A DNA stretch of 64,000 nucleotides, taken from NCBI RefSeq assembly GCF_020510445.1, contig NZ_JAHBAG010000001.1, positions 906,501-970,500 of the forward strand, in the 5' to 3' direction. Made by a program: the position numbers and the translations under genes. The stretch comes from Hydrogenophaga taeniospiralis. Lineage in GTDB: Bacteria > Pseudomonadota > Gammaproteobacteria > Burkholderiales > Burkholderiaceae_C. The notes under the pieces were generated by a model. That model was not told where the DNA came from. It did no database searches and saw nothing but the letters and a program-made list of their open reading frames with translations. Positions within the stretch are counted from its first letter, which is position 1. Every line of letters begins with the position of its first letter. This document shows positions 1 to 64,000 of this stretch, one piece after another.

Positions 1-111
1 TGAAGGGAGGGGCGCCGGAGCGCAAAGGCGCCTATTGTGAACCGCCGCAGCGGCCGCGTGTGTGTGGCATATCCATTGCTAGGCCTTCTCCAACCTCCAA
101 CCCGCTGCGCC

Positions 112-1314
112 ATGCCCGTCGAAGCCCCCTTCCTGCATCCGCGTCCGGTCGCCGCCGACGCCTGGCGCGACCCGCTGGCCCTGCTGCTGGCGTCCACCGG
201 CGAGGGCATCTACGGCGTGGACCTGGACGGCGCCTGCGTCTTCATCAATGAGGCGGGCGCGCGCATGATCGGCTACGAACCGCAGGAGCTGCTGGGGCTC
301 AACATGCACGGGCTGACCCACCACTCGCGCGCCGACGGCGGCCACTACCCCGAGGCCGAGTGCCCGATCTTCAACGCGTTTCGCCAGGGCCTGCCCTGCC
401 GCATCGACAGCGAGGTGTTCTGGCGCCGCGACGGCACGGCCTTTCCGGTGGAGTACTCCAGCCACCCCATCGTGGAAGACGGGCGGGTGCGCGGCGCGGT
501 GATCACCTTTGTGGACATCACCGAGCGCAAGCGCGCCGCCGACGCGCTGCGCCGCGCCAAGGACGAGCTTGAGGGCCGCGTGCGCGAGCGCACCCAGGCG
601 CTGGAGACCGCGCTGCGCCAGGTGCGCGAGCTCGCGGCCTGGTCCGAAACCGTGCGCGAGGACGAGCGCACGCGCATCGCGCGCGAGGTGCACGACGAGC
701 TGGGCAGCCTGCTGGTGGCGCTGAAGATGGACGTGAACTGGATGGACAAGCGCCTGTCCGAGCAGCAGCAGCGCAGCCCCGACGCGGCCGAAGACATGCG
801 CAGCCGCATGCGCTGCAAGTGCCAGAACATGAGCCGCCTGATCGAGAACGCGGTGGACAACGTGGGCCGCATCATCACCGACCTGCGCCCCAGCATCCTG
901 GACCACCAGGGCCTGTGGGCAGCGCTGGAGTGGCAGGCGCAGGAGTTCGTGGCCTCGGCCGAGCTGGCGCTGGACTGGCGCATGGCGGTGGACGAAAGCC
1001 TGGAACTGCCCGAGCCGCTGGCCATGGCGGTGTTCCGCATCTTCCAGGAAATGCTCAGCAACGTGGGGCGCCACGCGCGGGCGCGGCACCTGGGCGTGGC
1101 CATCGCGCGCAGCGGCGCGGAGCTGAGCCTGGCGGTGCAGGACGACGGCGTGGGCGCGCCCGCCCAGGCCTTCGAGGCGGCGGACGCCTACGGGGTGATG
1201 GGCATGCGCGAGCGCGCGCGGCACTTCGGCGGGCGCATCGACATCCACAGCGCACCAGGTCGGGGCACGCGCATGTGCCTCACGTTGGCGCTGCCCCCAG
1301 AAAACAGCCCATGA
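112..1314 (+). CDS. PAS-domain sensor histidine kinase (NarX/NreB-like, cytoplasmic)
   Basis: Soluble sensor kinase of about 400 residues. The N-terminal half is a PAS domain (roughly residues 25-140), followed by a short coiled linker. The HisKA_3 dimerisation box has the phospho-acceptor His in REVHDELG. The C-terminal HATPase_c domain carries DDGVGAP and the GVMGMRERA G-box. No transmembrane segment or signal peptide is visible, so it should sense an intracellular signal through PAS. It lies 61 bp upstream of a NarL-type response regulator, its likely partner, and both precede the cyanate operon. I chose the ATG at 112; a GTG at 37 is in frame but adds an unconserved-looking leader. The signal is unknown. 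Confidence 0.85.
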   Translation: MPVEAPFLHPRPVAADAWRDPLALLLASTGEGIYGVDLDGACVFINEAGARMIGYEPQELLGLNMHGLTHHSRADGGHYPEAECPIFNAFRQGLPCRIDSEVFWRRDGTAFPVEYSSHPIVEDGRVRGAVITFVDITERKRAADALRRAKDELEGRVRERTQALETALRQVRELAAWSETVREDERTRIAREVHDELGSLLVALKMDVNWMDKRLSEQQQRSPDAAEDMRSRMRCKCQNMSRLIENAVDNVGRIITDLRPSILDHQGLWAALEWQAQEFVASAELALDWRMAVDESLELPEPLAMAVFRIFQEMLSNVGRHARARHLGVAIARSGAELSLAVQDDGVGAPAQAFEAADAYGVMGMRERARHFGGRIDIHSAPGRGTRMCLTLALPPENSP

Positions 1315-1375
1315 ACACCGCGCCGGGCCGCTCCAGGCCAGCCCGCGCCGCGGTGCCCAACACAAAGGTGACCGA

Positions 1376-2059
1376 ATGAACGCAGAACCCACCGTGATCG
1401 TCGAGACCATCCGCGTGCTGATCGGTGACGACCACCGCATCGTGCGCGAAGGGCTCAAGCAGGTGCTGGCCGAGGCGCCCGACGTGCTGGTGGTGTCCGA
1501 GGCGCAGAGCGGCCCCGAGGTGCTGGCCCAGGTGGCCGCGCTGCAGGCGCGTGCCGGGATCGACCTGGTGCTGCTCGACATCGCCATGCCCGGCATCGAC
1601 GGGCTCGACGTGCTGCAGGCGCTCAAGCGCGAGCACCCCAGGTTGCCGGTGCTCATGCTCAGCACCTACCCCGAGAAACAGTACGCGGTGCGCTGCATCC
1701 GCATGGGCGCCTCGGGCTATCTCAACAAGAGCGCCGACCCCGACGACATGCTCGCCGCGGTGCGCAAGGTGGCCGCCGGCGGGGTGTTCCTCACGCAGGC
1801 CACGGCCGAGGCGCTGGCCGCCGCCGTGGGCCAGGCCGGTGCCCAGGCCGGGCCCGAAGCGCTCTCGCACCGCGAACACCAGGTCTACCGCCTGCTCACG
1901 CAAGGGCAGACCGTGAGCGAAATTGGTGCGCAGCTCGGGTTGGCGCCCAACACGGTGAGCACCTACCGGGCGCGCATCCTGGAAAAGACCGGCACCAAGA
2001 ACGATGTGGAGCTCGCGCTGTACGCCGAGCGCCACGCGCGCTCGCCCAAAACGCCCTGA
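1376..2059 (+). CDS. NarL/FixJ-family response regulator
   Basis: Two-domain DNA-binding response regulator of 227 residues. The receiver domain has the acidic pair in IGDDHRIV, the phospho-acceptor Asp in VLLDIAMPG, the conserved Ser in MLSTYPE and a Lys in YLNKSA. The C-terminal LuxR-type helix-turn-helix includes LSHREHQVYRLL and the recognition region around APNTVSTYRARI. It is the probable partner of the kinase just upstream. A perfect inverted repeat begins 13 bp after its stop and precedes the cyanate operon, so control of that operon is a reasonable inference. Confidence 0.92.
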   Translation: MNAEPTVIVETIRVLIGDDHRIVREGLKQVLAEAPDVLVVSEAQSGPEVLAQVAALQARAGIDLVLLDIAMPGIDGLDVLQALKREHPRLPVLMLSTYPEKQYAVRCIRMGASGYLNKSADPDDMLAAVRKVAAGGVFLTQATAEALAAAVGQAGAQAGPEALSHREHQVYRLLTQGQTVSEIGAQLGLAPNTVSTYRARILEKTGTKNDVELALYAERHARSPKTP

Positions 2060-2071
2060 AACGGCCGCTCT

Positions 2072-2089
2072 TGTAGGGCTGGCCCTACA
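2072..2089. promoter_or_regulatory. 18-bp dyad TGTAGGGC-TG-GCCCTACA, candidate operator
   Basis: Perfect 8-bp arms separated by 2 bp lie between the response-regulator gene and the cyanate ABC operon, 117 bp upstream of the substrate-binding-protein start. No T-tract follows, so an intrinsic terminator is less likely than a dimeric regulator site. The neighbouring NarL-type regulator is the obvious candidate ligand; this is inference. Confidence 0.45.
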
Positions 2090-2205
2090 TCGAGTCGGTG
2101 CGGCGTCTGCGAAATGCGGCAAGGGGCGGCGATCGGCCCCGTCTGGCATGGGTTCTGGCCCGTCGCTTGCAATGCACACCCCGTCATCAACTCACGAGGT
2201 GCGCC

Positions 2206-3612
2206 ATGTCCGAATTCTTCGATCCCTACAACGCCGATCGACCGCTCATGATGAAGTGCAGCTGTGGGCGCGACCACAGCGTGGCCGACCACCACGCCGA
2301 GGTGGCGGCCGACAGCGCGGCCATCGAGCTGCGCCGCCGCAGCGAGAGCGCCGAGTTCGAGGCCTACAGCAACGAGTTCATCGAAGCCACGCTGGTGAAG
2401 GCGCTGTTCCCGCACGACGAAGAGCGCCGCCGCTTCCTGCGCGCGGTGGGCAAGGGAACGGCCATGGCGGCGATTGCCAGCGTGCTGCCGGTCGCCAGCA
2501 TGCAGGCCATGGCGCAGGAGAAGCAGGGCGCGCTGGAGAAGACCGACCTGAAGATCGGCTTCATCCCGATCACCTGCGCCACGCCGCTGATCATGGCGCA
2601 CCCGTTGGGCTTCTACCAGAAGCAGGGCCTGAACGTCTCGGTCACCAAGACCGCGGGCTGGGCGCTGGTGCGCGACAAGATGATCAACAAGGAATACGAC
2701 GCTTCGCACTTCCTCTCGCCCATGCCGCTGGCCATCAGCATGGGGCTGGGCAGCAACGCCACGCCGATGAACGTGGCCACGATCCAGAACATCAACGGCC
2801 AGGCCATCACGCTGGCCCTGAAACACAAGGACAACCGCGACCCGAAGAACTGGAAGGGCTTCAAGTTCGGCATCCCGTTCGACTACTCGATGCACAACTT
2901 CCTGCTGCGCTACTACCTGGCCGAGAACGGCCTGAACCCCGATACCGACGTGCAGCTGCGCGTGATCCCGCCGGCCGAGATGGTGGCCAACCTGCGCGCC
3001 GGCAACATCGACGGCTTCCTCGGCCCCGATCCCTTCAACCAGCGCGCGGTGTTTGACGAGGTGGGTTTCATCCACGTGCTGACCAAGGACCTCTGGAACG
3101 GCCACCCCTGCTGCGCCTTCGGCACCAGCACCGAGTTCATCCAGAAGAACCCCAACACCTTCGCCGCGCTGTACCGCGCGGTGCTCACCGCCGCGGCCAT
3201 GGCGCGCCAGCCGAAGAACCGCGAACTCATCGCCAAGGTGATCGCGCCCAGCCAGTACCTGAACCAGCCGGAGGCCGTGTTGAACCAGGTGCTCAGCGGC
3301 AAGTTCGCCGACGGCCTGGGCAAGATCCAGAACGTGCCCGATCGCGCCGACTTCGACCCCATGCCCTGGCAGAGCATGGCCGTGTGGATGCTCACGCAGA
3401 TGAAGCGCTGGGGCTATGTGAAGGGGGATGTGAACTACCAGCAGATCGCCGAGAAGGTGTTCCTGATCACCGATGCGCGCAAGCACATGAAGGACCTGGG
3501 CATCGAGTTCAAGGCCGGCCCCACCTACGCCAAGCACACCATCATGGGCAAGGAGTTCGACCCCGCCAAGGCCGACGCGTATTTGAAGAGCTTCCCGATT
3601 TCGAAGGTTTGA
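2206..3612 (+). CDS. CmpA/NrtA-family ABC substrate-binding protein (cyanate/nitrate-type)
   Basis: Periplasmic binding protein of 468 residues in the nitrate/cyanate/bicarbonate family. A twin-arginine signal (RRRFLR at 74-79, hydrophobic run, AMA cleavage near 103) sits unusually far in, behind an extension of about 70 residues containing CSC at 18-20 and several His. The mature part has the family fold, with LKIGFIPITCATPLIMA near its start. It begins an operon with permease, ATPase and cyanase, so cyanate is the likely substrate. The start follows a GAGGTG-like ribosome site; a longer frame from 2098 exists but reads through the promoter region. Nitrate as substrate cannot be excluded. 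Confidence 0.85.
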   Translation: MSEFFDPYNADRPLMMKCSCGRDHSVADHHAEVAADSAAIELRRRSESAEFEAYSNEFIEATLVKALFPHDEERRRFLRAVGKGTAMAAIASVLPVASMQAMAQEKQGALEKTDLKIGFIPITCATPLIMAHPLGFYQKQGLNVSVTKTAGWALVRDKMINKEYDASHFLSPMPLAISMGLGSNATPMNVATIQNINGQAITLALKHKDNRDPKNWKGFKFGIPFDYSMHNFLLRYYLAENGLNPDTDVQLRVIPPAEMVANLRAGNIDGFLGPDPFNQRAVFDEVGFIHVLTKDLWNGHPCCAFGTSTEFIQKNPNTFAALYRAVLTAAAMARQPKNRELIAKVIAPSQYLNQPEAVLNQVLSGKFADGLGKIQNVPDRADFDPMPWQSMAVWMLTQMKRWGYVKGDVNYQQIAEKVFLITDARKHMKDLGIEFKAGPTYAKHTIMGKEFDPAKADAYLKSFPISKV

Positions 3613-3613
3613 C

Positions 3614-4477
3614 ATGAAGACCACGAGCCTCAACCTGCGCGCGGCGGTGGTCTCGCTGCTGATCTTCGCGTGCTTCATCGGCGCCTGGCAGCTCGCGACC
3701 TCCGGGCCATCCATCGGCGGTTCTTCGGCCGGCATGACGGCCGAGGAGATCGAGTACGCCAAGATGATGGGCAAGGACCCGGGGACTGAAAAGAGCAGCG
3801 GCTTCCCGCCGCCCATCGAGGTGGCCAGGGCGAGCTGGGCGCACCTGTCCGACCCGTTCTACGACAAGGGGCCGAACGACAAGGGCATCGGCATCCAGCT
3901 CGCGCACTCGCTGGGCCGCGTCGGTCTCGGTTTCCTGCTGGCGATGGTGGTGGCGCTGCCGATGGGTTTCCTGATCGGCATGTCGCCGCTGATGCAGAAG
4001 GCCTTCAACCCTTTCGTGCAGGTGCTCAAACCCATCAGCCCCCTGGCCTGGATGCCGCTGGCGCTCTACACGCTGAAGGACTCCGACGTGAGTGGCATCT
4101 TCGTGATCTTCATCTGTTCGATCTGGCCGATGCTGATCAACACCGCCTTCGGTGTGGCCGGTGTCAAGCGCGAGTGGCTCAACGTGGCCAGCACGCTGGA
4201 GGTGAACCCGCTGCGCAAGGCTTTCCAGGTGATCCTGCCGGCCGCGGCGCCCACCATCCTCACCGGCATGCGCATCAGCATGGGCATCGCCTGGCTGGTG
4301 ATCGTGGCGGCCGAGATGCTGGTGGGCGGCACGGGCATCGGCTACTTCGTGTGGAACGAGTGGAACAACCTCTCGCTCACCAACGTGATCTTCGCCGTGC
4401 TGCTGATCGGCGTGGTCGGCATGTTGCTCGACCTGGTGTTTGCGCAACTGCAGAAGGCGGTGACCTATGTGGAGTGA
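3614..4477 (+). CDS. ABC transporter permease, NrtB/CynB-like
   Basis: Inner-membrane permease of 287 residues with an N-terminal membrane anchor and a binding-protein-dependent transport domain from about residue 95. The ATPase-docking EAA loop is recognisable around VASTLEVNPLRKAFQVILPA. It starts 1 bp after the binding-protein stop, and its own 3' end overlaps the longest frame of the ATPase gene. Together with neighbours it should import cyanate or a related anion. Confidence 0.88.
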   Translation: MKTTSLNLRAAVVSLLIFACFIGAWQLATSGPSIGGSSAGMTAEEIEYAKMMGKDPGTEKSSGFPPPIEVARASWAHLSDPFYDKGPNDKGIGIQLAHSLGRVGLGFLLAMVVALPMGFLIGMSPLMQKAFNPFVQVLKPISPLAWMPLALYTLKDSDVSGIFVIFICSIWPMLINTAFGVAGVKREWLNVASTLEVNPLRKAFQVILPAAAPTILTGMRISMGIAWLVIVAAEMLVGGTGIGYFVWNEWNNLSLTNVIFAVLLIGVVGMLLDLVFAQLQKAVTYVE

Positions 4478-4544
4478 CACCAGCGTGCGCGAGAGCGCGG
4501 TCCTCGCGGTTCCTGTGAACGACCCCATTCAAAAGGTTGCCCCG

Positions 4545-5339
4545 ATGTCCGGTTTCCTGAAAGTCGAACAGCTCGCCAAGGCCTACCAGGCGGACAATCC
4601 GGTGTTTGCCGACGTGTCTTTCGCCATCGACAAAGGCGAGTTCGTCTGCATCATCGGCCACAGCGGCTGCGGCAAGACCACCATCCTCAACGTGCTCGCG
4701 GGGCTGGACACCGCCACCAGCGGCCACTGTTTCATGGACGGCCGCGAGATCAACGGCCCCAGCCTGGAGCGCGGCGTGGTGTTCCAGAGCCACGCGCTCA
4801 TGCCCTGGCTCACCGTGCGGCAGAACATTGCCTTTGCCGTCAAGTCGCGCTGGCCTGAGTGGGACAAGACGCAGATCAATCAACAGGTGGAAAAGCACGT
4901 GGCCATGGTCGGCCTGCTGCCCGCCATCGACAAGAAGCCGAGCCAGCTCTCGGGCGGCATGAAGCAGCGCGTGGGCATCGCGCGTGCGTTTGCCATCCAG
5001 CCCAAGATGCTGCTGCTTGACGAGCCCTTCGGCGCGTTGGACGCACTCACGCGCGGCACCATCCAGGACGAGCTGATGGCCATCGTGCGCGAGACGCACC
5101 AGACCGTCTTCATGATCACGCACGACGTGGACGAAGCCATCCTGCTGGCCGACCGCATCCTGCTCATGACCAACGGCCAGGAGACCGAGCAGGGCTATGC
5201 GCCGGGCGGCATGGCCGAGGTGGTGGTCAACCCGCTGCCGCGCAGCCGCACGCGGGCGCAGCTGCACCACCTGGATGGCTACTACGACTTGCGCAACCAC
5301 ATCGTGGACTTTCTGGTTTCCCGAGCGAAAGCCCACTGA
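4545..5339 (+). CDS. ABC transporter ATP-binding protein, NrtD/CynD-like
   Basis: Cytoplasmic ATPase with Walker [11 protein letters not shown]-loop in [11 protein letters not shown], signature LSGGMKQR, Walker [12 protein letters not shown] and switch His in ITHDVDEA. It energises the upstream permease. I favour the ATG at 4545 (MSGFLKVE), where homology to ABC ATPases begins. An ATG at 4467 overlaps the permease stop and would add 26 residues of low-complexity leader, so it remains possible. Confidence 0.88.
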
Positions 5340-5380
5340 CGTTTTCTTTCCTTCACTTCCATCACTTCAAGAGGCAACAC

Positions 5381-5824
5381 ATGAGCCGACTCGACGTCAC
5401 CGAAAAAATCATCTCCACCAAAGTCAGCAAAGGCCTGAGCTGGGCCGACGTGGCCAAGAAGGTGGGCCAGTCCAAGGAATGGACGACGGCCCTGTGCCTG
5501 GGCCAGATGACCGCCACGCCGGCGCAGGCCAAGGCGCTGGGCAAGCTCTTCGGCCTGAGCGTCGAAGAGCAGAAGTGGTTGATGGTCGTGCCCTACAAGG
5601 GCTCGCTGCCCACCAGCGTGCCGACCGATCCGCTGATCTACCGCTTCTACGAACTGGTGAGCGTGTACGGCACCACCTTCAAGGAACTGATCCACGAAGA
5701 GTTCGGCGACGGCATCATGAGCGCGATCGACTTCAAGATGGACCTGCAGCGCCAGGCCGACCCGAACGGCGACCGCGTGAATATCGTGATGTCCGGGAAA
5801 TTCCTCCCCTACAAGCAGTACTGA
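5381..5824 (+). CDS. cynS: Cyanate hydratase (cyanase)
   Basis: Cyanase converts cyanate plus bicarbonate to ammonia and CO2. The 147-residue length fits the decameric family. An N-terminal helical HTH-like domain (about 1-75) is followed by the catalytic domain with Arg88, Glu91 and Ser114, equivalent to E. coli Arg96, Glu99 and Ser122. The motif [17 protein letters not shown] is diagnostic. It lies 41 bp after the transporter ATPase behind an AAGAGGC ribosome site, which assigns the transporter to cyanate. Its stop overlaps the next start by one base. Confidence 0.97.
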
Positions 5825-6291
5825 TGGACCCGCGCCCGCCGCTGCCACCCTTCACCGCCGAGACCGCCGCGCAAAAGGTGCGCGGGGCCGAGGACGCGTG
5901 GAATTCGCGAGACCCTGACCGTGTGGTCAAGGTCTACACCGAGGACACGCGCTGGCGCAACCGCGCGGAGTTCCCGGTGGGCCGGGCCGAGGTGCACGCC
6001 TTCCTGGTGCGCAAGTGGGCGAAGGAACTCGACTACCGGCTCATCAAGGAGCTGTGGGCCTTTGGCGGCAACCGCATCGCGGTCCGCTTCGTCTACGAAT
6101 GGCGCGACGATTCGGGGCAGTGGTTCCGCTCGCACGGCAACGAGAACTGGCAGTTCAACGAACTGGGCTACATGGAGCAGCGCCACGCCAGCATCAACGA
6201 CCGCCCGATCCATGAGAGTGAGCGCTTGTTTCACTGGCCATTGGGGCGCCGCCCCGACGATCACCCCGGGTTGACCGAGCTGGGTCTTTGA
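5824..6291 (+). CDS. DUF1348 / NTF2-like protein
   Basis: Protein of 155 residues of the SnoaL/NTF2-like fold, DUF1348 branch, recognised from its Trp-rich core ([33 protein letters not shown]). Family members are small cone-shaped proteins without a single known reaction. The start codon shares one base with the cynS stop (TGATG), so translation is coupled and the gene is the last in the cyanate operon. A role in cyanate or cyanide handling is only inferred from position. Confidence 0.85.
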
Positions 6292-6347
6292 TGGCGCGCT
6301 GCGCTGGCGGGATGCACGGAAGCATCGGGGCACTGCCAGCACGGGTC

Positions 6348-6743
6348 TTAACGAGCAGCCGATTTGGGGAACAGCACCACGCCCGGCAAGCCTTTGAAAT
6401 GCGCGTCGCAGGTCAACAGTTCGGCGCCGTGTTGCACGGCAGTGGCGTAGACGATGGCGTCGGCTGTGGCGAGTTTGTGCTGGCGGTGCAGATCGGCTGC
6501 GAGCAGCGCCGTCGCCGTGTCCAGTGATGCCACCCGGCATTTCAGGGTGTAGGCGATCACCTGATCGGCTTGCGCTTCACCGAGCTCGCGCCACAGCCAT
6601 TTGGACAGCTCCAGCTGCACGATGGTGGGCACGATGCAGAGGGCCTTGTCGGGAAACTCTTTGGCCAGTTTTTTCCCAACGGACGAAGCCACCAGCCACT
6701 CGATCCACGCCGAGGTATCGACCACGCGCAAGGGTGCCGCCAT
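6348..6743 (-). CDS. PIN-domain toxin, VapC-like
   Basis: PIN-fold ribonuclease of 131 residues. Acidic residues match the active-site set: Asp9 in VVDTSAW, Glu45 in VQLELSK, Asp95 in TADAIVYA and Asp113 in TCDAHF. VapC toxins cleave RNA, typically tRNA or rRNA. The start overlaps the stop of the upstream antitoxin by one base, which is typical of a toxin-antitoxin operon. It runs tail to tail with the cyanate operon. Confidence 0.9.
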   Translation of the reverse strand: MAAPLRVVDTSAWIEWLVASSVGKKLAKEFPDKALCIVPTIVQLELSKWLWRELGEAQADQVIAYTLKCRVASLDTATALLAADLHRQHKLATADAIVYATAVQHGAELLTCDAHFKGLPGVVLFPKSAAR

Positions 6744-6955
6744 CAGTAGCGGTCCTTGCGGTCGCGGTAGTCTTCTTTGCGCGCGCCTTTGGCGATGCCG
6801 GCCAGCTCTTCAAGCTGTGGCACCGGCATCATGAGAACGCCCTTGTCTTTGGGGATGAACACGAATTCCTGCCCGGCTTTCCAATGCAGTTCTTCGCGAA
6901 CGGCTTTGGGAATGGATATCTGGAACTTGCTGGAGAGGGTGGCGGTCGTCGGCAT
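6743..6955 (-). CDS. AbrB/SpoVT-fold antitoxin, VapB-like
   Basis: Antitoxin of 70 residues. The N-terminal swapped-hairpin AbrB domain has the motif SSKFQISIPKAVREEL, which binds the operon promoter as a dimer. The charged C-terminal tail (about 50-70) would wrap the PIN toxin. The one-base overlap with the toxin gene implies co-translation, and the complex normally autorepresses the operon. Confidence 0.9.
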   Translation of the reverse strand: MPTTATLSSKFQISIPKAVREELHWKAGQEFVFIPKDKGVLMMPVPQLEELAGIAKGARKEDYRDRKDRY

Positions 6956-7020
6956 TTTCTGGCTCTATCACGATCGATGGTGGTTTGGTAAGAATACTGC
7001 AAACACCCTTCAACGGAAAG

Positions 7021-7890
7021 TCAGCCGGGCAACGGAATCCACTCGTCCTTGTCGTCCGGCGGCAGCGCGATGCGGCCGGCGGCCCAGTCGGCCTTGGCCT
7101 GTTCGATGCGCTCTTTGCGCGAGGACACGAAGTTCCAGAAGATGTGGCGCTCGCCCAGCGGCTCGCCGCCGAAGAGCATAAGCGTGGCGGGTGTGTGCGC
7201 CGTGATGACGGCGTCCACGTCGTCGCTGAACACCAGCAGCTGGCCGGGCTGGTAGACCTCGCCCGCGTGCTCAATCTCGCCCTTGGCCACATACACCGCC
7301 TGCTCCTTGTGGCCACCGGGCAGGGCCTGGCGGGCGCCGGCCTGCCACTCGGTGTGCAGATAGAACAGGGGCGAGTGCGTGCGCACCGGGCTGGTCTGGC
7401 CGTAGGCGCTGCCGGCCACCAGGCGCATCCACACGCCGCCCGCTTCGATCACCGGCAGGGCGCTCGCGGGGTAGTGGGTGAAGGCCGGTTCGCATTCTTC
7501 GTCGGCCTCGGGCAGCGCCACCCAGAGCTGCATCAGCTCCAGCCCGCCGCCGGCATACGAGTCGGGGTGGGTGAAGCGCTCGCTGTGCGAGATGCCGCGC
7601 CCGGCCGTCATCCAGTTCACCTCGCCCGGGCGGATGATCTGCAGCGTGCCCAGGCTGTCGCGGTGCGTGATCTGGCCGCTGAGCAAATAGCTCACGGTGG
7701 ACAGGCCGATGTGCGGGTGCGGACGCACGTCGGCGGAGCGGTCGTAGTGCGGCGGCAGCGGCACTGGGCCGGCGTGGTCCAGGAAGACGAAGGGGCCGAC
7801 GTTGCGGCGCTTCGCGTAGGGCAGCACGCGCCGCACCAGCAGGCCGTGGCCGAGGTCGGCGGCGCGGGCGTTGATCACCATTTCCAGCAT
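7021..7890 (-). CDS. Pirin family protein (YhhW/quercetinase-like)
   Basis: Bicupin protein of 289 residues. Metal ligands are visible in VRPHPHIGLST and in GRGISHSERF, the HxH...H.E arrangement of pirins; the HSER variant resembles E. coli YhhW, which has quercetin 2,3-dioxygenase activity. Start chosen at 7890 because AAGGAGAG lies at good distance. The physiological substrate is unknown. A second pirin follows the same orientation just upstream, separated by an intergenic repeat. Confidence 0.9.
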   Translation of the reverse strand: MLEMVINARAADLGHGLLVRRVLPYAKRRNVGPFVFLDHAGPVPLPPHYDRSADVRPHPHIGLSTVSYLLSGQITHRDSLGTLQIIRPGEVNWMTAGRGISHSERFTHPDSYAGGGLELMQLWVALPEADEECEPAFTHYPASALPVIEAGGVWMRLVAGSAYGQTSPVRTHSPLFYLHTEWQAGARQALPGGHKEQAVYVAKGEIEHAGEVYQPGQLLVFSDDVDAVITAHTPATLMLFGGEPLGERHIFWNFVSSRKERIEQAKADWAAGRIALPPDDKDEWIPLPG

Positions 7891-7915
7891 CGATCTCTCC
7901 TTGACGTGATTTTCA

Positions 7916-7994
7916 CCAGGCACCCGCGGAACCGGCTTTGCCGGGCCGCCAGGTGCGCCCCCTGGGGGGTGACGCCGCAGGCGGCGCAGGGGGT
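7916..7994. repeat. Intergenic repeat family, copy A
   Basis: Copy of a family seen at eight places in this window. It combines a short purine/pyrimidine palindrome (CCCCCTGGGGGG), a GCCGC-rich hairpin and a CGGCTTTGCCGGGC hairpin. It lies between two pirin genes. Confidence 0.6.
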
Positions 7995-7995
7995 A

Positions 7996-8868
7996 TCACA
8001 ACTTGCCCATCCGGCCGCTCTGGAAATCCGCGAACGCCTGGTGGATTTCCTGCTGCGTGTTCATCACGAACGGTCCATAGCCCACCACCGGTTCGTCGAT
8101 CGGTTCGCCGGCCAGCCAGAGCAGGGTGGTGTCGGTCACGGCGGTGAGCGTCACGCCCTCGCCCGCGCGTTCGTAGACGATCATCTCGGCGTCGGTCGCT
8201 TCGGCGCCGCCTTGTGTTTTCACCCGGCCCTTGAGCACCAGCGGCACGGTGGTGTGGCCCTCAGGGGCCGGCAGGGTCACGGTGTGGCCGGCTTTGATTC
8301 GCACGTCCCACACCTGCATGGGCGTGAAGGTCCTGGCCGGGCCTTGCGCGCCGAGCAGCGAGCCCGCGATCAGGCGCGCCGTGCCGGCGCCCTGACCGTT
8401 CACGTCGGGCAGGTCCACCGTGGGCGTCTGCGCCGCGGCGATGCCCTGGTAGCCGGGCGGCGCCATCTTGTGGCGCGCGGGCAGGTTCACCCACAGCTGC
8501 ACCATCTGGAACGGCCCGCCGCTGCGGGCGAAGGCCTCACTGTGGAACTCCTCGTGCACGATGCCGGCGGCGGCCGTCATCCACTGCACATCGCCGGGGC
8601 CGATGGTGCCGCCCGCGCCTGTCGAGTCGCGGTGCGAGACCTCGCCGTCGTAGACGATGGTCACGGTCTCGAAGCCGCGGTGCGGGTGCGCGCCCACGCC
8701 GCGGCGTTTCGGGGTCGGGTCGAAGCTGGTGGGGCCGCCGAAATCGAGCAACAGAAAGGGTGAGAACGCGGCCGGGTTGTGGTCGTACGAAAAGATGCTG
8801 CGCACCGGAAAGCCGTCGCCGACCCAATGGCCGTGCGGGTTGCGCTGGATGTGGGACACGGATTTCAT
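7996..8868 (-). CDS. Pirin family protein
   Basis: Bicupin pirin of 290 residues. The Fe-binding set appears in GAHPHRGFET, GEVSHRD and AGIVHEEF, matching the canonical HxH/H/E order of human pirin. A GGAG ribosome site precedes the ATG. It is distinct in sequence from the adjacent pirin gene, so the pair is ancient paralogy rather than recent duplication. Function in bacteria is poorly defined. Confidence 0.9.
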   Translation of the reverse strand: MKSVSHIQRNPHGHWVGDGFPVRSIFSYDHNPAAFSPFLLLDFGGPTSFDPTPKRRGVGAHPHRGFETVTIVYDGEVSHRDSTGAGGTIGPGDVQWMTAAAGIVHEEFHSEAFARSGGPFQMVQLWVNLPARHKMAPPGYQGIAAAQTPTVDLPDVNGQGAGTARLIAGSLLGAQGPARTFTPMQVWDVRIKAGHTVTLPAPEGHTTVPLVLKGRVKTQGGAEATDAEMIVYERAGEGVTLTAVTDTTLLWLAGEPIDEPVVGYGPFVMNTQQEIHQAFADFQSGRMGKL

Positions 8869-8977
8869 CGTGGGGTCTCCTTTGGACAGGGATTGTCTGC
8901 CGAAGCGGTAAACCCAGCGAGCGCAGGGCAGTTACCCAGCACATGCCGAAGGCGGCGCGGGGGGGACAATACCCTTC

Positions 8978-10018
8978 ATGCGCATCCAGACCTTGCGCGA
9001 GCGACTCCGAGCGCTCGGCGCCCTGCCCAAACACGAACACCGCGTGCTCCGCCTGTGGAGCCTGGCCCTGCCGCAGACGGCGGGCAAGCGCCAGATCGAG
9101 CACTTCCTGCCCGCCACCTTGCGCGCTGAACTGCCCGCCATCGAGGCCGACCTGGCCGCGCTCGCCAGGCTCGAATCACAACACCCCGGCGAAGACGGCT
9201 CGGCCCGCCTGCTGGTGAAGCTGGGCGACGGCCAGATGGTGGAGACCGTGCTGCTGCCGCGCGACGGCGTCTGCGTCTCGACGCAGATCGGCTGCGCGGT
9301 GGGCTGCGTGTTCTGCATGACCGGCACCACCGGCCTGATCCGCCAGGTGGGCAGTGCCGAGATCGTGGCGCAGGTGGCGCTGGCGCGCGGCCTGCGGCCG
9401 GTGAAGAAGGTGGTGTTCATGGGCATGGGCGAGCCCGCGCACAACCTCGACAACGTGCTTGAAGCGATTGAGCTGCTGGGCACGGCTGGCAACATCGGCC
9501 ACAAGAACCTGGTGTTCTCCACCGTGGGCGACCCGCGCGTGTTCGAAACCCTGCCCAAAGGCCCGGTCAAGCCGGCGCTCGCGCTCTCGCTGCACACCAC
9601 CCGGGCCGACCTGCGCGAGCGGCTGCTGCCGCGCGCGCCGCGCATGACGCCGGACGAGCTGGTGGAAGCGGGCGAGGTCTACGCCCGCGCCACCGACTAC
9701 CCCATCCAATACCAGTGGACGCTGCTCGACGGCATCAACGACACGGACGAAGAGCTCGACGGCATCGTGCGCCTGCTCACCGGCAAGTACGCGATCCTGA
9801 ACATGATCCCGTTCAACAGCGTCGAAGGCATGCCGTACCAGCGCCCGAGCTGGGAAAAAGCGGCCGACATCGCGCGCCGCCTGCACCGCCGAGGCATCCT
9901 GACCAAGCTGCGCCAGTCGGCCGGGCAGGACGTGGACGGGGGCTGTGGCCAGCTGCGCGCGCGGGCGGAGAAACCAGTCGTGCGCCGGAACATTCCCATC
10001 GTTCCCGTCGGAAGCTGA
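8978..10018 (+). CDS. RlmN/Cfr-family radical SAM RNA methyltransferase
   Basis: Radical SAM enzyme of 346 residues. The 4Fe-4S binding C-x3-C-x2-C motif is Cys106, Cys110, Cys113 in IGCAVGCVFC. The two methyl-transfer cysteines of RlmN have equivalents at Cys99 (GVCVSTQ) and Cys323 (DVDGGCGQL), so chemistry should be intact: C2-methylation of an adenine in rRNA or tRNA. It is shorter than E. coli RlmN (384) with a reduced N-terminal domain, so it may be a paralogue of the housekeeping rlmN rather than rlmN itself. Divergent from the pirin gene. Confidence 0.85.
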   Translation: MRIQTLRERLRALGALPKHEHRVLRLWSLALPQTAGKRQIEHFLPATLRAELPAIEADLAALARLESQHPGEDGSARLLVKLGDGQMVETVLLPRDGVCVSTQIGCAVGCVFCMTGTTGLIRQVGSAEIVAQVALARGLRPVKKVVFMGMGEPAHNLDNVLEAIELLGTAGNIGHKNLVFSTVGDPRVFETLPKGPVKPALALSLHTTRADLRERLLPRAPRMTPDELVEAGEVYARATDYPIQYQWTLLDGINDTDEELDGIVRLLTGKYAILNMIPFNSVEGMPYQRPSWEKAADIARRLHRRGILTKLRQSAGQDVDGGCGQLRARAEKPVVRRNIPIVPVGS

Positions 10019-10092
10019 GCTGCCGCCCAGGCCAGGGCTGCGGCGGGGTCGCTTTGCAGTCAGATCGGTGTCACGGATGACCGCCTCTCAGC

Positions 10093-10989
10093 TCATCCCG
10101 ATGGGGTCTTCGTCTTCATCTCTTCCAAAAGCCACTGGACAAACCGCTGGGTCTGCGGGCTCGCGTTCGGGGCCACACCGACGCAGTGGCTGCTCAGCGC
10201 CATCCGCACATCGGGCAAAGGGCAGACCAGGCGCCCCGACGCCACGTCATGGGCGATCAGGGATGTCGGCGCCAAGGCGAAGCCCAGCCCATCCACGGCG
10301 GCCTGAAGCACAAAGTGCAGGTGCTCGAACTGCAGGCAACCGGCGGGCTTCAACCCGGGCACGTTCGCCCGCTGTTTCCAGTGCTCCCAGTCGTTGCTGC
10401 GCGATCTGGACAGCAGCAGAACATGGGACGCCAGCGACGCGGGGCCATTGACCGGACACCGGGCAAACAGCGCGGGTGATCCCACGACAAGGGCCTCGTC
10501 TTCCAGGCACGGGTGGATCTGCATCGCGGCCGGCCACCCCCGGGTGCCGCGCCGGATGGCCAGGTCGAACGCGTCCTGCGCCTTGTCGGGCGGCAGGGTG
10601 CTGGTCATCACCTGCGGCTCGATGTCCGGGTGCAGGGCCACAAACCCCGGCAACCGCGGGATCAGCCAACGCACCGCGAACGTGGGCCGGACGTTGATCT
10701 TCACGGTGCGCGGTGGCGCGCTGCCCCTGAGCGATTCGGCGGCCGAGCCAATCTGCTCCAGGGCGGGGCCGATCTGCGCATGGAACTGGTGGCCGGCGGC
10801 CGTGAGAAGCACCTGCCGGGTTTTGCGCTCGAACAGGGCCACGCCCAGGTGGGCCTCCAACGCCTGGATCTGGCGGCTGATCGCGCTGTGCGTCACGTGC
10901 AGTTCCAGCGCGGCCCGGGTGAAGCTCAGATGGCGCGCGGCCGCCGCAAAAGCACGGACCGCGTTCAACGGAGGCAGGCGGGGCAACAT
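10093..10989 (-). CDS. LysR-family transcriptional regulator (GcvA-like)
   Basis: LysR regulator of 298 residues. The N-terminal winged helix has AVRAFAAAARHLSFTRAA and SAISRQIQALEAHLG; the rest is an effector-binding periplasmic-fold domain. It is divergent from an MFS exporter gene with a 74-bp shared promoter region, so it probably controls that gene. The start at 10989 (MLPRLPPL) is typical for the GcvA subgroup; an in-frame ATG at 11010 is possible. Confidence 0.9.
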   Translation of the reverse strand: MLPRLPPLNAVRAFAAAARHLSFTRAALELHVTHSAISRQIQALEAHLGVALFERKTRQVLLTAAGHQFHAQIGPALEQIGSAAESLRGSAPPRTVKINVRPTFAVRWLIPRLPGFVALHPDIEPQVMTSTLPPDKAQDAFDLAIRRGTRGWPAAMQIHPCLEDEALVVGSPALFARCPVNGPASLASHVLLLSRSRSNDWEHWKQRANVPGLKPAGCLQFEHLHFVLQAAVDGLGFALAPTSLIAHDVASGRLVCPLPDVRMALSSHCVGVAPNASPQTQRFVQWLLEEMKTKTPSG

Positions 10990-11063
10990 GTGTGCGATTT
11001 TCTCACGCATACCGCGCAGGAATACCGTTTGTCGAGCGTGGTGGTGTTGCGCACCATGCACCC

Positions 11064-12194
11064 ATGCCAGCGCCCACCCTCCCTTCAAGCTCTGACCGCG
11101 ACTCGCGCCATGCGGCCTGGGTGCTCGGGTTGTCACTGCCGGGAGACACGGTGCTCTACCTGCTCTTGCCCATGTTCGCGCCCGCGTTTGGTGTCAGCCT
11201 GCCCGAAGCGGGGATGCTGCTGGCCGCGAACCGCCTGGTGCGCATCGCCGGGTATGGGGCGGTGGCGCGGTTCTACGCCCGCCACGGTGAGCGGCGCACC
11301 TGCACGCTGGCGGCGCTGGCCGCTGCGGTGTGCGCGCTGGGGTATGCCACGGTCACCGGCTTCGTCGCCTTGTTGTGCCTTCGGCTGCTGTGGGGGCTGG
11401 CGTTCGCCGCGCTGAACCTGACCACACAGGCCTTGGCCACGGCCGAACCGGCGGGCGCCGCGCGCCGGGCCGGGCGTTCCCGCGCGGTGACGGCCCTGGG
11501 GCCGATGCTGGCGCTGCCCTTGGGCGGTGTGTGTGCGCTGTGGCTGGGTCCCAAAGCGATCTTTTTCCTGTTCGCGATCGCCGCGCTGGCTGGGGTGCGG
11601 GTGGCGCGCCAGCTGCCCACCGTCCCCCACGCCGAGCCGCCGTCGGGGAAAAAGTGGGCCAGGCGCCCGGGCAGCCTGGACAGCTTTTCTTTCGTTGAAG
11701 GCCTGGTGCTGGACGGCCTGTTCATCATCGGCCTGTCGTACCTGGGCCGTGACCTGTTGCCGGGCCATCCGGTCGTCGTGGCGGGCCTGTTGTTGTCGGT
11801 CCGTTACCTGGCGGAAATCGTGCTGAGTTCGGCGGGCGGGCACATGGCTGAAAGGCACGGCCCGGAAGTCCTGCTGGTGGTCTTCTCGGTGCTGACCTCC
11901 GTCGCCCTCGTGGGCTTTGGTTTCGGCTGGTTGTGGACCTGCGCACTGGCCATCGTGATCCTGCGCGCCTTGCTGCTGCCGCTGCTGCCACCGCTGGTCG
12001 CGCTTCGCACACCGGGGCCCGGACGCATACAGGCCCTGGCCACGCGGTCGGTCTGGCGGGACATGGGGGCGGGTGGCGGCCCCGTGCTCGCGGGCCTGCT
12101 GTTGCCCATTGCGCCGGCGCCGTGGATCTATGGCGGTGCGGCGCTGCTGCTGGCGGGCACGGCACTGGCCTGCGTGAAGCGGCGCAGCGATTGA
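11064..12194 (+). CDS. MFS transporter
   Basis: Major facilitator protein of 376 residues with about 12 hydrophobic segments and the loop 2-3 signature region near YGAVARFYARHGERR. Substrate unknown. Start chosen at 11064 (MPAPTLPSS) just before the first membrane segment. It is divergent from a LysR gene that probably regulates it, in the usual arrangement for a drug or metabolite exporter. Confidence 0.85.
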   Translation: MPAPTLPSSSDRDSRHAAWVLGLSLPGDTVLYLLLPMFAPAFGVSLPEAGMLLAANRLVRIAGYGAVARFYARHGERRTCTLAALAAAVCALGYATVTGFVALLCLRLLWGLAFAALNLTTQALATAEPAGAARRAGRSRAVTALGPMLALPLGGVCALWLGPKAIFFLFAIAALAGVRVARQLPTVPHAEPPSGKKWARRPGSLDSFSFVEGLVLDGLFIIGLSYLGRDLLPGHPVVVAGLLLSVRYLAEIVLSSAGGHMAERHGPEVLLVVFSVLTSVALVGFGFGWLWTCALAIVILRALLLPLLPPLVALRTPGPGRIQALATRSVWRDMGAGGGPVLAGLLLPIAPAPWIYGGAALLLAGTALACVKRRSD

Positions 12195-12213
12195 GGCGAA
12201 CCACCCCGCCGCC

Positions 12214-12786
12214 ATGGAAAACCGGTACCGGTTTCTTTCACCCCACTTTTTTGGAGACTTTGAATTGGACATGCATCACACCCTGGTTGTGTGCGCGGGC
12301 GGCACCGTGGGCCTGCCGAAGCGCCCGATGAACCATGGCAGGGACGGCGGGCACCTGCTGGTCAACCCGCCCCGACCGGTCTGGGAACGAAGCGAGTTGA
12401 CGCCCGATGAGCTGGCCCGTTGGGCCTGTCTGGTGGCCGCCACCGGAAAGGCCATGCTGGACACCTTGCCTCAGCTCGAGGGCGGGTGTCTCAACTATTG
12501 GGAGGCCGGCAACAACGCGCTCAATGCGCTGGCCCAGCCCGTGGGCCCCAAAACCCCTCGGCTCCACCGGAAGATGCACCTGCATGTGTTTGGACGAGGC
12601 CCGCAGGCGACGCATCCCGATTGGCAATGGGGCGAGCCGCCCCGGTTTCCGGCGTTTGCCCAGTCGGAGGCTTGGTGCGCGCAGTTCAGTGCTCTGGAGC
12701 CCGGTGAATGTGCGGTCATTGCCGCAAGAATCCAGGTGCTGCTGACGACCCGGTACGGGATGAGCCCTTTGGCGTCAGCGCCCTGA
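12214..12786 (+). CDS. HIT-like nucleotide-binding protein (putative)
   Basis: Protein of 190 residues whose central part resembles the HIT superfamily: HLLVNPPRPVWERSELTPDE, then GCLNYWEAGNNALN and a KMHLHVFGR motif close to the HxHxH catalytic signature. The third His is missing, so hydrolase activity is uncertain. An alternative ATG at 12271 (MHHTLVV) would remove 19 residues. It follows the MFS gene by 19 bp and may be cotranscribed. Confidence 0.55.
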   Translation: MENRYRFLSPHFFGDFELDMHHTLVVCAGGTVGLPKRPMNHGRDGGHLLVNPPRPVWERSELTPDELARWACLVAATGKAMLDTLPQLEGGCLNYWEAGNNALNALAQPVGPKTPRLHRKMHLHVFGRGPQATHPDWQWGEPPRFPAFAQSEAWCAQFSALEPGECAVIAARIQVLLTTRYGMSPLASAP

Positions 12787-12832
12787 GCGTCTCCAGGTTC
12801 CAGACCGCCTTGAGCGCCGCCGGGGGGCTTCA

Positions 12833-13684
12833 CTACACGGCCTGCCGCAAAAACGGCCGCGCACCCCGGGCGCTCAGGCGCTGGTGCAGGGCATCGCAAG
12901 CCGACGCGTCCGGCGCGGTGATGACCCACTGGCGCGCCGAGGGCGCGGCCACCGCAGCGATCTCGGCTCCGGCGTTGAACGCCACCACGGTGTCGCCCGG
13001 CGCGGTGGACACGGCCAGCAAGTGGCGCAGCATGGCCTCTGCCGGGCTGGACGACGGGCCCCAGGGCACCGTCGGGCCGGGCAGGACGGGCTCGACGCGG
13101 CGCCGGTGTTTGGCGTAGACATGCACCAGGCCATGGCGCAGGGCGGCGCTGGCCATGCGCGGCGAGGGTGGGGTGTGCCAGAGGATGTCCTGCGCGCTGT
13201 TTTCCGAGCCGAACACCGTGTCCACCACGAGCCGGGCGCAACCCGCCGGGTCTTGCCCGAGCCGCACGCGGATGAAGCCGGTGTCCGCGAGCAGCGCGCG
13301 CATGAGCAGCAGCCGCAGCGTGAGCCCGGTTAGGCGCTCCTTGTCGGTCTGTGCCGCGCTGCCGGCGCGCGCCGCCGGGGCGTCCGGGCCAGGGTCAAAA
13401 CAAATCAGACCCACCCGGCCACGCAGCCGGGGCAGGGCGGGGTGGCCGGCCAGCAGCGCGGCCAGCACCGCCAGATCGTCGCCACACACCAGGTGATCGC
13501 GGTGGTCGCGGCTGGGGTGGTCCGGGTGGTCGAGGTGGTGCGCGGCGCCGTGGGCGGACAATGCCCGGTGCCGCGGGTGCCATGCGATGCGCTGCCGGTC
13601 GTCCAGACCGTCCAGAAAGTGGCTGGCCTGCCGGTGCCCGTGGGCAACGATGTCGGGCAGCCGCAGGAGCAGTGACTTCTTCAT
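12833..13684 (-). CDS. Degenerate DNA adenine-methyltransferase-like protein
   Basis: Protein of 283 residues resembling type III Mod / beta-class N6-adenine methyltransferases but without their catalytic residues. A region like LxxGDNLxxL reads HLVCGDDLAVLAALL. The motif IV position (DPPY) reads CFDPGPDA. The segment DTVFGSENSAQDILWHTP matches the post-motif-IV helix and strand. The C-terminal SAM-binding motif I (DPFAGSGT) reads VAFNAGAEI. The target-recognition domain is absent, as its size is about half of Mod. It is therefore unlikely to methylate DNA. It is divergent from a small HTH regulator with shared palindromes between. Confidence 0.65.
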   Translation of the reverse strand: MKKSLLLRLPDIVAHGHRQASHFLDGLDDRQRIAWHPRHRALSAHGAAHHLDHPDHPSRDHRDHLVCGDDLAVLAALLAGHPALPRLRGRVGLICFDPGPDAPAARAGSAAQTDKERLTGLTLRLLLMRALLADTGFIRVRLGQDPAGCARLVVDTVFGSENSAQDILWHTPPSPRMASAALRHGLVHVYAKHRRRVEPVLPGPTVPWGPSSSPAEAMLRHLLAVSTAPGDTVVAFNAGAEIAAVAAPSARQWVITAPDASACDALHQRLSARGARPFLRQAV

Positions 13685-13686
13685 GG

Positions 13687-13716
13687 CTTTTTGTTCCCCC
13701 TGGTGTGAACAAAAAG
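13687..13716. promoter_or_regulatory. Operator-like dyad CTTTTTGTTC-N10-GAACAAAAAG
   Basis: Perfect 10-bp arms spaced by 10 bp, ending 3 bp before the start codon of the methyltransferase-like gene. The GTTC/GAAC half-sites recur at 13743 and in the palindrome at 13773. Candidate site for the adjacent HTH protein. Confidence 0.5.
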
Positions 13717-13772
13717 TTTAACAAAACAACAACCAAAAGGTGTTCAGGAGGTTGCTCGAAACTTACTTTCCT

Positions 13773-13782
13773 GTTCATGAAC
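13773..13782. promoter_or_regulatory. GTTCATGAAC palindrome over a start codon
   Basis: Perfect 10-bp palindrome containing the ATG of the HTH gene. It shares GTTC/GAAC half-sites with the dyad upstream, suggesting autoregulation by occlusion. Confidence 0.4.
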
Positions 13783-14178
13783 GAAAAAGCGGAGTTTGCC
13801 CAGCGCCTGCGCGATGCCATGACCCAGGCGGGCTATGCGCTGCGCCCGGTGGTGCTGGAACGCGAATTCAACACGCGCTACTGGGGGCGTTCGGTCACGC
13901 TGCAGGGGGTGCGCCGCTGGCTGCGCGGCGAGGCCATCCCGTCGCAGGAAAAGCTGCAGGTGCTGGCCGACTGGCTGGGGGTGGAGCCGGAGGTGTTGCG
14001 CTTTGGCGTGGCCGTGCGCCACTCGGTGCAGGAGCGCCGCCAGCGCTGGGACGAGGGCGTGGGCTACCAGGAGCGCGAGGCGTTCGAAGCCTTCCTGAAG
14101 CTGCCGGCCCCGCAGCGCAAGATCGTGCGCGAGGTGATCCTGGCGTTCGCGAAGGCGCATGCGGCGCCGGAGTCTTGA
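13777..14178 (+). CDS. Small HTH (XRE-like) transcriptional regulator
   Basis: DNA-binding protein of 133 residues. The N-terminal 75 residues form an HTH domain: SVTLQGVRRWLRGEAIPSQE then KLQVLADWLGVEPEVLRFG. The C-terminal half is helical, with an arginine-rich stretch and LPAPQRKIVREVI. Such proteins are common in Burkholderiales but their targets are not established. It is divergent from the degenerate methyltransferase-like gene, and the AT-rich spacer of 92 bp holds matching dyads. Confidence 0.75.
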   Translation: MNEKAEFAQRLRDAMTQAGYALRPVVLEREFNTRYWGRSVTLQGVRRWLRGEAIPSQEKLQVLADWLGVEPEVLRFGVAVRHSVQERRQRWDEGVGYQEREAFEAFLKLPAPQRKIVREVILAFAKAHAAPES

Positions 14179-14280
14179 AGGCGCGTTTTAAAGCTGGCTT
14201 TAAAACGTTGGCTTCACATTCAACGTTGCTTGAATACGGCTGGCCGCTGTGGCGGGGTGGGCGCTTTCGGCGGCCTTGAA

Positions 14281-14386
14281 TACCACGCCCCGCGGCATGA
14301 AACGGAGCCGCCCAGGGCACCGCCGGGCCGGCTTTTCCCCACCCCCTGTGAAGGGGGTAGCGCGAAGCGCTGCGGGGGTGTTTCGA
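14281..14386. repeat. Intergenic repeat family, copy B
   Basis: Same family as copy A, here in the orientation with GCACCGCCGGGCCGGC first, then CCCCTGTGAAGGGGG and GCGCGAAGCGCTGCGGGGG. It lies between convergent genes and may serve as a bidirectional transcription stop. Confidence 0.6.
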
Positions 14387-14387
14387 A

Positions 14388-15719
14388 TCAGTGCAGCGTC
14401 ATCGGGTGCGAGGTGGTTTTTACCCGCACCACCGCGGGCTTCGCCTCGTAAGGCACCGGCTCACCCCCGCAGATGTGCGCCGCAATCGCCCGCGCCTGCC
14501 GTGCAATGGGCTCGATGAAGCGGCTGGCCTGGCCGTTGATGGTGATGCAGTCGCCCAGGGCGTGGATGCGCTCGTCGCTGGTGCGCAGCGTGGCCGCGTC
14601 CACGGCGATGCCGTTGTTCCAGGCCAGTGCGGCGCTGTGCGCCAGGCGCGGCGGGGTCGTGAGGCCGGCGGCGGCGATCACCTGGTCAGCGACGAACTTC
14701 TGGCCGCAGGCGGTGGTGATGCGGTAGCCGCCGCCCAGCTTCTCCACGCCGGCCACCTGCACGCCACCGACGAAGCGGATCGGCAGGTCTTTCCAGGCTT
14801 CCAGCAGGGGAGCGCCCGCCTGCTCACCCGGCCAGCGCGCGAGCGGCTGGGCCATCACGTCGAGCAGGGTGATGCGGTGGCCGCCGAGCGCGAGGTCGTT
14901 GGCGAGCTCGCTGCCGATCAGGCCGGCGCCGACGATGACCACGTCTTTCGCCGTGTCGCCCAGCGCGGCGCGCAGGCGCTGGTACGCGCCCAGGTGGTTG
15001 ATGCGCCAGCAGTACGCAGCGGGCAGCGCGGGTGGCAGCGCGGCCTGCGCGCCGTGGGCCAGTACGAGTTGGTCGTAGCGCAGCGTGCCGCGTGTGGTGC
15101 GCAGGCTTCGCGTGTCGGGGCAGATGCGCACGGCGTCGGTGTGGGCGAGCAGGCGCACGCCCAGGCGCTTGGCGGCGTCGGTGCCGGTCTCTTTCACCAG
15201 CTTGCCGGGGTCCATCTGCCGCGCCACGGCCACCGAGAGCAGGGGCTTGTCGTACACATCGGCGGCGCAGGCGCTCACCAGGGTGATGGGCAGGGCGGCG
15301 TCGAGCGCGCGCAGGGCTTCGGCCATCTGCCAGCCGGCGCGGCCGCCACCGACGATGACCACGCCCGGTGTGCCGCCGCGCATCGCCACCGGGGCCGCGC
15401 CGGCGGCGCGCGCCCGCAGCTCGTCCAGGCTGGGCGCGCTGTAGGGTTCGAAGTCGCTCTTGGTCACGCCGCAGAGCGGGCAGGCCCAGTCGTCGGGGAT
15501 GTCTTCGAAGCGCGTGCCGGCGGCCAGGCCGCTGTCGGGGTCGCCCTCGGCCTCGTCGTAGATGTAGCCGCAGGCGTGGCAGATGTATTTGTTGAATGGA
15601 GCCCCCACGCTGGCCACTTCATGCGCTGCAGCGGGGGCGAGCGCTTGCAGGGCGGCGGCCGCTGCGGCAAGGGGCGTTGCGTTGGCGGGCGCGGCGTTCA
15701 TGGAGGCGCCTGCGCTCAT
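14388..15719 (-). CDS. Rubredoxin-fused FAD-dependent NAD(P)H:rubredoxin reductase
   Basis: Fusion of 443 residues. Residues about 45-95 are a rubredoxin with [15 protein letters not shown] and ACPLCGV, the two CxxC iron ligands. From about 118 onward there is a pyridine-nucleotide-disulphide-type reductase with an FAD motif [12 protein letters not shown], an NAD motif [12 protein letters not shown] and a C-terminal ALGDC flavin motif. It should pass electrons from NAD(P)H to its own rubredoxin. The start overlaps the stop of the upstream acyl-CoA-dehydrogenase-like gene (ATGA), so the two are translationally coupled and probably a redox pair. Confidence 0.88.
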
Positions 15720-16858
15720 GCCGGCATCTCCTCGGCGCTCAGCCGCGCGATCTCTTTGCGCAAGTGCTTGATGGCCGGTGTGACGATGGCGACGAACTGC
15801 GCTTCGCGCACGCGGCGCTGCACCTCGCTGCTCATCAGGTAGCCGCGCGCGCCCTGGTGCATCAGCGCGGAGTTGGCGGCGCGCAGGCAGAGCTCGGCGC
15901 CGTGGGCGCGCGCGTCGAGCACGTCGATGAAGTAGTCGGTCGAGGTGTCGAACGGCGTCTGTGCCAGCTTCATGATGCGGGCCACCAGCGCGTCGAACTC
16001 GGCCTGCAGTTCGGCGGGCCGGTCTTCCAGGTACTGGTTCACATGGCCGAGCTGGCCCTCCACCGCCCACATGCTGTCGATCGCGCCCTGGATGATGCCG
16101 GCCGCAATGCCGCACTGCAGCAGCACGAAGCCGCCGCGGATGCGCGCGATGGTCGGCTTGGCCGGGTCGGCCACCACGTCGTCCATGCCCACGAACAGGT
16201 CTTTGCAGTGCACGCTGTAGGTGCCCGTGCCTTCCATGCCCGAGAACTCGGGGCAGGCCTTGAGCGTGACGCCGGGCGCGTCGCAGCGCAGCATGAACAT
16301 CATCTCGCGGCCGGCGCAGGCGCCGTCGATCTGCACCGAGGCGATGGCGCCGAAGTAGTGGTCGGGCCCGAGGTTGCTGACCCAGGGCAGGGTGCCGTTG
16401 ACGCGGTAACCGCCCTCCACCGGCGTGGCCTTGAGCAGCAGGCTTTCGATCTGCGCAAAGCTCTTCATCGGGTTCGACAGGCCGGTGCCGCCCAGCGTCT
16501 CGCCGCGCACGTGGCGTGCCAGCCGCTCACCGGTGAGCGCCGGGTTGCCCGAGGCCTGCATGTACAGCCCCGCCACGCACTGGCACCACATCATGAAGCC
16601 GGTGGCGCCGCAGACCTTGGCCGCCTCGGCCATGGCCGCGATGGCCAGGCCGTAGTCGCCCGGTGTGCCGTCGGCCTGCGGCAGGTGCGCGCTCATGGCG
16701 CCGGCCGCCGCCAGCTGCTTCATCACGTCCACCGGATAGGCGCCGCGGTCGATGGCGTAGGCCTGCTCGGCCAGCGGGCTCTGGGCGATGGCGCGCACCG
16801 CGTCGATGAGACCAGCGGGTGGGGTGGCGAGTTCGGGGGGCAGGTCGGCGGGGTTCAT
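15716..16858 (-). CDS. Acyl-CoA dehydrogenase-fold flavoprotein (possible monooxygenase)
   Basis: Protein of 380 residues with the three-part acyl-CoA dehydrogenase fold: helical N-terminus, beta domain around [16 protein letters not shown], and helical C-terminus ending in [17 protein letters not shown]. Linked genes for OsmC, a sulfurtransferase and a rubredoxin reductase argue against fatty-acid oxidation. A sulfur-compound monooxygenase like SfnB/DszC relatives, fed by the downstream reductase, is a better inference. I cannot identify the catalytic base. The ATG at 16858 follows a 190-bp gap filled by repeats. Confidence 0.75.
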
Positions 16859-16869
16859 GGCGGGTCCAG

Positions 16870-17040
16870 TGGGTGGGGGCCCTTCGACAGGGCCTGTCCT
16901 GAGCCCGTCGAAGGGCTCAGGGCGAACGGGGGAGTTCGCTCCTTCCCCCTCTGGGGGAAGGCGGGGATGGGGGCCCGCGCGCCGGCAACGCCGCTTCATG
17001 CATGCCCCCACCCCCACCCTCCCCCAGAGGAGGAGGGAGC
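16870..17040. repeat. Two nested intergenic repeats inside an operon
   Basis: Positions about 16878-16925 hold a CCTTCGACAGG...CCGTCGAAGGGCTCAGG element common in betaproteobacteria. Positions about 16938-17040 hold a second element whose arms CCCCCTCTGGGGGAAGG and CCCTCCCCCAGAGGAGG are partly complementary over about 100 bp. They separate the OsmC gene from the flavoprotein gene. Confidence 0.65.
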
Positions 17041-17048
17041 TAAAAACT

Positions 17049-17618
17049 TCAAGCCATCGAGATCTCAAACGGAATCGGGTTGCGCATCGTGTTGGCCACC
17101 GGCGAATAGAAGTTCGCGTGTTGCACGATCTCGTCCAGCACCTCGCGCGGCGCGTCGCCTTCCACCAGTACCTTCACCCGCACGGCCTGAAAGCCCATCT
17201 GCGGCGGCGTCATCTGCAGCGCGCCACCGGCGCCCCAGGCGGCCGGGTTGCCGATGTCGCCTTCCAGAAACACCTCCAGCTTGCTCAGCTTCACGCCCTT
17301 CCAGGTGGCCACGGCCGTCACGCCCACGGCGATGCAGCCGCCCAGGCCCGAGAGCACGATCTCGCCGGGCGCGGGCGCCGTGTCTTCACCGAACAGGTGC
17401 AGCGGCTCGTCCACCACCACCACGTGCTTCTCGCCCACGTGCGACAGCGAGCGGTACTGCCCCTCCATCACGGTGTGGACCTTGTTGGTGCCGCGCCGCG
17501 CCGGGTTGGCTTTGCCGCCGGCGGCGAAGTCGGCCAGGCCCTTGGCGTCGATGGGGCGCAAGTAGGCCTTGACGGTGGTCACGGGAGCGGTGGGTTCGAG
17601 GGTGTCGGTGGAGGACAT
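17049..17618 (-). CDS. OsmC family protein
   Basis: OsmC/Ohr-fold protein of 189 residues. One conserved Cys is in the central helix (LSGLGGCIAVGVTAVA); the second typical Cys of peroxidatic Ohr/OsmC pairs is not evident, suggesting a non-peroxidase member of the family. It sits between a sulfurtransferase and a flavoprotein in one direction, so a role in carrying or detoxifying a sulfur species is inferred. Confidence 0.85.
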   Translation of the reverse strand: MSSTDTLEPTAPVTTVKAYLRPIDAKGLADFAAGGKANPARRGTNKVHTVMEGQYRSLSHVGEKHVVVVDEPLHLFGEDTAPAPGEIVLSGLGGCIAVGVTAVATWKGVKLSKLEVFLEGDIGNPAAWGAGGALQMTPPQMGFQAVRVKVLVEGDAPREVLDEIVQHANFYSPVANTMRNPIPFEISMA

Positions 17619-17663
17619 GAAGTTTCCTGAAGGGTGAAAAACGGAGTTGAAAAAGAAGGCGGT

Positions 17664-18554
17664 TCAGGCCGCCAGCGCCAGGCTGGCGGGCTTGCTGGAC
17701 TTGGCAACCGGCAGGCCGGTTTCGATGGGCAGGCTCGGGTCGCGCGACCACTCGTTCCACGAGCCGAAGTACATGCGCACGTCCGAGAACCCAGCCTGCT
17801 TGAGCGCCAGGAAGCTGTTGGAAGCGCGTGCGCCCTTGAAGCAATACAGATAGACCGTGTCGTCCGGCGCGATGCCGGCGGTGGCGCATTCGGCCTTCAC
17901 TTCGTCCGGCGTCTTGAACACCGGGCCCTGGGCCGAGGGCTTCATGAAGCGGTACCACTCGATCCACTTCGCGCCCGGCAGGCGGCCCTTGCGCGGCGCG
18001 AAGTCCTTGCCGTAGGGGCTGGAGCTGTCGCCGATCCACTCGTCCACGTCGCGCACGTCGAGCAGCACGGTGCTGGTGCCCAGCGCGGCCTGCACATCGG
18101 CCTGGGTCAGCATCACGTCGCTCATCGGCAGCTCGGGGAAGGTGGCGGGCACGGGCGTGGCCGCTTCGGTGGAGATGGGCAGGCCGGCCGCCTTCCAGGC
18201 GCTGAAGCCGCCGTTGAGCACCTTGATCTTGGGGTAGCCCAGCCAGGTGAGCAGGTAATAGCCGCGGCACGACTGGCCGTAGCCGCTGTTCATCGCGTCT
18301 TCGTAAAACACGGCCGTCTCGGCGCCCGACAAGCCGGCCTTGCCCAGCGCGTCGGTAAAGGTGGCCTTGAGCGCCTGCAGGCCCTCGGGCGTGGAGGTGG
18401 CGAGAAAGGTGAACACCTCGCGCAGGTTCACCGCGCCGGGAATGTGGCCTGCGGCAAAGGTGTCGGCGTCGCGCGTGTCGATGATCACCACCGGTTCGGC
18501 GGCTTGCAGCGTGGCGAGTTGATCGGGTGCGATCAGGGTGGCTTCAATGCTCAT
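17664..18554 (-). CDS. Two-domain sulfurtransferase (rhodanese/3-mercaptopyruvate type)
   Basis: Tandem rhodanese protein of 296 residues. The N-terminal domain (about 8-130) has IIDTRDADTFAAGHIPGA and is structural. The C-terminal domain (about 150-280) has LLDVRDVDEW and the active-site loop YCFKGARAS with the persulfide-bearing Cys. The CFKGAR loop differs from classical CRKGVT of rhodanese, so donor specificity is open. It is the first gene of a four-gene minus-strand operon, with a leader of more than 150 bp. Confidence 0.88.
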   Translation of the reverse strand: MSIEATLIAPDQLATLQAAEPVVIIDTRDADTFAAGHIPGAVNLREVFTFLATSTPEGLQALKATFTDALGKAGLSGAETAVFYEDAMNSGYGQSCRGYYLLTWLGYPKIKVLNGGFSAWKAAGLPISTEAATPVPATFPELPMSDVMLTQADVQAALGTSTVLLDVRDVDEWIGDSSSPYGKDFAPRKGRLPGAKWIEWYRFMKPSAQGPVFKTPDEVKAECATAGIAPDDTVYLYCFKGARASNSFLALKQAGFSDVRMYFGSWNEWSRDPSLPIETGLPVAKSSKPASLALAA

Positions 18555-19066
18555 GGGGACCTCTTGAAAAGGGCAAAGGCAGGATGGCCTGGGTGCTCTT
18601 TTGCAACGGTCGTGCCAGGGCGGCGCGCAGTTAGGTCAACGTGCGGAAGCTGTTGATTTTTATGGATTTATGGAGATTTGCGCAGAAGTTCGCCGGGGAT
18701 GCCGCTGCTGGCGATTGCCACTGTGTCGACACAATGTCAACACAGTGGCGGTGCTTCAAGGTGCTTTCGGTTGGGGGCTGGGGTTTGTTGTTTGGGGCTC
18801 GAGGGCAATGCCAGGATTCGACCCGTAGCGGTCTTCCGGCAATGGCTCTCATAGCAGTCATCCCGGTTGCAGCGGTCAGCAGGTTCTGACATTGCAACTG
18901 CGTGCTTCCCAGTAAACTGCCCAACGGCTCGCGCGCCCGATCTGTCAAGCCGCTCAGGCACAGAGACACCAATCGGGTTTGTCGGATCTGTTAAACCTGT
19001 TCATTCAATCGGTATGTGACGCTACTGCGTTGATTTCAAATGCATTTTGGAATGTCATGAGACTTT
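18555..19066. other. Non-coding region between sulfur operon and cassette array
   Basis: No convincing gene is seen in these 510 bp. GC drops noticeably after about 18650. The part nearest 18554 is the leader of the sulfurtransferase operon and contains the dyad listed at 18718-18748. On the minus strand a TTGACA lies inside that dyad. Confidence 0.5.
18718..18748. promoter_or_regulatory. Dyad CCACTGTGT-N13-ACACAGTGG, candidate operator
   Basis: Perfect 9-bp arms. The interior contains TGTCGACA followed by TGTCAACA, so two related 8-mers are nested inside. It lies about 165 bp upstream of the sulfurtransferase start. Regulator unknown. Confidence 0.4.
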
Positions 19067-19123
19067 GTTTAACGGCAGCGGTTGTGGGTATCCGGCGATT
19101 TGCCGTTTAAATCAAAGTTAAAC
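19067..19123 (+). repeat. attC-like recombination site 1
   Basis: Begins with GTTTAAC (fits RYYYAAC) and ends with GTTAAAC (fits GTTRRRY), with GGCA...TGCC arms inside. The next ATG follows 4 bp later, as in an integron cassette. It is shorter than the others, at 57 bp. Confidence 0.45.
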
Positions 19124-19126
19124 GTC

Positions 19127-19432
19127 ATGCAACTGCACGAAGTTATCGCTGGGCTGAGTGAGTGTTCGGACGAAACCTTGATTTTTGCCGAGCGCGTAGA
19201 CGGTCAGTTTCGCTCAGGGTCGGCTGCAGTTGCGCTTGTACTGTCTGAGGCTGAACTTTCCCGCCCATGGCGCGAAGTCGCCGCCGAACGAGCTCCTGGC
19301 ATGGAGTATTTTTTGGAGGCGTCAATCGTTCTAGAGATGCTGACTGAATGGCGGGTTAACCAGTCGATACAACTGCTGGACCTTCCTTCATTAGTCGAGA
19401 GAATTATTTACTATGCTGAAAATGACGTTTAA
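19127..19432 (+). CDS. Hypothetical protein, integron cassette gene 1
   Basis: Acidic protein of 101 residues that I do not recognise. It has helical segments (MQLHEVIAGLSECSDE, EYFLEASIVLEMLTEW) and no signal peptide or membrane segment. GC is well below the flanks. The start is 4 bp after an attC-like end, and the stop codon lies within the first core site (GTTTAAC) of the next attC. That placement, not the protein, is the evidence for a mobile cassette. Confidence 0.65.
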   Translation: MQLHEVIAGLSECSDETLIFAERVDGQFRSGSAAVALVLSEAELSRPWREVAAERAPGMEYFLEASIVLEMLTEWRVNQSIQLLDLPSLVERIIYYAENDV

Positions 19433-19513
19433 CACTTCGGCCCACACGGACAAGCAACATCAGGTTGCCGCTTCGCGGCGTGTATTGTTCGCCGTTGGCC
19501 TCCAACGTTGGGC
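19427..19513 (+). repeat. attC-like recombination site 2
   Basis: Outer core sites GTTTAAC at 19427 and GTTGGGC at 19507 both fit integron consensus. The interior contains a GCCGCTTCGCGGC hairpin. Length 87 bp. Confidence 0.7.
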
Positions 19514-19519
19514 GCTCTT

Positions 19520-20128
19520 ATGACGGTCCCGCAAAAGTTAATTGATGATTTCGAGCAGCTAAGAGAGTGCCTAATCAATGTGCGGCGAGACTACAACACG
19601 TATAACGCCCTCTACTGCGATGAGAACAGATCGCTGCTGACAGCTATTGCCCCCACCTTCTTCACTGACGTTGCTGAAATCCTGCAACGCGACTGGATTC
19701 TCCAGGTGGTCAAACTGATAGACCCTGCTGTCACTGCGGTCCGCGGGAAAGACAGAGAGAACCTCACCGTTCAACTCTTAAACCAACAGCTTGAAGACGA
19801 ATCCCTATTAACTGATGAGATTCGCAGCAGAGCGAAAGCCATCCTTGACTATGGAGAACTTCTGAAGCCAGCTCGACACCGAATCCTTGCACACCGAGAT
19901 CGGGAATGCCATTTCAAAGGCATTGCCATGGGGGCATCAACAAATGAGCAGCTGAAAGAGTTTGTGCAAAACATACAGGACTACAGCGACTTTGTTGGCA
20001 TCCAAATCGGTGTGGGACCCTTGGACTTCTCGTCATCGGGCTGCAAAGGGGATGTCTATGACCTTCTCCAGTATTTGCGAAAATCTCAACGCGCCCAACC
20101 CATCATTCCACCGGACGCTGCGCGATGA
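19520..20128 (+). CDS. AbiU2/HEPN-like protein, integron cassette gene 2
   Basis: All-helical protein of 202 residues. A motif RHRILAHRD at about residues 120-128 fits the Rx4-6H signature of HEPN/AbiU2-type domains, which include RNases in abortive-infection and toxin systems. No antitoxin partner is evident unless an adjacent cassette provides it. The ATG at 19520 is 6 bp after the attC end; a TTG at 19508 is in frame but inside the site. The last codons run into the next attC. Confidence 0.65.
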   Translation: MTVPQKLIDDFEQLRECLINVRRDYNTYNALYCDENRSLLTAIAPTFFTDVAEILQRDWILQVVKLIDPAVTAVRGKDRENLTVQLLNQQLEDESLLTDEIRSRAKAILDYGELLKPARHRILAHRDRECHFKGIAMGASTNEQLKEFVQNIQDYSDFVGIQIGVGPLDFSSSGCKGDVYDLLQYLRKSQRAQPIIPPDAAR

Positions 20129-20162
20129 GGCCGCGCAGCGCCGGTGAATTCAAACGTTTGAC
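20093..20162 (+). repeat. attC-like recombination site 3
   Basis: GCCCAAC at 20093, then CCGG-CGCTGCGCG...CGCGCAGCG-CCGG with a 9-bp stem, then GTTTGAC at 20156 (one mismatch to GTTRRRY). This is the classic folded attC layout, 70 bp long. Confidence 0.75.
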
Positions 20163-20165
20163 GGC

Positions 20166-20480
20166 ATGAGCGACGTGCGCACACAGATTTCCGCGCTAGC
20201 CGATGGAATGGCAGACCTTTGTCAGGACATTAGCGTCCGCGATGACAAACAGCGCGGCCCATTTGTCTTGGCGTTTGGGCTCAAGAACGTACACTCACTC
20301 GAGCTCCGCAAAGTCGAGGATGGGTTTGAGCTGGAGCTATGGCATGGAGCGACATACGACGTCGAATTCGTGGCGGATAGCTTGCGGCTCAAGACGCCCG
20401 GTGAGGCGCTTGAGCGCGCGCGAGGGTGGCTGAAAAATGATGCCGTCAACATCTCGCTGGAGCAGACGCGTGAGGGATAA
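20166..20480 (+). CDS. Hypothetical protein, integron cassette gene 3
   Basis: Protein of 104 residues, starting 3 bp after the attC end. A predicted helix (TQISALADGMADLCQDI) precedes beta-rich sequence (SLELRKVEDGFELELWH). No known family recognised. A palindromic GC-rich stretch after the stop (20486-20541) may be a decayed fourth attC, but its core sites do not fit. Confidence 0.6.
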   Translation: MSDVRTQISALADGMADLCQDISVRDDKQRGPFVLAFGLKNVHSLELRKVEDGFELELWHGATYDVEFVADSLRLKTPGEALERARGWLKNDAVNISLEQTREG

Positions 20481-20617
20481 AGGGCCAAGCTCAGACAGCG
20501 GCGTGCGCGCCGCTCAGCGCAACCGGTGAACGGCGGCGTTACCGAATGAGCGATGGCCGCTCCTGGCCAATGAGCAACATGCGCGCCCCTCGGCACGCAA
20601 CCAGTTCGACCCGTCGT

Positions 20618-20836
20618 CTATCCGCAAACCAAGTCGTCAGCATCCAGCGCCGGCGGGCGCATCAGGTCTTCGTCGATGCCCATGACCGCGCTGGCCCGTT
20701 CGACGGCCCGCCACAACAAGCGCGGCATCTTCAAAATTTCGTCAGGCGTGTCGGCCTGTGCGATCCAGCTGCTGATCTGTTGGTGCTCATCGGGGGTCAG
20801 CAATGCCAGGTTCAGCATCTCGTCAATGGTTTTCAT
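20618..20836 (-). CDS. Small hypothetical protein
   Basis: Helical acidic protein of 72 residues that I do not recognise (MKTIDEMLNLALLTPDEHQQ at the start, DEDLMRPPALDADDLV near the end). A longer in-frame start at 20884 exists, but residues before 20836 look like leader sequence. It ends just beyond the cassette array and may belong to the NifA-like regulator locus. Confidence 0.5.
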   Translation of the reverse strand: MKTIDEMLNLALLTPDEHQQISSWIAQADTPDEILKMPRLLWRAVERASAVMGIDEDLMRPPALDADDLVCG

Positions 20837-20924
20837 GGCGGCTTCTGTCAAATCTTGGGGAACAGCGCTGATGCTGTCACACATCCCGAGCGCTGGCTTT
20901 CACGGCCACCTTTCACCCCGGTCT

Positions 20925-22526
20925 TCACCGCAACCCCGCCTTGCGCAGCCGGTAGCCAAACTGCCGAAGCGTGAGCCCCAGGCTTTGCGCCGCACGCGAC
21001 TGGTTGCCTTGGTGGCGGGTCAGCGCGTCTTGCAGCGTCTGGGCGTTGTGTGAGCCAGCGCTCTGGTAGTCGCGCACCAGCCCTGCGCCTGCGGGCAGGG
21101 CGGGCGGGATCGGTGCCGAGGCTGGCGCGGGGCGGGCATCGCCCAGCGCCTCGGGCATGAAGCGCTCCAGCGCCGCGGCCGTCACCAGCGTGTGGTCGGC
21201 CAGCAGCACCAGGCGCTCGATCAGGTTGCCCAGCTCGCGGATGTTGCCGGGCCAGTCGTGCGCCTCCAGCCGCGCCAGCGCGTCGGGCGCGAGGTTGACG
21301 TTGCGCTGGTGCGCCTGGTTGGCGCGGCTCACGAAATGCAGCGCCAGCGCGCGCACGTCTTCGCGCCGCTCGCGCAGGCTGGGCAGGCGGATCGGGATCA
21401 CGTTGAGGCGGTAATACAGGTCCTGCCGGAAGCCGCCGGCCTGCACCTCGCGCGCCAGGTCGCGGTTGGTGGCCGCGACCAGCCGCACGTCGATGCGGAT
21501 CTCGCGCGTGCCGCCCAGGCGCACCAGCGTGCCTTCCTGCAGCGTGCGCAGCAGCTTGCTCTGCATGGCCAGCGGCAGCTCGCCGATCTCGTCCAGAAAG
21601 ATGGTGCCGCTGTTGGCCTGCTCGAACCAGCCCGCGCGCGCCGTGCTCGCGCCGGTGAAGGCGCCGCGCTCGTAGCCGAACAGTTCGGACTCGAACAGCG
21701 TGTCGGGAATGGCCGAGCAGTTGACCTTGATGAAGGGCTGGTCGCGCCGGCCGCTGGCCAGGTGCACCGCGCGGGCAAACAGCTCCTTGCCGGTGCCCGA
21801 CTCGCCCAGCAGCAGCACCGTGGCCTGCGACTGCGAGACGCGCTCCAGCTCGCCCAGCGCCCGCAGCAGCGCGGGCGAGCGGCCGATCAGCCCGTAGCGC
21901 GCGCTGCCCAGGTCGATCGCACGCTCCAGCGCCTCGTTGCGCGCGGCCAGCTGGCGCCGCTCTTCGGCCACCAGCTGCTCCAGCTGCAGCAGCTGGCCGG
22001 CCAGCGTGGCCAGGATGCGCAGCAGCGCCAGGTCGTCGTTCAGGTGCCGCTGGCGGCTGCGGATGCGGTGGCAGGCCAGCACGCCCACGGTGGCGCCGTT
22101 GACCTCGATCGGCAGCGCGATGAAGGCCACGGTCTGCGGCGGCAGCTGGGCGCGCGCCACGGTGCGAAAGAGGAACAAGGGCTCGGCGTCCACGTCCTGC
22201 ACGATGGCCGGCAGGCCGCTGGCCAGCACGCGGCCGGTGATGCCCTCGCCCCAGCGGAACACGCCGCGCGCCGCCTCTTCGGCGGTGAGGCCGTAGGCGT
22301 GGCGAATGGAGGCGGTGCGCTCCGCGCCCGGCGCCGCCTCGTCGGCCAGCACCATGCGCCCCCGGTTCAGGCCCAGCAGCTCGCTCATCAAATGCAGCAT
22401 CTCGCGCAACACAAAAGCCGGCGCCAGGCTGCGGCCCACGAGCTTCATCACCTCGCGCATGAGCAGCAGCTCCTGGGCGTGCCAGTCGGTGCCGGGGGTG
22501 TCGGGGTCTGTGCGGTGGGGTGGCAT
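20925..22526 (-). CDS. Sigma54-dependent activator with GAF domain (NifA-like)
   Basis: Enhancer-binding protein of 533 residues. A GAF sensor domain (about 35-180) is followed by an AAA+ domain with Walker A GESGTGKE, the sigma54-contact loop GAFTGA, Walker [13 protein letters not shown] and the arginine-finger region [20 protein letters not shown] Fis-type HTH ends the protein ([20 protein letters not shown]). NifA is the closest architecture, but no nif genes are here, so the regulon is unknown. The ATG at 22526 is chosen; 26 upstream in-frame codons are possible. Confidence 0.88.
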
Positions 22527-22605
22527 GGGCGTGGAGTGGTTGGCGGGAGCACAAGCAAACATCGCACCAGTGCCGTGCCTGGCGCCGTTGGCGGCTAAAA
22601 TCACC

Positions 22606-22727
22606 CCCTCTCAAGGAGCGCTGCAGCGCCGGGGGCATCGGCCAGATGCCCGCACCCGGTGTCAGGCTTGAGACGTCGGGGCCACACGGCCCTGGCTGGT
22701 CGTACAGACCCCCAACGGCGCTCACCA
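22606..22727 (+). ncRNA. SAH riboswitch upstream of metH
   Basis: The leader shows the conserved blocks of the S-adenosylhomocysteine riboswitch in order: CAAGGAGCGCTGCAGCG near 22610, CAGGCTTGAGACG near 22663 and AACGGCGCTCACC near 22714. GAGCGC of the first block pairs with GCGCTC of the last. SAH binding activates expression of methyl-cycle genes. It ends about 30 bp before the metH start. Confidence 0.85.
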
Positions 22728-22755
22728 GTTTTTGCCCGCAACCCTGGTGAGCCTC

Positions 22756-25569
<2,814 letters not shown>

Positions 25570-25667
25570 CCGTTTGTATGGGAGATTCCCCCGCTCGACC
25601 ACCTGCGGGGACACAGCATCGGCGCACTGTGCTAGAAAGTGCCCAGACTTCAAGTGACGGGTAGATC

Positions 25668-26558
25668 ATGGCGGTGTGCAAGGCTTGCGGAACAGAAAAC
25701 AGGAACAAGGCGAAGTTCTGCAGGGGCTGCGCTGCGCCATTGCCGCCAGAGGCCGCGTCGACGCGCGGCGGCGCGCTTCCAGAACACATCTGCCCGACCT
25801 GCAAGGTGCGCAACCCGGCCAAAGCCCGGTTCTGCCAGGCCTGCGGCGTGCCCCTGGTTCCGCCGTCGGTGGCCTACCACCCCATGCCCGAGCTACCCGG
25901 GAGCGGCACCCGCCAGCGCGCAGGCGTTTTGCTGGTGGGGGTCGTGCTGGTGCTGGCGAGCCTTGGGACCTGGTGGAAACTGAGCAACACCGGCGACCCG
26001 GCCTCGCTGGCCGCCACGCCCGAGGCCACAGTGCCCGCCGCTTCCGCGAACGAACCGGCGCCGCCCGCCCCGGTGCCCGCCCCCGAACCGGCCGTGCCGG
26101 ACCTCGCCACGGCCTCAACGGCGCCGGGCAGCGAGACGCATCTCTCGGAGGCCGAGCGCCTGCGCCTGTCGCTGGAGCGCCTGGAGCGCGAGGACCAGGC
26201 CCGCTCCGCCGCGCTGGAGCAGCAGCGCGCGGCCATGGCGGCGGAACAGCGGCGGCGCGCCGAGCAGGCCCGGCGCCGCGCCGAAGCCACCGCAGCGGCG
26301 GCCGCGTCCCCGACGCCTGCGCCGGCACCGTCGCCGCAACCCGCCACGGCGACACCGGCCGAGGCGAAAACCGAAACCACTCCGCCGCCTGCGGCGTCCG
26401 CCGCCACGGTGGAGCTGGCCTGCGCCGGCAGCACCAACTTCTTCGCGCGCGACCTGTGCCGCATCCGCGAGTGCCGCAAGCCGTCTTTCGCCCGCGACCC
26501 GATCTGCGTCCGGTTCCGCGAAATGGAAGAGGCGAGCCGCCGCAAGCTGGACAACTGA
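25668..26558 (+). CDS. Zinc-ribbon membrane protein with coiled coil, paralogue 1
   Basis: Protein of 296 residues, family not recognised. Two N-terminal zinc ribbons have CKACGTENRNKAKFCRGC and CPTCKVRNPAKARFCQAC. A single membrane segment lies at about 84-101, then a Pro/Ala linker, a charged coiled coil (about 155-210) and a C-terminal region with four Cys (ACAGS, DLCRIREC, PICVRF). The N-terminus and upstream DNA match the smaller gene at 29277. No function can be assigned. Confidence 0.75.
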   Translation: MAVCKACGTENRNKAKFCRGCAAPLPPEAASTRGGALPEHICPTCKVRNPAKARFCQACGVPLVPPSVAYHPMPELPGSGTRQRAGVLLVGVVLVLASLGTWWKLSNTGDPASLAATPEATVPAASANEPAPPAPVPAPEPAVPDLATASTAPGSETHLSEAERLRLSLERLEREDQARSAALEQQRAAMAAEQRRRAEQARRRAEATAAAAASPTPAPAPSPQPATATPAEAKTETTPPPAASAATVELACAGSTNFFARDLCRIRECRKPSFARDPICVRFREMEEASRRKLDN

Positions 26559-26716
26559 TCGCCCCGCAAAGCGCGGCTGGCGGCGCGGGCCGTTCGCGCC
26601 GAACGGGTCCGTGATGTCCCTCCCCCCGGGGCGGGCGCCCCGATTGGGCTTGTGGTGTGGGCCCGAATCGCTACCATGCAGCTGTCCACAACGGACAAGA
26701 CCAGGGAGGTCAAGCG

Positions 26717-27136
26717 ATGAAAAAGAGCATGGTGATCGGGGCCGCGTTGCTGTGGTTCGCGGCGGTGGCCCGCGCGGCCACGCCCACGGAGCAGATGGAA
26801 GGCTTCCTGCTCCAGCTGGATCAACAGGGGGTGGAGCCGGCGGTGCAGGCGTTTTTCCGGCCCAGCCCGGGGGCCAGCGTGGCCATGCCGCAGATCCTGA
26901 TGATGCAGCAGCAGCTCAAGACCGTGCTGCCCACGCTGGGCACCGCGAGCGGTTTCGAGAAGGTGCGGGAATGGAGCCTCGCCCCCTCTCTCATGCGCCT
27001 GATGTACCTGGGCAAATACCCGCAGACGCCGCTGATCTGGAGCGCCTATTTCTACAAGAGCAGCGACGGCCAGTGGTGGCCGGCCCGGCTCGACATCAGC
27101 ACCGATCTGAACAAGGCCCTGGACGGGGTGAACTGA
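26717..27136 (+). CDS. Secreted hypothetical protein
   Basis: Protein of 139 residues with a Sec signal peptide (MKKSMVIGAALLWFAAVARA, cleavage about 20). The mature part is helical then beta-rich and ends IWSAYFYKSSDGQWWPARLD. The start follows GGGAGGTCAAGCG, a good ribosome site. Not recognised as a family. Confidence 0.7.
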   Translation: MKKSMVIGAALLWFAAVARAATPTEQMEGFLLQLDQQGVEPAVQAFFRPSPGASVAMPQILMMQQQLKTVLPTLGTASGFEKVREWSLAPSLMRLMYLGKYPQTPLIWSAYFYKSSDGQWWPARLDISTDLNKALDGVN

Positions 27137-27185
27137 GGGGGCTGGAAGGCCTTCGTTCCGCCTCCGATTCCTTGCACCACCGCGT

Positions 27186-28103
27186 TCAGCCCGGTCCGGC
27201 CTGCCAGCCGATCTCGGCCACCAGCCGGTGTTCGCCACCCGGGGGCACCGTCACCGCGTCGTCCGCCACGTTGGCGGTTTCCACGCAGACGAAGCGCTGG
27301 TATTCGTCGTCCGCCAGATCGGCCATGCCGGCCGCCAGGGTGGCCCCGGGGTTCCACACCACGGCGCTGCGGCTGCCTTCGCTGCGGATGCGCAGCGTGC
27401 GTTGCCCGGCACCGTCCTGTACGCTCAACGCGGCGGGGGCGCCGGTGTAGATGCGGTCCACCTCGGACGTGAACGTGACCGCGCCGACCTGCTGCCGCAA
27501 CGCGCCCGAGGCGCCGGCCGCCTTGTCGATGCAGTGGCAGCCGTCCAGCCCGGCCACGGTGGTCTGCGCCAGTTCGCCCACCGCCAGGTAGCTGTGCAGC
27601 GCCTGGGCGATGGTGAACGGCTGGCCGCCGGTGTTGCGGGTCAGCAGTGCCAGCCGCAGGCTCGGGCCGACGGTGATCTCCAGCATCAGCTGAAAACCGT
27701 GCGGCCAGATCGCCCGGGTGTCGGGTGTGTCCGTCAGCGCCAGCGCGATGCGCGTGGCGCCGTCGGGCAGGGCGGTGGTGCCAGCGACCGACCACAGCCT
27801 TGTGCGCGCGAAACCGTGGTTGGGCCGGCCCAGGCCCTCGGGGTCGGGGCCAAACCAGGGCCAGCACACCGGGACGCCGCCCCGGATCGCCGTGCCCACC
27901 TGGTACCTGGCGCGCTCGCTCACGAACAGCAGGTCGGCGCTGGCCGTGTGCGGGCGGAACCGCAGCACCTGGCCGCCGTGCAGGGACACCTGCGCGCTGG
28001 CGTGCGCGTTGTGGACCTCGATCAGCGGCAGGCCGCCTGGCCCGGCGATGAAGGCCAGTTGATCGGGGATGGCGTGGGCGGCGTTCAGGTGGTCGAGTGT
28101 CAT
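27186..28103 (-). CDS. D-hexose-6-phosphate mutarotase (YeaD-like)
   Basis: Aldose 1-epimerase fold of 305 residues. Substrate-site motifs GGVPVCWPWFGP and HGFARTRLW with the conserved His, catalytic-region sequence ALHSYLAVGEL and C-terminal VCVETAN place it in the glucose-6-phosphate 1-epimerase branch. It interconverts alpha and beta anomers of hexose 6-phosphates in the cytoplasm. The start at 28103 removes a Pro-rich leader. Confidence 0.88.
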   Translation of the reverse strand: MTLDHLNAAHAIPDQLAFIAGPGGLPLIEVHNAHASAQVSLHGGQVLRFRPHTASADLLFVSERARYQVGTAIRGGVPVCWPWFGPDPEGLGRPNHGFARTRLWSVAGTTALPDGATRIALALTDTPDTRAIWPHGFQLMLEITVGPSLRLALLTRNTGGQPFTIAQALHSYLAVGELAQTTVAGLDGCHCIDKAAGASGALRQQVGAVTFTSEVDRIYTGAPAALSVQDGAGQRTLRIRSEGSRSAVVWNPGATLAAGMADLADDEYQRFVCVETANVADDAVTVPPGGEHRLVAEIGWQAGPG

Positions 28104-28158
28104 GGGAGTCCCTGGGGGGCGGAAGCGGCCGGCATGCGCCACCGCTCGAAGCTGGCGC

Positions 28159-28728
28159 TCAGTTGCCGAGCAGGCCTTCCTTCAGACGCATGTCGACCGG
28201 GTCGTTGCCCAGCCAGATGCGCAGCACCATCTGGAAAAACTCCGCGTCGTCGATGGCATCGCCCTGGGCCACACCCTGGATGAAGAACTGCGTGCCCTTG
28301 CCCGGGACGAACTCCATGGCAAAGGTGTGGCCCTCGTCCACATGGCTCTTGCCCGAAAAGATGTCGATCAGGCGCGTGGTCGAGAGCGTGTGCTTGCGCA
28401 TCAGCTCGGGCGGGTTGTTGTCCTTCAGGCCGCGCAGGAAGGCCAGGCCCAGGTCGGTGCCCGAGACCTTGCGCTGCGCCACGAAGCTCAGCTTCTTCGG
28501 GCCGGGCAGCGCCAGCACCGCCTCGGAGGTCTTCGCGGTGGCGGGCAGGTACATCGCCATGTCGTACACCTTGAAGATCGCCTTGTAGCGCGTGCCGGTG
28601 CCGTTCATCACCAGCGTGCTGCCCGCCAGGACGGTGGTTTTTTCAAAGGCGGTGGCCGCGCCGGAAACGCTGGTGGCGGCGAGCAGCGCCGTGGCCAGTA
28701 TCAGCTGGGGCAGGGAAGAGGGCTTCAT
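28159..28728 (-). CDS. Chalcone isomerase-like periplasmic protein
   Basis: Protein of 189 residues with a signal peptide (MKPSSLPQLILATALLAATS, cleavage near 25). The body matches bacterial chalcone-isomerase-like proteins: TRYKAIFKVYDMAMYLP, RKVSGTDLGLAFLRGL and a C-terminal RIWLGNDPVD. These bacterial members are not thought to act on flavonoids; their role is unknown. Confidence 0.8.
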   Translation of the reverse strand: MKPSSLPQLILATALLAATSVSGAATAFEKTTVLAGSTLVMNGTGTRYKAIFKVYDMAMYLPATAKTSEAVLALPGPKKLSFVAQRKVSGTDLGLAFLRGLKDNNPPELMRKHTLSTTRLIDIFSGKSHVDEGHTFAMEFVPGKGTQFFIQGVAQGDAIDDAEFFQMVLRIWLGNDPVDMRLKEGLLGN

Positions 28729-28818
28729 CGGTTTGTCTCCGTTGTTGTGGTGGGTTTCTGGGGGTGAAGTATGGGCAGTGCGGGCGCCCGCTCGGTGCCC
28801 AGGCGCCGCCGTTGGGCG

Positions 28819-29094
28819 TCAGCCGCGGCCGCGGGGCGGGCGGCTGGCCGCCTTCCAGTAGCCGAACTCGTCCTCGTGCACCTCGATGTCCAGCTCCTGC
28901 ACCCGGCCCAGCAGGCGCTCCTGCGCGTCGGCCACGGCCCGGTTGTAGATGCTCGGGCCGATCTCCTTCAGAAAGAAGTTCAGCAGCCCGCCCGCGGCCA
29001 CGTTGCCGATGGGCTCGTCCATGTGTTCGCGGAAATAGCGCTCGATGGAGGTGGTGGCCTGCTGGCGGGCTTCTTTGGAGAGTTCGATGCTCAT
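28819..29094 (-). CDS. DUF2164 family protein
   Basis: Protein of 91 residues: MSIELSKEARQQATTSIERY, then GLLNFFLKEIGPSIYNRAV, then DEFGYWK. These segments are characteristic of DUF2164, a small helical family of unknown function. The start at 29094 matches the family N-terminus. Confidence 0.85.
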   Translation of the reverse strand: MSIELSKEARQQATTSIERYFREHMDEPIGNVAAGGLLNFFLKEIGPSIYNRAVADAQERLLGRVQELDIEVHEDEFGYWKAASRPPRGRG

Positions 29095-29276
29095 GGTGGT
29101 CGGGTCCGGGTGGCGTGCGGGTTCCGAGTATCCCGCTTTGGTTCTCCTTTTTGGCGCCGTCCGCGGGCGTTTCAACCGCCCATCCCGGCGCCACGCCCGC
29201 CTGCGGGCCGGCGGCGGGTCGCGGCGCCGGGCGGTGCTAGAAACCCTGCAGGAACGGTTCAAACGACAGGTGATTC

Positions 29277-29675
29277 ATGGCGGTGTGTGCAGCATGTGGG
29301 GCTGAAAACGGGGACAGAGCGCGGTTCTGCCAAGGTTGCGGGACCCCGCTGGGGGCCAAGCCCTCGGCCCCACGCCACGAGCCCCAGGCCCCCACCCAGG
29401 CCGCGGGGCTGTTGCAGACCTGCCCGGCCTGCCAGTCCAAGAACCCGTTGGCCGCCACGGCCTGCCGGACCTGCCGCGCCTCCCTGCTCCCCGCGCTGGC
29501 GACGCCCAGCCGCAAGGCCGCGCCTGTGGCCCGGGGGCCGAACGCCGGCCGGCTCGTGTTGGTGGGCCTCGTGCTGGCGAGCGCCGCGGCGGGCGGCTGG
29601 TGGTTCGGCACGAACCGCGAGAAAGCCGCGCCGGCAACGCCGAGGGTGGCGGTCGTGGCGCCGGACGCGGGGCCC

Positions 29676-29687
<12 letters not shown>
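29277..29687 (+). CDS. Zinc-ribbon membrane protein, paralogue 2
   Basis: Protein of 136 residues: two zinc ribbons (CAACGAENGDRARFCQGC and CPACQSKNPLAATACRTC), one membrane segment (about 92-110) and a short tail. It equals the first 110 residues of the gene at 25668 without the coiled coil and Cys-rich tail. Both genes share a GTGCTAGAAA block about 40 bp before the ATG. The 3' end overlaps comM tail to tail by 12 bp. Confidence 0.75.
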
Positions 29688-31235
<1,548 letters not shown>

Positions 31236-31301
31236 TGCGATTTCCTCCCTGTTTCGGTGCACTTCATGCCCTGTTCATCAGGGAAAACCCGCTGATGGCG
31301 A

Positions 31302-31318
31302 TGCACAACCTTGGTGCT
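31302..31318. promoter_or_regulatory. NtrC-binding site upstream of glnK
   Basis: TGCACAACCTTGGTGCT matches the NtrC consensus GCAC-N7-GTGC exactly. It lies about 135 bp upstream of a sigma54 promoter, a normal enhancer distance. Confidence 0.7.
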
Positions 31319-31449
31319 TGCGCTGTTCGAGTGACAGTTCGCGCGCAAACACGCGCTTTCATCATGGCACAGGCGCCGCCGCACCGCCGCGCCGAGCCCG
31401 TCGGACGCGGTGTTTTCGCGACAGCCCGCCGGCCCGGGTGGGCTCGCGC

Positions 31450-31467
31450 TTGGCACGTTCCGTGCTT
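31450..31467 (+). promoter_or_regulatory. Sigma54 (RpoN) promoter of glnK-amtB
   Basis: TTGGCACGTTCCGTGCTT carries GG and GC spaced by 10 bp, the -24/-12 signature (TGGCAC-N5-TTGC type). Transcription would start about 150 bp before glnK. Nitrogen limitation through NtrC is the expected signal. The rest of 31236-31618 holds no gene. Confidence 0.8.
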
Positions 31468-31606
31468 GGGGCTGTAAGCGATTGAATCAAAGGCGTGGAG
31501 TTCCCACGAAACAGTCCGCATCCAAAGTGGTGTCAGCCCTCCCGGCCGGCATTGCCCGTGTCACCCCCGGTGTCGGCCACCCGGTCTGAGCACCCTGTAC
31601 TAGTAG

Positions 31607-31957
<351 letters not shown>

Positions 31958-31987
31958 TCAACGAGCAGCACAAGAAAGATCACGCAC

Positions 31988-33562
31988 ATGAAAAAACTAC
32001 TTGCAACCCTGTTGCTGGGCGCGGGCCTGGCATTCGGCGGACTTAACGCCCTGGCGCAAACCACCGAAGCACCGGCCGCTGCCGCGGCGCCCGCCGCCGA
32101 CGCAGCAGCGGCTCCGGCCGCACCGGCTGCCGACGCTGCCGCTGCACCGGCCGCCGCACCCGAAGCTCCGGCCGCTGCCGTGGCGGCGCCTGCCGAAGCC
32201 GCCCCTGCGGAAGCCGCACCGGCCCCGGTGCCCAACAAGGGCGACACCGCCTGGATGATGGTCGCCACCCTGCTGGTCATTCTCATGACCGTGCCGGGCC
32301 TGGCCCTGTTCTACGGCGGCCTGGTGCGCAGCAAGAACATGCTGTCGGTGCTGATGCAAGTCATGGTGACCTTCTCGATGATCGTGGTGCTGTGGGTCGT
32401 GTACGGCTACAGCCTGGCGTTCACCGAAGGCAACGCATTCATCGGCGGCTTTGACCGGCTGCTCCTCAGCGGTGTCTGGGACAACGTGGCCGGCACCTTC
32501 GGCAACGCGGCCACCTTCAGCAAGGGCGTCGTGATCCCCGAGATCGTGTTCGCCGCTTTCCAGGCCACCTTCGCCGGCATCACCTGTGCCCTGATCGTCG
32601 GCGCTTTCGCCGAGCGCATCAAATTCAGCGCCGTGCTGTTGTTCACCGCCATCTGGTTCACCTTCAGCTACGCCCCGATCGCCCACATGGTCTGGTTCTG
32701 GATGGGCCCCGACGCCTACTCCAGCGCTGAGGTGGCCGGCGACATGACGGCCAAGGCCGGCTACATCTGGCAAATGGGCGCGCTGGACTTCGCCGGCGGT
32801 ACCGTGGTGCACATCAACGCCGCCGTCGCTGGTCTGGTCGGTGCCTACATGGTCGGCAAGCGCATCGGTTACGGCAAGGAAGCCATGGCGCCTCACAGCC
32901 TGACGCTGACCATGGTCGGTGCCTCGCTGCTGTGGGTGGGCTGGTTCGGTTTCAACGCCGGCTCCGCCCTGGAAGCCAACGGCTACGCTGCCCTGGCCTT
33001 CATCAACACCTTCATCGCCACGGCCGCTGCCGTGCTCGCCTGGTGCATCGGTGAAGCGCTGGCCAAAGGCAAGGCGTCCATGCTGGGTGCCGCTTCCGGT
33101 GCTGTCGCTGGCCTGGTGGCCATCACCCCCGCGGCCGGCAACGTCGGCGTGGGCGGCGCGTTGATCATCGGTTTCATCGCCGGCTTCGCCTGCCTGTGGG
33201 GCGTGACCGGTCTGAAGAAGATGCTGGGCGCGGACGACTCGCTCGACGTGTTCGGCGTGCACGGCGTGGGCGGCATCATCGGCGCCCTGCTGACCGGCGT
33301 GTTCAACTCCCCCAACCTGGGTGGCCCGAGCGCCGTGGCCGACTGGACCACGGTGGCCATGATCGCCCCCGATGCCTACACCATCGCCGGCCAGGTCTGG
33401 ATCCAGGCCAAGGCCGTGCTGATCACCATCGTGTGGTCGGGTGTGGTCTCCGTCATCGCCTTCAAGATCGTCGACCTGACCGTGGGCCTGCGTGTGACCG
33501 AAGAGCAGGAACGCGAAGGTCTGGACATTTCTTCCCACGGCGAGACCGCGTACAACCGCTGA
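31988..33562 (+). CDS. amtB: Ammonium transporter AmtB
   Basis: Inner-membrane ammonium channel of 524 residues. A signal peptide (1-23) is followed by an unusual Ala/Pro/Glu linker to about residue 83, then the 11-helix channel. The twin pore histidines are in GTVVHINAAVAG and FGVHGVGGIIG, and the start of the first channel helix region reads PGLALFYGGLVRSKN. GlnK binds and closes it when ammonium is plentiful. The gene is followed by a strong terminator. Confidence 0.96.
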   Translation: MKKLLATLLLGAGLAFGGLNALAQTTEAPAAAAAPAADAAAAPAAPAADAAAAPAAAPEAPAAAVAAPAEAAPAEAAPAPVPNKGDTAWMMVATLLVILMTVPGLALFYGGLVRSKNMLSVLMQVMVTFSMIVVLWVVYGYSLAFTEGNAFIGGFDRLLLSGVWDNVAGTFGNAATFSKGVVIPEIVFAAFQATFAGITCALIVGAFAERIKFSAVLLFTAIWFTFSYAPIAHMVWFWMGPDAYSSAEVAGDMTAKAGYIWQMGALDFAGGTVVHINAAVAGLVGAYMVGKRIGYGKEAMAPHSLTLTMVGASLLWVGWFGFNAGSALEANGYAALAFINTFIATAAAVLAWCIGEALAKGKASMLGAASGAVAGLVAITPAAGNVGVGGALIIGFIAGFACLWGVTGLKKMLGADDSLDVFGVHGVGGIIGALLTGVFNSPNLGGPSAVADWTTVAMIAPDAYTIAGQVWIQAKAVLITIVWSGVVSVIAFKIVDLTVGLRVTEEQEREGLDISSHGETAYNR

Positions 33563-33633
33563 GCCTGAGCGCTCCCCGGGGTGCTGCTGACAACAGCGCA
33601 CCCCCCATTTTCTGAGTTTCCTTTGGATGTTCA

Positions 33634-33667
33634 CCCCGCGATGCCGCACGGCACGCGGGGTTTTTTT
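33634..33667 (+). terminator. Rho-independent terminator after amtB
   Basis: CCCCGCG and CGCGGGG arms enclose an inner TGCCG/CGGCA stem and are followed by seven T residues. Confidence 0.92.
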
Positions 33668-33723
33668 ATGGACGCTGCGTATGATCGCCGCCGGACATCC
33701 ATCACAACATTCAGGAGGAAACC

Positions 33724-33978
33724 ATGTCCCAGGCATTCCCGCGCGCCATGGCGCGCCCGCTCGTCGCCGCCGCACTGCTCGGGGCCTTGGCCCTACCCGG
33801 TTCGACGGCCTTCGCCGCCAGCGCCACCCCATCGGACACCGGGGGCAAAAAAGTGCCCACCAAGGTCACCTTCATCAACGCGCCCTCCAGCGAAACCCCC
33901 GCCGCGCGGGAAAAGCGCCTGCGGCGTGAGTGCAAGGGCCGGCCCAACGCGGGCGCGTGCCTCGGGTATACGCGGTAG
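33724..33978 (+). CDS. Small secreted hypothetical protein
   Basis: Protein of 84 residues behind a strong AGGAGG ribosome site. A signal peptide (MARPLVAAALLGALALPGST, cleavage near residue 31) precedes a short basic mature part with two Cys (RRECKGRPNAGACLGYTR). Not recognised. Confidence 0.7.
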   Translation: MSQAFPRAMARPLVAAALLGALALPGSTAFAASATPSDTGGKKVPTKVTFINAPSSETPAAREKRLRRECKGRPNAGACLGYTR

Positions 33979-34058
33979 GTACCCGCTTGCCGCGGTGCGG
34001 CGCATTTGCAGCGAGGCGTGCAAAAAATTCAACGGCCGTGCGGAGGGCGGCCGCTACC

Positions 34059-35192
34059 ATGGCAGCCATGACCTCCAGCCCCAACGACTCCCCGCGCGAC
34101 CTGATCCAGCAGGTGCTGGCCGCGGCCGCCGCCCACCGGCCCCTGCGCATCACCGGCGGCGACACCAAGGCCTTTTACGGCCAGCCTACCGAGGGTGAGA
34201 CCCTGTCCACCACCGGCTGGCGCGGCATCGTCAGCCACGAGCCGAGCGAGCTCGTCGTCACCGTGCGCGCCGGCACGCCGCTGGCCGAGCTGGAAGCCGC
34301 GCTGGCCGAACAAGGCCAGTGCCTGCCCTTCGATCCACCACGCTTCGGCGCCGCGTCCACCATCGGCGGCGTGGTGGCGGCGGGCCTGGCCGGTCCGGCC
34401 CGCGCCACGGCCGGCGGTGTGCGCGACTTCCTGCTCGGCCTCCAGTTCATCAACGGCCGCGGCGAGTGGCTCACCTTTGGCGGCCAGGTCATGAAAAACG
34501 TGGCCGGCTACGACGTCAGTCGCGTGATGGCCGGCGCCATGGGCACGCTCGGCGTCATCACCGACATCAGCCTCAAGGTGCTGCCGGTGGCGCCGGCCGA
34601 GGCCACGCTCGTGTTTTCCATGGGCCAGCACGACGCGCTCGAACAGCTGCACCGCTGGGGCGGCCAGCCTCTCCCCTTGAATGCCAGCTGCTGGGTCCGT
34701 GACACAACAGCCAGCGATGCGCCCGAACTGCTGTTCCTGCGCCTGCGCGGCGCGGTGGCGGCGGTGGAAGCCGCCTGCGAGCGCCTGGCGCGCGAAGCCG
34801 GCGGGCAGCGCATGGACAACGCCCAGGCCGGACCCGACTGGGCCGCCTGCCGCGACCAGACCCTGCCGTTTTTCACGGCGCCATCGGCGGACCTCTGCCT
34901 GTGGCGACTCTCGGTGCCGCAGACCGCGCCGGTCCTTGCGCTGCCGTATGCGCCGCTGATCGAATGGCAGGGCGCGCAGCGCTGGCTGTGGGCGCCGGCC
35001 TCGGCCGCCGCCGAGATCCGCAGCGCCGCCACCGCGGTGAACGGCCACGCCACCCTGTTCCGAGCCGGGGCCGACGGCGCCCCCGGCGTGCCGCGCTTCG
35101 ACCGCGAGAGCCCCACCCTGGCGGCGATCACGCAGCGCCTGCGCGCCGAGTTCGATCCCGCGGGCATCTTCAACCCGGGCCGAATGGGCTGA
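34059..35192 (+). CDS. glcE: Glycolate oxidase FAD-binding subunit GlcE
   Basis: FAD-binding subunit of glycolate dehydrogenase, 377 residues. The PCMH-type FAD domain has VVTVRAGTPLAELEAAL, GAASTIGGVVAAGLAGP and VMKNVAGYDVSRVMAG; the C-terminus ends DPAGIFNPGR. It oxidises glycolate to glyoxylate with GlcD and GlcF. GlcD is not upstream; the preceding genes are amtB and a small secreted protein. GlcF follows only after an inserted 2-kb block. A start at 34068 is also possible. Confidence 0.92.
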   Translation: MAAMTSSPNDSPRDLIQQVLAAAAAHRPLRITGGDTKAFYGQPTEGETLSTTGWRGIVSHEPSELVVTVRAGTPLAELEAALAEQGQCLPFDPPRFGAASTIGGVVAAGLAGPARATAGGVRDFLLGLQFINGRGEWLTFGGQVMKNVAGYDVSRVMAGAMGTLGVITDISLKVLPVAPAEATLVFSMGQHDALEQLHRWGGQPLPLNASCWVRDTTASDAPELLFLRLRGAVAAVEAACERLAREAGGQRMDNAQAGPDWAACRDQTLPFFTAPSADLCLWRLSVPQTAPVLALPYAPLIEWQGAQRWLWAPASAAAEIRSAATAVNGHATLFRAGADGAPGVPRFDRESPTLAAITQRLRAEFDPAGIFNPGRMG

Positions 35193-35256
35193 TTTCGCAG
35201 GGCATCCACGCGAGCACATCGCCTATTGCTGCCCTCACATTTCAACGGAGTGTTTC

Positions 35257-35511
35257 ATGGAAGTCGTAGAGGACATCGAAGCAAGCGCCAACTTGGCTCG
35301 CCTAATCGACAAAGTCAACGAAGACCACGAGCCTGTCCTCATCACCAGCCGGGGTGGTAAACCCGCCGTGCTCGTGAGCCTGGACGACTTCAACGCCTGG
35401 CAGGGAACGGCGCATCTGATGCGCTCACCCGCCAACCGGCGCGTGCTTCGTGAGGCCATGGATGAGCTGGACGCTGGTGGCGGCACCGAGCAGACTTTGC
35501 GGGAACCTTGA
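35257..35511 (+). CDS. Phd/YefM-family antitoxin
   Basis: Antitoxin of 84 residues. The Phd/YefM N-terminal fold is clear: DIEASANLARLIDKVNED, VLITSRGGKPAVLVSLDDFN. The tail (RVLREAMDELDAGGG) would bind a RelE/YoeB-type toxin. No intact toxin gene follows, only a possible remnant. It lies between glcE and glcF. Confidence 0.88.
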   Translation: MEVVEDIEASANLARLIDKVNEDHEPVLITSRGGKPAVLVSLDDFNAWQGTAHLMRSPANRRVLREAMDELDAGGGTEQTLREP

Positions 35512-35623
35512 GCGCCCATGCAGCAAAGCATCTGTTCTTGTCATCACCGGGGCGCGCTGTCAACCGCCTGCGCGGAGACATCTCTGAAATCGCGGCACGG
35601 CAACATCACTGCGGCGAATGATG
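35511..35623 (+). pseudogene. Possible YoeB/RelE-type toxin remnant
   Basis: In the frame opening at 35511 the translation ends with RLRGDISEIAARQHHCGE, which resembles the usual YoeB C-terminus (strand, then an IAxCRYHY-like end). There is no start codon and only about 36 codons, so most of the toxin would be deleted. The match is weak and rests mainly on position after an antitoxin gene. Confidence 0.3.
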
Positions 35624-37249
35624 GACAACGAAATGGTTGAACCACGTACCTACAGCGGCAACGGACATGACGCGATCATTGCCGACCCGGGCAACATCAC
35701 GCGGGAGGAGTGCTTGGCATTAGCTCAGTGTGGGGCGGATGCTTGGAATGCCTGGCGCAATGAATTTCCAACAAGGGGCGGATGGAGTGCTCCATATAAA
35801 AATTACGCAAACTTCTCCGAGCAAGATTTCACCGTGGAGTTTGTTGATTTCGGAAAATTCCAATTTGGTCACGGCGCCAGTTTCAGTGATGCCAAGTTTT
35901 TTCAAGCCCTTTTTGCCGAGGCTGAGTTCGGACGCGATACCCGCTTCATAGGAGCTCAATTCGAGGGGTGGGTGTCGTTTGAAGGGGCAAAGTTCGGAAC
36001 TGACGCGGGTTTTGATCGATGCAGGTTCGGTGCCTCGACCACATTCGAAGAATGCCAATTTGATTCAAGAGCCACATTTGTCGGCGCAACGTTTGATGAA
36101 GCGCTCAACATGCGAGGTGTGGTGTTCGGTGACGAGACGAATTTTGATTGGGCGCGTTTCGGGCATCGAGCGTCCTTTGTTGGCGCCCTTTTTGTCGGGA
36201 ATGCCACCTTTGTCGCTACCACCATTGGTTTCGAGGCTGACTTCTCCGGCCTCATGGTCGGTGGATCACTTTCGTTTGAGGCGACGATATTCGAAGGGCA
36301 GACCAGCTTTCAGGCGCTGTCATGGGGTGCCTTAAATCATGAGTCGAGGGCAAGCAGTCTTCTAGAGGAATTGGCCAAAGATCGGCAGGCGAGTCCTTGG
36401 GTGTTCAAGGCCATCAGCTTTCAAGGCGCGCGTTTTGAAGGGAGCGTTGACTTTTCAGACCGACACTTTGAAGGCGTCACGGAGTTCTCCAAGACCCGGT
36501 TCGAAACTGACGCACCCTTCTTGATGGAGGACTGCCTTCCGAGCCGGGTATGCAAGGAATTGATTCCTAGCGAAGGTGGACAGATGCGCCTTCCGAAAGG
36601 CAGGCATGTCGAGTTCGCGATGGTTCCGGAGTTCTTTCAGTGCAAGCTGCATCAGAACTCCAGTTTCGAGGGGGCCGTATTTCCCGCCGCCCAAGGAACA
36701 GAAGACGCTGCGCGTGCCTATCGGGTACTTAAGCAGGCGTTTTCGGCACAGCAAGCCACCCGTGAGGAGCAGCGCTTCTTTCGACTCGAAATGGCCGAAG
36801 AGGCGTTGATTGCTTGGCCGTTGTGGGCCTTGTTGTCCGCGTGGTGGGAGCTGCGAAAGCAGGGGCTGCAAGCGGAGATGCCGACACCGCGCTTTCTCTA
36901 CAGGCTCTATGCCGGTATTTCCAATTTCGGCTTCAGCACCGCACGACCGGCTGGGCTGTTTCTTCTAGCGGTGCTGTTGGCGACTGCGGCGTATGGGTCA
37001 CAGGCCGGGCTGGTTTTTTGCTGGCCATCAGAAGGGGATGGCTGCCGCATGGCAGGGCCCTTGATCCAGTTCGCCGCCGCCCATGCGCTTCCCGGTTTCG
37101 AAAAGCTGGCCGAACCCGCGAGCAACGCGCTGTTCGGCAAGAACCTTGGTGTCTGGACCGTGCTCACCGTGGTGCTGCACAAGGCCGTTTCCATCCTCGC
37201 GCTGTTCCTCATCGGCCTCGCCCTGCGCAACCTCTTCAAGATGAAATAA
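35618..37249 (+). CDS. Pentapeptide-repeat membrane protein
   Basis: Protein of 543 residues. Residues about 60-220 are degenerate pentapeptide repeats with Phe at the central position (ANFSEQDF, ASFSDAKFF, VSFEGAKF), forming a right-handed beta-helix. More repeats occur near 265-300. The C-terminal third has about two to three membrane segments (FLLAVLLATAAYGS, SILALFLIGLALRNLF). GC is lower than in neighbouring genes. It separates glcE from glcF and looks acquired. Function unknown. Confidence 0.85.
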   Translation: MMDNEMVEPRTYSGNGHDAIIADPGNITREECLALAQCGADAWNAWRNEFPTRGGWSAPYKNYANFSEQDFTVEFVDFGKFQFGHGASFSDAKFFQALFAEAEFGRDTRFIGAQFEGWVSFEGAKFGTDAGFDRCRFGASTTFEECQFDSRATFVGATFDEALNMRGVVFGDETNFDWARFGHRASFVGALFVGNATFVATTIGFEADFSGLMVGGSLSFEATIFEGQTSFQALSWGALNHESRASSLLEELAKDRQASPWVFKAISFQGARFEGSVDFSDRHFEGVTEFSKTRFETDAPFLMEDCLPSRVCKELIPSEGGQMRLPKGRHVEFAMVPEFFQCKLHQNSSFEGAVFPAAQGTEDAARAYRVLKQAFSAQQATREEQRFFRLEMAEEALIAWPLWALLSAWWELRKQGLQAEMPTPRFLYRLYAGISNFGFSTARPAGLFLLAVLLATAAYGSQAGLVFCWPSEGDGCRMAGPLIQFAAAHALPGFEKLAEPASNALFGKNLGVWTVLTVVLHKAVSILALFLIGLALRNLFKMK

Positions 37250-37263
37250 CCGGACGCCGGGAC

Positions 37264-38517
37264 ATGCAAACCAACCTCTCCCCCGAATACCAGCAGCGCG
37301 CCGATGGCCGCGCGGCCGAGGCCATCCTGCGCAAGTGTGTGCACTGCGGTTTCTGCACCGCCACCTGCCCCACGTACCAGTTGCTCGGCGACGAGCTGGA
37401 CGGGCCGCGTGGGCGCATCTACCTGATGAAGCAGGTGCTTGAAGGCGCAGAGCCCACGCGCAAGACGCAGCTGCACCTGGACCGCTGCCTCACCTGTCGC
37501 AACTGCGAAAGCACCTGCCCGAGTGGCGTGGACTACGGCCACCTGATCGACATCGGCCGCAAGATCGTGGACGAAAAGGTGCCGCGCCCGGCGGGCGAGA
37601 CGGCGGTGCGCTGGCTGCTCAAGGAGGGGCTGACCTCGCCGGCCTTTGGCCCCGCGATGAAGCTCGGCCAGCTGGTGCGCGAACTGCTGCCGGCCTCGCT
37701 GAAGAACAAGGTGCCGGCGAAGCAGAACGCCGGGCGCTGGCCGACGCAGACGCATGCGCGCAAGGTGCTGATGCTCGCGGGCTGCGTGCAGCCGGCGATG
37801 ATGCCCAACATCAACACGGCGACCGCGCGCGTGCTCGACGCCGCCGGCATCCAGACCGTGATCGCGCCCGAGGCGGGTTGCTGCGGCGCGGTGAAGTTCC
37901 ATTTGAACGACCAGGACGGCGGACGGGCCCAGATGCGCGCCAACATCGACGCCTGGTGGCCGCACATCCAGGCCGGCGAAGGGGCGGGCGCCCCCGCCGG
38001 GGTCGAGGCCATCGTCATGAACGCCTCGGGCTGCGGTGTCACGGTCAAGGAGTACGGCCACATCCTGGCCGACGACCCGGCCTACGCGGACAAGGCCGCG
38101 CGCATCAGCGCGCTCACGAAAGACCTGAGCGAACTGCTGCCCGCGCTGGTGCCGGTGCTGCGGCCTAAGCTGGCGCGACAACCCGACGCGGACCAGCTGA
38201 TCGCATTCCACCCGCCCTGCACACTGCAACACGGCCAGCGGTTGAAGGGCGGTGTCGAGCAGCACCTGGCCGCGTTGGGCTTCACGGTGCAGGTGGCGAA
38301 GAACGAGGCCCACCTGTGCTGCGGCTCGGCCGGCACGTATTCGGTGCTCAACCCCACGCTGTCCCACCAGCTGCGCGACCGCAAGCTCGGCCACCTCGGC
38401 GAGCTGCGGCCGGCGGTGATCGCCAGCGCCAACATCGGCTGCATCACCCACCTGCAGAGCGGCACGGCCACGCCGGTGCGGCACTGGGTCGAGCTGCTGG
38501 ATGACGCGCTGGCCTGA
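37264..38517 (+). CDS. glcF: Glycolate oxidase iron-sulfur subunit GlcF
   Basis: Protein of 417 residues. Two ferredoxin-type 4Fe-4S motifs (CVHCGFCTATCP and CLTCRNCESTCP) are followed by two CCG-type cysteine-rich domains (EAGCCGAVKFH, HLCCGSAGTYS). It passes electrons from GlcD/GlcE to the quinone pool. The start is 14 bp after the pentapeptide-repeat gene, so it may now depend on read-through from that gene. Confidence 0.94.
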   Translation: MQTNLSPEYQQRADGRAAEAILRKCVHCGFCTATCPTYQLLGDELDGPRGRIYLMKQVLEGAEPTRKTQLHLDRCLTCRNCESTCPSGVDYGHLIDIGRKIVDEKVPRPAGETAVRWLLKEGLTSPAFGPAMKLGQLVRELLPASLKNKVPAKQNAGRWPTQTHARKVLMLAGCVQPAMMPNINTATARVLDAAGIQTVIAPEAGCCGAVKFHLNDQDGGRAQMRANIDAWWPHIQAGEGAGAPAGVEAIVMNASGCGVTVKEYGHILADDPAYADKAARISALTKDLSELLPALVPVLRPKLARQPDADQLIAFHPPCTLQHGQRLKGGVEQHLAALGFTVQVAKNEAHLCCGSAGTYSVLNPTLSHQLRDRKLGHLGELRPAVIASANIGCITHLQSGTATPVRHWVELLDDALA

Positions 38518-38675
38518 CACCGGGCGGCACTTTCGCACGCCGGGGCGCGGCCACCGCGCCGTGGGCGCTCACCGAATGTCACGGTGATGGAATGCGCAGG
38601 CTATAAGCTGGGGGCGCGGCGCCGTCGGCGTCCGGTGCCGCGCATTCTGTTCACGACGCCATCGGAGGATTGACC

Positions 38676-39092
38676 ATGGGTTTCTTCAGCAACATCCTGG
38701 AAAAGCTGGGCATGAAAGAGGCGGCCGCAGCGCCCGTCATCACACCGCCTCCCGCCGCCGCCGCGCCGACGCCCGCCGCAGCCCCCGCCCCGGTGGCGGC
38801 CGCCCCGGCCGAGCCCGTGGTCAATCCCATCGCCATGGTGGACGTGGTCGCCCTGCTGACGGAGAAGGCCGCCCACCACCCGGAAAAGCTCAACTGGAAA
38901 ACCTCCATCGTCGACCTGCTCAAGCTGCTGGGCCTGGACAGCAGCCTGGCCGCCCGCAAGGAGCTGGCCAAGGAGCTCTACTGCCCCGACGACAAGATGG
39001 CCGACTCGACCCAGATGAACATGTGGCTGCACAAGAACGTGCTGGGCCACATCGCGGCCAACGGCGGCAACATCCCCAAAGAGCTGCTCTGA
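38676..39092 (+). CDS. DUF3597 family protein
   Basis: Protein of 138 residues: MGFFSNILEKLG, an Ala/Pro-rich linker (about 17-50) and a conserved C-terminal domain (LNWKTSIVDLLKLLGLDSSL, LYCPDDKMADSTQMN). That domain is DUF3597, which resembles peptidoglycan- or phage-associated small domains; the role is unknown. GGAGGA lies just upstream of the ATG. Confidence 0.85.
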   Translation: MGFFSNILEKLGMKEAAAAPVITPPPAAAAPTPAAAPAPVAAAPAEPVVNPIAMVDVVALLTEKAAHHPEKLNWKTSIVDLLKLLGLDSSLAARKELAKELYCPDDKMADSTQMNMWLHKNVLGHIAANGGNIPKELL

Positions 39093-39110
39093 TGCGCGGA
39101 TGAACCGCGG

Positions 39111-39503
39111 ATGATCCCCGCGCTCGCCACCCTGCTCGTGTTCCAGTTGCTGGGCGAGGTGCTGGTGCGCGCGCTGGCGGCGCCCGTGCCGGGCCCGGTG
39201 GTGGGCATGGCGCTGCTGCTGCTTGCGCTGGTGGCGCGGCCTGCGTTGCTCACCGGCCTGAAGCCCACCGCGCAGACCCTGCTGCAACACCTCTCGCTGC
39301 TGTTCGTGCCCGCGGGCGTGGGCGTCATGCTGCACCTGCAGCGCCTGGGCGACGAGGCGCTGGCCATCGGTGTGGCGCTGGTGCTCAGCACGCTCGTGGG
39401 CCTGGCCAGCGCGGCGCTCACCATGGCCTGGCTGATGAAGCGCAGCGCGCCGCCACCGCCGCCGCGCCCGCCCGCAGGTCCCCACCCGGAGCAGGCGCCA
39501 TGA
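39111..39503 (+). CDS. CidA/LrgA family protein
   Basis: Small holin-like inner-membrane protein of 130 residues with four hydrophobic segments and the family motif PVPGPVVGMALLLL. With LrgB it is linked to murein hydrolase control and to export of small metabolites; a glycolate link is notable since glcF lies just upstream. Its 3' end overlaps the LrgB gene by 4 bp. Confidence 0.9.
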   Translation: MIPALATLLVFQLLGEVLVRALAAPVPGPVVGMALLLLALVARPALLTGLKPTAQTLLQHLSLLFVPAGVGVMLHLQRLGDEALAIGVALVLSTLVGLASAALTMAWLMKRSAPPPPPRPPAGPHPEQAP

Positions 39504-40258
39504 ACGAAGGCCTGCCGCTGGCCAGCGCCGCCGCGGGGCGGCTGGCCGATGTCTGGGTGTACCTCTCGGCCACACCGCTGCTGGGGCTCACGGTCACGCT
39601 GCTGGTGTACCAGGGCGCGTTCCTGCTGTACCGGCGCAGCGGTTTTCATCCGCTGGCCAACCCGGTGGCCACGTCGGTGATCGTGCTGGGCGCCCTGCTG
39701 TGGGCCACGTCCACGCCTTACGCCACCTACTTCGAGGGCGCGCAGTTCGTGCACTTCCTGCTCGGGCCGGCCACCGTGGCGCTGGCCGTGCCGCTGTTTG
39801 AACAGCTCGCGCGCGTGAAGCGCCTGTGGCTGCCCATGGCGGGGGCGCTGGTGGTGGGCACGCTCTGCGCCACCGTCACGGCCGTTGGCGTGGGCTGGGC
39901 CCTGGGCGCGTCCAGGGCCACCATCGCCTCGCTCGCGCCCAAGTCGGTCACGGCGCCGGTGGCCATGGGCATCTCGGAAAAGATCGGTGGCCTGCCCACG
40001 CTGACGGCCGTGCTGGTGGTGTGCACCGGCGTGCTCGGCGCGGCCAGCGCGCGCTACGTGCTGGACGCGCTGCGCATCCAGGACCCCTCGGTGCGGGGCT
40101 TCGCGCTGGGCGCCGCGGCGCACGGCATCGGCACCGCGCGGGCCTTTCTGGTGAGCGAAGAGACGGGCGCCTTCGCCGGCCTGGCCATGGGCCTCACGGC
40201 GCTGTTCAGCGCGGCGGCGCTGCCGCTGGTGGCAGGCTGGTTGCTGCGCTGGATCTGA
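39500..40258 (+). CDS. LrgB family protein
   Basis: Membrane protein of 252 residues with several membrane segments. The conserved segments LAPKSVTAPVAMGISEKIGG and GAAAHGIGTARAF are diagnostic of LrgB/YohK. ATGA overlap with the LrgA gene shows translational coupling. Plant and bacterial LrgAB relatives move glycolate/glycerate-type metabolites, consistent with the neighbouring glycolate oxidase genes, though this is inference. Confidence 0.92.
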   Translation: MNEGLPLASAAAGRLADVWVYLSATPLLGLTVTLLVYQGAFLLYRRSGFHPLANPVATSVIVLGALLWATSTPYATYFEGAQFVHFLLGPATVALAVPLFEQLARVKRLWLPMAGALVVGTLCATVTAVGVGWALGASRATIASLAPKSVTAPVAMGISEKIGGLPTLTAVLVVCTGVLGAASARYVLDALRIQDPSVRGFALGAAAHGIGTARAFLVSEETGAFAGLAMGLTALFSAAALPLVAGWLLRWI

Positions 40259-40269
40259 GCCCGCCCAAG

Positions 40270-40317
40270 CCGTTTCGAGCGGCTGTGACAGCCTGCTGAC
40301 ACAGCGTTGTCAGCAGG
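40270..40317 (+). terminator. Tandem hairpins after lrgB
   Basis: GCCGTTTCGAGCGGC, then CCTGCTGACA and TGTCAGCAGG with a 6-bp loop. No T-tract follows, so it is a weak or rho-assisted stop, or an mRNA 3' stabiliser. Confidence 0.45.
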
Positions 40318-40363
40318 GGGTCCACAGAATGCGGGGCTTGTTCAACAACCCCTGGAGATCGAT

Positions 40364-40741
40364 ATGGCACACGCCCTGAACTGGTTTGAAATTCCCGTCG
40401 CCGACATGGACCGCGCCCTGCGCTTTTACGCCTCGCTCACCGGCCGCGCGCTGCGCCGCGAGGCCTTCGGCGGGCCGGGCGAGGAGCTGGGTGTCTTTGA
40501 AGTGGCTGGCGAACAGGACGTCAAAGGCGCCCTGATGAAACACCCCGACTTCAAACCCGCCGCCAGCGGCACCCTGGTGTACCTGAACGCCGCACCCTCG
40601 CTCGACGCCTGGCTGGCGCGGGTGCCTGCCGCCGGCGGCAGCATCGCCCAGCCCAAGGTAACGCTGCCCGACGGCATGGGGGTCTTCGCCCACATCATCG
40701 ACAGCGAAGGCAACCGCGTCGGCCTGCACGCCATGGCCTGA
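40364..40741 (+). CDS. VOC family (glyoxalase-like) protein
   Basis: Protein of 125 residues with paired beta-alpha-beta units: NWFEIPVADMDRALRFYASL and GVFAHIIDSEGNRVGLHA. Substrate unknown. ATG at 40364 fits the family start (MAHALNWFEI). Confidence 0.88.
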   Translation: MAHALNWFEIPVADMDRALRFYASLTGRALRREAFGGPGEELGVFEVAGEQDVKGALMKHPDFKPAASGTLVYLNAAPSLDAWLARVPAAGGSIAQPKVTLPDGMGVFAHIIDSEGNRVGLHAMA

Positions 40742-40855
40742 AGTGAAACACCCCCCGCGCCGCTTCGCGTCCCCCCTCCAGCGGGGCGGCACTGGCCGTC
40801 TGGCAAAGCCAGCCCGGCGGTGCCCTGGGCTGTACCCTTTCAGGCGTCTGGGCGG
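40741..40855. repeat. Intergenic repeat family, copy C
   Basis: Full copy: CGCGCCGCTTCGCGTC, CCCCTCCAGCGGGG, then CTGGCAAAGCCAG and CCCGGCGGTGCCCTGGGCT. Confidence 0.65.
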
Positions 40856-40900
40856 CGCTTCGGCGCCATGAAAGTGGAGACCTCTGTGCATAGAAACTTC

Positions 40901-41383
40901 ATGAGTCCTCATGAGCACCAGCCCCGCCACTGGATCGCGGTCGCCAGCGCCGAACACGCGCTGCGCGGGCGCGACCACGCACCCGTGGGGTTCATGCAGG
41001 TCTGCCACGGAAAATGCGCGCCGCTCAAGCGGCTGCGCGCCGGCGATGTGGTGGCCTACTACGCACCCGCCCAGACCATGGACGGCAAAGACCGGCTGCA
41101 GAGTTTCGTGAGCATCGGTGTGGTGCAGGTGGGTGAGCCCTACGCGTTCGACATGGGCGGCGGCTTCGTGCCGCACCGCCGCGATGTGCGCTACGTGAGC
41201 GCGCAGCCCGCACCCATCGCGCCCTTGCTCGACGAATTCGAATTCGTCGAGGACCGGCAGCGCTGGGGCCACAAGTTCCGCTTCGGCCTGTTCGAGGTGT
41301 GTTCGGACGACATGCGGCGAATCGCTCGGGCCATGCGCGCGGATCTGGCGCCCCTGGGCCTGGCACAGGCTGAGAGGCTGTGA
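40901..41383 (+). CDS. EVE domain-containing protein
   Basis: PUA-like EVE protein of 160 residues. RHWIAVASAEHALRG at the N-terminus, then KCAPLKRLRAGDVVAYYAP and KFRFGLFEVCSDDMRRIA. EVE domains bind modified bases in DNA or RNA and often sit near defence genes, but none is obvious here. An in-frame ATG at 40868 is an alternative start. Confidence 0.85.
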   Translation: MSPHEHQPRHWIAVASAEHALRGRDHAPVGFMQVCHGKCAPLKRLRAGDVVAYYAPAQTMDGKDRLQSFVSIGVVQVGEPYAFDMGGGFVPHRRDVRYVSAQPAPIAPLLDEFEFVEDRQRWGHKFRFGLFEVCSDDMRRIARAMRADLAPLGLAQAERL

Positions 41384-41408
41384 GTCTTTCGCTCATGCCC
41401 GCTCACCA

Positions 41409-41495
41409 CCCCAAAACGCACCCGCTAGTCTCTGCAAACGCGCGCCATAGCCAGCTATGGCTGTGCTTTGCGCCTTGATCGGGCACGTTTTGGGG
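41409..41495. repeat. Nested 87-bp inverted repeat
   Basis: Outer arms CCCCAAAACG and CGTTTTGGGG; inner arms CCATAG and CTATGG around CCAG, with further pairing between CCCG and CGGG and between GCGC and GCGC. The whole element can fold as one long hairpin. Confidence 0.7.
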
Positions 41496-41552
41496 CGTTG
41501 CTCGGACACGCCCGAAAAACTCTCAGCCTCTGAGGCGACCGCACAATAAGCG

Positions 41553-41585
41553 CCACCCGCCACCCGCCACCCGCCACCCGCCACT
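41553..41585. repeat. Heptanucleotide tandem repeat (CCACCCG)4.7
   Basis: Four complete CCACCCG units and a partial fifth lie 13 bp before the next ATG, over the expected ribosome-site region. Confidence 0.9.
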
Positions 41586-41597
41586 CCCGGAGCCACC

Positions 41598-42203
41598 ATG
41601 CCCCCTGCCGTCCATCCCCTGCGTTGCCGTTGCGGCGCGCTGCAAGGCCACGTCGAACTGAACGGTCGCAGCAACCGCATGGTCTGCTATTGCCAGGACT
41701 GCCAGGCCTTTGCGCGGTTTCTGGGGCCGGCCGACCAGGTGCTCGACGCGCAAGGCGGTTCGGACGTGGTGCAGCTCGCGCCGCACCGCATCAAGATCAC
41801 CCAGGGCGCGGCGCAGCTGGCGGTGATGCGCCTGTCCGACCAGGGCATGTTGCGCTGGTACGCCGCCTGTTGCCGCACTCCCGTGGGCAACACTCTGACG
41901 AGCCGCAACATGCCCTTCACCGGCCTGCTGGCGCAGTGCCTGGACAGCGCGCCGCTGGAGCCCGCGTTCGGCCCGGTGCGGGCGAGCGCCAACACCGCGA
42001 GCGCGACCGGCGAGCCCAAGCCCCGGGCGTTCGGCATGGCCGGTGCGCTGTTGTGCATCCTGGGCCTGGTGTTGCACAGCCGCCTTTCGGGCCGCTACAA
42101 GGACACCCCGTTCTTCACCGCCTCCGGGGCGCCGGTGGCCGAGCCCAGGGTGCTCTCCGCCGAAGAGCGCGCGCGCCTGCGGCCCACGCCGGGCCAGGGC
42201 TGA
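41598..42203 (+). CDS. DUF6151/GFA-like zinc protein
   Basis: Protein of 201 residues. Cys residues in LRCRCGALQG, MVCYCQDCQAF and YAACCRTPVGN follow the pattern of GFA (glutathione-dependent formaldehyde-activating) domains. A hydrophobic stretch near 148-158 (ALLCILGLVLHS) may touch the membrane. Enzymatic role unknown. A short-unit tandem repeat precedes the start. Confidence 0.75.
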   Translation: MPPAVHPLRCRCGALQGHVELNGRSNRMVCYCQDCQAFARFLGPADQVLDAQGGSDVVQLAPHRIKITQGAAQLAVMRLSDQGMLRWYAACCRTPVGNTLTSRNMPFTGLLAQCLDSAPLEPAFGPVRASANTASATGEPKPRAFGMAGALLCILGLVLHSRLSGRYKDTPFFTASGAPVAEPRVLSAEERARLRPTPGQG

Positions 42204-42208
42204 GCACC

Positions 42209-42919
42209 ATGCGGCGTGCCGACCGCCTCTTTGCCCTGGTGCAGCTGATCCGCGGCCGGCGTCTGTCCACCGCCGCCTGGCTGGCGCAGCGGCTGGAGGT
42301 GTCGCCGCGCACGGTGTACCGCGACGTGGCCGACCTGCAGGTGCAGGGCGTGCCCATCGAGGGCGAGGCCGGCGTGGGCTACCGCTTCGGGCGCGGCTTC
42401 GATCTGCCGCCGCTCATGTTCACGGCCGACGAGGCCCGCGCGCTGGCCGTGGCCACGCGCATCGCCCAGCAGTGGCTGGACCCGGCGCTGGCGCTGGCCG
42501 CGGGCGACGCCATGTCGCGCGTGTTGTCGGTGCTGCCCGGGGTGGTGCGCACCGAGGTGGAGAAGATGCCGCTGCTGGTGCCGCCGCTGGGGCTCAAGCC
42601 CGCTGTGGCCCGGGCGCTGCAGGTGCTGCGCGAGGCCGCGCAGACGCGCACGGTGCTCGAACTCGACTACCTCGACGTGAACGGGCAGCCCAGCACCCGC
42701 GCCGTGCGGCCGCTGGGCTGTTTCTTCTGGGGCAAGGTGTGGACGCTGGCGGCCTGGTGCGAAACCCGGCAGGCCTTTCGCAGCTTCCGGGCCGACCGCA
42801 TCCAGGGCGTGCGCGCGCTGCCGCGCCGTTTTGTGGACGAGCCGGGCAAGACGCTGGCCGACCTGCTGCGGCAGGTGCAGGCCGAGAACGGGCGAGAGGG
42901 CAAGGGCTGCCCGCTGTAG
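42209..42919 (+). CDS. YafY-type HTH/WYL transcriptional regulator
   Basis: Regulator of 236 residues. The N-terminal HTH_11 domain has RRADRLFALVQLIRGRR and SPRTVYRDVADLQ. The C-terminal WYL domain (about 130-225) includes VLELDYLDVNGQPS and FWGKVWTLAAWCE. WYL domains sense nucleic-acid or nucleotide ligands. The start is 5 bp after the upstream stop, so it is cotranscribed with the GFA-like gene. Confidence 0.9.
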   Translation: MRRADRLFALVQLIRGRRLSTAAWLAQRLEVSPRTVYRDVADLQVQGVPIEGEAGVGYRFGRGFDLPPLMFTADEARALAVATRIAQQWLDPALALAAGDAMSRVLSVLPGVVRTEVEKMPLLVPPLGLKPAVARALQVLREAAQTRTVLELDYLDVNGQPSTRAVRPLGCFFWGKVWTLAAWCETRQAFRSFRADRIQGVRALPRRFVDEPGKTLADLLRQVQAENGREGKGCPL

Positions 42920-42929
42920 CGCAGCGGCT

Positions 42930-43286
42930 TCACAGCTGAAGCAGGCTGGGTTCGAGCTGCTGCACCATGCGGCGCGCGGTCCAGCGCAGCGCACCCGCGT
43001 GGCCGTGGTCGTCGCACACCAGCAGCAGCACGTGGGTGCCGTGCAGCTGGGTCTGGTACCAGACCTGGGTGTCGGACCAGATCAGCTGCTCGGCCCAGGG
43101 GCGCTTGCCCAGCACCGACAAGGCTTCTTTCCCCGCCAGCACCAGGCTGGCGGCGGTGGCCGCGGCCACGTCGCCGTGCAGCGCGCCCGACGACGCCATG
43201 AGCAGGCCGTCGGCGGTGGCCAGCACCGCGCCGGCGTTGCCGGGGCACTCGGTGATCTGGTCGAGGATGTCCTGGATATCGGGCAT
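42930..43286 (-). CDS. Roadblock/LC7-domain protein (cluster gene 8)
   Basis: Protein of 118 residues with the Roadblock/LC7 fold: DQITECPGNAGAVLATADGL, then ASLVLAGKEALSVLG, then VLLLVCDDHGHAGALRW. Roadblock proteins are partners or GTPase-activating factors of small MglA-like GTPases. It starts 1 bp after the preceding gene and closes the eight-gene cluster. Confidence 0.82.
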   Translation of the reverse strand: MPDIQDILDQITECPGNAGAVLATADGLLMASSGALHGDVAAATAASLVLAGKEALSVLGKRPWAEQLIWSDTQVWYQTQLHGTHVLLLVCDDHGHAGALRWTARRMVQQLEPSLLQL

Positions 43287-43287
43287 G

Positions 43288-43845
43288 TCAGTCGGCCAGC
43301 AGCGTGTGCAGGCTTCGCACCAGGCCCACGAGGGCCTCGTGGGCGACCAGCGCCGAAGAGGTGATGTGCAACCGGCAGGGCCGGCGTCCGATATAGAGCG
43401 GCATGGCCCGGACCATGGCATGCCGAAAGTGCGCAAACCCGGCGGCCAAGCCCTGGGCGTGCTCGCGCGCCACGCCATGGCTCGCCAGGCACAGGCCATC
43501 GGGGTCGGCCAGCACGGCCGCGCCGGCTGTGTCGCCGCAGAGCCGTTGCAGCTGCTGGTGGATGTCCGCGGCCGGGTGGCCCGTTGCGTGGGGCACCGCT
43601 GGTGCGTCGACGGACACGTGGATGCTGCCGAGCCGATGCAGGCCGAACAACGAGCGCGCCACCTCGCTGCGCGACAGGCCGCTGCTCTGGCTCAGCCGCC
43701 CCACGTCCACCACCGTGGTGTCGTGAGACTGCCGCAACAGGGCCCGGAACAGGCGCTGATCCGGCCGCCGCGCATCGGGCGCCAGCGTCATCCACTCGGT
43801 GATGCCCTGGGGCCGGACGTGCAGGTGGCGGGCGGGCGGGTTCAT
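43288..43845 (-). CDS. Winged-helix plus Roadblock-like protein (cluster gene 7)
   Basis: Protein of 185 residues. Residues about 28-80 look like a winged helix (VVDVGRLSQSSGLSRSEVAR, FGLHRLGSIHV). The C-terminal part (about 95-185) resembles a Roadblock fold, with AAVLADPDGLCLASHGVA. This pairing recalls the DUF742 winged-helix and Roadblock parts of conservons, here apparently fused. Whether it binds DNA is unknown. Confidence 0.6.
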   Translation of the reverse strand: MNPPARHLHVRPQGITEWMTLAPDARRPDQRLFRALLRQSHDTTVVDVGRLSQSSGLSRSEVARSLFGLHRLGSIHVSVDAPAVPHATGHPAADIHQQLQRLCGDTAGAAVLADPDGLCLASHGVAREHAQGLAAGFAHFRHAMVRAMPLYIGRRPCRLHITSSALVAHEALVGLVRSLHTLLAD

Positions 43846-43884
43846 CGGTGTCGCCGGGCGCTGAGGGGCACGGGTGAAAGCGGT

Positions 43885-44994
43885 TCAGCCGCGCTCGCAG
43901 CTCGGGCAGCCGACCTGCCCGAGCCGGACGTGGAAACGCACGGTGCTGCCCGCGGCGATCTCGGCGCCGCAGTGGTCGCAGACGGTGCCCTCGTCCAGGG
44001 TGACGCTGTCGTAGCGCTCGGTTTCGACGACTTGCCCGCCCATGCGCCGGGGCCAGGGCGCGTGCTTGACGATGTCGGCGCGGAAGTGTTCCTCGTAGCG
44101 GGCCCAGCCGGCCATCTGCTCCGGCGTCAGGCCCAGCTCGCGTTGCGCCTGGGCCATCAGGCGCTGGCGGTGCTCGAACAGCGTGTCTGGGATGACCATC
44201 CAGTGGTGGGCATTTTTCGGGCGTTCGCCGATGTAGACCTTGTCGCCTGTCATGCACTGCATGAGAAACGCATACTGCTTGCCAATGACCCGCTCCATCG
44301 AGACCCGCTCGAAGAAGGGCTGGAGCAGGGGGTCGGCGTAGACCTTCCGGTAGAAGGCCTCCAGCACCCGGCGCACCAGCCGGCCGTGGTCCAGCAGATG
44401 CCACAGCGCCAGATCGGGGGCGGGCAGCGGGGCTTCGCCTTCGGGTTCCACCGGGAACGGCCCGCGCAGCTGGAAATCGGCGCCGAACAGCGCGTCGTCG
44501 GAAAAAGCGGCCTGCGGCAGCACGTCGTGCGCCACCTCGGCCTGGATCAGGCCTTGCGCATCGTCCCGCCCGCTCAGGCGGACGTGGATTGGTGCCGGGA
44601 ACGGGCCGTCGAACACCTGGGCCGATTGACCCGCGGTGAAGGCCAGTTCCGTGGCGGTCTCGAACCAGAGGATGGACGAACCGTCCGCCCCATGTTCACG
44701 CCGCACCAGCATGCACGGCGTCAGCATGTCCGCGGGCGACTTCGGCGCCAGGCTCAGGGGGCCGGCGGGCTTGCACTGGCAGGCCAGCACATAGCCCGCC
44801 GACTGGAGGTGTGGGGGCAGTGAACGGGCGGCCTCGGCCGGCGCCGCCCCGTCCACCACCTTGACCAGGCAGCGGCGGCAGACGCCGCTCTTGCACGAGA
44901 AGTCGATCGCGACGCCGGTGCGCACGAACGCGTCCAGCAGGCTCTCGTTGTCGCGGCAGCGAAGAGGCTGCCCCTGGTACTGGATCGGGTGCAT
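43885..44994 (-). CDS. Ferredoxin / FNR-barrel / globin / zinc-ribbon fusion (cluster gene 6)
   Basis: Protein of 369 residues with four modules. Residues 1-85 are a plant-type 2Fe-2S ferredoxin (FSCKSGVCRRC and a later ACQC). Residues about 90-185 look like half a ferredoxin-NADP reductase, the flavin barrel ending in LRGPFPVE, without an NAD domain. Residues about 200-315 are a truncated globin (VLEAFYRKVYADPLLQPFF, NAHHWMVIPDTLFEHR, the likely proximal-His region). Residues about 335-369 carry two CxxC pairs (VCDHCGAE, GCPSCERG). A redox or gas sensor is inferred. Confidence 0.8.
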   Translation of the reverse strand: MHPIQYQGQPLRCRDNESLLDAFVRTGVAIDFSCKSGVCRRCLVKVVDGAAPAEAARSLPPHLQSAGYVLACQCKPAGPLSLAPKSPADMLTPCMLVRREHGADGSSILWFETATELAFTAGQSAQVFDGPFPAPIHVRLSGRDDAQGLIQAEVAHDVLPQAAFSDDALFGADFQLRGPFPVEPEGEAPLPAPDLALWHLLDHGRLVRRVLEAFYRKVYADPLLQPFFERVSMERVIGKQYAFLMQCMTGDKVYIGERPKNAHHWMVIPDTLFEHRQRLMAQAQRELGLTPEQMAGWARYEEHFRADIVKHAPWPRRMGGQVVETERYDSVTLDEGTVCDHCGAEIAAGSTVRFHVRLGQVGCPSCERG

Positions 44995-45001
44995 GGCGGG
45001 C

Positions 45002-45397
45002 TCAGGTCTGCGTCCAGAGGGAGGCCAGATCGGTCGCCACCCGGCGCGTCTCCAGAATCAGGCGCCCGAGGTTGGCCCGGGGCGTGGCCGCCACGGCCAG
45101 CACCGCCGAGTCGCCCCCGTGGGTCAGCAGCAGCGGGCCTTGCTGGCCGTCCAGAATGATCTGGCGCAGATTGCCGCGGTCCACTTCCTTGCTGGCCCGG
45201 GCCGCCAGCGCCAGCAGCGACGCGCACATGGCGCCGAAGCGGTCCGGGTCGGTGCCCGTGGACAGCAACGAGGCGACGGTGAAGCCGTCGCGGGTCACCA
45301 CCGCCGAAGCCTCCACCTCGGCGAGGTTCGTGTGGAGACCGCGCAGGACGCCCCGGGCCCGACTGGCCAGGATTTCATGGGTCAACGGGGTGTTCAT
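45002..45397 (-). CDS. Roadblock/LC7-domain protein (cluster gene 5)
   Basis: Protein of 131 residues with the typical helix-strand pattern: VEASAVVTRDGFTVASLLS, FGAMCASLLALAARASKEV, GPLLLTHGGDSAVLAVAATP. It is the clearest MglB-like Roadblock protein of the cluster, with strand VLAVAATP and final helix LGRLILETRRV. It starts 17 bp after the upstream gene and likely regulates the cluster GTPase. Confidence 0.85.
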   Translation of the reverse strand: MNTPLTHEILASRARGVLRGLHTNLAEVEASAVVTRDGFTVASLLSTGTDPDRFGAMCASLLALAARASKEVDRGNLRQIILDGQQGPLLLTHGGDSAVLAVAATPRANLGRLILETRRVATDLASLWTQT

Positions 45398-45414
45398 GGG
45401 CCGTCCTTACCCGA

Positions 45415-45822
45415 TCACAGAGCGGCTTCGACGGCCGGCATGGCCGAGCGCGCCTTGGTCAGCACCATGCCCAGGTTGGCGCCCTTGCGGCAGACGAAGC
45501 AGACCACCTGTTGCTGGCGCTTGCCGCGCAGGAACACGTGGATCAGGTTCTCGCTGTTGACGATGATTTCCTGGAAGTAGTGGTGGTCCACGCTCTCGGG
45601 CAGGCCGCGCGACTTCTTGAACACCTTCTCGATGGCCACGACGTTGGGGCCCTGGAAGAGATCGGCCGTGGCCGCGGCGAGCATGTCGAACACCTCGGAG
45701 GGGTGGGAGTCCACGGTCTTGATGCTCAGCACCATGCCGGAGGCGAGGTCCACCATACCGGCGGCCAGGCACTCGGGGATGCCGGTCATGGCGCGCTGCA
45801 GGGTGTCGTCAAGTTTGTTCAT
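45415..45822 (-). CDS. Roadblock-like protein (cluster gene 4)
   Basis: Protein of 135 residues. PECLAAGMVDLASGMVLSIK, VFDMLAAATADLFQGPNVV and QQQVVCFVCRKGANLGMVL fit a divergent Roadblock/LC7 fold. Its start overlaps the end of the ABC-phosphatase gene by 14 bp, so the two are translationally coupled. GAAAGGAAATT precedes the start and supports 45822. Confidence 0.7.
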   Translation of the reverse strand: MNKLDDTLQRAMTGIPECLAAGMVDLASGMVLSIKTVDSHPSEVFDMLAAATADLFQGPNVVAIEKVFKKSRGLPESVDHHYFQEIIVNSENLIHVFLRGKRQQQVVCFVCRKGANLGMVLTKARSAMPAVEAAL

Positions 45823-47209
45823 GAGGGAATTTCCTTTCAGGGGAATCGTTTTTGTGGAATCGACCATTGCCCAAGGTCGTGAGGGGGGGATGCGGTGGCC
45901 GACCGAGAAAGTCGGCGAAGCCAGACAGGAAGGCCGTCTGCGAGGGGGCCTGGATCATGGTGGCGTCCAGGCGGCGGACGCGGTCGATGCTCTCCAGCGC
46001 GGTGCGCTGGCCATTGCCCTGCCACAGCCAGTAGGCGGCCAGCAGGGTGCCTGTGCGGCCCAGGCCTGCCTTGCAGTGCAGGGCCACCACCTCGCCCGCC
46101 GCCAGCCAGCGGTCGATGTCGTCGCACAGGGCGGCCGCGCGGGTCAGGGTGGGGGCTTGCATGTCGGGGATGGGCAGGCTGGCGCACTGGATGCCGAAGC
46201 GCGTGGCCAGCGCTTCTGGAAACGCCTGTTCGGTCAGGCTCACCAGCCGGGTCACGCCGACATGGCGCAGCGCGTCCAGATCGTCGTCGGTCTCGCGGAT
46301 CAGGCCCGGCCATGGCGTGCCCGCCAGTTGCCCGGGCAGCAGCCAGGCAAACCCGCGGGGGCCGCTGGCGGCGCTGATCAGTGTGGGAGGGCTGGGGGCC
46401 TGGGCCGGCACTGCGGGCTCATCCTGGGGGGCGTCCGAGCCCTGCGCAAGGGGAAATTCCGGGCAGGAGCCGGTGCGGATGAACTGGCGGGTGGCCTCGC
46501 TCTGCGGGCTGTCGAAAAAGCGCTCGGTGGGAGCGCTTTCCTGGGTTTCGCCGCTCGCGATGAGCACCACATGCCGGGCCAGTCGGCGGGTCAGCCGCAG
46601 GTGGTGCAGCACCAGCAGGATGGCCTGCTGGCGTGCAATGTGTTCGATGAAGGCCGCCAGCCCGTCGGCATCGTCTTCGCTCAGGCCGGTGGTGGGCTCG
46701 TCGAGCATCAGCAGGGCCGGCCGGCCCAGGAACTCGCGCAGGATGGCGATCACCCGCTGCTGCACCGGGCTCAGGTCGAGCACCGAGGCGTGCAGGCGGT
46801 CCATGACCCAGGCCTGCTGCACCTCCCCGGTGATCTGTCGCAGGCGGTCGAGCTGCTGCGCGCGCGTCAGCCGGGAGCGATCGGGCAGGCCGCTCAGCAG
46901 GTTGTCCAGCACGGTGGACACCAACAGCTGGGCCTTTTGAACCACCAGCGCGGGCCGGTGGTCGGGGGTCCGTTCACGGCCCAGGTACAGCGTGGCGCCC
47001 CAGACCCGCAGGCTGGGGTTGTGGTCGTTGTAGCCGGCCAGCGTGCGCAGCAGCGACGACTTGCCCGTGCCCGCCGGCCCCAGCAGCACCGTGCAGCCGT
47101 GGGCGGGCACGTCCAGGTCGATGCTGCGCAAGACCACGCGGTCGTTGTAGGCCAAGCCGAAGCCGCGAAGACGCAGGCAGGGTGCCGTGGCGGGCACATC
47201 CTCAACCAT
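45809..47209 (-). CDS. ABC ATPase fused to dual-specificity phosphatase (cluster gene 3)
   Basis: Protein of 466 residues. Residues 1-240 are a PstB-like ABC ATPase: Walker A GPAGTGKSS, Walker B ALLMLDEPTTGLSED, but a degraded signature (LSPVQQR instead of LSGGQ). After a Pro-rich linker, residues about 300-440 form a cysteine phosphatase with the P-loop HCKAGLGRTGT, matching HCx5R, and a likely general-acid Asp in LPIPDMQAP. No permease is nearby. It overlaps the GTPase gene by 8 bp. The combination is not one I know. Confidence 0.82.
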   Translation of the reverse strand: MVEDVPATAPCLRLRGFGLAYNDRVVLRSIDLDVPAHGCTVLLGPAGTGKSSLLRTLAGYNDHNPSLRVWGATLYLGRERTPDHRPALVVQKAQLLVSTVLDNLLSGLPDRSRLTRAQQLDRLRQITGEVQQAWVMDRLHASVLDLSPVQQRVIAILREFLGRPALLMLDEPTTGLSEDDADGLAAFIEHIARQQAILLVLHHLRLTRRLARHVVLIASGETQESAPTERFFDSPQSEATRQFIRTGSCPEFPLAQGSDAPQDEPAVPAQAPSPPTLISAASGPRGFAWLLPGQLAGTPWPGLIRETDDDLDALRHVGVTRLVSLTEQAFPEALATRFGIQCASLPIPDMQAPTLTRAAALCDDIDRWLAAGEVVALHCKAGLGRTGTLLAAYWLWQGNGQRTALESIDRVRRLDATMIQAPSQTAFLSGFADFLGRPPHPPLTTLGNGRFHKNDSPERKFPHEQT

Positions 47210-47759
47210 AGCGGTGCACCATCTCCAGCATGGCCGCGACGGTGAGCACCAGCGTCTGAAGGTCCTTTTTCTCGCGCCCATCGACCGGAAGCACCGGCAC
47301 CACGCAGGCGGGGAAGCGGTCATCGCGCTCGCGCAAGCGCCTGCGGTAGATGTTCAGCGGCGCCTCGGGGTGCAGGTCGACGTGCGTGATGCCCACGGCC
47401 AGGGGCAGCTTGCGGCCCTCCAGGCGCTCGCCCAGGCGGTCCATGAAATGGTCGAGATCGTCCAGCCGGCTCGCGCGGCTGTGGTCCAGCAGCAGGATGA
47501 CGGCCCGGGCCTGTTGCAGCAGGATGTCCCACATGAAGTCGAAGCGGTCCTGGCCAGGGGCCCCGATCAGCCGCACCTTGTCGCCGGACCCCAGCTCCAG
47601 CACCCCCGCGTCCATGCAGACGGTGGTGTTCTGCTTGTAGGCGGCGGTCTCGTCGGTGGCACGTTCGTCCGTGCCGAGCACGTCGATGTCCGACAGGGTC
47701 TGCACGGCCATGGTCTTGCCGGCGCCCACCGGGCCCATGAACAGAACGGAGCACTCCAT
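47202..47759 (-). CDS. MglA/CvnD-type small GTPase (cluster gene 2)
   Basis: GTPase of 185 residues. G1 is GPVGAGKT, G2 region KQNTTVCMDAG, G3 GAPGQDRFDFMWD and G4 THVD (in place of NKxD). TTVCMDAG followed by GQDRFDFMWD is the pattern of conservon D GTPases and MglA relatives. Roadblock proteins in the same operon are its expected partners. It overlaps the next gene by 8 bp and lies 2 bp after the previous one. Confidence 0.87.
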   Translation of the reverse strand: MECSVLFMGPVGAGKTMAVQTLSDIDVLGTDERATDETAAYKQNTTVCMDAGVLELGSGDKVRLIGAPGQDRFDFMWDILLQQARAVILLLDHSRASRLDDLDHFMDRLGERLEGRKLPLAVGITHVDLHPEAPLNIYRRRLRERDDRFPACVVPVLPVDGREKKDLQTLVLTVAAMLEMVHRYG

Positions 47760-47761
47760 GT

Positions 47762-48226
47762 CTAGTGCGCTCCGGTGGGGATCAGCTTTTTCCGGAAACG
47801 GTCCAGAAAACCCGTCACCGAGCTGGGGACCTCCTTGGGCGAGCGGGCCTCGGGCGTCGCCGCGGTGGCCGGGGCCTCTTCCTTCTTTTCCGGGCTGGCA
47901 ACCGGGGCGCCATCGCCCAGGTTGCCATGGAGGTACAGCATGTCCACGATGTGCTGGGTGCGCTCGCGCGGGATGTCCACCAGGCGGTGGATCAGGGGGG
48001 CACCCGTGGGCCGGACCGCCAGCAGGGCGCAGATGCGGATCACGTCAGGGACCATGTGGTCCGAGACATGGCGCAGGTCCGGCCAGGAACGCAGGCGTAA
48101 CACCGCAAACTGGGGGCCCAGCTGGGAGGTGGCGTTGGTGGATAAAGGGCGGCTGTGTCGCATGGAAAGCGGGCGCGGTTGTGTTGTCGATGGGGTTGCA
48201 GCTGAAATCGCGACACGGGTACCCAT
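47762..48226 (-). CDS. Winged-helix-like protein (cluster gene 1)
   Basis: Protein of up to 154 residues. The middle part (about 55-100: DVIRICALLAVRPTGAPLIH, then ERTQHIVDMLYLHGNL) looks like a winged helix. After an acidic linker the C-terminus forms an amphipathic helix (VTGFLDRFRKKLIP). A DUF742-like role in the cluster is inferred. The start is uncertain: 48226 lies in a palindrome, and an ATG at 48163 would give 133 residues. Confidence 0.6.
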   Translation of the reverse strand: MGTRVAISAATPSTTQPRPLSMRHSRPLSTNATSQLGPQFAVLRLRSWPDLRHVSDHMVPDVIRICALLAVRPTGAPLIHRLVDIPRERTQHIVDMLYLHGNLGDGAPVASPEKKEEAPATAATPEARSPKEVPSSVTGFLDRFRKKLIPTGAH

Positions 48227-48233
48227 GGGTACC
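48218..48233. promoter_or_regulatory. 16-bp palindrome GGTACCCATGGGTACC
   Basis: Perfect palindrome containing the possible start codon of the first cluster gene. It may be an operator or a coincidence of a KpnI-type sequence. Confidence 0.35.
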
Positions 48234-48647
48234 GGCGGTCTGGTGGGACCCCCTCAATGCCTTTGACCGGCTCCCCCGGGCTCTTCTGGGGGGACGGAAC
48301 GGCGGTCAAGGAGGGCCCGAGAAAAACCCAGAACAAACGGTTGCGCGGGGGGAAAATATCATGGACATTCGCCGATTTGTAGGGAAATTTAATTATTGGT
48401 AATAATTTGTTGTTGTTCCGCCAGCAATCCCCAGTGTTTTAATAAACCTTTCATACATGGAGGGCCCGTGGTGTGCTTGGCGCGCAGGCAGGCGCGCTCC
48501 AATGCGGTTCGCGCAAGGGGTTTTGGAGATTGAAAAGGGGGGGCGGTGGCGCGAGCGCACACCCGCACCGGGCGGCCGCCCGGCGGCTTCTTCAGAGACC
48601 GGGAGTGGGGGAGCCGCCCGTCTGGCCGCGCGCAGCGCGGCGGGGGG
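48227..48647. other. Non-coding promoter region of the GTPase cluster
   Basis: About 420 bp without a gene. A block at about 48380-48445 is strikingly AT-rich compared with the rest of the window (AATTTAATTATTGGTAATAA), a likely promoter or DNA-bending site. CCTTTGACCG and CGGTCAAGG form an imperfect dyad around 48260-48312. Confidence 0.5.
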
Positions 48648-49130
48648 TCAGAGCAGCGCCGCCTCGATGTCCTTGGTCAGCTTCTCTGGCGCGTCCTGCG
48701 GCGCGTAGCGCTTGAGCACGCGCCCGTCCTTGCCCACCAGGAACTTGGTGAAGTTCCACTTGATGGCCTTGCTGCCCAGCAGGCCGGGGGCTTCCGCGCT
48801 GAGCCACTGGTAGAGCGGATGGGCCTCGGGGCCGTTGACGTCGATTTTGCTCATCATGGGAAAGGTGACGCCGAAATTGCGCTGGCAGAAGGTGGCGATC
48901 TCCTCGTCGCTGCCCGGGTCCTGCTGGCCGAACTGGTTGCACGGAAACCCCAGCACCACCAGGCCGCGCGGGCCGTAGGCCTGGTGCAGCTGCTCCAGGC
49001 CGCCGAACTGCGGCGTGAAGCCGCAGGCGCTGGCGGTGTTGACGATCAGCATGGGCTGGCCCCTGAACTGTTGCAGCGAGACCGGCTGGCCGTCGATGGA
49101 GCGGGCTTCAAAGTCGTAGATGCTGGACAT
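48648..49130 (-). CDS. Glutathione peroxidase (Cys type)
   Basis: Thiol peroxidase of 160 residues. The catalytic tetrad is Cys36 in NTASACGFT, Gln66 in GFPCNQFG, and Trp125/Asn126 in KWNFTKF. It has Cys in place of selenocysteine and a second Cys in IATFCQRNF, so it probably uses thioredoxin. It reduces hydroperoxides. Divergent from the pseudo-receiver gene. Confidence 0.93.
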   Translation of the reverse strand: MSSIYDFEARSIDGQPVSLQQFRGQPMLIVNTASACGFTPQFGGLEQLHQAYGPRGLVVLGFPCNQFGQQDPGSDEEIATFCQRNFGVTFPMMSKIDVNGPEAHPLYQWLSAEAPGLLGSKAIKWNFTKFLVGKDGRVLKRYAPQDAPEKLTKDIEAALL

Positions 49131-49304
49131 GTCGGCACTCCTGAATGAGAGGGCCTCACTATGGCAGATCGCACAGGCCCGCCGTGCAAAGGGGAAATCG
49201 ATCACGCTGGCGCCGGATAGTGGTTGCCAGTACCCCAGGGGGTCCGCCAAAACCGGCATACTCCTTGGAAAATCTAATTCATAGGTATGCGTTTTGGGTG
49301 TTCT

Positions 49305-50306
49305 ATGGCCAACAGTTACACAGTGGCTCTGGTGGGGTTCACGGACAGCGAGTCCACGACCTTCGATGCGTTTTTCCGGCTCGCGGCGCGGCGACCACCC
49401 GAGTACCGGGTGCAGGACGAGGTGGCGGACGCGCAGCTGCTGATCGTCAACGCCGACAACACCCAGGCCCTGCACCTGGTGCGTCAGGCCAAACTGCCGG
49501 GCCAGGTGCTGCTGGTGGGGCACAGCGACGGCGGCACCGGCTGGCCGCTGCAGCGCAAGCCGATCAAGCTGGTGTCGGTGCTGGGTCTGCTCGACGCCCT
49601 GGTCGGCGTGCGCATGGGCGATGCCGCGGCCCGGGCGCCGGTGGCCGCCCGCCGGTTCGACGCCACCGGGTTCCCTCCGACGCGGCTCATGGTGCGCCGG
49701 CCCGTGGCGCCGACCGCCGCGGAGTCGGCGCGTTTTGCCCGGCCCGGCGTGATGGGGCTGAGCGACTTTGGCGGCCTGGAAGAGCTGCCCCAGGCGCCTG
49801 CGGCGCCCCGTGTGCCCGGTTCGCGTGCGCCGGGCGCTTCGCGCCCGCCGAAATCCACCCACGGCAAGAGCCCGGCGGCGGCGGTGCCCGAGTTGCCGCG
49901 TGGCGACCTGCTGCTGGTGGCCGAGAGCCTGGTCGAGGGCCGCATCCTGCACAAGCGTTTCAAGAAATACGGGCTCACGATCGACTGGTCGCGCGAAGCG
50001 CCCCAGGCGCTGGCCATGATGCAGGCCAACGCCTACCGGGCGGTGGTGATCGACCGTCTCAACGGCCAGCCCGACGCCTACCAGATCTGCCGTGGCGCCA
50101 AGCAGCGCAAGCTGGCCAATGGGCAGAGCCCGGTGGTGATCATGTTCGCGCCCGCGGCGGGCAGCATGGACCGCATCAAGGCGGGCCTGGCCGGCAGCGA
50201 CGCCTACCTGCCCCGTTCAGTGAACGAAGTCGAGCTCTACAAGGTGCTGGCCCGGCACCGGCTGGTGAGCCAGGACGACTTCCGGCCGACGAACATCGGG
50301 TTCTGA
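49305..50306 (+). CDS. Double pseudo-receiver protein
   Basis: Protein of 333 residues with an N-terminal receiver-like region (about 1-110), a disordered Pro/Ala linker and a C-terminal receiver fold (about 205-325). In the latter the acidic pair is replaced (LLLVAESLV), an Asp remains in AVVIDRLNG, the Thr/Ser position reads MFAPAAG and the Lys position reads YLPRS. Phosphorylation is doubtful. Protein-protein signalling is inferred. It is not linked to a kinase here. Confidence 0.7.
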   Translation: MANSYTVALVGFTDSESTTFDAFFRLAARRPPEYRVQDEVADAQLLIVNADNTQALHLVRQAKLPGQVLLVGHSDGGTGWPLQRKPIKLVSVLGLLDALVGVRMGDAAARAPVAARRFDATGFPPTRLMVRRPVAPTAAESARFARPGVMGLSDFGGLEELPQAPAAPRVPGSRAPGASRPPKSTHGKSPAAAVPELPRGDLLLVAESLVEGRILHKRFKKYGLTIDWSREAPQALAMMQANAYRAVVIDRLNGQPDAYQICRGAKQRKLANGQSPVVIMFAPAAGSMDRIKAGLAGSDAYLPRSVNEVELYKVLARHRLVSQDDFRPTNIGF

Positions 50307-50334
50307 GCCGCTCCGCCCGGCCGGCTGGCGCCGG

Positions 50335-51618
50335 CTACCCGTGCAGGTCGTCGCGGCGGGCGATTTCCATCAGGCGCTCCAGCTCGTGGGGGTGGTGGCG
50401 CAGGTTGTGTTGGTGCCATTTCATGATCACCCACATGAAGCCGGCGACCACCAGGCCGAAGATGGTGATGGCGGCAAAGGCCGAGAGCCCGGCCGCGGTG
50501 GAGAAGCTGTAGAGCGCGCCCAGGATCAGGATGCAGGCCTGCTCGTTGAAGTTCTGCACCGCGATCGAGCGGCCCGCGCCCATCAGGTTGTGGCCCCGGT
50601 GCTGCAGCAGGGCGTTCATCGGCACCACCAGGAAACCGCCCAGGCCGCCCAGCAGCACCAGGAACGGCGCGGCCACCCAGACGTTGTCGATGAAGTTCAT
50701 GAGGATCACCAGCGCGCCCATGGTGATGCCCAGTGGCATCACCCGCGTGGCCTGGTCCAGCCGCATGCGCAGCGAGGCCACCACCGCGCCCACGGCCGTG
50801 CCCAGCGCCACCACGCCCACCAGGCTGGACGCCTGCGTGGTGCTGTAGCCCAGCGCCGCGCCGGCCCAGGCCAGCACGATGTAGCGCAGGTTGCCCGAGA
50901 CCCCCCAGAACAGCGTGGTGGTGGACAGCGAGATCTGGCCCAGGTGGTCGCGCCAGAGCCGGCTGTTGCAGCGCCAGAAGTCGGGCAGCAGGGCCAGCGG
51001 GTTGCGCGGCATGGCGCGCGGCGTCACGCCGGTCAGCGGAATCCGGGTGTTGAACCAGGCCGCCAGCGCGTAGACCACCATGAGCGCGCCGATGGCCGCC
51101 TCCGCCGGGTGGTGGATGCCGGTGTGCAGCATGGGCAGGTCGATCGCGAGCAGGCGCGAGGAAATCCAGGGCGCCACCAGCTGGCCGCCGAGCAGCACGC
51201 CCAGGATGATGGAGGCGATGGTCAGGCCCTCGATCCAGCCGTTGGCCTTGACCAGCTGCGACGGCGGCAGCAGCTCGGTGAGGATGCCGTACTTCGCCGG
51301 GGAATAGCCGGCGGCCCCCAGGCCCACCAGGGTGTAGGCCAGCAGTGGGTGCACACCCACCAGCATCAGCAGGCAGCCCACCACCTTGATGGCGTTGCTG
51401 ATGAACATGACCTGGCCCTTGGGCCGCGCGTCGGCGAAGGCCCCCACGAACGGGGCCAGCACCACATAAAACAGCGCGAACAGCGGCACCAGCGCCGCGC
51501 TCTGCCACTCGGGTGCGTGCCGGTTGCGCAGCAGTTCGATGGCGGCCACGAACAGCGCGTTGTCAGCCAGAGAGCTGAAGAACTGCGCCGTCATGATGGT
51601 GTAGAAGCCGCGCTTCAT
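50335..51618 (-). CDS. lplT: MFS lysophospholipid transporter LplT-like
   Basis: MFS protein of 427 residues. FFSSLADNALFVAAIELL at the N-terminus, YGILTELLPPSQLVKANGWI and NALLQHRGHNLMGAGRSIAV are typical of LplT, which flips lysophospholipids inward for re-acylation. Partner acyltransferase genes are not adjacent. The start at 51618 fits the family. The gene is followed on the other side by alr after two unknown genes. Confidence 0.85.
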   Translation of the reverse strand: MKRGFYTIMTAQFFSSLADNALFVAAIELLRNRHAPEWQSAALVPLFALFYVVLAPFVGAFADARPKGQVMFISNAIKVVGCLLMLVGVHPLLAYTLVGLGAAGYSPAKYGILTELLPPSQLVKANGWIEGLTIASIILGVLLGGQLVAPWISSRLLAIDLPMLHTGIHHPAEAAIGALMVVYALAAWFNTRIPLTGVTPRAMPRNPLALLPDFWRCNSRLWRDHLGQISLSTTTLFWGVSGNLRYIVLAWAGAALGYSTTQASSLVGVVALGTAVGAVVASLRMRLDQATRVMPLGITMGALVILMNFIDNVWVAAPFLVLLGGLGGFLVVPMNALLQHRGHNLMGAGRSIAVQNFNEQACILILGALYSFSTAAGLSAFAAITIFGLVVAGFMWVIMKWHQHNLRHHPHELERLMEIARRDDLHG

Positions 51619-52102
51619 GGATTTTTGGGGTCTTGTGCGGCGTGACGGCCCAGGCTGGGCGCCGTGGTGGTGGGTGAGCGAGCGACCTCTGGTCTCCAAC
51701 GAGGCTTTGGTTATAGCACGCCAAATGTGACAGCTTGTAATACCAAGTGCGTACTGCGAAAGGCTGTGCGGGGCCTTGTTTGGGCCCCGCGGTGTACCCG
51801 CCGCGGCGCTCGGCGTGTGTCAGTTTGGCGCAGCTGTCCCCCTGCCAACGGGGGGCGGGCCCGACGCCCGGCGCCTGCTCCGGCCTGCCCCGGGCCCGGG
51901 CCGACCCGGTGGCGCCTGCGCTTTGTGGGGTGGGCGTGAACAGCGTCACGGTGGGGCGCCGTTTCTGGCCGTTCCGGGCCGTTTCCATCTGCCGTGGCGG
52001 CCTGCGGGCCGGCGTGGAACGGCAATTGCGATCCCGGCCCGTCCGGGGTGCTTGTGTCACACCCGGATGCCACCCACTCAAACAACCGAGGAGACAAACA
52101 CC
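51619..52102. other. Long intergenic region
   Basis: No convincing gene in 480 bp. An AT-richer stretch at 51700-51760 is a likely promoter area. A GCGGGGCC/GGCCCCGC hairpin lies near 51769-51792 without a T-tract. A frame continuing into the next gene is open by GC bias only. Confidence 0.5.
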
Positions 52103-52831
52103 ATGATCAGTATCGACAAGGCGCTGCTGCGGCAACTGCTGTTGATCGAGCGCCCCTGGGAGGTCCGCGAATACCGGTTCGATCCGCGCAAGCGGCGCTG
52201 CGACGTCTGGGTGGCGCCGGAGGTGGAGCGCGGCTGGTTCGGGCGCGAGCGCAAGCCGGCGGTGCCCACCCAGACCTGTTCCTGGCGCCACCTGTCCATC
52301 GGCCCGATCCAGTGCCATCTGCACGTCGCGCTGCCCCCGGGCCAGGACCAGCCCGGCCTGGACTGGACCGGCGAGCCCGGCATGCCCTTCACGCGGGGGC
52401 TGTCGCAGCGTGTGTTCGCCATGTTCAACCAGGGCGTGTCGCTGCAGTCGGTGTGCACACTGATGGACCTGAACCTGCAGGACGTCTGGCGCTACCGCTA
52501 CGCCCTCGACAGCGGCAAGCCCAGCGGGGCGGTGCCAGCGCCGGTGGCCGCGCCGGCGGCGGCGGTGCCCCGCGCGCCCTGGGTCGACGAGCCCGGCCAC
52601 CCGAACGTGCCCGACCTGACCGATCCGGTCTGGCTGCGCCTGCTCAACGCCGACCTGGGCCTGGACATCAGGGTGCTCAGCCTCAAGCTCATGCTCACCC
52701 GCGTGCGCTCCCAGCTCGAACTCATCAACGACGACGAAGTCCGCCTGCTCAAGCTGCGCGAACTGCACCGCTACTTCGTGAAGAACGAACGCGTGCTCAC
52801 CCACGAACTCGCGCAACTGCGCCAAGGCTGA
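52103..52831 (+). CDS. Hypothetical protein with ISL3-transposase-like N-terminus
   Basis: Protein of 242 residues. The first 90 residues ([34 protein letters not shown]) resemble the N-terminal zinc-binding/DNA-binding part of ISL3 transposases, and [20 protein letters not shown] resembles the following HTH. No DDE catalytic domain follows; instead there is a Pro/Ala linker and a helical C-terminus. It is preceded by CGAGGAGA and cotranscribed with the next gene. Possibly a domesticated DNA-binding protein. Confidence 0.65.
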
Positions 52832-52839
52832 GGACCCCC

Positions 52840-53862
52840 ATGACGATCCCCCCATCTTCCAGCGCCGTGCCGGTCGGCAGCGGCATCCTGATGAACCTGG
52901 AGCAGGCCACACAGGCGATCCGCAGCGGCGCTTTCCTGTGCCTGGCCGCCGACGAGGCCCTGCTGCGCCAGCTGCCGCGCGGCAACTGGATCGCCGGCAG
53001 CATTCCCTACTTCATGGGGCAGGACGGCGGCGAAACCACGCGCGAGAAGCTGTTCGTGAGCGAACTGCCCGCGCTGGACGCCACGCCCACGCTGCGCTGG
53101 TACGGCGAACACAATCTGGAGCGCGTCGCGCTGGAGGCGCCCGCGCACGGCCTGAGCGTGTTGATCGTTCCGGCGTTCTCCGGCGTGCATTCGCTGTACG
53201 CGCGCCAGGCGCCGAGCTACGAAGACATGTACCTCAAGCCCCTGGTGGGCTGGATCGCCGGTGTCCACCTCGACGACCTGGGCCGCACCGCGCCCGTGGT
53301 GGGCAATGGCCAGACGCTGGAGTTTCGCAGCGACCAGGCCCTGGCCCTGCACCTGCCGCTGCCCGAGAACGTGTACCCGCGCATCGACATCGTCAACCTG
53401 TTCCAGCCCGGGTCGGGCGACACGATCCGATTCCCCTCCACCGGCTTTTCGGCCCGCGAGGCCTACGTCAACGGTCAGCTGCGCGACTTTGCCCAGTACC
53501 TGGGCGAGCGCGCCGTCGACACCCGCCTGCCCCTGGTGGCCGACTACTCGGGCGCCCTGGTCAACGTGTCCTTCAAGGGCGTGGACGCGGCCCACGGGCA
53601 GGTGGACTTCTACGCGCCGGTGTTCGACGACGTGGAGTACCGGCTGGCCCAGCCCGTGCCCGACGCCGCCCGGGCCTTCGGCCAGGGTCTGCCGGCCGAC
53701 GCGCGCGCCGCCGGCTGGAGCTGCAATTGCATCCTCAACTACCTGCACGCGAACCTGCAAGGGCAGCGCACCGGCCCGCTCACCGGGCCCATGACCTTCG
53801 GCGAGATCGCCTACCAGCTGCTCAACCAGACCCTGGTGTACGTGAGCCTGGAGGCGGTGTAA
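52840..53862 (+). CDS. Conserved hypothetical protein, 340 aa
   Basis: I do not recognise this protein. It has no signal peptide or membrane segment. It looks alpha/beta: [55 protein letters not shown] and a C-terminal [16 protein letters not shown]. The start is 8 bp after the upstream gene, so the two form a bicistronic unit inserted between lplT and alr. Confidence 0.7.
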
Positions 53863-53945
53863 GGCTCCCCCCTGCGCCGCTGCGCGGCTTCCCCCCCGGG
53901 GGGACCCCACCCTTGGCCCGGCGGAGCCGGATCCTCGGTGTGTGC
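53862..53945. repeat. Intergenic repeat family, copy D
   Basis: CGCCGCTGCGCGGC, CCCCCCGGGGGG and GGCCCGGCGGAGCCGGATC. It follows the unknown gene pair. Confidence 0.6.
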
Positions 53946-54101
53946 TGGACAAGGCACGCGCTTCGGACGCTGTTCTGCTGTGATGACCTGGGTGGGGTGT
54001 TTGTAGTAGCTGCGCTGCAGGCGCATGAATCGCGGTGCGGGTCGCTGGCGGGCGGGCCGGTTTGTGCGACAGTCGTCGCTGTCCTCATTTGTTCTCCCGC
54101 C

Positions 54102-55229
54102 ATGCCCCGCCCCATCCTCGCCACCGTCCACCCCGAGGCCCTGCGCCACAACCTGAACCAGGCCCGCGAGCGCGCGCCCGACGCCCGCGTCTGGGCGGTG
54201 GTCAAGGCCAACGCCTACGGCCACGGCATCGAGCGCGTGTTCGAGGCCCTGCGCAGCGCCGACGGCTTTGCCCTGCTGGACCTGGCCGAGGCCGAGCGCC
54301 TGCGCGCGCTGGACTGGCGCGGCCCCATCCTGCTGCTCGAAGGCGTGTTCGAACCGCGCGACCTGGAGCTGTGCTCGCGCCTGCATCTGTGGCACGCGGT
54401 GCATTGCAACGAGCAGATCGACTGGCTGGCGGCGCACAAGACCCAGGTGCCGCACCGCGTCTTCCTCAAGCTCAACAGCGGCATGAACCGCCTGGGCTTC
54501 GCGCCCGGCGCCTTCCGCGCCGCCTGGGCCCGGCTCAACGCGCTGCCCCAGGTGGAAGAAATCTCGCTCATGACCCACTTCAGCGACGCCGACGGACCGC
54601 GCGGCATCGCCCACCAGGTGGCTGCGTTCGAGGCCGCTACCGCCGACCTGCCGGGTGAACGCACGCTGTGCAACAGCGCGGCGATCCTGCGCCACGCCCG
54701 CTCGCCCCTGCGTGGCGACGGCGCGACCACGCTCGCGGCCGACTGGGTGCGCGAAGGCATCGCGCTCTACGGCGGCGCGCCCGACCACCCCGAGCACACC
54801 GCGGCCGGCTGGAACCTGCAGCCGACCATGACCCTGTCCAGCCGGATCATCGGCACGCAGCAGCTGCAGCCGGGCGACACCGTGGGCTACGGCTCGGCCT
54901 TCGCCGTCGAAGCCCCCATGCGGGTGGGCGTGGTGGCCTGCGGCTACGCCGACGGCTACCCGCGCCACGCGCCCACCGGAACGCCGGTGCTGGTGGCGGG
55001 CGTGCGCACCCGGGTGCTGGGCCGCGTCAGCATGGACATGATCGCGGTCGACCTGTCACCGCTGGACGCGGCCGGCGTGCCCTGCGGGATCGGGGCCGAG
55101 GTGGTGCTGTGGGGCGTCTCGGCGACGGGCGCGGCGCTGCCGGTGGACGAGGTGGCCGCCGCCGCCGGCACGATCTCGTACGAGCTGCTGTGCGCCGTGG
55201 CGGCCCGGGTGCCTTTTGCACTGGTGTAA
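54102..55229 (+). CDS. alr: Alanine racemase
   Basis: PLP enzyme of 375 residues making D-alanine for peptidoglycan. The PLP-binding Lys is in [10 protein letters not shown]. The second catalytic Tyr is in DTVGYGSAF, and RVSMDM and GYADGYPR are family motifs. Typical length. The start at 54102 fits the conserved N-terminus ([11 protein letters not shown]). Confidence 0.95.
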
Positions 55230-55330
55230 ATAGACCCCCCGCAGCGCTTCGCGCTACCCCCCCAAGGGGGCGGCACTGGCCGTCCGGCAAAGCCGGCCCG
55301 GCGGTGCCCTGGGCTGGATCGCTTCATGCG
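55228..55330. repeat. Intergenic repeat family, copy E
   Basis: GCAGCGCTTCGCGC, CCCCCAAGGGGGCG, CCGGCAAAGCCGG and CCCGGCGGTGCCCTGGGCT, nearly identical in its last part to copy C. Confidence 0.65.
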
Positions 55331-55432
55331 TTGCGGGCCGCGCTCCGGTGCGGTGGACCCGCTGAAGGGCCCTGAAGTGATGCAGGGCCGCGCGCCTCCT
55401 CCTTCTTTTTCTTCTGAACCGCGTGTCTTCAC

Positions 55433-55480
55433 CCCCTCTCCCCCTAGGAGAGGCTGGGGTGAGGGCGGACGCCTGCCAAA
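55433..55480. repeat. CCCTCTCC/GGAGAGG repeat
   Basis: CCCCCTCTCCCCCTAGGAGA followed by GGCTGGGGTGAGGG; same type as the in-frame element in metH. Confidence 0.55.
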
Positions 55481-55548
55481 ACCCAGAACCAGAAATAGCA
55501 ACGCGAAACAGCGGCGCGGGGCGTACCCTGGTTCACATGGCCATCTGC

Positions 55549-55577
55549 TTGTACCCCTAGGGGTATATATGTATACT
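55549..55577 (+). promoter_or_regulatory. Sigma70 promoter with overlapping CsoR-type operator
   Basis: TTGTAC (-35) and TATACT (-10) are spaced by 17 bp. A perfect 14-bp palindrome TACCCCTAGGGGTA (55552-55565) overlays the -35 and spacer. C/G-tract palindromes flanked by TA are operators of the CsoR/CstR/FrmR family, one member of which is the last gene of this operon. A TATAC...GTATA dyad follows. Confidence 0.8.
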
Positions 55578-55599
55578 ACGGACCGTATAGGAGAAAACC

Positions 55600-56793
55600 A
55601 TGCCCGCCCGTTCCCCCCGCTCCCTGTTTCAGCCTCTCAACGCCACCGCGCCGGCACCGGCGCGCGGCTGGCCTGCGCCGCGCCGCGCCGTCTGGGGCGC
55701 GCTCTCGCTCGCCCTGGTCGCGGGCGCTGCCCTGCTGGGCGCGGCGGGTGTGCGTGCGGCGGGCGAGGCTGCGGCGCCCGCCGGCCCGCAGGTGCCGGTC
55801 ATGGCGGTGGGCGCCCAGGCGGTGGGAGCGGGCTTTCTGATCGACGGCAACCTGCAGGCGGTGCGCCAGAGCGTGCTCTCGGCCCAGGCGTCGGGCCGCA
55901 TCGCCACGTTGTCGGTGAAAGCCGGCGACCCGGTGAAGGCCGGCCAGGTGCTGGCCGTGATCGACGACCGCGCCACCCAGGCCGGCGTGGCCCAGGCCCA
56001 GGCGGGCTTCGCCCAGGCCGATGCGAACCTGGCCAACGCCAAGGCGGCCTACGAGCGCTCGCGCGATCTGCGCGCCCAGGGCTTTTTGGCCCAGGCCGCG
56101 CTGGACACGGCGCAGGCCCAGTACCGGGCCGCCCAGGCCGGCGCCGCCGCCGCCCGCGCCGGCCAGACCCAGGCCAGCGTGGCCCAGGGCTTCACGCGCC
56201 TGACCGCGCCGTACGACGGCTGGGTGTTGCAGACACACGCCGAGGCCGGTGCGCTGGCGCTGCCCGGCACCCCGGTGCTCACGGTCTACGCGCCGCAGCC
56301 GATCCGCGCCGTGGTGCACGTGCCCGCCTCGCAGCAGGCGCTGGCGCTGCAGGCACAGCGCATCGAGGTGCAATTGCCCGGTACCGGGCAGTGGGTGCTG
56401 CCCGCCGCCAAGACCAGCCTGCCGGCGGCCGACCCGGTGTCGCAGACCGTGGAATGGCGGCTTGACCTGAGCACGGCCGACGGCGCCAACCAGGTGCCCG
56501 GCCGCCAGGTGCGGGTGCGTTTCGTGGGCGGCCAGGGCCAGCCCGGCGACCAGCGCCTGCTGGTGCCCGAGTCGGCGCTGCTGCGCCGCGGCGAACTCAC
56601 CGGTGTGTACGTGGTGGCCACCCGGGGCGAAGGCCAGCCGGCCGGTTTTGCGCTGCGCGCGGTGCGCACGGGGGCTTCGCACGGCGAGGCCGGTGTCGAG
56701 GTCCTGGCGGGCTTGAAATCCGGCGACCGCGTGGCGCTCGACCCGGTGCGCGCCGGTCTGTCGGGCGCACAGCCCGCCGCGAGGCCGGAATGA
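55600..56793 (+). CDS. RND efflux periplasmic adaptor subunit
   Basis: Membrane fusion protein of 397 residues. A membrane anchor/signal lies at about 38-60, the lipoyl/hairpin region has SAQASGRIATLSVKAGDPV and a coiled-coil hairpin (about 115-190), and a beta-barrel part includes APYDGWVLQTHAEAGALALP. It links the RND pump to an outer-membrane channel, which is not encoded nearby. GTATAGGAGA gives a strong ribosome site. First gene of the operon. Confidence 0.9.
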   Translation: MPARSPRSLFQPLNATAPAPARGWPAPRRAVWGALSLALVAGAALLGAAGVRAAGEAAAPAGPQVPVMAVGAQAVGAGFLIDGNLQAVRQSVLSAQASGRIATLSVKAGDPVKAGQVLAVIDDRATQAGVAQAQAGFAQADANLANAKAAYERSRDLRAQGFLAQAALDTAQAQYRAAQAGAAAARAGQTQASVAQGFTRLTAPYDGWVLQTHAEAGALALPGTPVLTVYAPQPIRAVVHVPASQQALALQAQRIEVQLPGTGQWVLPAAKTSLPAADPVSQTVEWRLDLSTADGANQVPGRQVRVRFVGGQGQPGDQRLLVPESALLRRGELTGVYVVATRGEGQPAGFALRAVRTGASHGEAGVEVLAGLKSGDRVALDPVRAGLSGAQPAARPE

Positions 56794-56870
56794 CCCCCCT
56801 GCGCCGCTTCGCGTCTTCCCCCCTGAAGGGGGGACCACGCCAGCGCCCCGGCGAAGCCGGTTGCGCGGCG
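56792..56870. repeat. Intergenic repeat family, copy F
   Basis: CGCCGCTTCGCGTC, CCCCCCTGAAGGGGGG and CCGGCGAAGCCGG between adaptor and pump genes within one operon. Confidence 0.6.
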
Positions 56871-56916
56871 CGTGCCGGATGGCGCACGGGCCATCGTTGC
56901 GTTCTGGACCTTTGAC

Positions 56917-59900
56917 ATGAACTCCTCTCAAGAACTCTCTGTTGTCGAGAAGCTCGGCTTCTCCGGCTCCGTGGCGCGGGCCTTCCAGGCCAACGCCATC
57001 ACGCCGCTGCTGGCGCTGGTCGCGCTGCTGTTGGGCCTGTTCGCCGTGCTGGTCACGCCGCGCGAGGAAGAGCCGCAGATCAACGTGACCATGGCCAACG
57101 TGATCATCCCCTTCCCCGGCGCATCGAGTGCCGACGTGGAGAAGATGGTCGCCGCGCCGGCCGAACACGTGCTCTCGCAGATCCAGGGCATCGAACACAG
57201 CTATTCGGTGGCGCGCCCAGGCGTGGCGGTGCTGACGGTGCAGTTCCAGGTCGGCGTGCCGCGCACCGAGGCGCTGGTGCGCCTGTACGACGTGCTCAAC
57301 GCCAACCAGGACTGGCTGCCCCAGGGCCTGGGCGTGCTCAGCCCCATCGTCAAGCCCAAGGGCATCGACGACGTGCCGGTGCTCGCGGCCACGCTGTGGA
57401 CGAAAGACGCACAGAGCGCGATGGACCTGGAGCGGGTGGCGCACGCGGTGGAAACCGAGCTCAAGCGCGTGCCGGGCACGCGCGAGGTGGTCACCATCGG
57501 CGGCCCCGGCCGTGCGGTGCACGTGTGGCTGGAGCCGGCCCGGCTGCGCGAGCGCGGCGTGAGCGTGCAGGCGCTGCAGGGCGCGATCGCCTCGGCCAAT
57601 CAGGCCATGCCCTCGGGTTCGGTGGTCAACCCCAGCCCCGCCGCGGGCGAGCCCGGCATGCTGTCGGTGGAGACCGGCGAGTTCCTGCAGAACGCCCAGG
57701 ACGTGGGTGACATCGTGGTCGGCGTGAACAACGGGCGACCCATCTATCTGCGCGAAGTGGCGCGGGTGGAAGCCGGCGCGCAGCTGCCGCAGCGCTACGT
57801 GTGGTTCACGCCCGGCGCCGCCGACGCGGCCCACGCCGGCCAACAAGGCCAGAACCACCCGGCCGTGACCATCACCGTGACCAAGAAGCCCGGCGAGAAC
57901 GCGGTTGACGTGGCCGCCGGCGTGCGCGAGCGGCTGGACAACCTGAAAAACACGGTGATCCCGGACGAGGTGGAAGTCGCCATCACGCGCGACTACGGCG
58001 AAACCGCCGCGGCCAAGGCCAACAAGCTGATCCAGAAGCTCATCTTCGCCACCGGCAGCGTGATCGTCCTGGTGGGGCTGGCGCTGGGCCGGCGCGAGGC
58101 CATCATCGTCGGCGCGGCGGTGATCCTCACGCTCACCGCCACGCTGTTCGCCAGCTGGGCCTGGGGCTTCACGCTCAACCGCGTCTCGCTGTTCGCGCTC
58201 ATCTTCTCCATCGGCATCCTGGTGGACGACGCCATCGTGGTGGTGGAAAACATCCACCGCCACCGCATGCTCACGCCGCACGATCCGCTCACGGTGATCA
58301 TCCCGCGCGCGGTCGACGAAGTGGGCGGCCCCACCATCCTCGCCACCTTCACCGTCATCGCGGCGTTGCTGCCCATGGCCTTCGTGACCGGTCTGATGGG
58401 CCCGTACATGAGCCCGATCCCGATCAACGCGAGCATGGGCATGGCGATCTCGCTGGCCATCGCCTTCACCGTCACGCCCTGGCTCGCACTCAAATTGACC
58501 AAGACCGGTGAAGGCCACGCCGCCCACGGCCCCGGCAAGATCACGCGCACGCTGCAAAGCACTTTCACGCGCATCCTCACGCCGCTGCTGCAGAGTGCCA
58601 AGAAGCGCTGGCTGCTGGCCGCCGGCATCGCCGGGGCGCTGCTGCTCTCGGTGAGCCTGGCGCTGGTGCCCAGCTCCTTCGTGGGCGTGGTGCTCAAGAT
58701 GCTGCCCTTCGACAACAAGAGCGAGTACCAGGTGGTGGTGGACATGCCCGCCGGCACGCCGCTCGAAGGCACCACCGCCGCGCTGCAGGACATGACGGCC
58801 TACCTCACCGCCCAGCCCGAGGTGGCCAATGTGCAGGGCTACGCCGGCACCGCCAGCCCCATCACCTTCAACGGTCTGGTGCGCCAGTACTACCTGCGCG
58901 CCGAAGCCGAAGGCGGCGACCTGCAGGTGAACCTGATCGACGCGCACGCCCGCAGCGAACAGAGCCACGCCATCGCGCAGCGCCACCGCCCCGCGCTGGA
59001 GCAGATCGCGGCCACCCACGGCGCGCGCGTGAAGGTGGTGGAAGTGCCGCCCGGCCCGCCGGTGATGTCGCCCATCGTCGCCGAGGTCTATGGCCCCGAC
59101 CAGGCGGGCCGCGCCGAACTCGCGCAGCGCGTGGCCCAGGCCTACCAGGCCACGCCCGACATCGTCGGCGTGGACACCTCGCTCAAGGAACACGCGCCGC
59201 GCGCCTTCCTGCGCATCCAGCGCCAGCGCGCCGAGTCGCTGGGCATTCCGGTGCAGGTGATCGCGCAGACCGTGTACGCCGCGCTCTCGGGCTCGGACGC
59301 GGCCTACCTGCACGACGGCCACGCCAAGTTCGCGGTGCCGGTGCGGCTGCAGTTGCCGCTGGACCAGCAGGTCGGCCTCGATGCGTTGCTGGCCTTGCCC
59401 CTGAAGGCGGCCAACGGCGCCATGGTGCCGCTCTCCGAGCTGGTGACGGTGGAGCGCGGCGTGATCGACCAGCCGCGCTACACCAAAGACATGCTGCCCG
59501 TGACCTATGTGTTCGGCGACATGGCGGGCTCGCTGGACTCGCCGCTCTACGGTCTGTTCGGCATCCGCTCGTCCATGGACAAAGCCGCGCTGCCCAACAC
59601 CGGCGAACTGGGCGAGTACTGGATCAGCCAGCCCCAGGACCCGTACCGCCAGTACGCGGTGAAGTGGGACGGCGAGTGGCAGATCACCTTCGAGACCTTC
59701 CGCGACATGGGCGCGGCCTACGGCGTCGGCCTGATCCTGATCTACCTGCTGGTGGTGGCGCAGTTCAAGAGCTACCTCACGCCGCTGATCATCATGGCGC
59801 CGATCCCGCTGACCATCATCGGCGTCATGCCGGGCCACGCCCTGCTGAACGCGCAGTACACGGCGACCAGCATGATCGGCATGATCGCGCTGGCCGGCAT

Positions 59901-60180
59901 CATCGTGCGCAACTCCATCCTGCTGGTGGACTTCATCGAGCTGGAAACGAAGCGCGGCGTGCCCTTTGCCGAAGCCGTGGTGCAGTCCGCCGCGGTGCGC
60001 GCCCAGCCGATCGCGCTGACCGGCCTGGCCGCCATGATGGGCGCCTTCTTCATCCTCGACGACCCGATCTTCAACGGCCTGGCCGTGTCGCTGATCTTCG
60101 GTATCGCGGTGTCCACGCTGCTCACGCTGGTGGTGATCCCGGTGTTGTATTACGCGGTGTACCGCCGGAGGTTCGGATGA
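56917..60180 (+). CDS. RND efflux permease
   Basis: Inner-membrane proton-driven pump of 1087 residues with the AcrB layout: first helix (about 28-48), large periplasmic loop, helix 4 with GILVDDAIVVVEN carrying the two proton-relay Asp, a second periplasmic loop and a final helix bundle. It is a drug/HAE-like rather than clear metal-type RND pump by sequence, but the substrate is not known. The start at 56917 (MNSSQEL) is preferred over 56872, which overlaps the repeat. Confidence 0.92.
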   Translation: MNSSQELSVVEKLGFSGSVARAFQANAITPLLALVALLLGLFAVLVTPREEEPQINVTMANVIIPFPGASSADVEKMVAAPAEHVLSQIQGIEHSYSVARPGVAVLTVQFQVGVPRTEALVRLYDVLNANQDWLPQGLGVLSPIVKPKGIDDVPVLAATLWTKDAQSAMDLERVAHAVETELKRVPGTREVVTIGGPGRAVHVWLEPARLRERGVSVQALQGAIASANQAMPSGSVVNPSPAAGEPGMLSVETGEFLQNAQDVGDIVVGVNNGRPIYLREVARVEAGAQLPQRYVWFTPGAADAAHAGQQGQNHPAVTITVTKKPGENAVDVAAGVRERLDNLKNTVIPDEVEVAITRDYGETAAAKANKLIQKLIFATGSVIVLVGLALGRREAIIVGAAVILTLTATLFASWAWGFTLNRVSLFALIFSIGILVDDAIVVVENIHRHRMLTPHDPLTVIIPRAVDEVGGPTILATFTVIAALLPMAFVTGLMGPYMSPIPINASMGMAISLAIAFTVTPWLALKLTKTGEGHAAHGPGKITRTLQSTFTRILTPLLQSAKKRWLLAAGIAGALLLSVSLALVPSSFVGVVLKMLPFDNKSEYQVVVDMPAGTPLEGTTAALQDMTAYLTAQPEVANVQGYAGTASPITFNGLVRQYYLRAEAEGGDLQVNLIDAHARSEQSHAIAQRHRPALEQIAATHGARVKVVEVPPGPPVMSPIVAEVYGPDQAGRAELAQRVAQAYQATPDIVGVDTSLKEHAPRAFLRIQRQRAESLGIPVQVIAQTVYAALSGSDAAYLHDGHAKFAVPVRLQLPLDQQVGLDALLALPLKAANGAMVPLSELVTVERGVIDQPRYTKDMLPVTYVFGDMAGSLDSPLYGLFGIRSSMDKAALPNTGELGEYWISQPQDPYRQYAVKWDGEWQITFETFRDMGAAYGVGLILIYLLVVAQFKSYLTPLIIMAPIPLTIIGVMPGHALLNAQYTATSMIGMIALAGIIVRNSILLVDFIELETKRGVPFAEAVVQSAAVRAQPIALTGLAAMMGAFFILDDPIFNGLAVSLIFGIAVSTLLTLVVIPVLYYAVYRRRFG

Positions 60181-60270
60181 CCCCCCTGCGCCGCTTCGCG
60201 TCTTCCCCCGGAGGGGACGCACCTTGTGGCCCGGCAAAGCCGGTTCCACGGGTGCCCTGGTGGGACGCAC
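60179..60270. repeat. Intergenic repeat family, copy G
   Basis: Begins at the pump stop codon: CGCCGCTTCGCGTC, CCCCCGGAGGGG, CCGGCAAAGCCGG and GGGTGCCCTGG. Confidence 0.6.
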
Positions 60271-60320
60271 GTGCTCTGGCCAGGCTTTCTTTTCTGTTGG
60301 TGTTTTCTTAGGAGTTTGAA

Positions 60321-60560
60321 ATGACTGTTGAACGTTACATCCGCGTCATGGCCGGTTTTTTTGTCATGTTGTCGCTGGCCCTGGGCATCGAGGGCAGCCC
60401 GATTTTTGTCAGCCCCTGGTTCCTGGCCTTCACCGGCTTCGTCGGCTTCAACCTGTTCCAGTCCGGCTTCACCGGCTTCTGCCCGCCCGGCATCCTGCTG
60501 CGCAAGCTCGGCGTGCCCGAAGGCAACGGCGGCTCGTGCGGCACGGGCAAGTGCAACTGA
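60321..60560 (+). CDS. DUF2892 (YgaP transmembrane-like) protein
   Basis: Small membrane protein of 79 residues: MTVERYIRVMAGFFVMLSLA, a second hydrophobic helix, then SGFTGFCPPGILLRKLG. This is DUF2892, the membrane part often fused to rhodanese in YgaP. The tail has three further Cys (GGSCGTGKCN). Linked to sulfur or metal stress in other bacteria. AGGAGTTTGAA is the ribosome site. Confidence 0.87.
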   Translation: MTVERYIRVMAGFFVMLSLALGIEGSPIFVSPWFLAFTGFVGFNLFQSGFTGFCPPGILLRKLGVPEGNGGSCGTGKCN

Positions 60561-60605
60561 ATACCATCCTCTGAACGCCGGCCCCCGCCCGGCCAAGGAA
60601 CACCC

Positions 60606-61655
60606 ATGAGCAGCCCCACCCCCCTGAAATTCCTCATGCCCGGCTGGTTCGCCCTGGTCATGGGCCTGTGCGGCCTGGCGCTGGCCTGGCACCGCGCGCA
60701 CGGCGTGCTGGGCGACATGGCCAGCGGCGTCGCGCTGGTGGTCGGCGCGCTCGCGCTGCTGGTGTTCCTCGCGTTGCTGGTGGCTTCGCTGCTGCGCATC
60801 TCGCGTTACCCCGCCGCGCTGGCCGAGGACCTCAAGCACCCGGTGCGCCACGCCTTCGTGGCCGCGTTCCCGGTGTCGCTGCTGCTGCTGGCCACGGTGG
60901 GCGTGGCCCTGGGGGGCGCAGAGGGCGGCCTGGCCCCGCTCTGGCGCGTGCTCTGGTGGGCGGGCAGCCTCACCCAGCTCTGGGCCACGCTGTGGGTGCT
61001 GAGCCGCTGGATCTCGCCGGCCGCCGCGGCCCAGCCCGGCCAGGGCCTGGGCAACACGGGACTGTGGCCGTCGGTCACGCCGGTGCTGCTGATCCCGGTG
61101 GTGGGCAACGTGCTCGCGCCGCTGGCGGGTCTGCCGCTGGGCATCGACGGCTGGTCGGCCGCGCAGATGGGCATCGGTGCGTTCTTCTGGCCGGTGGTGC
61201 TGACGCTGGTGCTGGCGCGGCGCCTGGCCCACAGCCCGCTGCCCGAGCGCGTGTTGCCGGCCTGGTTCATCACCATCGCGCCGCCCGCCGTGATCGGCCT
61301 GGTGCTGATCCAGATGCAGGCGCCGGTGGCGGCGGTGCAGGCGCTCTGGGGCGTGGCGCTGTTCTTCGTGTTGTGGCTGCTGCCGGTCGTGCGCCGCATC
61401 GCCGGCCAGCCTTTCGGCGTGCCGTTCTGGGCGCTGTCCTTCCCGTTCGCCGCCTTCACCACGCTCACCCTGCGCCTGGCCGAACTGCAGCCCGACAGCG
61501 CCTGGCACGGCGTGCTGCAGACCGCCGGCGTGCTGCTGCTCGCGTCCACCACCATGACCGTGCTCTGGCTCAGCTTCGCCACCGTGCGCGGCCTGCGCGA
61601 AGGCTCGCTGCTGGCACCCGAGCCGGTGGCCAACATCATCCCCGCGTCGGCCTGA
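60606..61655 (+). CDS. TehA/SLAC1-type (TDT) anion transporter
   Basis: Membrane protein of 349 residues with about ten helices, FLMPGWFALVMGLCGLALAW at the N-terminus and the pore-helix-like repeats of TDT/SLAC1 carriers (tellurite, dicarboxylate, sulfite). In this operon, with a CsoR-family regulator and a DUF2892 protein, export of a sulfur or metalloid oxyanion is plausible but not shown. Confidence 0.82.
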   Translation: MSSPTPLKFLMPGWFALVMGLCGLALAWHRAHGVLGDMASGVALVVGALALLVFLALLVASLLRISRYPAALAEDLKHPVRHAFVAAFPVSLLLLATVGVALGGAEGGLAPLWRVLWWAGSLTQLWATLWVLSRWISPAAAAQPGQGLGNTGLWPSVTPVLLIPVVGNVLAPLAGLPLGIDGWSAAQMGIGAFFWPVVLTLVLARRLAHSPLPERVLPAWFITIAPPAVIGLVLIQMQAPVAAVQALWGVALFFVLWLLPVVRRIAGQPFGVPFWALSFPFAAFTTLTLRLAELQPDSAWHGVLQTAGVLLLASTTMTVLWLSFATVRGLREGSLLAPEPVANIIPASA

Positions 61656-61675
61656 GCGGCCGAACGCGCGAGACC

Positions 61676-61984
61676 ATGAGCGACGACGCCGCTGCCGCCC
61701 CCGGCCCCCAGCCGCTGCCCAGCGAGCGCAAGGCCGAGCTGATGCACCGCCTGCGCCGGGCCGAGGGCCAGGTGCGCGGGCTGCAGAAGCTGCTGGAAGA
61801 GGGCGCCGACTGCGCCAAGATCGCGCAGCAGCTGCTCGCCACGCGCCACGCGCTCGACAGCACTTTCGTGCGGCTCAACCTGTCGCTGGCCGAGCAGGAA
61901 CTGGCCGCCGGCGCGGGCGGTTCGTCGCAGGCGGTGAGCGAGGTGCTGGACCGGCTGCAGCACAAGCTTGGTCGGGCGAGGTAG
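61676..61984 (+). CDS. CsoR/FrmR-family repressor with a single cysteine
   Basis: All-helical DUF156 repressor of 102 residues: RKAELMHRLRRAEGQVRGL, then ADCAKIAQQLLATRHALDST. Cys46 aligns with the first Cys of CsoR, but the positions of the His and second Cys (25 and 29 residues later) are Leu71 and Glu75. Copper sensing as in CsoR and di-Cys persulfide sensing as in CstR are therefore unlikely. It is the last gene of the operon and the likely binder of the 55552-55565 palindrome. Confidence 0.87.
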   Translation: MSDDAAAAPGPQPLPSERKAELMHRLRRAEGQVRGLQKLLEEGADCAKIAQQLLATRHALDSTFVRLNLSLAEQELAAGAGGSSQAVSEVLDRLQHKLGRAR

Positions 61985-62078
61985 CCCCACCCCCGCCGCG
62001 CTGCGCGCGACCCCCTCAAGGGGGCAACGCCTGCGGCCTGGCGGAGCCAGTTCCGCGGCGTTCTGGGTTGGGGCTCCC
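61984..62078. repeat. Intergenic repeat family, copy H
   Basis: CCGCGCTGCGCGCG, CCCCCTCAAGGGGG and CTGGCGGAGCCAG, then GCGTTCTGGGTTGGGGC; overlaps the end of the repressor gene. Confidence 0.6.
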
Positions 62079-62175
62079 GCGCCCCGGAGGCGTACGGCAG
62101 AGTGCGGGGTTGTTGTTGAACAGCTTTGCCTGCAGTGCAGGCAATCGGCGGCGGGTGGGCCGGAATAATCGGCGC

Positions 62176-62937
62176 ATGGACTTTCTGACTGCCTCGCCTT
62201 TGCTTGCCGCCGCCGCGTTTGCCGCCGGCGTGCTCAACGCCATCGCCGGCGGGGGCAGTTTCCTCACCTTTCCCGCGCTGGTGTTCACGGGCGTGCCGCC
62301 CATCGTGGCCAACGCCACCAGCGCGCTCGCGGTCAGTCCCGGCTACCTGGGCAGCACGCTGGGTTTCCGGCCCGAGCTGCGCGCGCTGCCGGCGCGGCGC
62401 CTGCGGCGCGAGATGGCCATTTCGGCGCTGGGCGGCGTGGCCGGTGCGCTGTTGCTGCTGGTCACGCCCGCGAAGCTGTTTGCCGGCATCGTGCCCTGGC
62501 TGCTGCTGTTCGCCACCGCGCTGTTCGCGGCCGGCCCGGCGATCGCCCGGCGCGCTGCGCTGGCCCCGCACGACGGCCAGGGCCGGGCGGGCTGGCGCGA
62601 GCCCGCGCTGCTGGGCGTGGCCATCTATGGCGGCTACTTCAACGGCGGGCTGGGCATCCTGCTCATGGCGCTCTACACGGTGGCCGGCGAGTCGCGGCTG
62701 AACACCGTCAACGCGCTGAAGAACCTCAACTCGCTGGTGCTGTCCTGGCTGTCGGTGGCGGCCTTCGTCATCGCCGGCGCCATCGCCTGGAAAGAAGGCC
62801 TGCTCATGATGGTGGCCGCCACGGCGGGCGGCTACTTTGGCGCGCGCTGGTCCCGCCGGCTGCCCGCGCCGTGGGTGCGCCTGGGCGTGATCGCCGTGGG
62901 CCTGGTGATGAGCGCGCTGTTTTTCGCGCGCGCCTGA
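62176..62937 (+). CDS. TauE/SafE-family permease
   Basis: Membrane protein of 253 residues with duplicated halves: GVLNAIAGGGSFLTFPALVF in the first and YGGYFNGGLGILLMALYTV in the second, the two re-entrant motifs of TauE/SafE sulfite/organosulfonate exporters. It lies after the repressor gene and copy H of the repeat, so it may or may not share the operon promoter. Confidence 0.88.
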   Translation: MDFLTASPLLAAAAFAAGVLNAIAGGGSFLTFPALVFTGVPPIVANATSALAVSPGYLGSTLGFRPELRALPARRLRREMAISALGGVAGALLLLVTPAKLFAGIVPWLLLFATALFAAGPAIARRAALAPHDGQGRAGWREPALLGVAIYGGYFNGGLGILLMALYTVAGESRLNTVNALKNLNSLVLSWLSVAAFVIAGAIAWKEGLLMMVAATAGGYFGARWSRRLPAPWVRLGVIAVGLVMSALFFARA

Positions 62938-63001
62938 CCGGCGCCCTGGCGCGCACACAGGGGCGGCTCCACAGATCAAGCCGCCGATGGCCAGGCGATT
63001 C

Positions 63002-63391
63002 TCACAGCCGCACCGGCCGGCGCCAGCGGGCGCTGAGCGCGTCGATCAGCGCGATCTCGCCACTGGCCAGATGGCCGTCGGCCAGCATCAGCGCCTCGCA
63101 CTGCTGCACGATCAGGTCCTGCAGGGTCGGGTCGGTGACCTCGGCCATGAGCCGCGCCCGCGTCGCGTCGTCCACCATGCCGGTCCAGACGCCGCCGCTG
63201 GCCTGCAGCAGCTCCTGGCAGAAGCGGTCGATCACGGCCTGGAACGCCTCGGCGCTGAGCCCCAGGCGCTGCGCTGCGTCGAGCCGGGCCAGCGCCTGCA
63301 GCTCGCTCAGGGCGTACTGGCCGTCGGACACCAGGGCCATCGCCACCAGGCGGGCCGCGGCCTGCGGGCTGTTCGTGCGGTAGGTCTGCAT
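63002..63391 (-). CDS. TerB-like protein
   Basis: Helical protein of 129 residues: AARLVAMALVSDGQYALSEL and EALMLADGHLASGEIALIDA are the paired acidic helix motifs of TerB/DjlA-type metal-binding domains. Linked to tellurite resistance in other species; no other ter genes are here. An ATG at 63403 adds four residues. Confidence 0.75.
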   Translation of the reverse strand: MQTYRTNSPQAAARLVAMALVSDGQYALSELQALARLDAAQRLGLSAEAFQAVIDRFCQELLQASGGVWTGMVDDATRARLMAEVTDPTLQDLIVQQCEALMLADGHLASGEIALIDALSARWRRPVRL

Positions 63392-63448
63392 GGAGGTCTC
63401 CATATCTCTATATATATGTGTGCCTTCCAGGGAAGAGTCCGCTCGGGC

Positions 63449-64000
63449 TCAGTCGTTCCCGCCGATGCCCGTGAGGCCGAGCAGGCTGGTGAACAGGTTG
63501 AAGGCCGAGACGAGCAGGCCCACCGTGGCCAGCACGTAATTGGTCTCGCCGCCGTTCACGATGCGGCTGGTTTCGAACAGGATCAGGCCCGCCGAGAGCA
63601 GCGCCACCAGGCCCGACACGGCCATCGCCAGCGCCGGCATCTGGAAGAAATACGCACCCACGGCCAGCACCAGCGCGATCACCATGCCGGCGAACAGGAA
63701 GCCGCCCATGAAGCTGAAGTCGCGCCGCGTGGTCAGCACGTAGGCCGACAGCGCCACGAAGCTGGCCCCCGTGGCGCCGAGCGCGGCCACGATGGTGCCC
63801 GCGCCGCCGGGCAGGGCCAGCGTGTGCGAGAGCAGCGGCCCGAGCGTGTAGCCCATGAAGCCGGTGAGCGCGAACACCGCGGGCAGCGCCCAGCCGCTGT
63901 TCTGCAGCTTGTGCACCGCGAACAGCAGGCCGAAATAGCCCACCAGCGTGATCACGAGGCCGGGCGCGGGCCAGCTGCCGGCCACGGCCAGCGCGGCCAC
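63449..64000 (-). CDS. BI-1/YccA family membrane protein (partial)
   Basis: C-terminal 183 residues of a Bax inhibitor-1/YccA-like protein; the start lies beyond the window edge. Six or seven hydrophobic helices are visible, with FALTGFMGYTLGPLLSHTLA, FETSRIVNGGETNYVLATV (the conserved YDTQ-like region) and the final FNLFTSLLGLTGIGGND. YccA homologues interact with FtsH. Confidence 0.9.
   Translation of the reverse strand: MAALAVAGSWPAPGLVITLVGYFGLLFAVHKLQNSGWALPAVFALTGFMGYTLGPLLSHTLALPGGAGTIVAALGATGASFVALSAYVLTTRRDFSFMGGFLFAGMVIALVLAVGAYFFQMPALAMAVSGLVALLSAGLILFETSRIVNGGETNYVLATVGLLVSAFNLFTSLLGLTGIGGND

Follow-up and report, generated by a model that had tools for sequence, protein, structure and literature searches.

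Eight genes on the minus strand of the window (the whole analysed stretch, 64,000 nucleotides of Hydrogenophaga taeniospiralis DNA), here designated g1 to g8, form an operon that we tentatively interpret as a derived, expanded form of the Group 3 MglA type found in beta- and gamma-proteobacteria, in which a signal may pass from a ferredoxin–globin protein (g6) through a GTPase and Roadblock proteins to an ABC/phosphatase fusion (g3). This composition suggests a circuit connecting gas or redox signals with a phosphatase, which has been little studied in bacteria. The tight spacing of the eight genes, with gaps or overlaps of 1–39 bp, and the missing kinase had been pointed out in an earlier note; both observations were confirmed, the latter by a Pfam scan without a kinase match in any of the eight proteins. 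Promoter and terminator scans gave no signal above chance. The operon lies inside an accessory stretch defined without strand (40260..48650).

The assignment of g2 (47202..47759, minus strand) as an MglA-type small GTPase, previously proposed as MglA/CvnD-type, was borne out by a Pfam match (PF03029, 2e-9), by its motifs and by its position in a tree. When queried against its own genome, g2 matched itself alone. In the alignment, the motifs GPVGAGKT, TT, GAPGQ and THVD were observed, with DGR at G5 where the relatives carry DAR. These features correspond to the Group 3 MglA set, namely Thr rather than Arg in G2, G[T/A]PGQ in G3, a Lys-less G4 and a DAR-like G5; the G3 motif is given as GTPGQ in PMC4316618. 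In the GTPase tree, from which duplicates and matches shorter than 140 residues were left out and which included no published Group 3 sequences, g2 was placed in a beta/gamma-proteobacterial clade that holds 69 of the 104 tips with support 0.975 and is separate from the actinobacterial loci.

Upstream of the GTPase gene, g1 (47762..48163, alternative start 48226, minus strand) encodes a short winged-helix-like C-terminal domain as found in Group 3 mgl operons. Its 133-aa product had no Pfam match; in an alignment of 39 rows, some of which represent one locus twice, it corresponds to the C-terminal portion of longer g1 proteins. In related loci g1 sits immediately upstream of g2. Long partners were recognised in L156 and, judged by length and position, in L193 and L194. 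The Group 3 partner combines a receiver-like N-terminus with a winged-helix C-terminus, and g1 of the window holds the C-terminal part only; we therefore term the operon a derived relative and not a canonical Group 3 member. A plus-strand gene at 49305-50306, encoding a pseudo-receiver/receiver protein, was considered as the missing half. Outside g1 itself, this protein and its orthologues score best against the model of the g1 N-terminus (E 3e-7 in the window, 2.7e-8 in L062), and ordinary receivers match the same model from E 1e-7 on. Matches to it at E<=1e-40 occur in 57 of the 67 Hydrogenophaga genomes; at 1e-3 the count rises to 65 of 67, in part through the receiver domain only. Near orthologues of g3 occur in 3 of the 67. 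The candidate was rejected, since a gene so much wider in Hydrogenophaga than near g3 is not operon-specific.

The three small Roadblock proteins and the likely winged-helix/Roadblock fusion anticipated in the earlier note are supported by Pfam, profile comparison and predicted models. On the minus strand, g5 (45002..45397) encodes an MglB-like Roadblock/LC7 protein (Robl_LC7, 1.3e-16) with the Asp-Gly pair, which is DG in 25 of the 26 aligned sequences and a gap in the remaining one. The third small Roadblock/LC7 protein is encoded by g8 (42930..43286, minus strand; Robl_LC7 1.1e-5, above cut-off), whose profile matched g5 at 99.7%. Between g6 and g8, g7 (43288..43845, minus strand) matched the g8 profile at 94.6%; its AF2 model points to a probable winged-helix plus Roadblock fusion, its VIA matches were moderate, and two of its three dN/dS comparisons gave 0.47 and 0.70. 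For Group 3, the described number of coupled MglB-like Roadblock genes is one or two; here g5, g8 and probably the C-terminal half of g7 exceed that number, and g4 comes on top.

The predicted model of g4 (45415..45822, minus strand) shows the MglB-like alpha-beta-beta-alpha-beta-beta-beta-alpha Roadblock/LC7 fold. The protein had no Pfam match, sequence profiles, compared with g5, supported a Roadblock assignment weakly (18.4% and 1.1%), and a sequence search against solved structures returned no convincing relative. It lacks the Asp-Gly pair, which according to PMC4316618 sits near the GTPase. Its usual neighbour is g3 (45809..47209, minus strand), a fusion of an ABC ATPase with a DSP/PTP phosphatase (PF00005 1.2e-14, PF22785 1.2e-20, PF22784 5.5e-16). 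Across 46 aligned rows, Walker A/B and the Q and H loops are retained, LSGGQ is absent in 45 (nearest form YSAGQ), and the phosphatase motif HCxxGxGRTG is present in 45. The HCx5R active site of DSP/PTP enzymes appears as HCKAGLGRTG, from which activity is predicted. An ABC transporter ATPase would combine LSGGQ with a transmembrane partner, and the Pfam scan matched no permease domain in g3 or elsewhere among the eight proteins. The sole LSGGE row is probably an outlier without the phosphatase motif; on this account L148, a supposed case of g3 beside g6, is most likely another ABC protein and was dropped. In L062 the first His of AHHWM is replaced by Pro, nearly all other rows keeping His, and in L074 g3 is broken up across several frames. 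An anti-phage defence system was not supported: matches to defence models (mad3, mad8, AriA, TRIP13) were confined to the g3 ATPase region, with none for the other seven proteins.

Of 27 g4 places, 23 adjoin g3 and 4 adjoin a GTPase gene. In an even family sample, just 4 of 53 GTPase places adjoin g4, and most g3–g4 pairs are not adjacent to an MglA gene. Trees were built without the repeat loci L168, L169, L171 and L172, identical sequences and short fragments. Among GTPase-less loci, 21 of 23 g3 tips grouped in one clade (support 1.0), as did 23 of 26 near-branch g4 tips (support 0.907); the pair therefore appears largely co-inherited. In L146 and L147, g6 adjoins g4–g3 with no GTPase within the retrieved stretch. 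Of 14 places with a distant g4 gene, 9 have an unrelated metallophosphatase next to it and 2 have a PP2C nearby; in 8 of the 9 the metallophosphatase lies on the opposite strand, tail to tail, and is therefore not co-transcribed with g4 there. A possible, rather doubtful generalisation is an unrecognised beta-/gamma-proteobacterial pathway from G protein to phosphatase, in which g4 would act as an adaptor joining an MglA-type GTPase to interchangeable phosphatases (the ABC/PTP fusion, a metallophosphatase whose front half is kinase-like, or PP2C), with a reductase-derived heme/Fe-S protein as the gas/redox input of the Hydrogenophaga branch.

Control of motility or polarity is a doubtful reading by which the operon, as in other Mgl systems, would position or regulate type IV pili, g6 would tune movement to oxygen and the phosphatase target would be a pilus or chemosensory regulator. 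Snodgrassella possesses a Group 3 mgl locus, and PMC11112851 connects mutations of an orphan mglB there with spreading and colonisation that depend on type IV pili; in the present genome, four PilT-family matches exceeded the cut-off, and g5 and g8 are the only two Pfam-detectable Roadblock genes, both within the operon. However, the Pfam scan matched no pilus or chemosensory family in the eight genes, near g3 orthologues are restricted to the 3 of 67 Hydrogenophaga genomes, and the g3–g4 pairs of the family sample lie mostly away from an MglA gene.

Gene g6 (43885..44994, minus strand) encodes a 2Fe-2S ferredoxin, a degenerate FAD-domain remnant, a bacterial (truncated-type) globin and C-terminal zinc-ribbon-like cysteines. 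Fer2 (2.3e-12) and Bac_globin (5.2e-9) were its only Pfam families above cut-off. Full-length relatives combine ferredoxin, FAD, NAD and globin (L087 by Pfam, L156 and L194 by sequence), and across the g6 forms available at full length the globin is constant and the FAD/NAD domains vary. NO-detoxifying flavohaemoglobins likewise combine a globin with FAD and NAD domains. These relatives lend some weight to detoxification of gas or nitrosative stress, with g6 chiefly a ferredoxin-fed NO dioxygenase or oxygen-scavenging globin regulated by the G-protein genes; nevertheless, this is unlikely, as the g6 of the window lacks the FAD motif RxYS and any FAD or NAD domain match, and 11 of 25 core loci are without g6. 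At the level of sequence or model, the reductase part is shown to have decayed.

Those core loci come from a scan of 30 proteobacterial loci based on an alignment of near relatives (with near duplicates L063/L064, L066/L089 and L078-L080), of which 25 combine g1, g2, g3 and g4 with a Roadblock gene, 24 in identical order; g6 occurs in 14 of the 25 and g7 in 12. Co-occurrence, the check put forward in the earlier note, thus held for the first five genes and was patchy for g6–g8. Four genus relatives that lack a near g3 were examined, and in them the accessory stretch is absent or in part replaced. The distance between the sequences flanking it in the window (about 38.0-40.26 and 48.65-51.7 kb) shrinks to about 220 bp in L166, to 1.7 kb in L165 and to 1.2 kb in L167, and L164 retains two non-operon genes of the stretch. 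This variable insertion site and the patchiness of g6–g8 would suit a loose accessory island of genes with unlike functions, only parts of which cooperate, but such an island is improbable given that the g1–g5 order recurs in Hydrogenophaga, Acidovorax, Polaromonas, Curvibacter, Caldimonas and Lysobacter records and dN/dS is below 1 for all eight genes.

For the derived Group 3 operon that we favour, it is plausible that the heme/Fe-S protein is the input and the phosphatase the output, as first suggested in the earlier note. Binding of O2 or NO, or a change of redox state, would be sensed by g6 at its heme and Fe-S cluster and, with the Roadblock proteins as intermediaries, would shift the GTPase cycle; the GTPase state could be relayed to g3 via g4. 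The nucleotide-binding domain of g3 would then gate the PTP active site, leading to dephosphorylation of a protein or small-molecule target. Additionally, g1 and g7 may bring a second output to DNA, and autonomous g3–g4 pairs elsewhere may represent this phosphatase module responding to different inputs. Because the pair also occurs away from GTPase genes, Roadblock proteins may regulate NTPases besides small GTPases. To our knowledge, little is known about effectors of bacterial Ras-like GTPases beyond Myxococcus and actinobacteria. A conserved Roadblock–phosphatase pair, with unrelated phosphatases beside the same Roadblock family, would supply a concrete, testable step downstream of the GTPase, and the heme/Fe-S partner would provide an input switchable by gas.

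Compared with known systems, an actinobacterial Cvn module minus its kinase is highly improbable and conservon membership was rejected: one operon does unite a GTPase 29-38% identical to those of actinobacterial loci with an MglB-like Roadblock, as in CvnA-D, but Pfam matched neither the CvnA histidine kinase nor CvnC (DUF742) in the eight proteins, the GTPase clade is separate, and the winged-helix partner fits Group 3. The earlier description as conservon-like thus does not name the closest relative: the GTPase clade lies away from the actinobacterial loci, and the motifs and winged-helix partner agree with Group 3 MglA as described in PMC4316618. The Myxococcus MglA/MglB/MglC/RomR polarity module shares the GTPase, a GAP-type Roadblock and an additional Roadblock paralogue, with RomR in place of the phosphatase and globin. 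Group 1 MglA, as described in PMC4316618, differs in G2 and G3. Flavohaemoglobin-type and ferredoxin-reductase-globin enzymes resemble g6 in joining a globin to redox domains, whereas g6 lacks the FAD motif and NAD domain. HGbRL of Methylacidiphilum, proposed by its authors as a globin-coupled sensor (PMC4476040), is a precedent in which a globin is tied to a Roadblock domain; it is a single fusion protein with no phosphatase. A search of mostly openly accessible papers, PMC4316618 among them apart from its neighbourhood tables, turned up no paper describing an ABC-phosphatase/Roadblock pair, or phosphatase or ferredoxin–globin genes as part of mgl operons. Within that literature, the earlier view that no system of this composition had been described is borne out as to the phosphatase and the globin and not as to the GTPase/Roadblock/winged-helix part, which recalls the MglA systems of Group 3 (Wuichet and Sogaard-Andersen 2014, PMC4316618). 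These share with the window a beta/gamma-proteobacterial MglA with G2 Thr, GxPGQ in G3, a Lys-less G4 and DAR/DGR in G5, a winged-helix partner upstream and MglB-like Roadblock genes. Relative to them, the window has lost the receiver-like part of g1 and adds the ABC/phosphatase, the Pfam-invisible Roadblock g4, the ferredoxin–globin and the probable winged-helix/Roadblock fusion.

The operon lies in a 5.28-Mb genome of the genus Hydrogenophaga and comprises eight minus-strand genes, g1 to g8 in operon order, running from 48163 (or 48226) down to 42930. They encode a winged-helix-like protein (g1), an MglA-type GTPase (g2), an ABC ATPase joined to a DSP phosphatase (g3), a protein without a Pfam match (g4), a Robl_LC7 protein (g5), a ferredoxin-globin protein (g6), a probable winged helix joined to a Roadblock domain (g7), and a further Robl_LC7 protein (g8). 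The successive intergenic spacings are +2, -8, -14, +17, +7, +39, and +1 bp. Within this genome, g2 and g4 have one match each, and the only Robl_LC7 matches are g5 and g8. The domains and the minus-strand spacings of -14 to +39 bp bear out the eight-gene composition described in an earlier note on this DNA.

A scan of genome contigs, begun from near relatives, yielded 65 loci, of which 30 were proteobacterial, several of them near duplicates. For the 35 loci that fall outside Proteobacteria by record title (L090, L092-L125), no g4 was listed. Counterparts of g1, g2, g3, g4, and a Roadblock gene were jointly present in 25 of the 30 proteobacterial loci, in identical order in 24 and rearranged in L075; L065, L067, L068, L081, and L088 were without this set. 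In L074, g3 is broken across several frames. The eight-gene composition is real and conserved, and the complete set was found in nine of the 30 loci in addition to the window. The co-occurrence on which the earlier note depended held for the five-gene core but less so for g6 (14 of 25 core loci) and g7 (12 of 25). In an even family sample of 299 genomes, the GTPase profile matched 53 places in 38 genomes, and g4 was found at 27 places in 23 genomes. All 27 were inspected: 23 adjoin g3 and four adjoin the GTPase; the four without g3 are L128, L132, L134, and L144.

The placement of loci termed GTPase-less, meaning that g2 is absent within 5 kb in the stretch retrieved, was examined in a g3 tree with 51 tips and a g4 tree with 68; the L162 genome has g2 on another contig. 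A single clade holds 21 of the 23 GTPase-less g3 tips (support 1.0; L067 and L131 outside), and another holds 23 of the 26 near-branch GTPase-less g4 tips (support 0.907; L131, L132, and L144 outside). L128 and L134 fall inside the latter though they have no adjoining g3. At L134, an open frame at 6532-7593 (+) combines a PAS-like domain, recognized by eye, a short phosphatase-like stretch, and g4; the frame may be a genuine fusion, or g3 may have decayed beside a PAS gene. L131 carries g3-g4 followed by two Roadblock-type genes at 5562-8593 (+), with the GTPase gene absent nearby, and no match of the GTPase profile was listed for this genome in the family sample. The 46 rows of the g3 alignment preserve the Walker A and Walker B motifs and the Q and H loops; HCx5R is kept in 45, and LSGGQ is absent with the exception of one outlier. 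Because the ATP-site motifs and HCx5R are retained and LSGGQ is lost, g3 resembles a soluble nucleotide-binding domain joined to an intact predicted phosphatase, not a transporter part.

Phosphatases also accompany g4 elsewhere. A class sample of 274 genomes contained 19 g4 places, spread over 18 genomes. Five are near places, all beside g3, two of which also belong to the family sample; the other 14, in 13 genomes, are distant, and 10 of these adjoin a GTPase and a Roadblock gene. Named relatives on the distant branch include Marinobacter, Beggiatoa, and Acidihalobacter, and UniRef labels some of them "Roadblock/LAMTOR2 domain-containing". In these gamma-proteobacterial loci, spanning about 1.5 kb either side, a metallophosphatase of one family adjoins distant g4 at nine of the 14 places (Pfam Metallophos match in L174, L177, and L183), tail to tail on the opposite strand in eight; in L185 the two genes share a strand. 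A same-strand PP2C phosphatase lies near distant g4 at two of the 14 places, both in one genome. Related proteins without a Pfam match occupy the metallophosphatase position beside g4 in L182, 1925-3352 (-), and L184, 32-1351 (+); L178 has neither type alongside. In the front half of the metallophosphatase, LD...SNF...Y.DD is invariant in L183, 1964-3373 (-), and eight relatives, a pattern that we take to resemble a kinase loop. Judged from its sequence, the protein is possibly a kinase-phosphatase fusion adjoining gamma-proteobacterial MglA operons. Since unrelated phosphatases adjoin one Roadblock family, there is a hint that the function involves a phosphatase, weakened by the mostly opposite orientation of the metallophosphatase.

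In the g6 protein of the window, the CxxxxCxxC...C pattern and the globin motifs persist, as does a CxxC...CxxC tail; its FAD motif RxYS is lost, and no FAD or NAD domain match was obtained. The L087 relative of g6 is a complete ferredoxin-FAD-NAD-globin protein, a layout that those of L156 and L194 appear to share. The relatives in L146 and L147 are ferredoxin-globin proteins, that of L193 consists of globin and tail, and the first His of AHHWM is replaced by Pro in L062. A small CxxCxxCC protein sits between g4 and a full-length ferredoxin-reductase-globin in L171, 901-1218 (-), where it has a Pfam match, and in L156, 10179-10550 (+), where the likeness was seen by eye.

Bare Nei-Gojobori estimates of dN/dS, without a significance test, were 0.05-0.29 against L061, 0.10-0.47 against L062, and 0.07-0.70 against L063, where dS is high. 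The lowest values belonged to g4 in all three comparisons and the highest to g7 against L062 and L063. At E<=1e-60, g3 was matched in three of 67 genus genomes; more distant g3-g4 pairs within the genus occur at L126 (a second pair in relative G432), L146, and L147. Four relatives were compared at the site: in L166 about 220 bp separate the two flanks of the operon-bearing stretch, and other genes occupy the site in L164, L165, and L167. Nearby, 49305-50306 (+) encodes a pseudo-receiver and receiver protein. Of 67 Hydrogenophaga genomes, 57 have a match to it at E<=1e-40, which makes it a near-core gene of the genus. Apart from g1 proteins themselves, it and its orthologues score best against the receiver-like part of g1 from Group 3 systems (E 3e-7), to which its function is possibly related.

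The earlier note knew of no described system of this composition. This holds for the phosphatase and ferredoxin-globin additions, of which no description was found in the literature searched, and as far as that literature extends the eight-gene composition is undescribed; the core of the operon, however, is of a known kind. From gene neighbourhood and domains, the signal would run from g6 through the GTPase to g4/g3. PMC4316618 describes Group 3 MglA systems of beta- and gamma-proteobacteria with a receiver-like and winged-helix protein, MglA, and one or two MglB. In Snodgrassella, a Group 3 organism, an orphan mglB is linked to pilus-dependent spreading in PMC11112851, and a globin-Roadblock fusion is known from PMC4476040. 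In the GTPase tree, the window GTPase groups with beta/gamma sequences; ABC/phosphatase loci make up 24 of the 31 tips of its subclade (support 0.84) and occur at two more spots elsewhere. Compared with Group 3 systems, the window GTPase carries the motifs given in PMC4316618, and g1 of the window is without the receiver-like part that L156 and others have.
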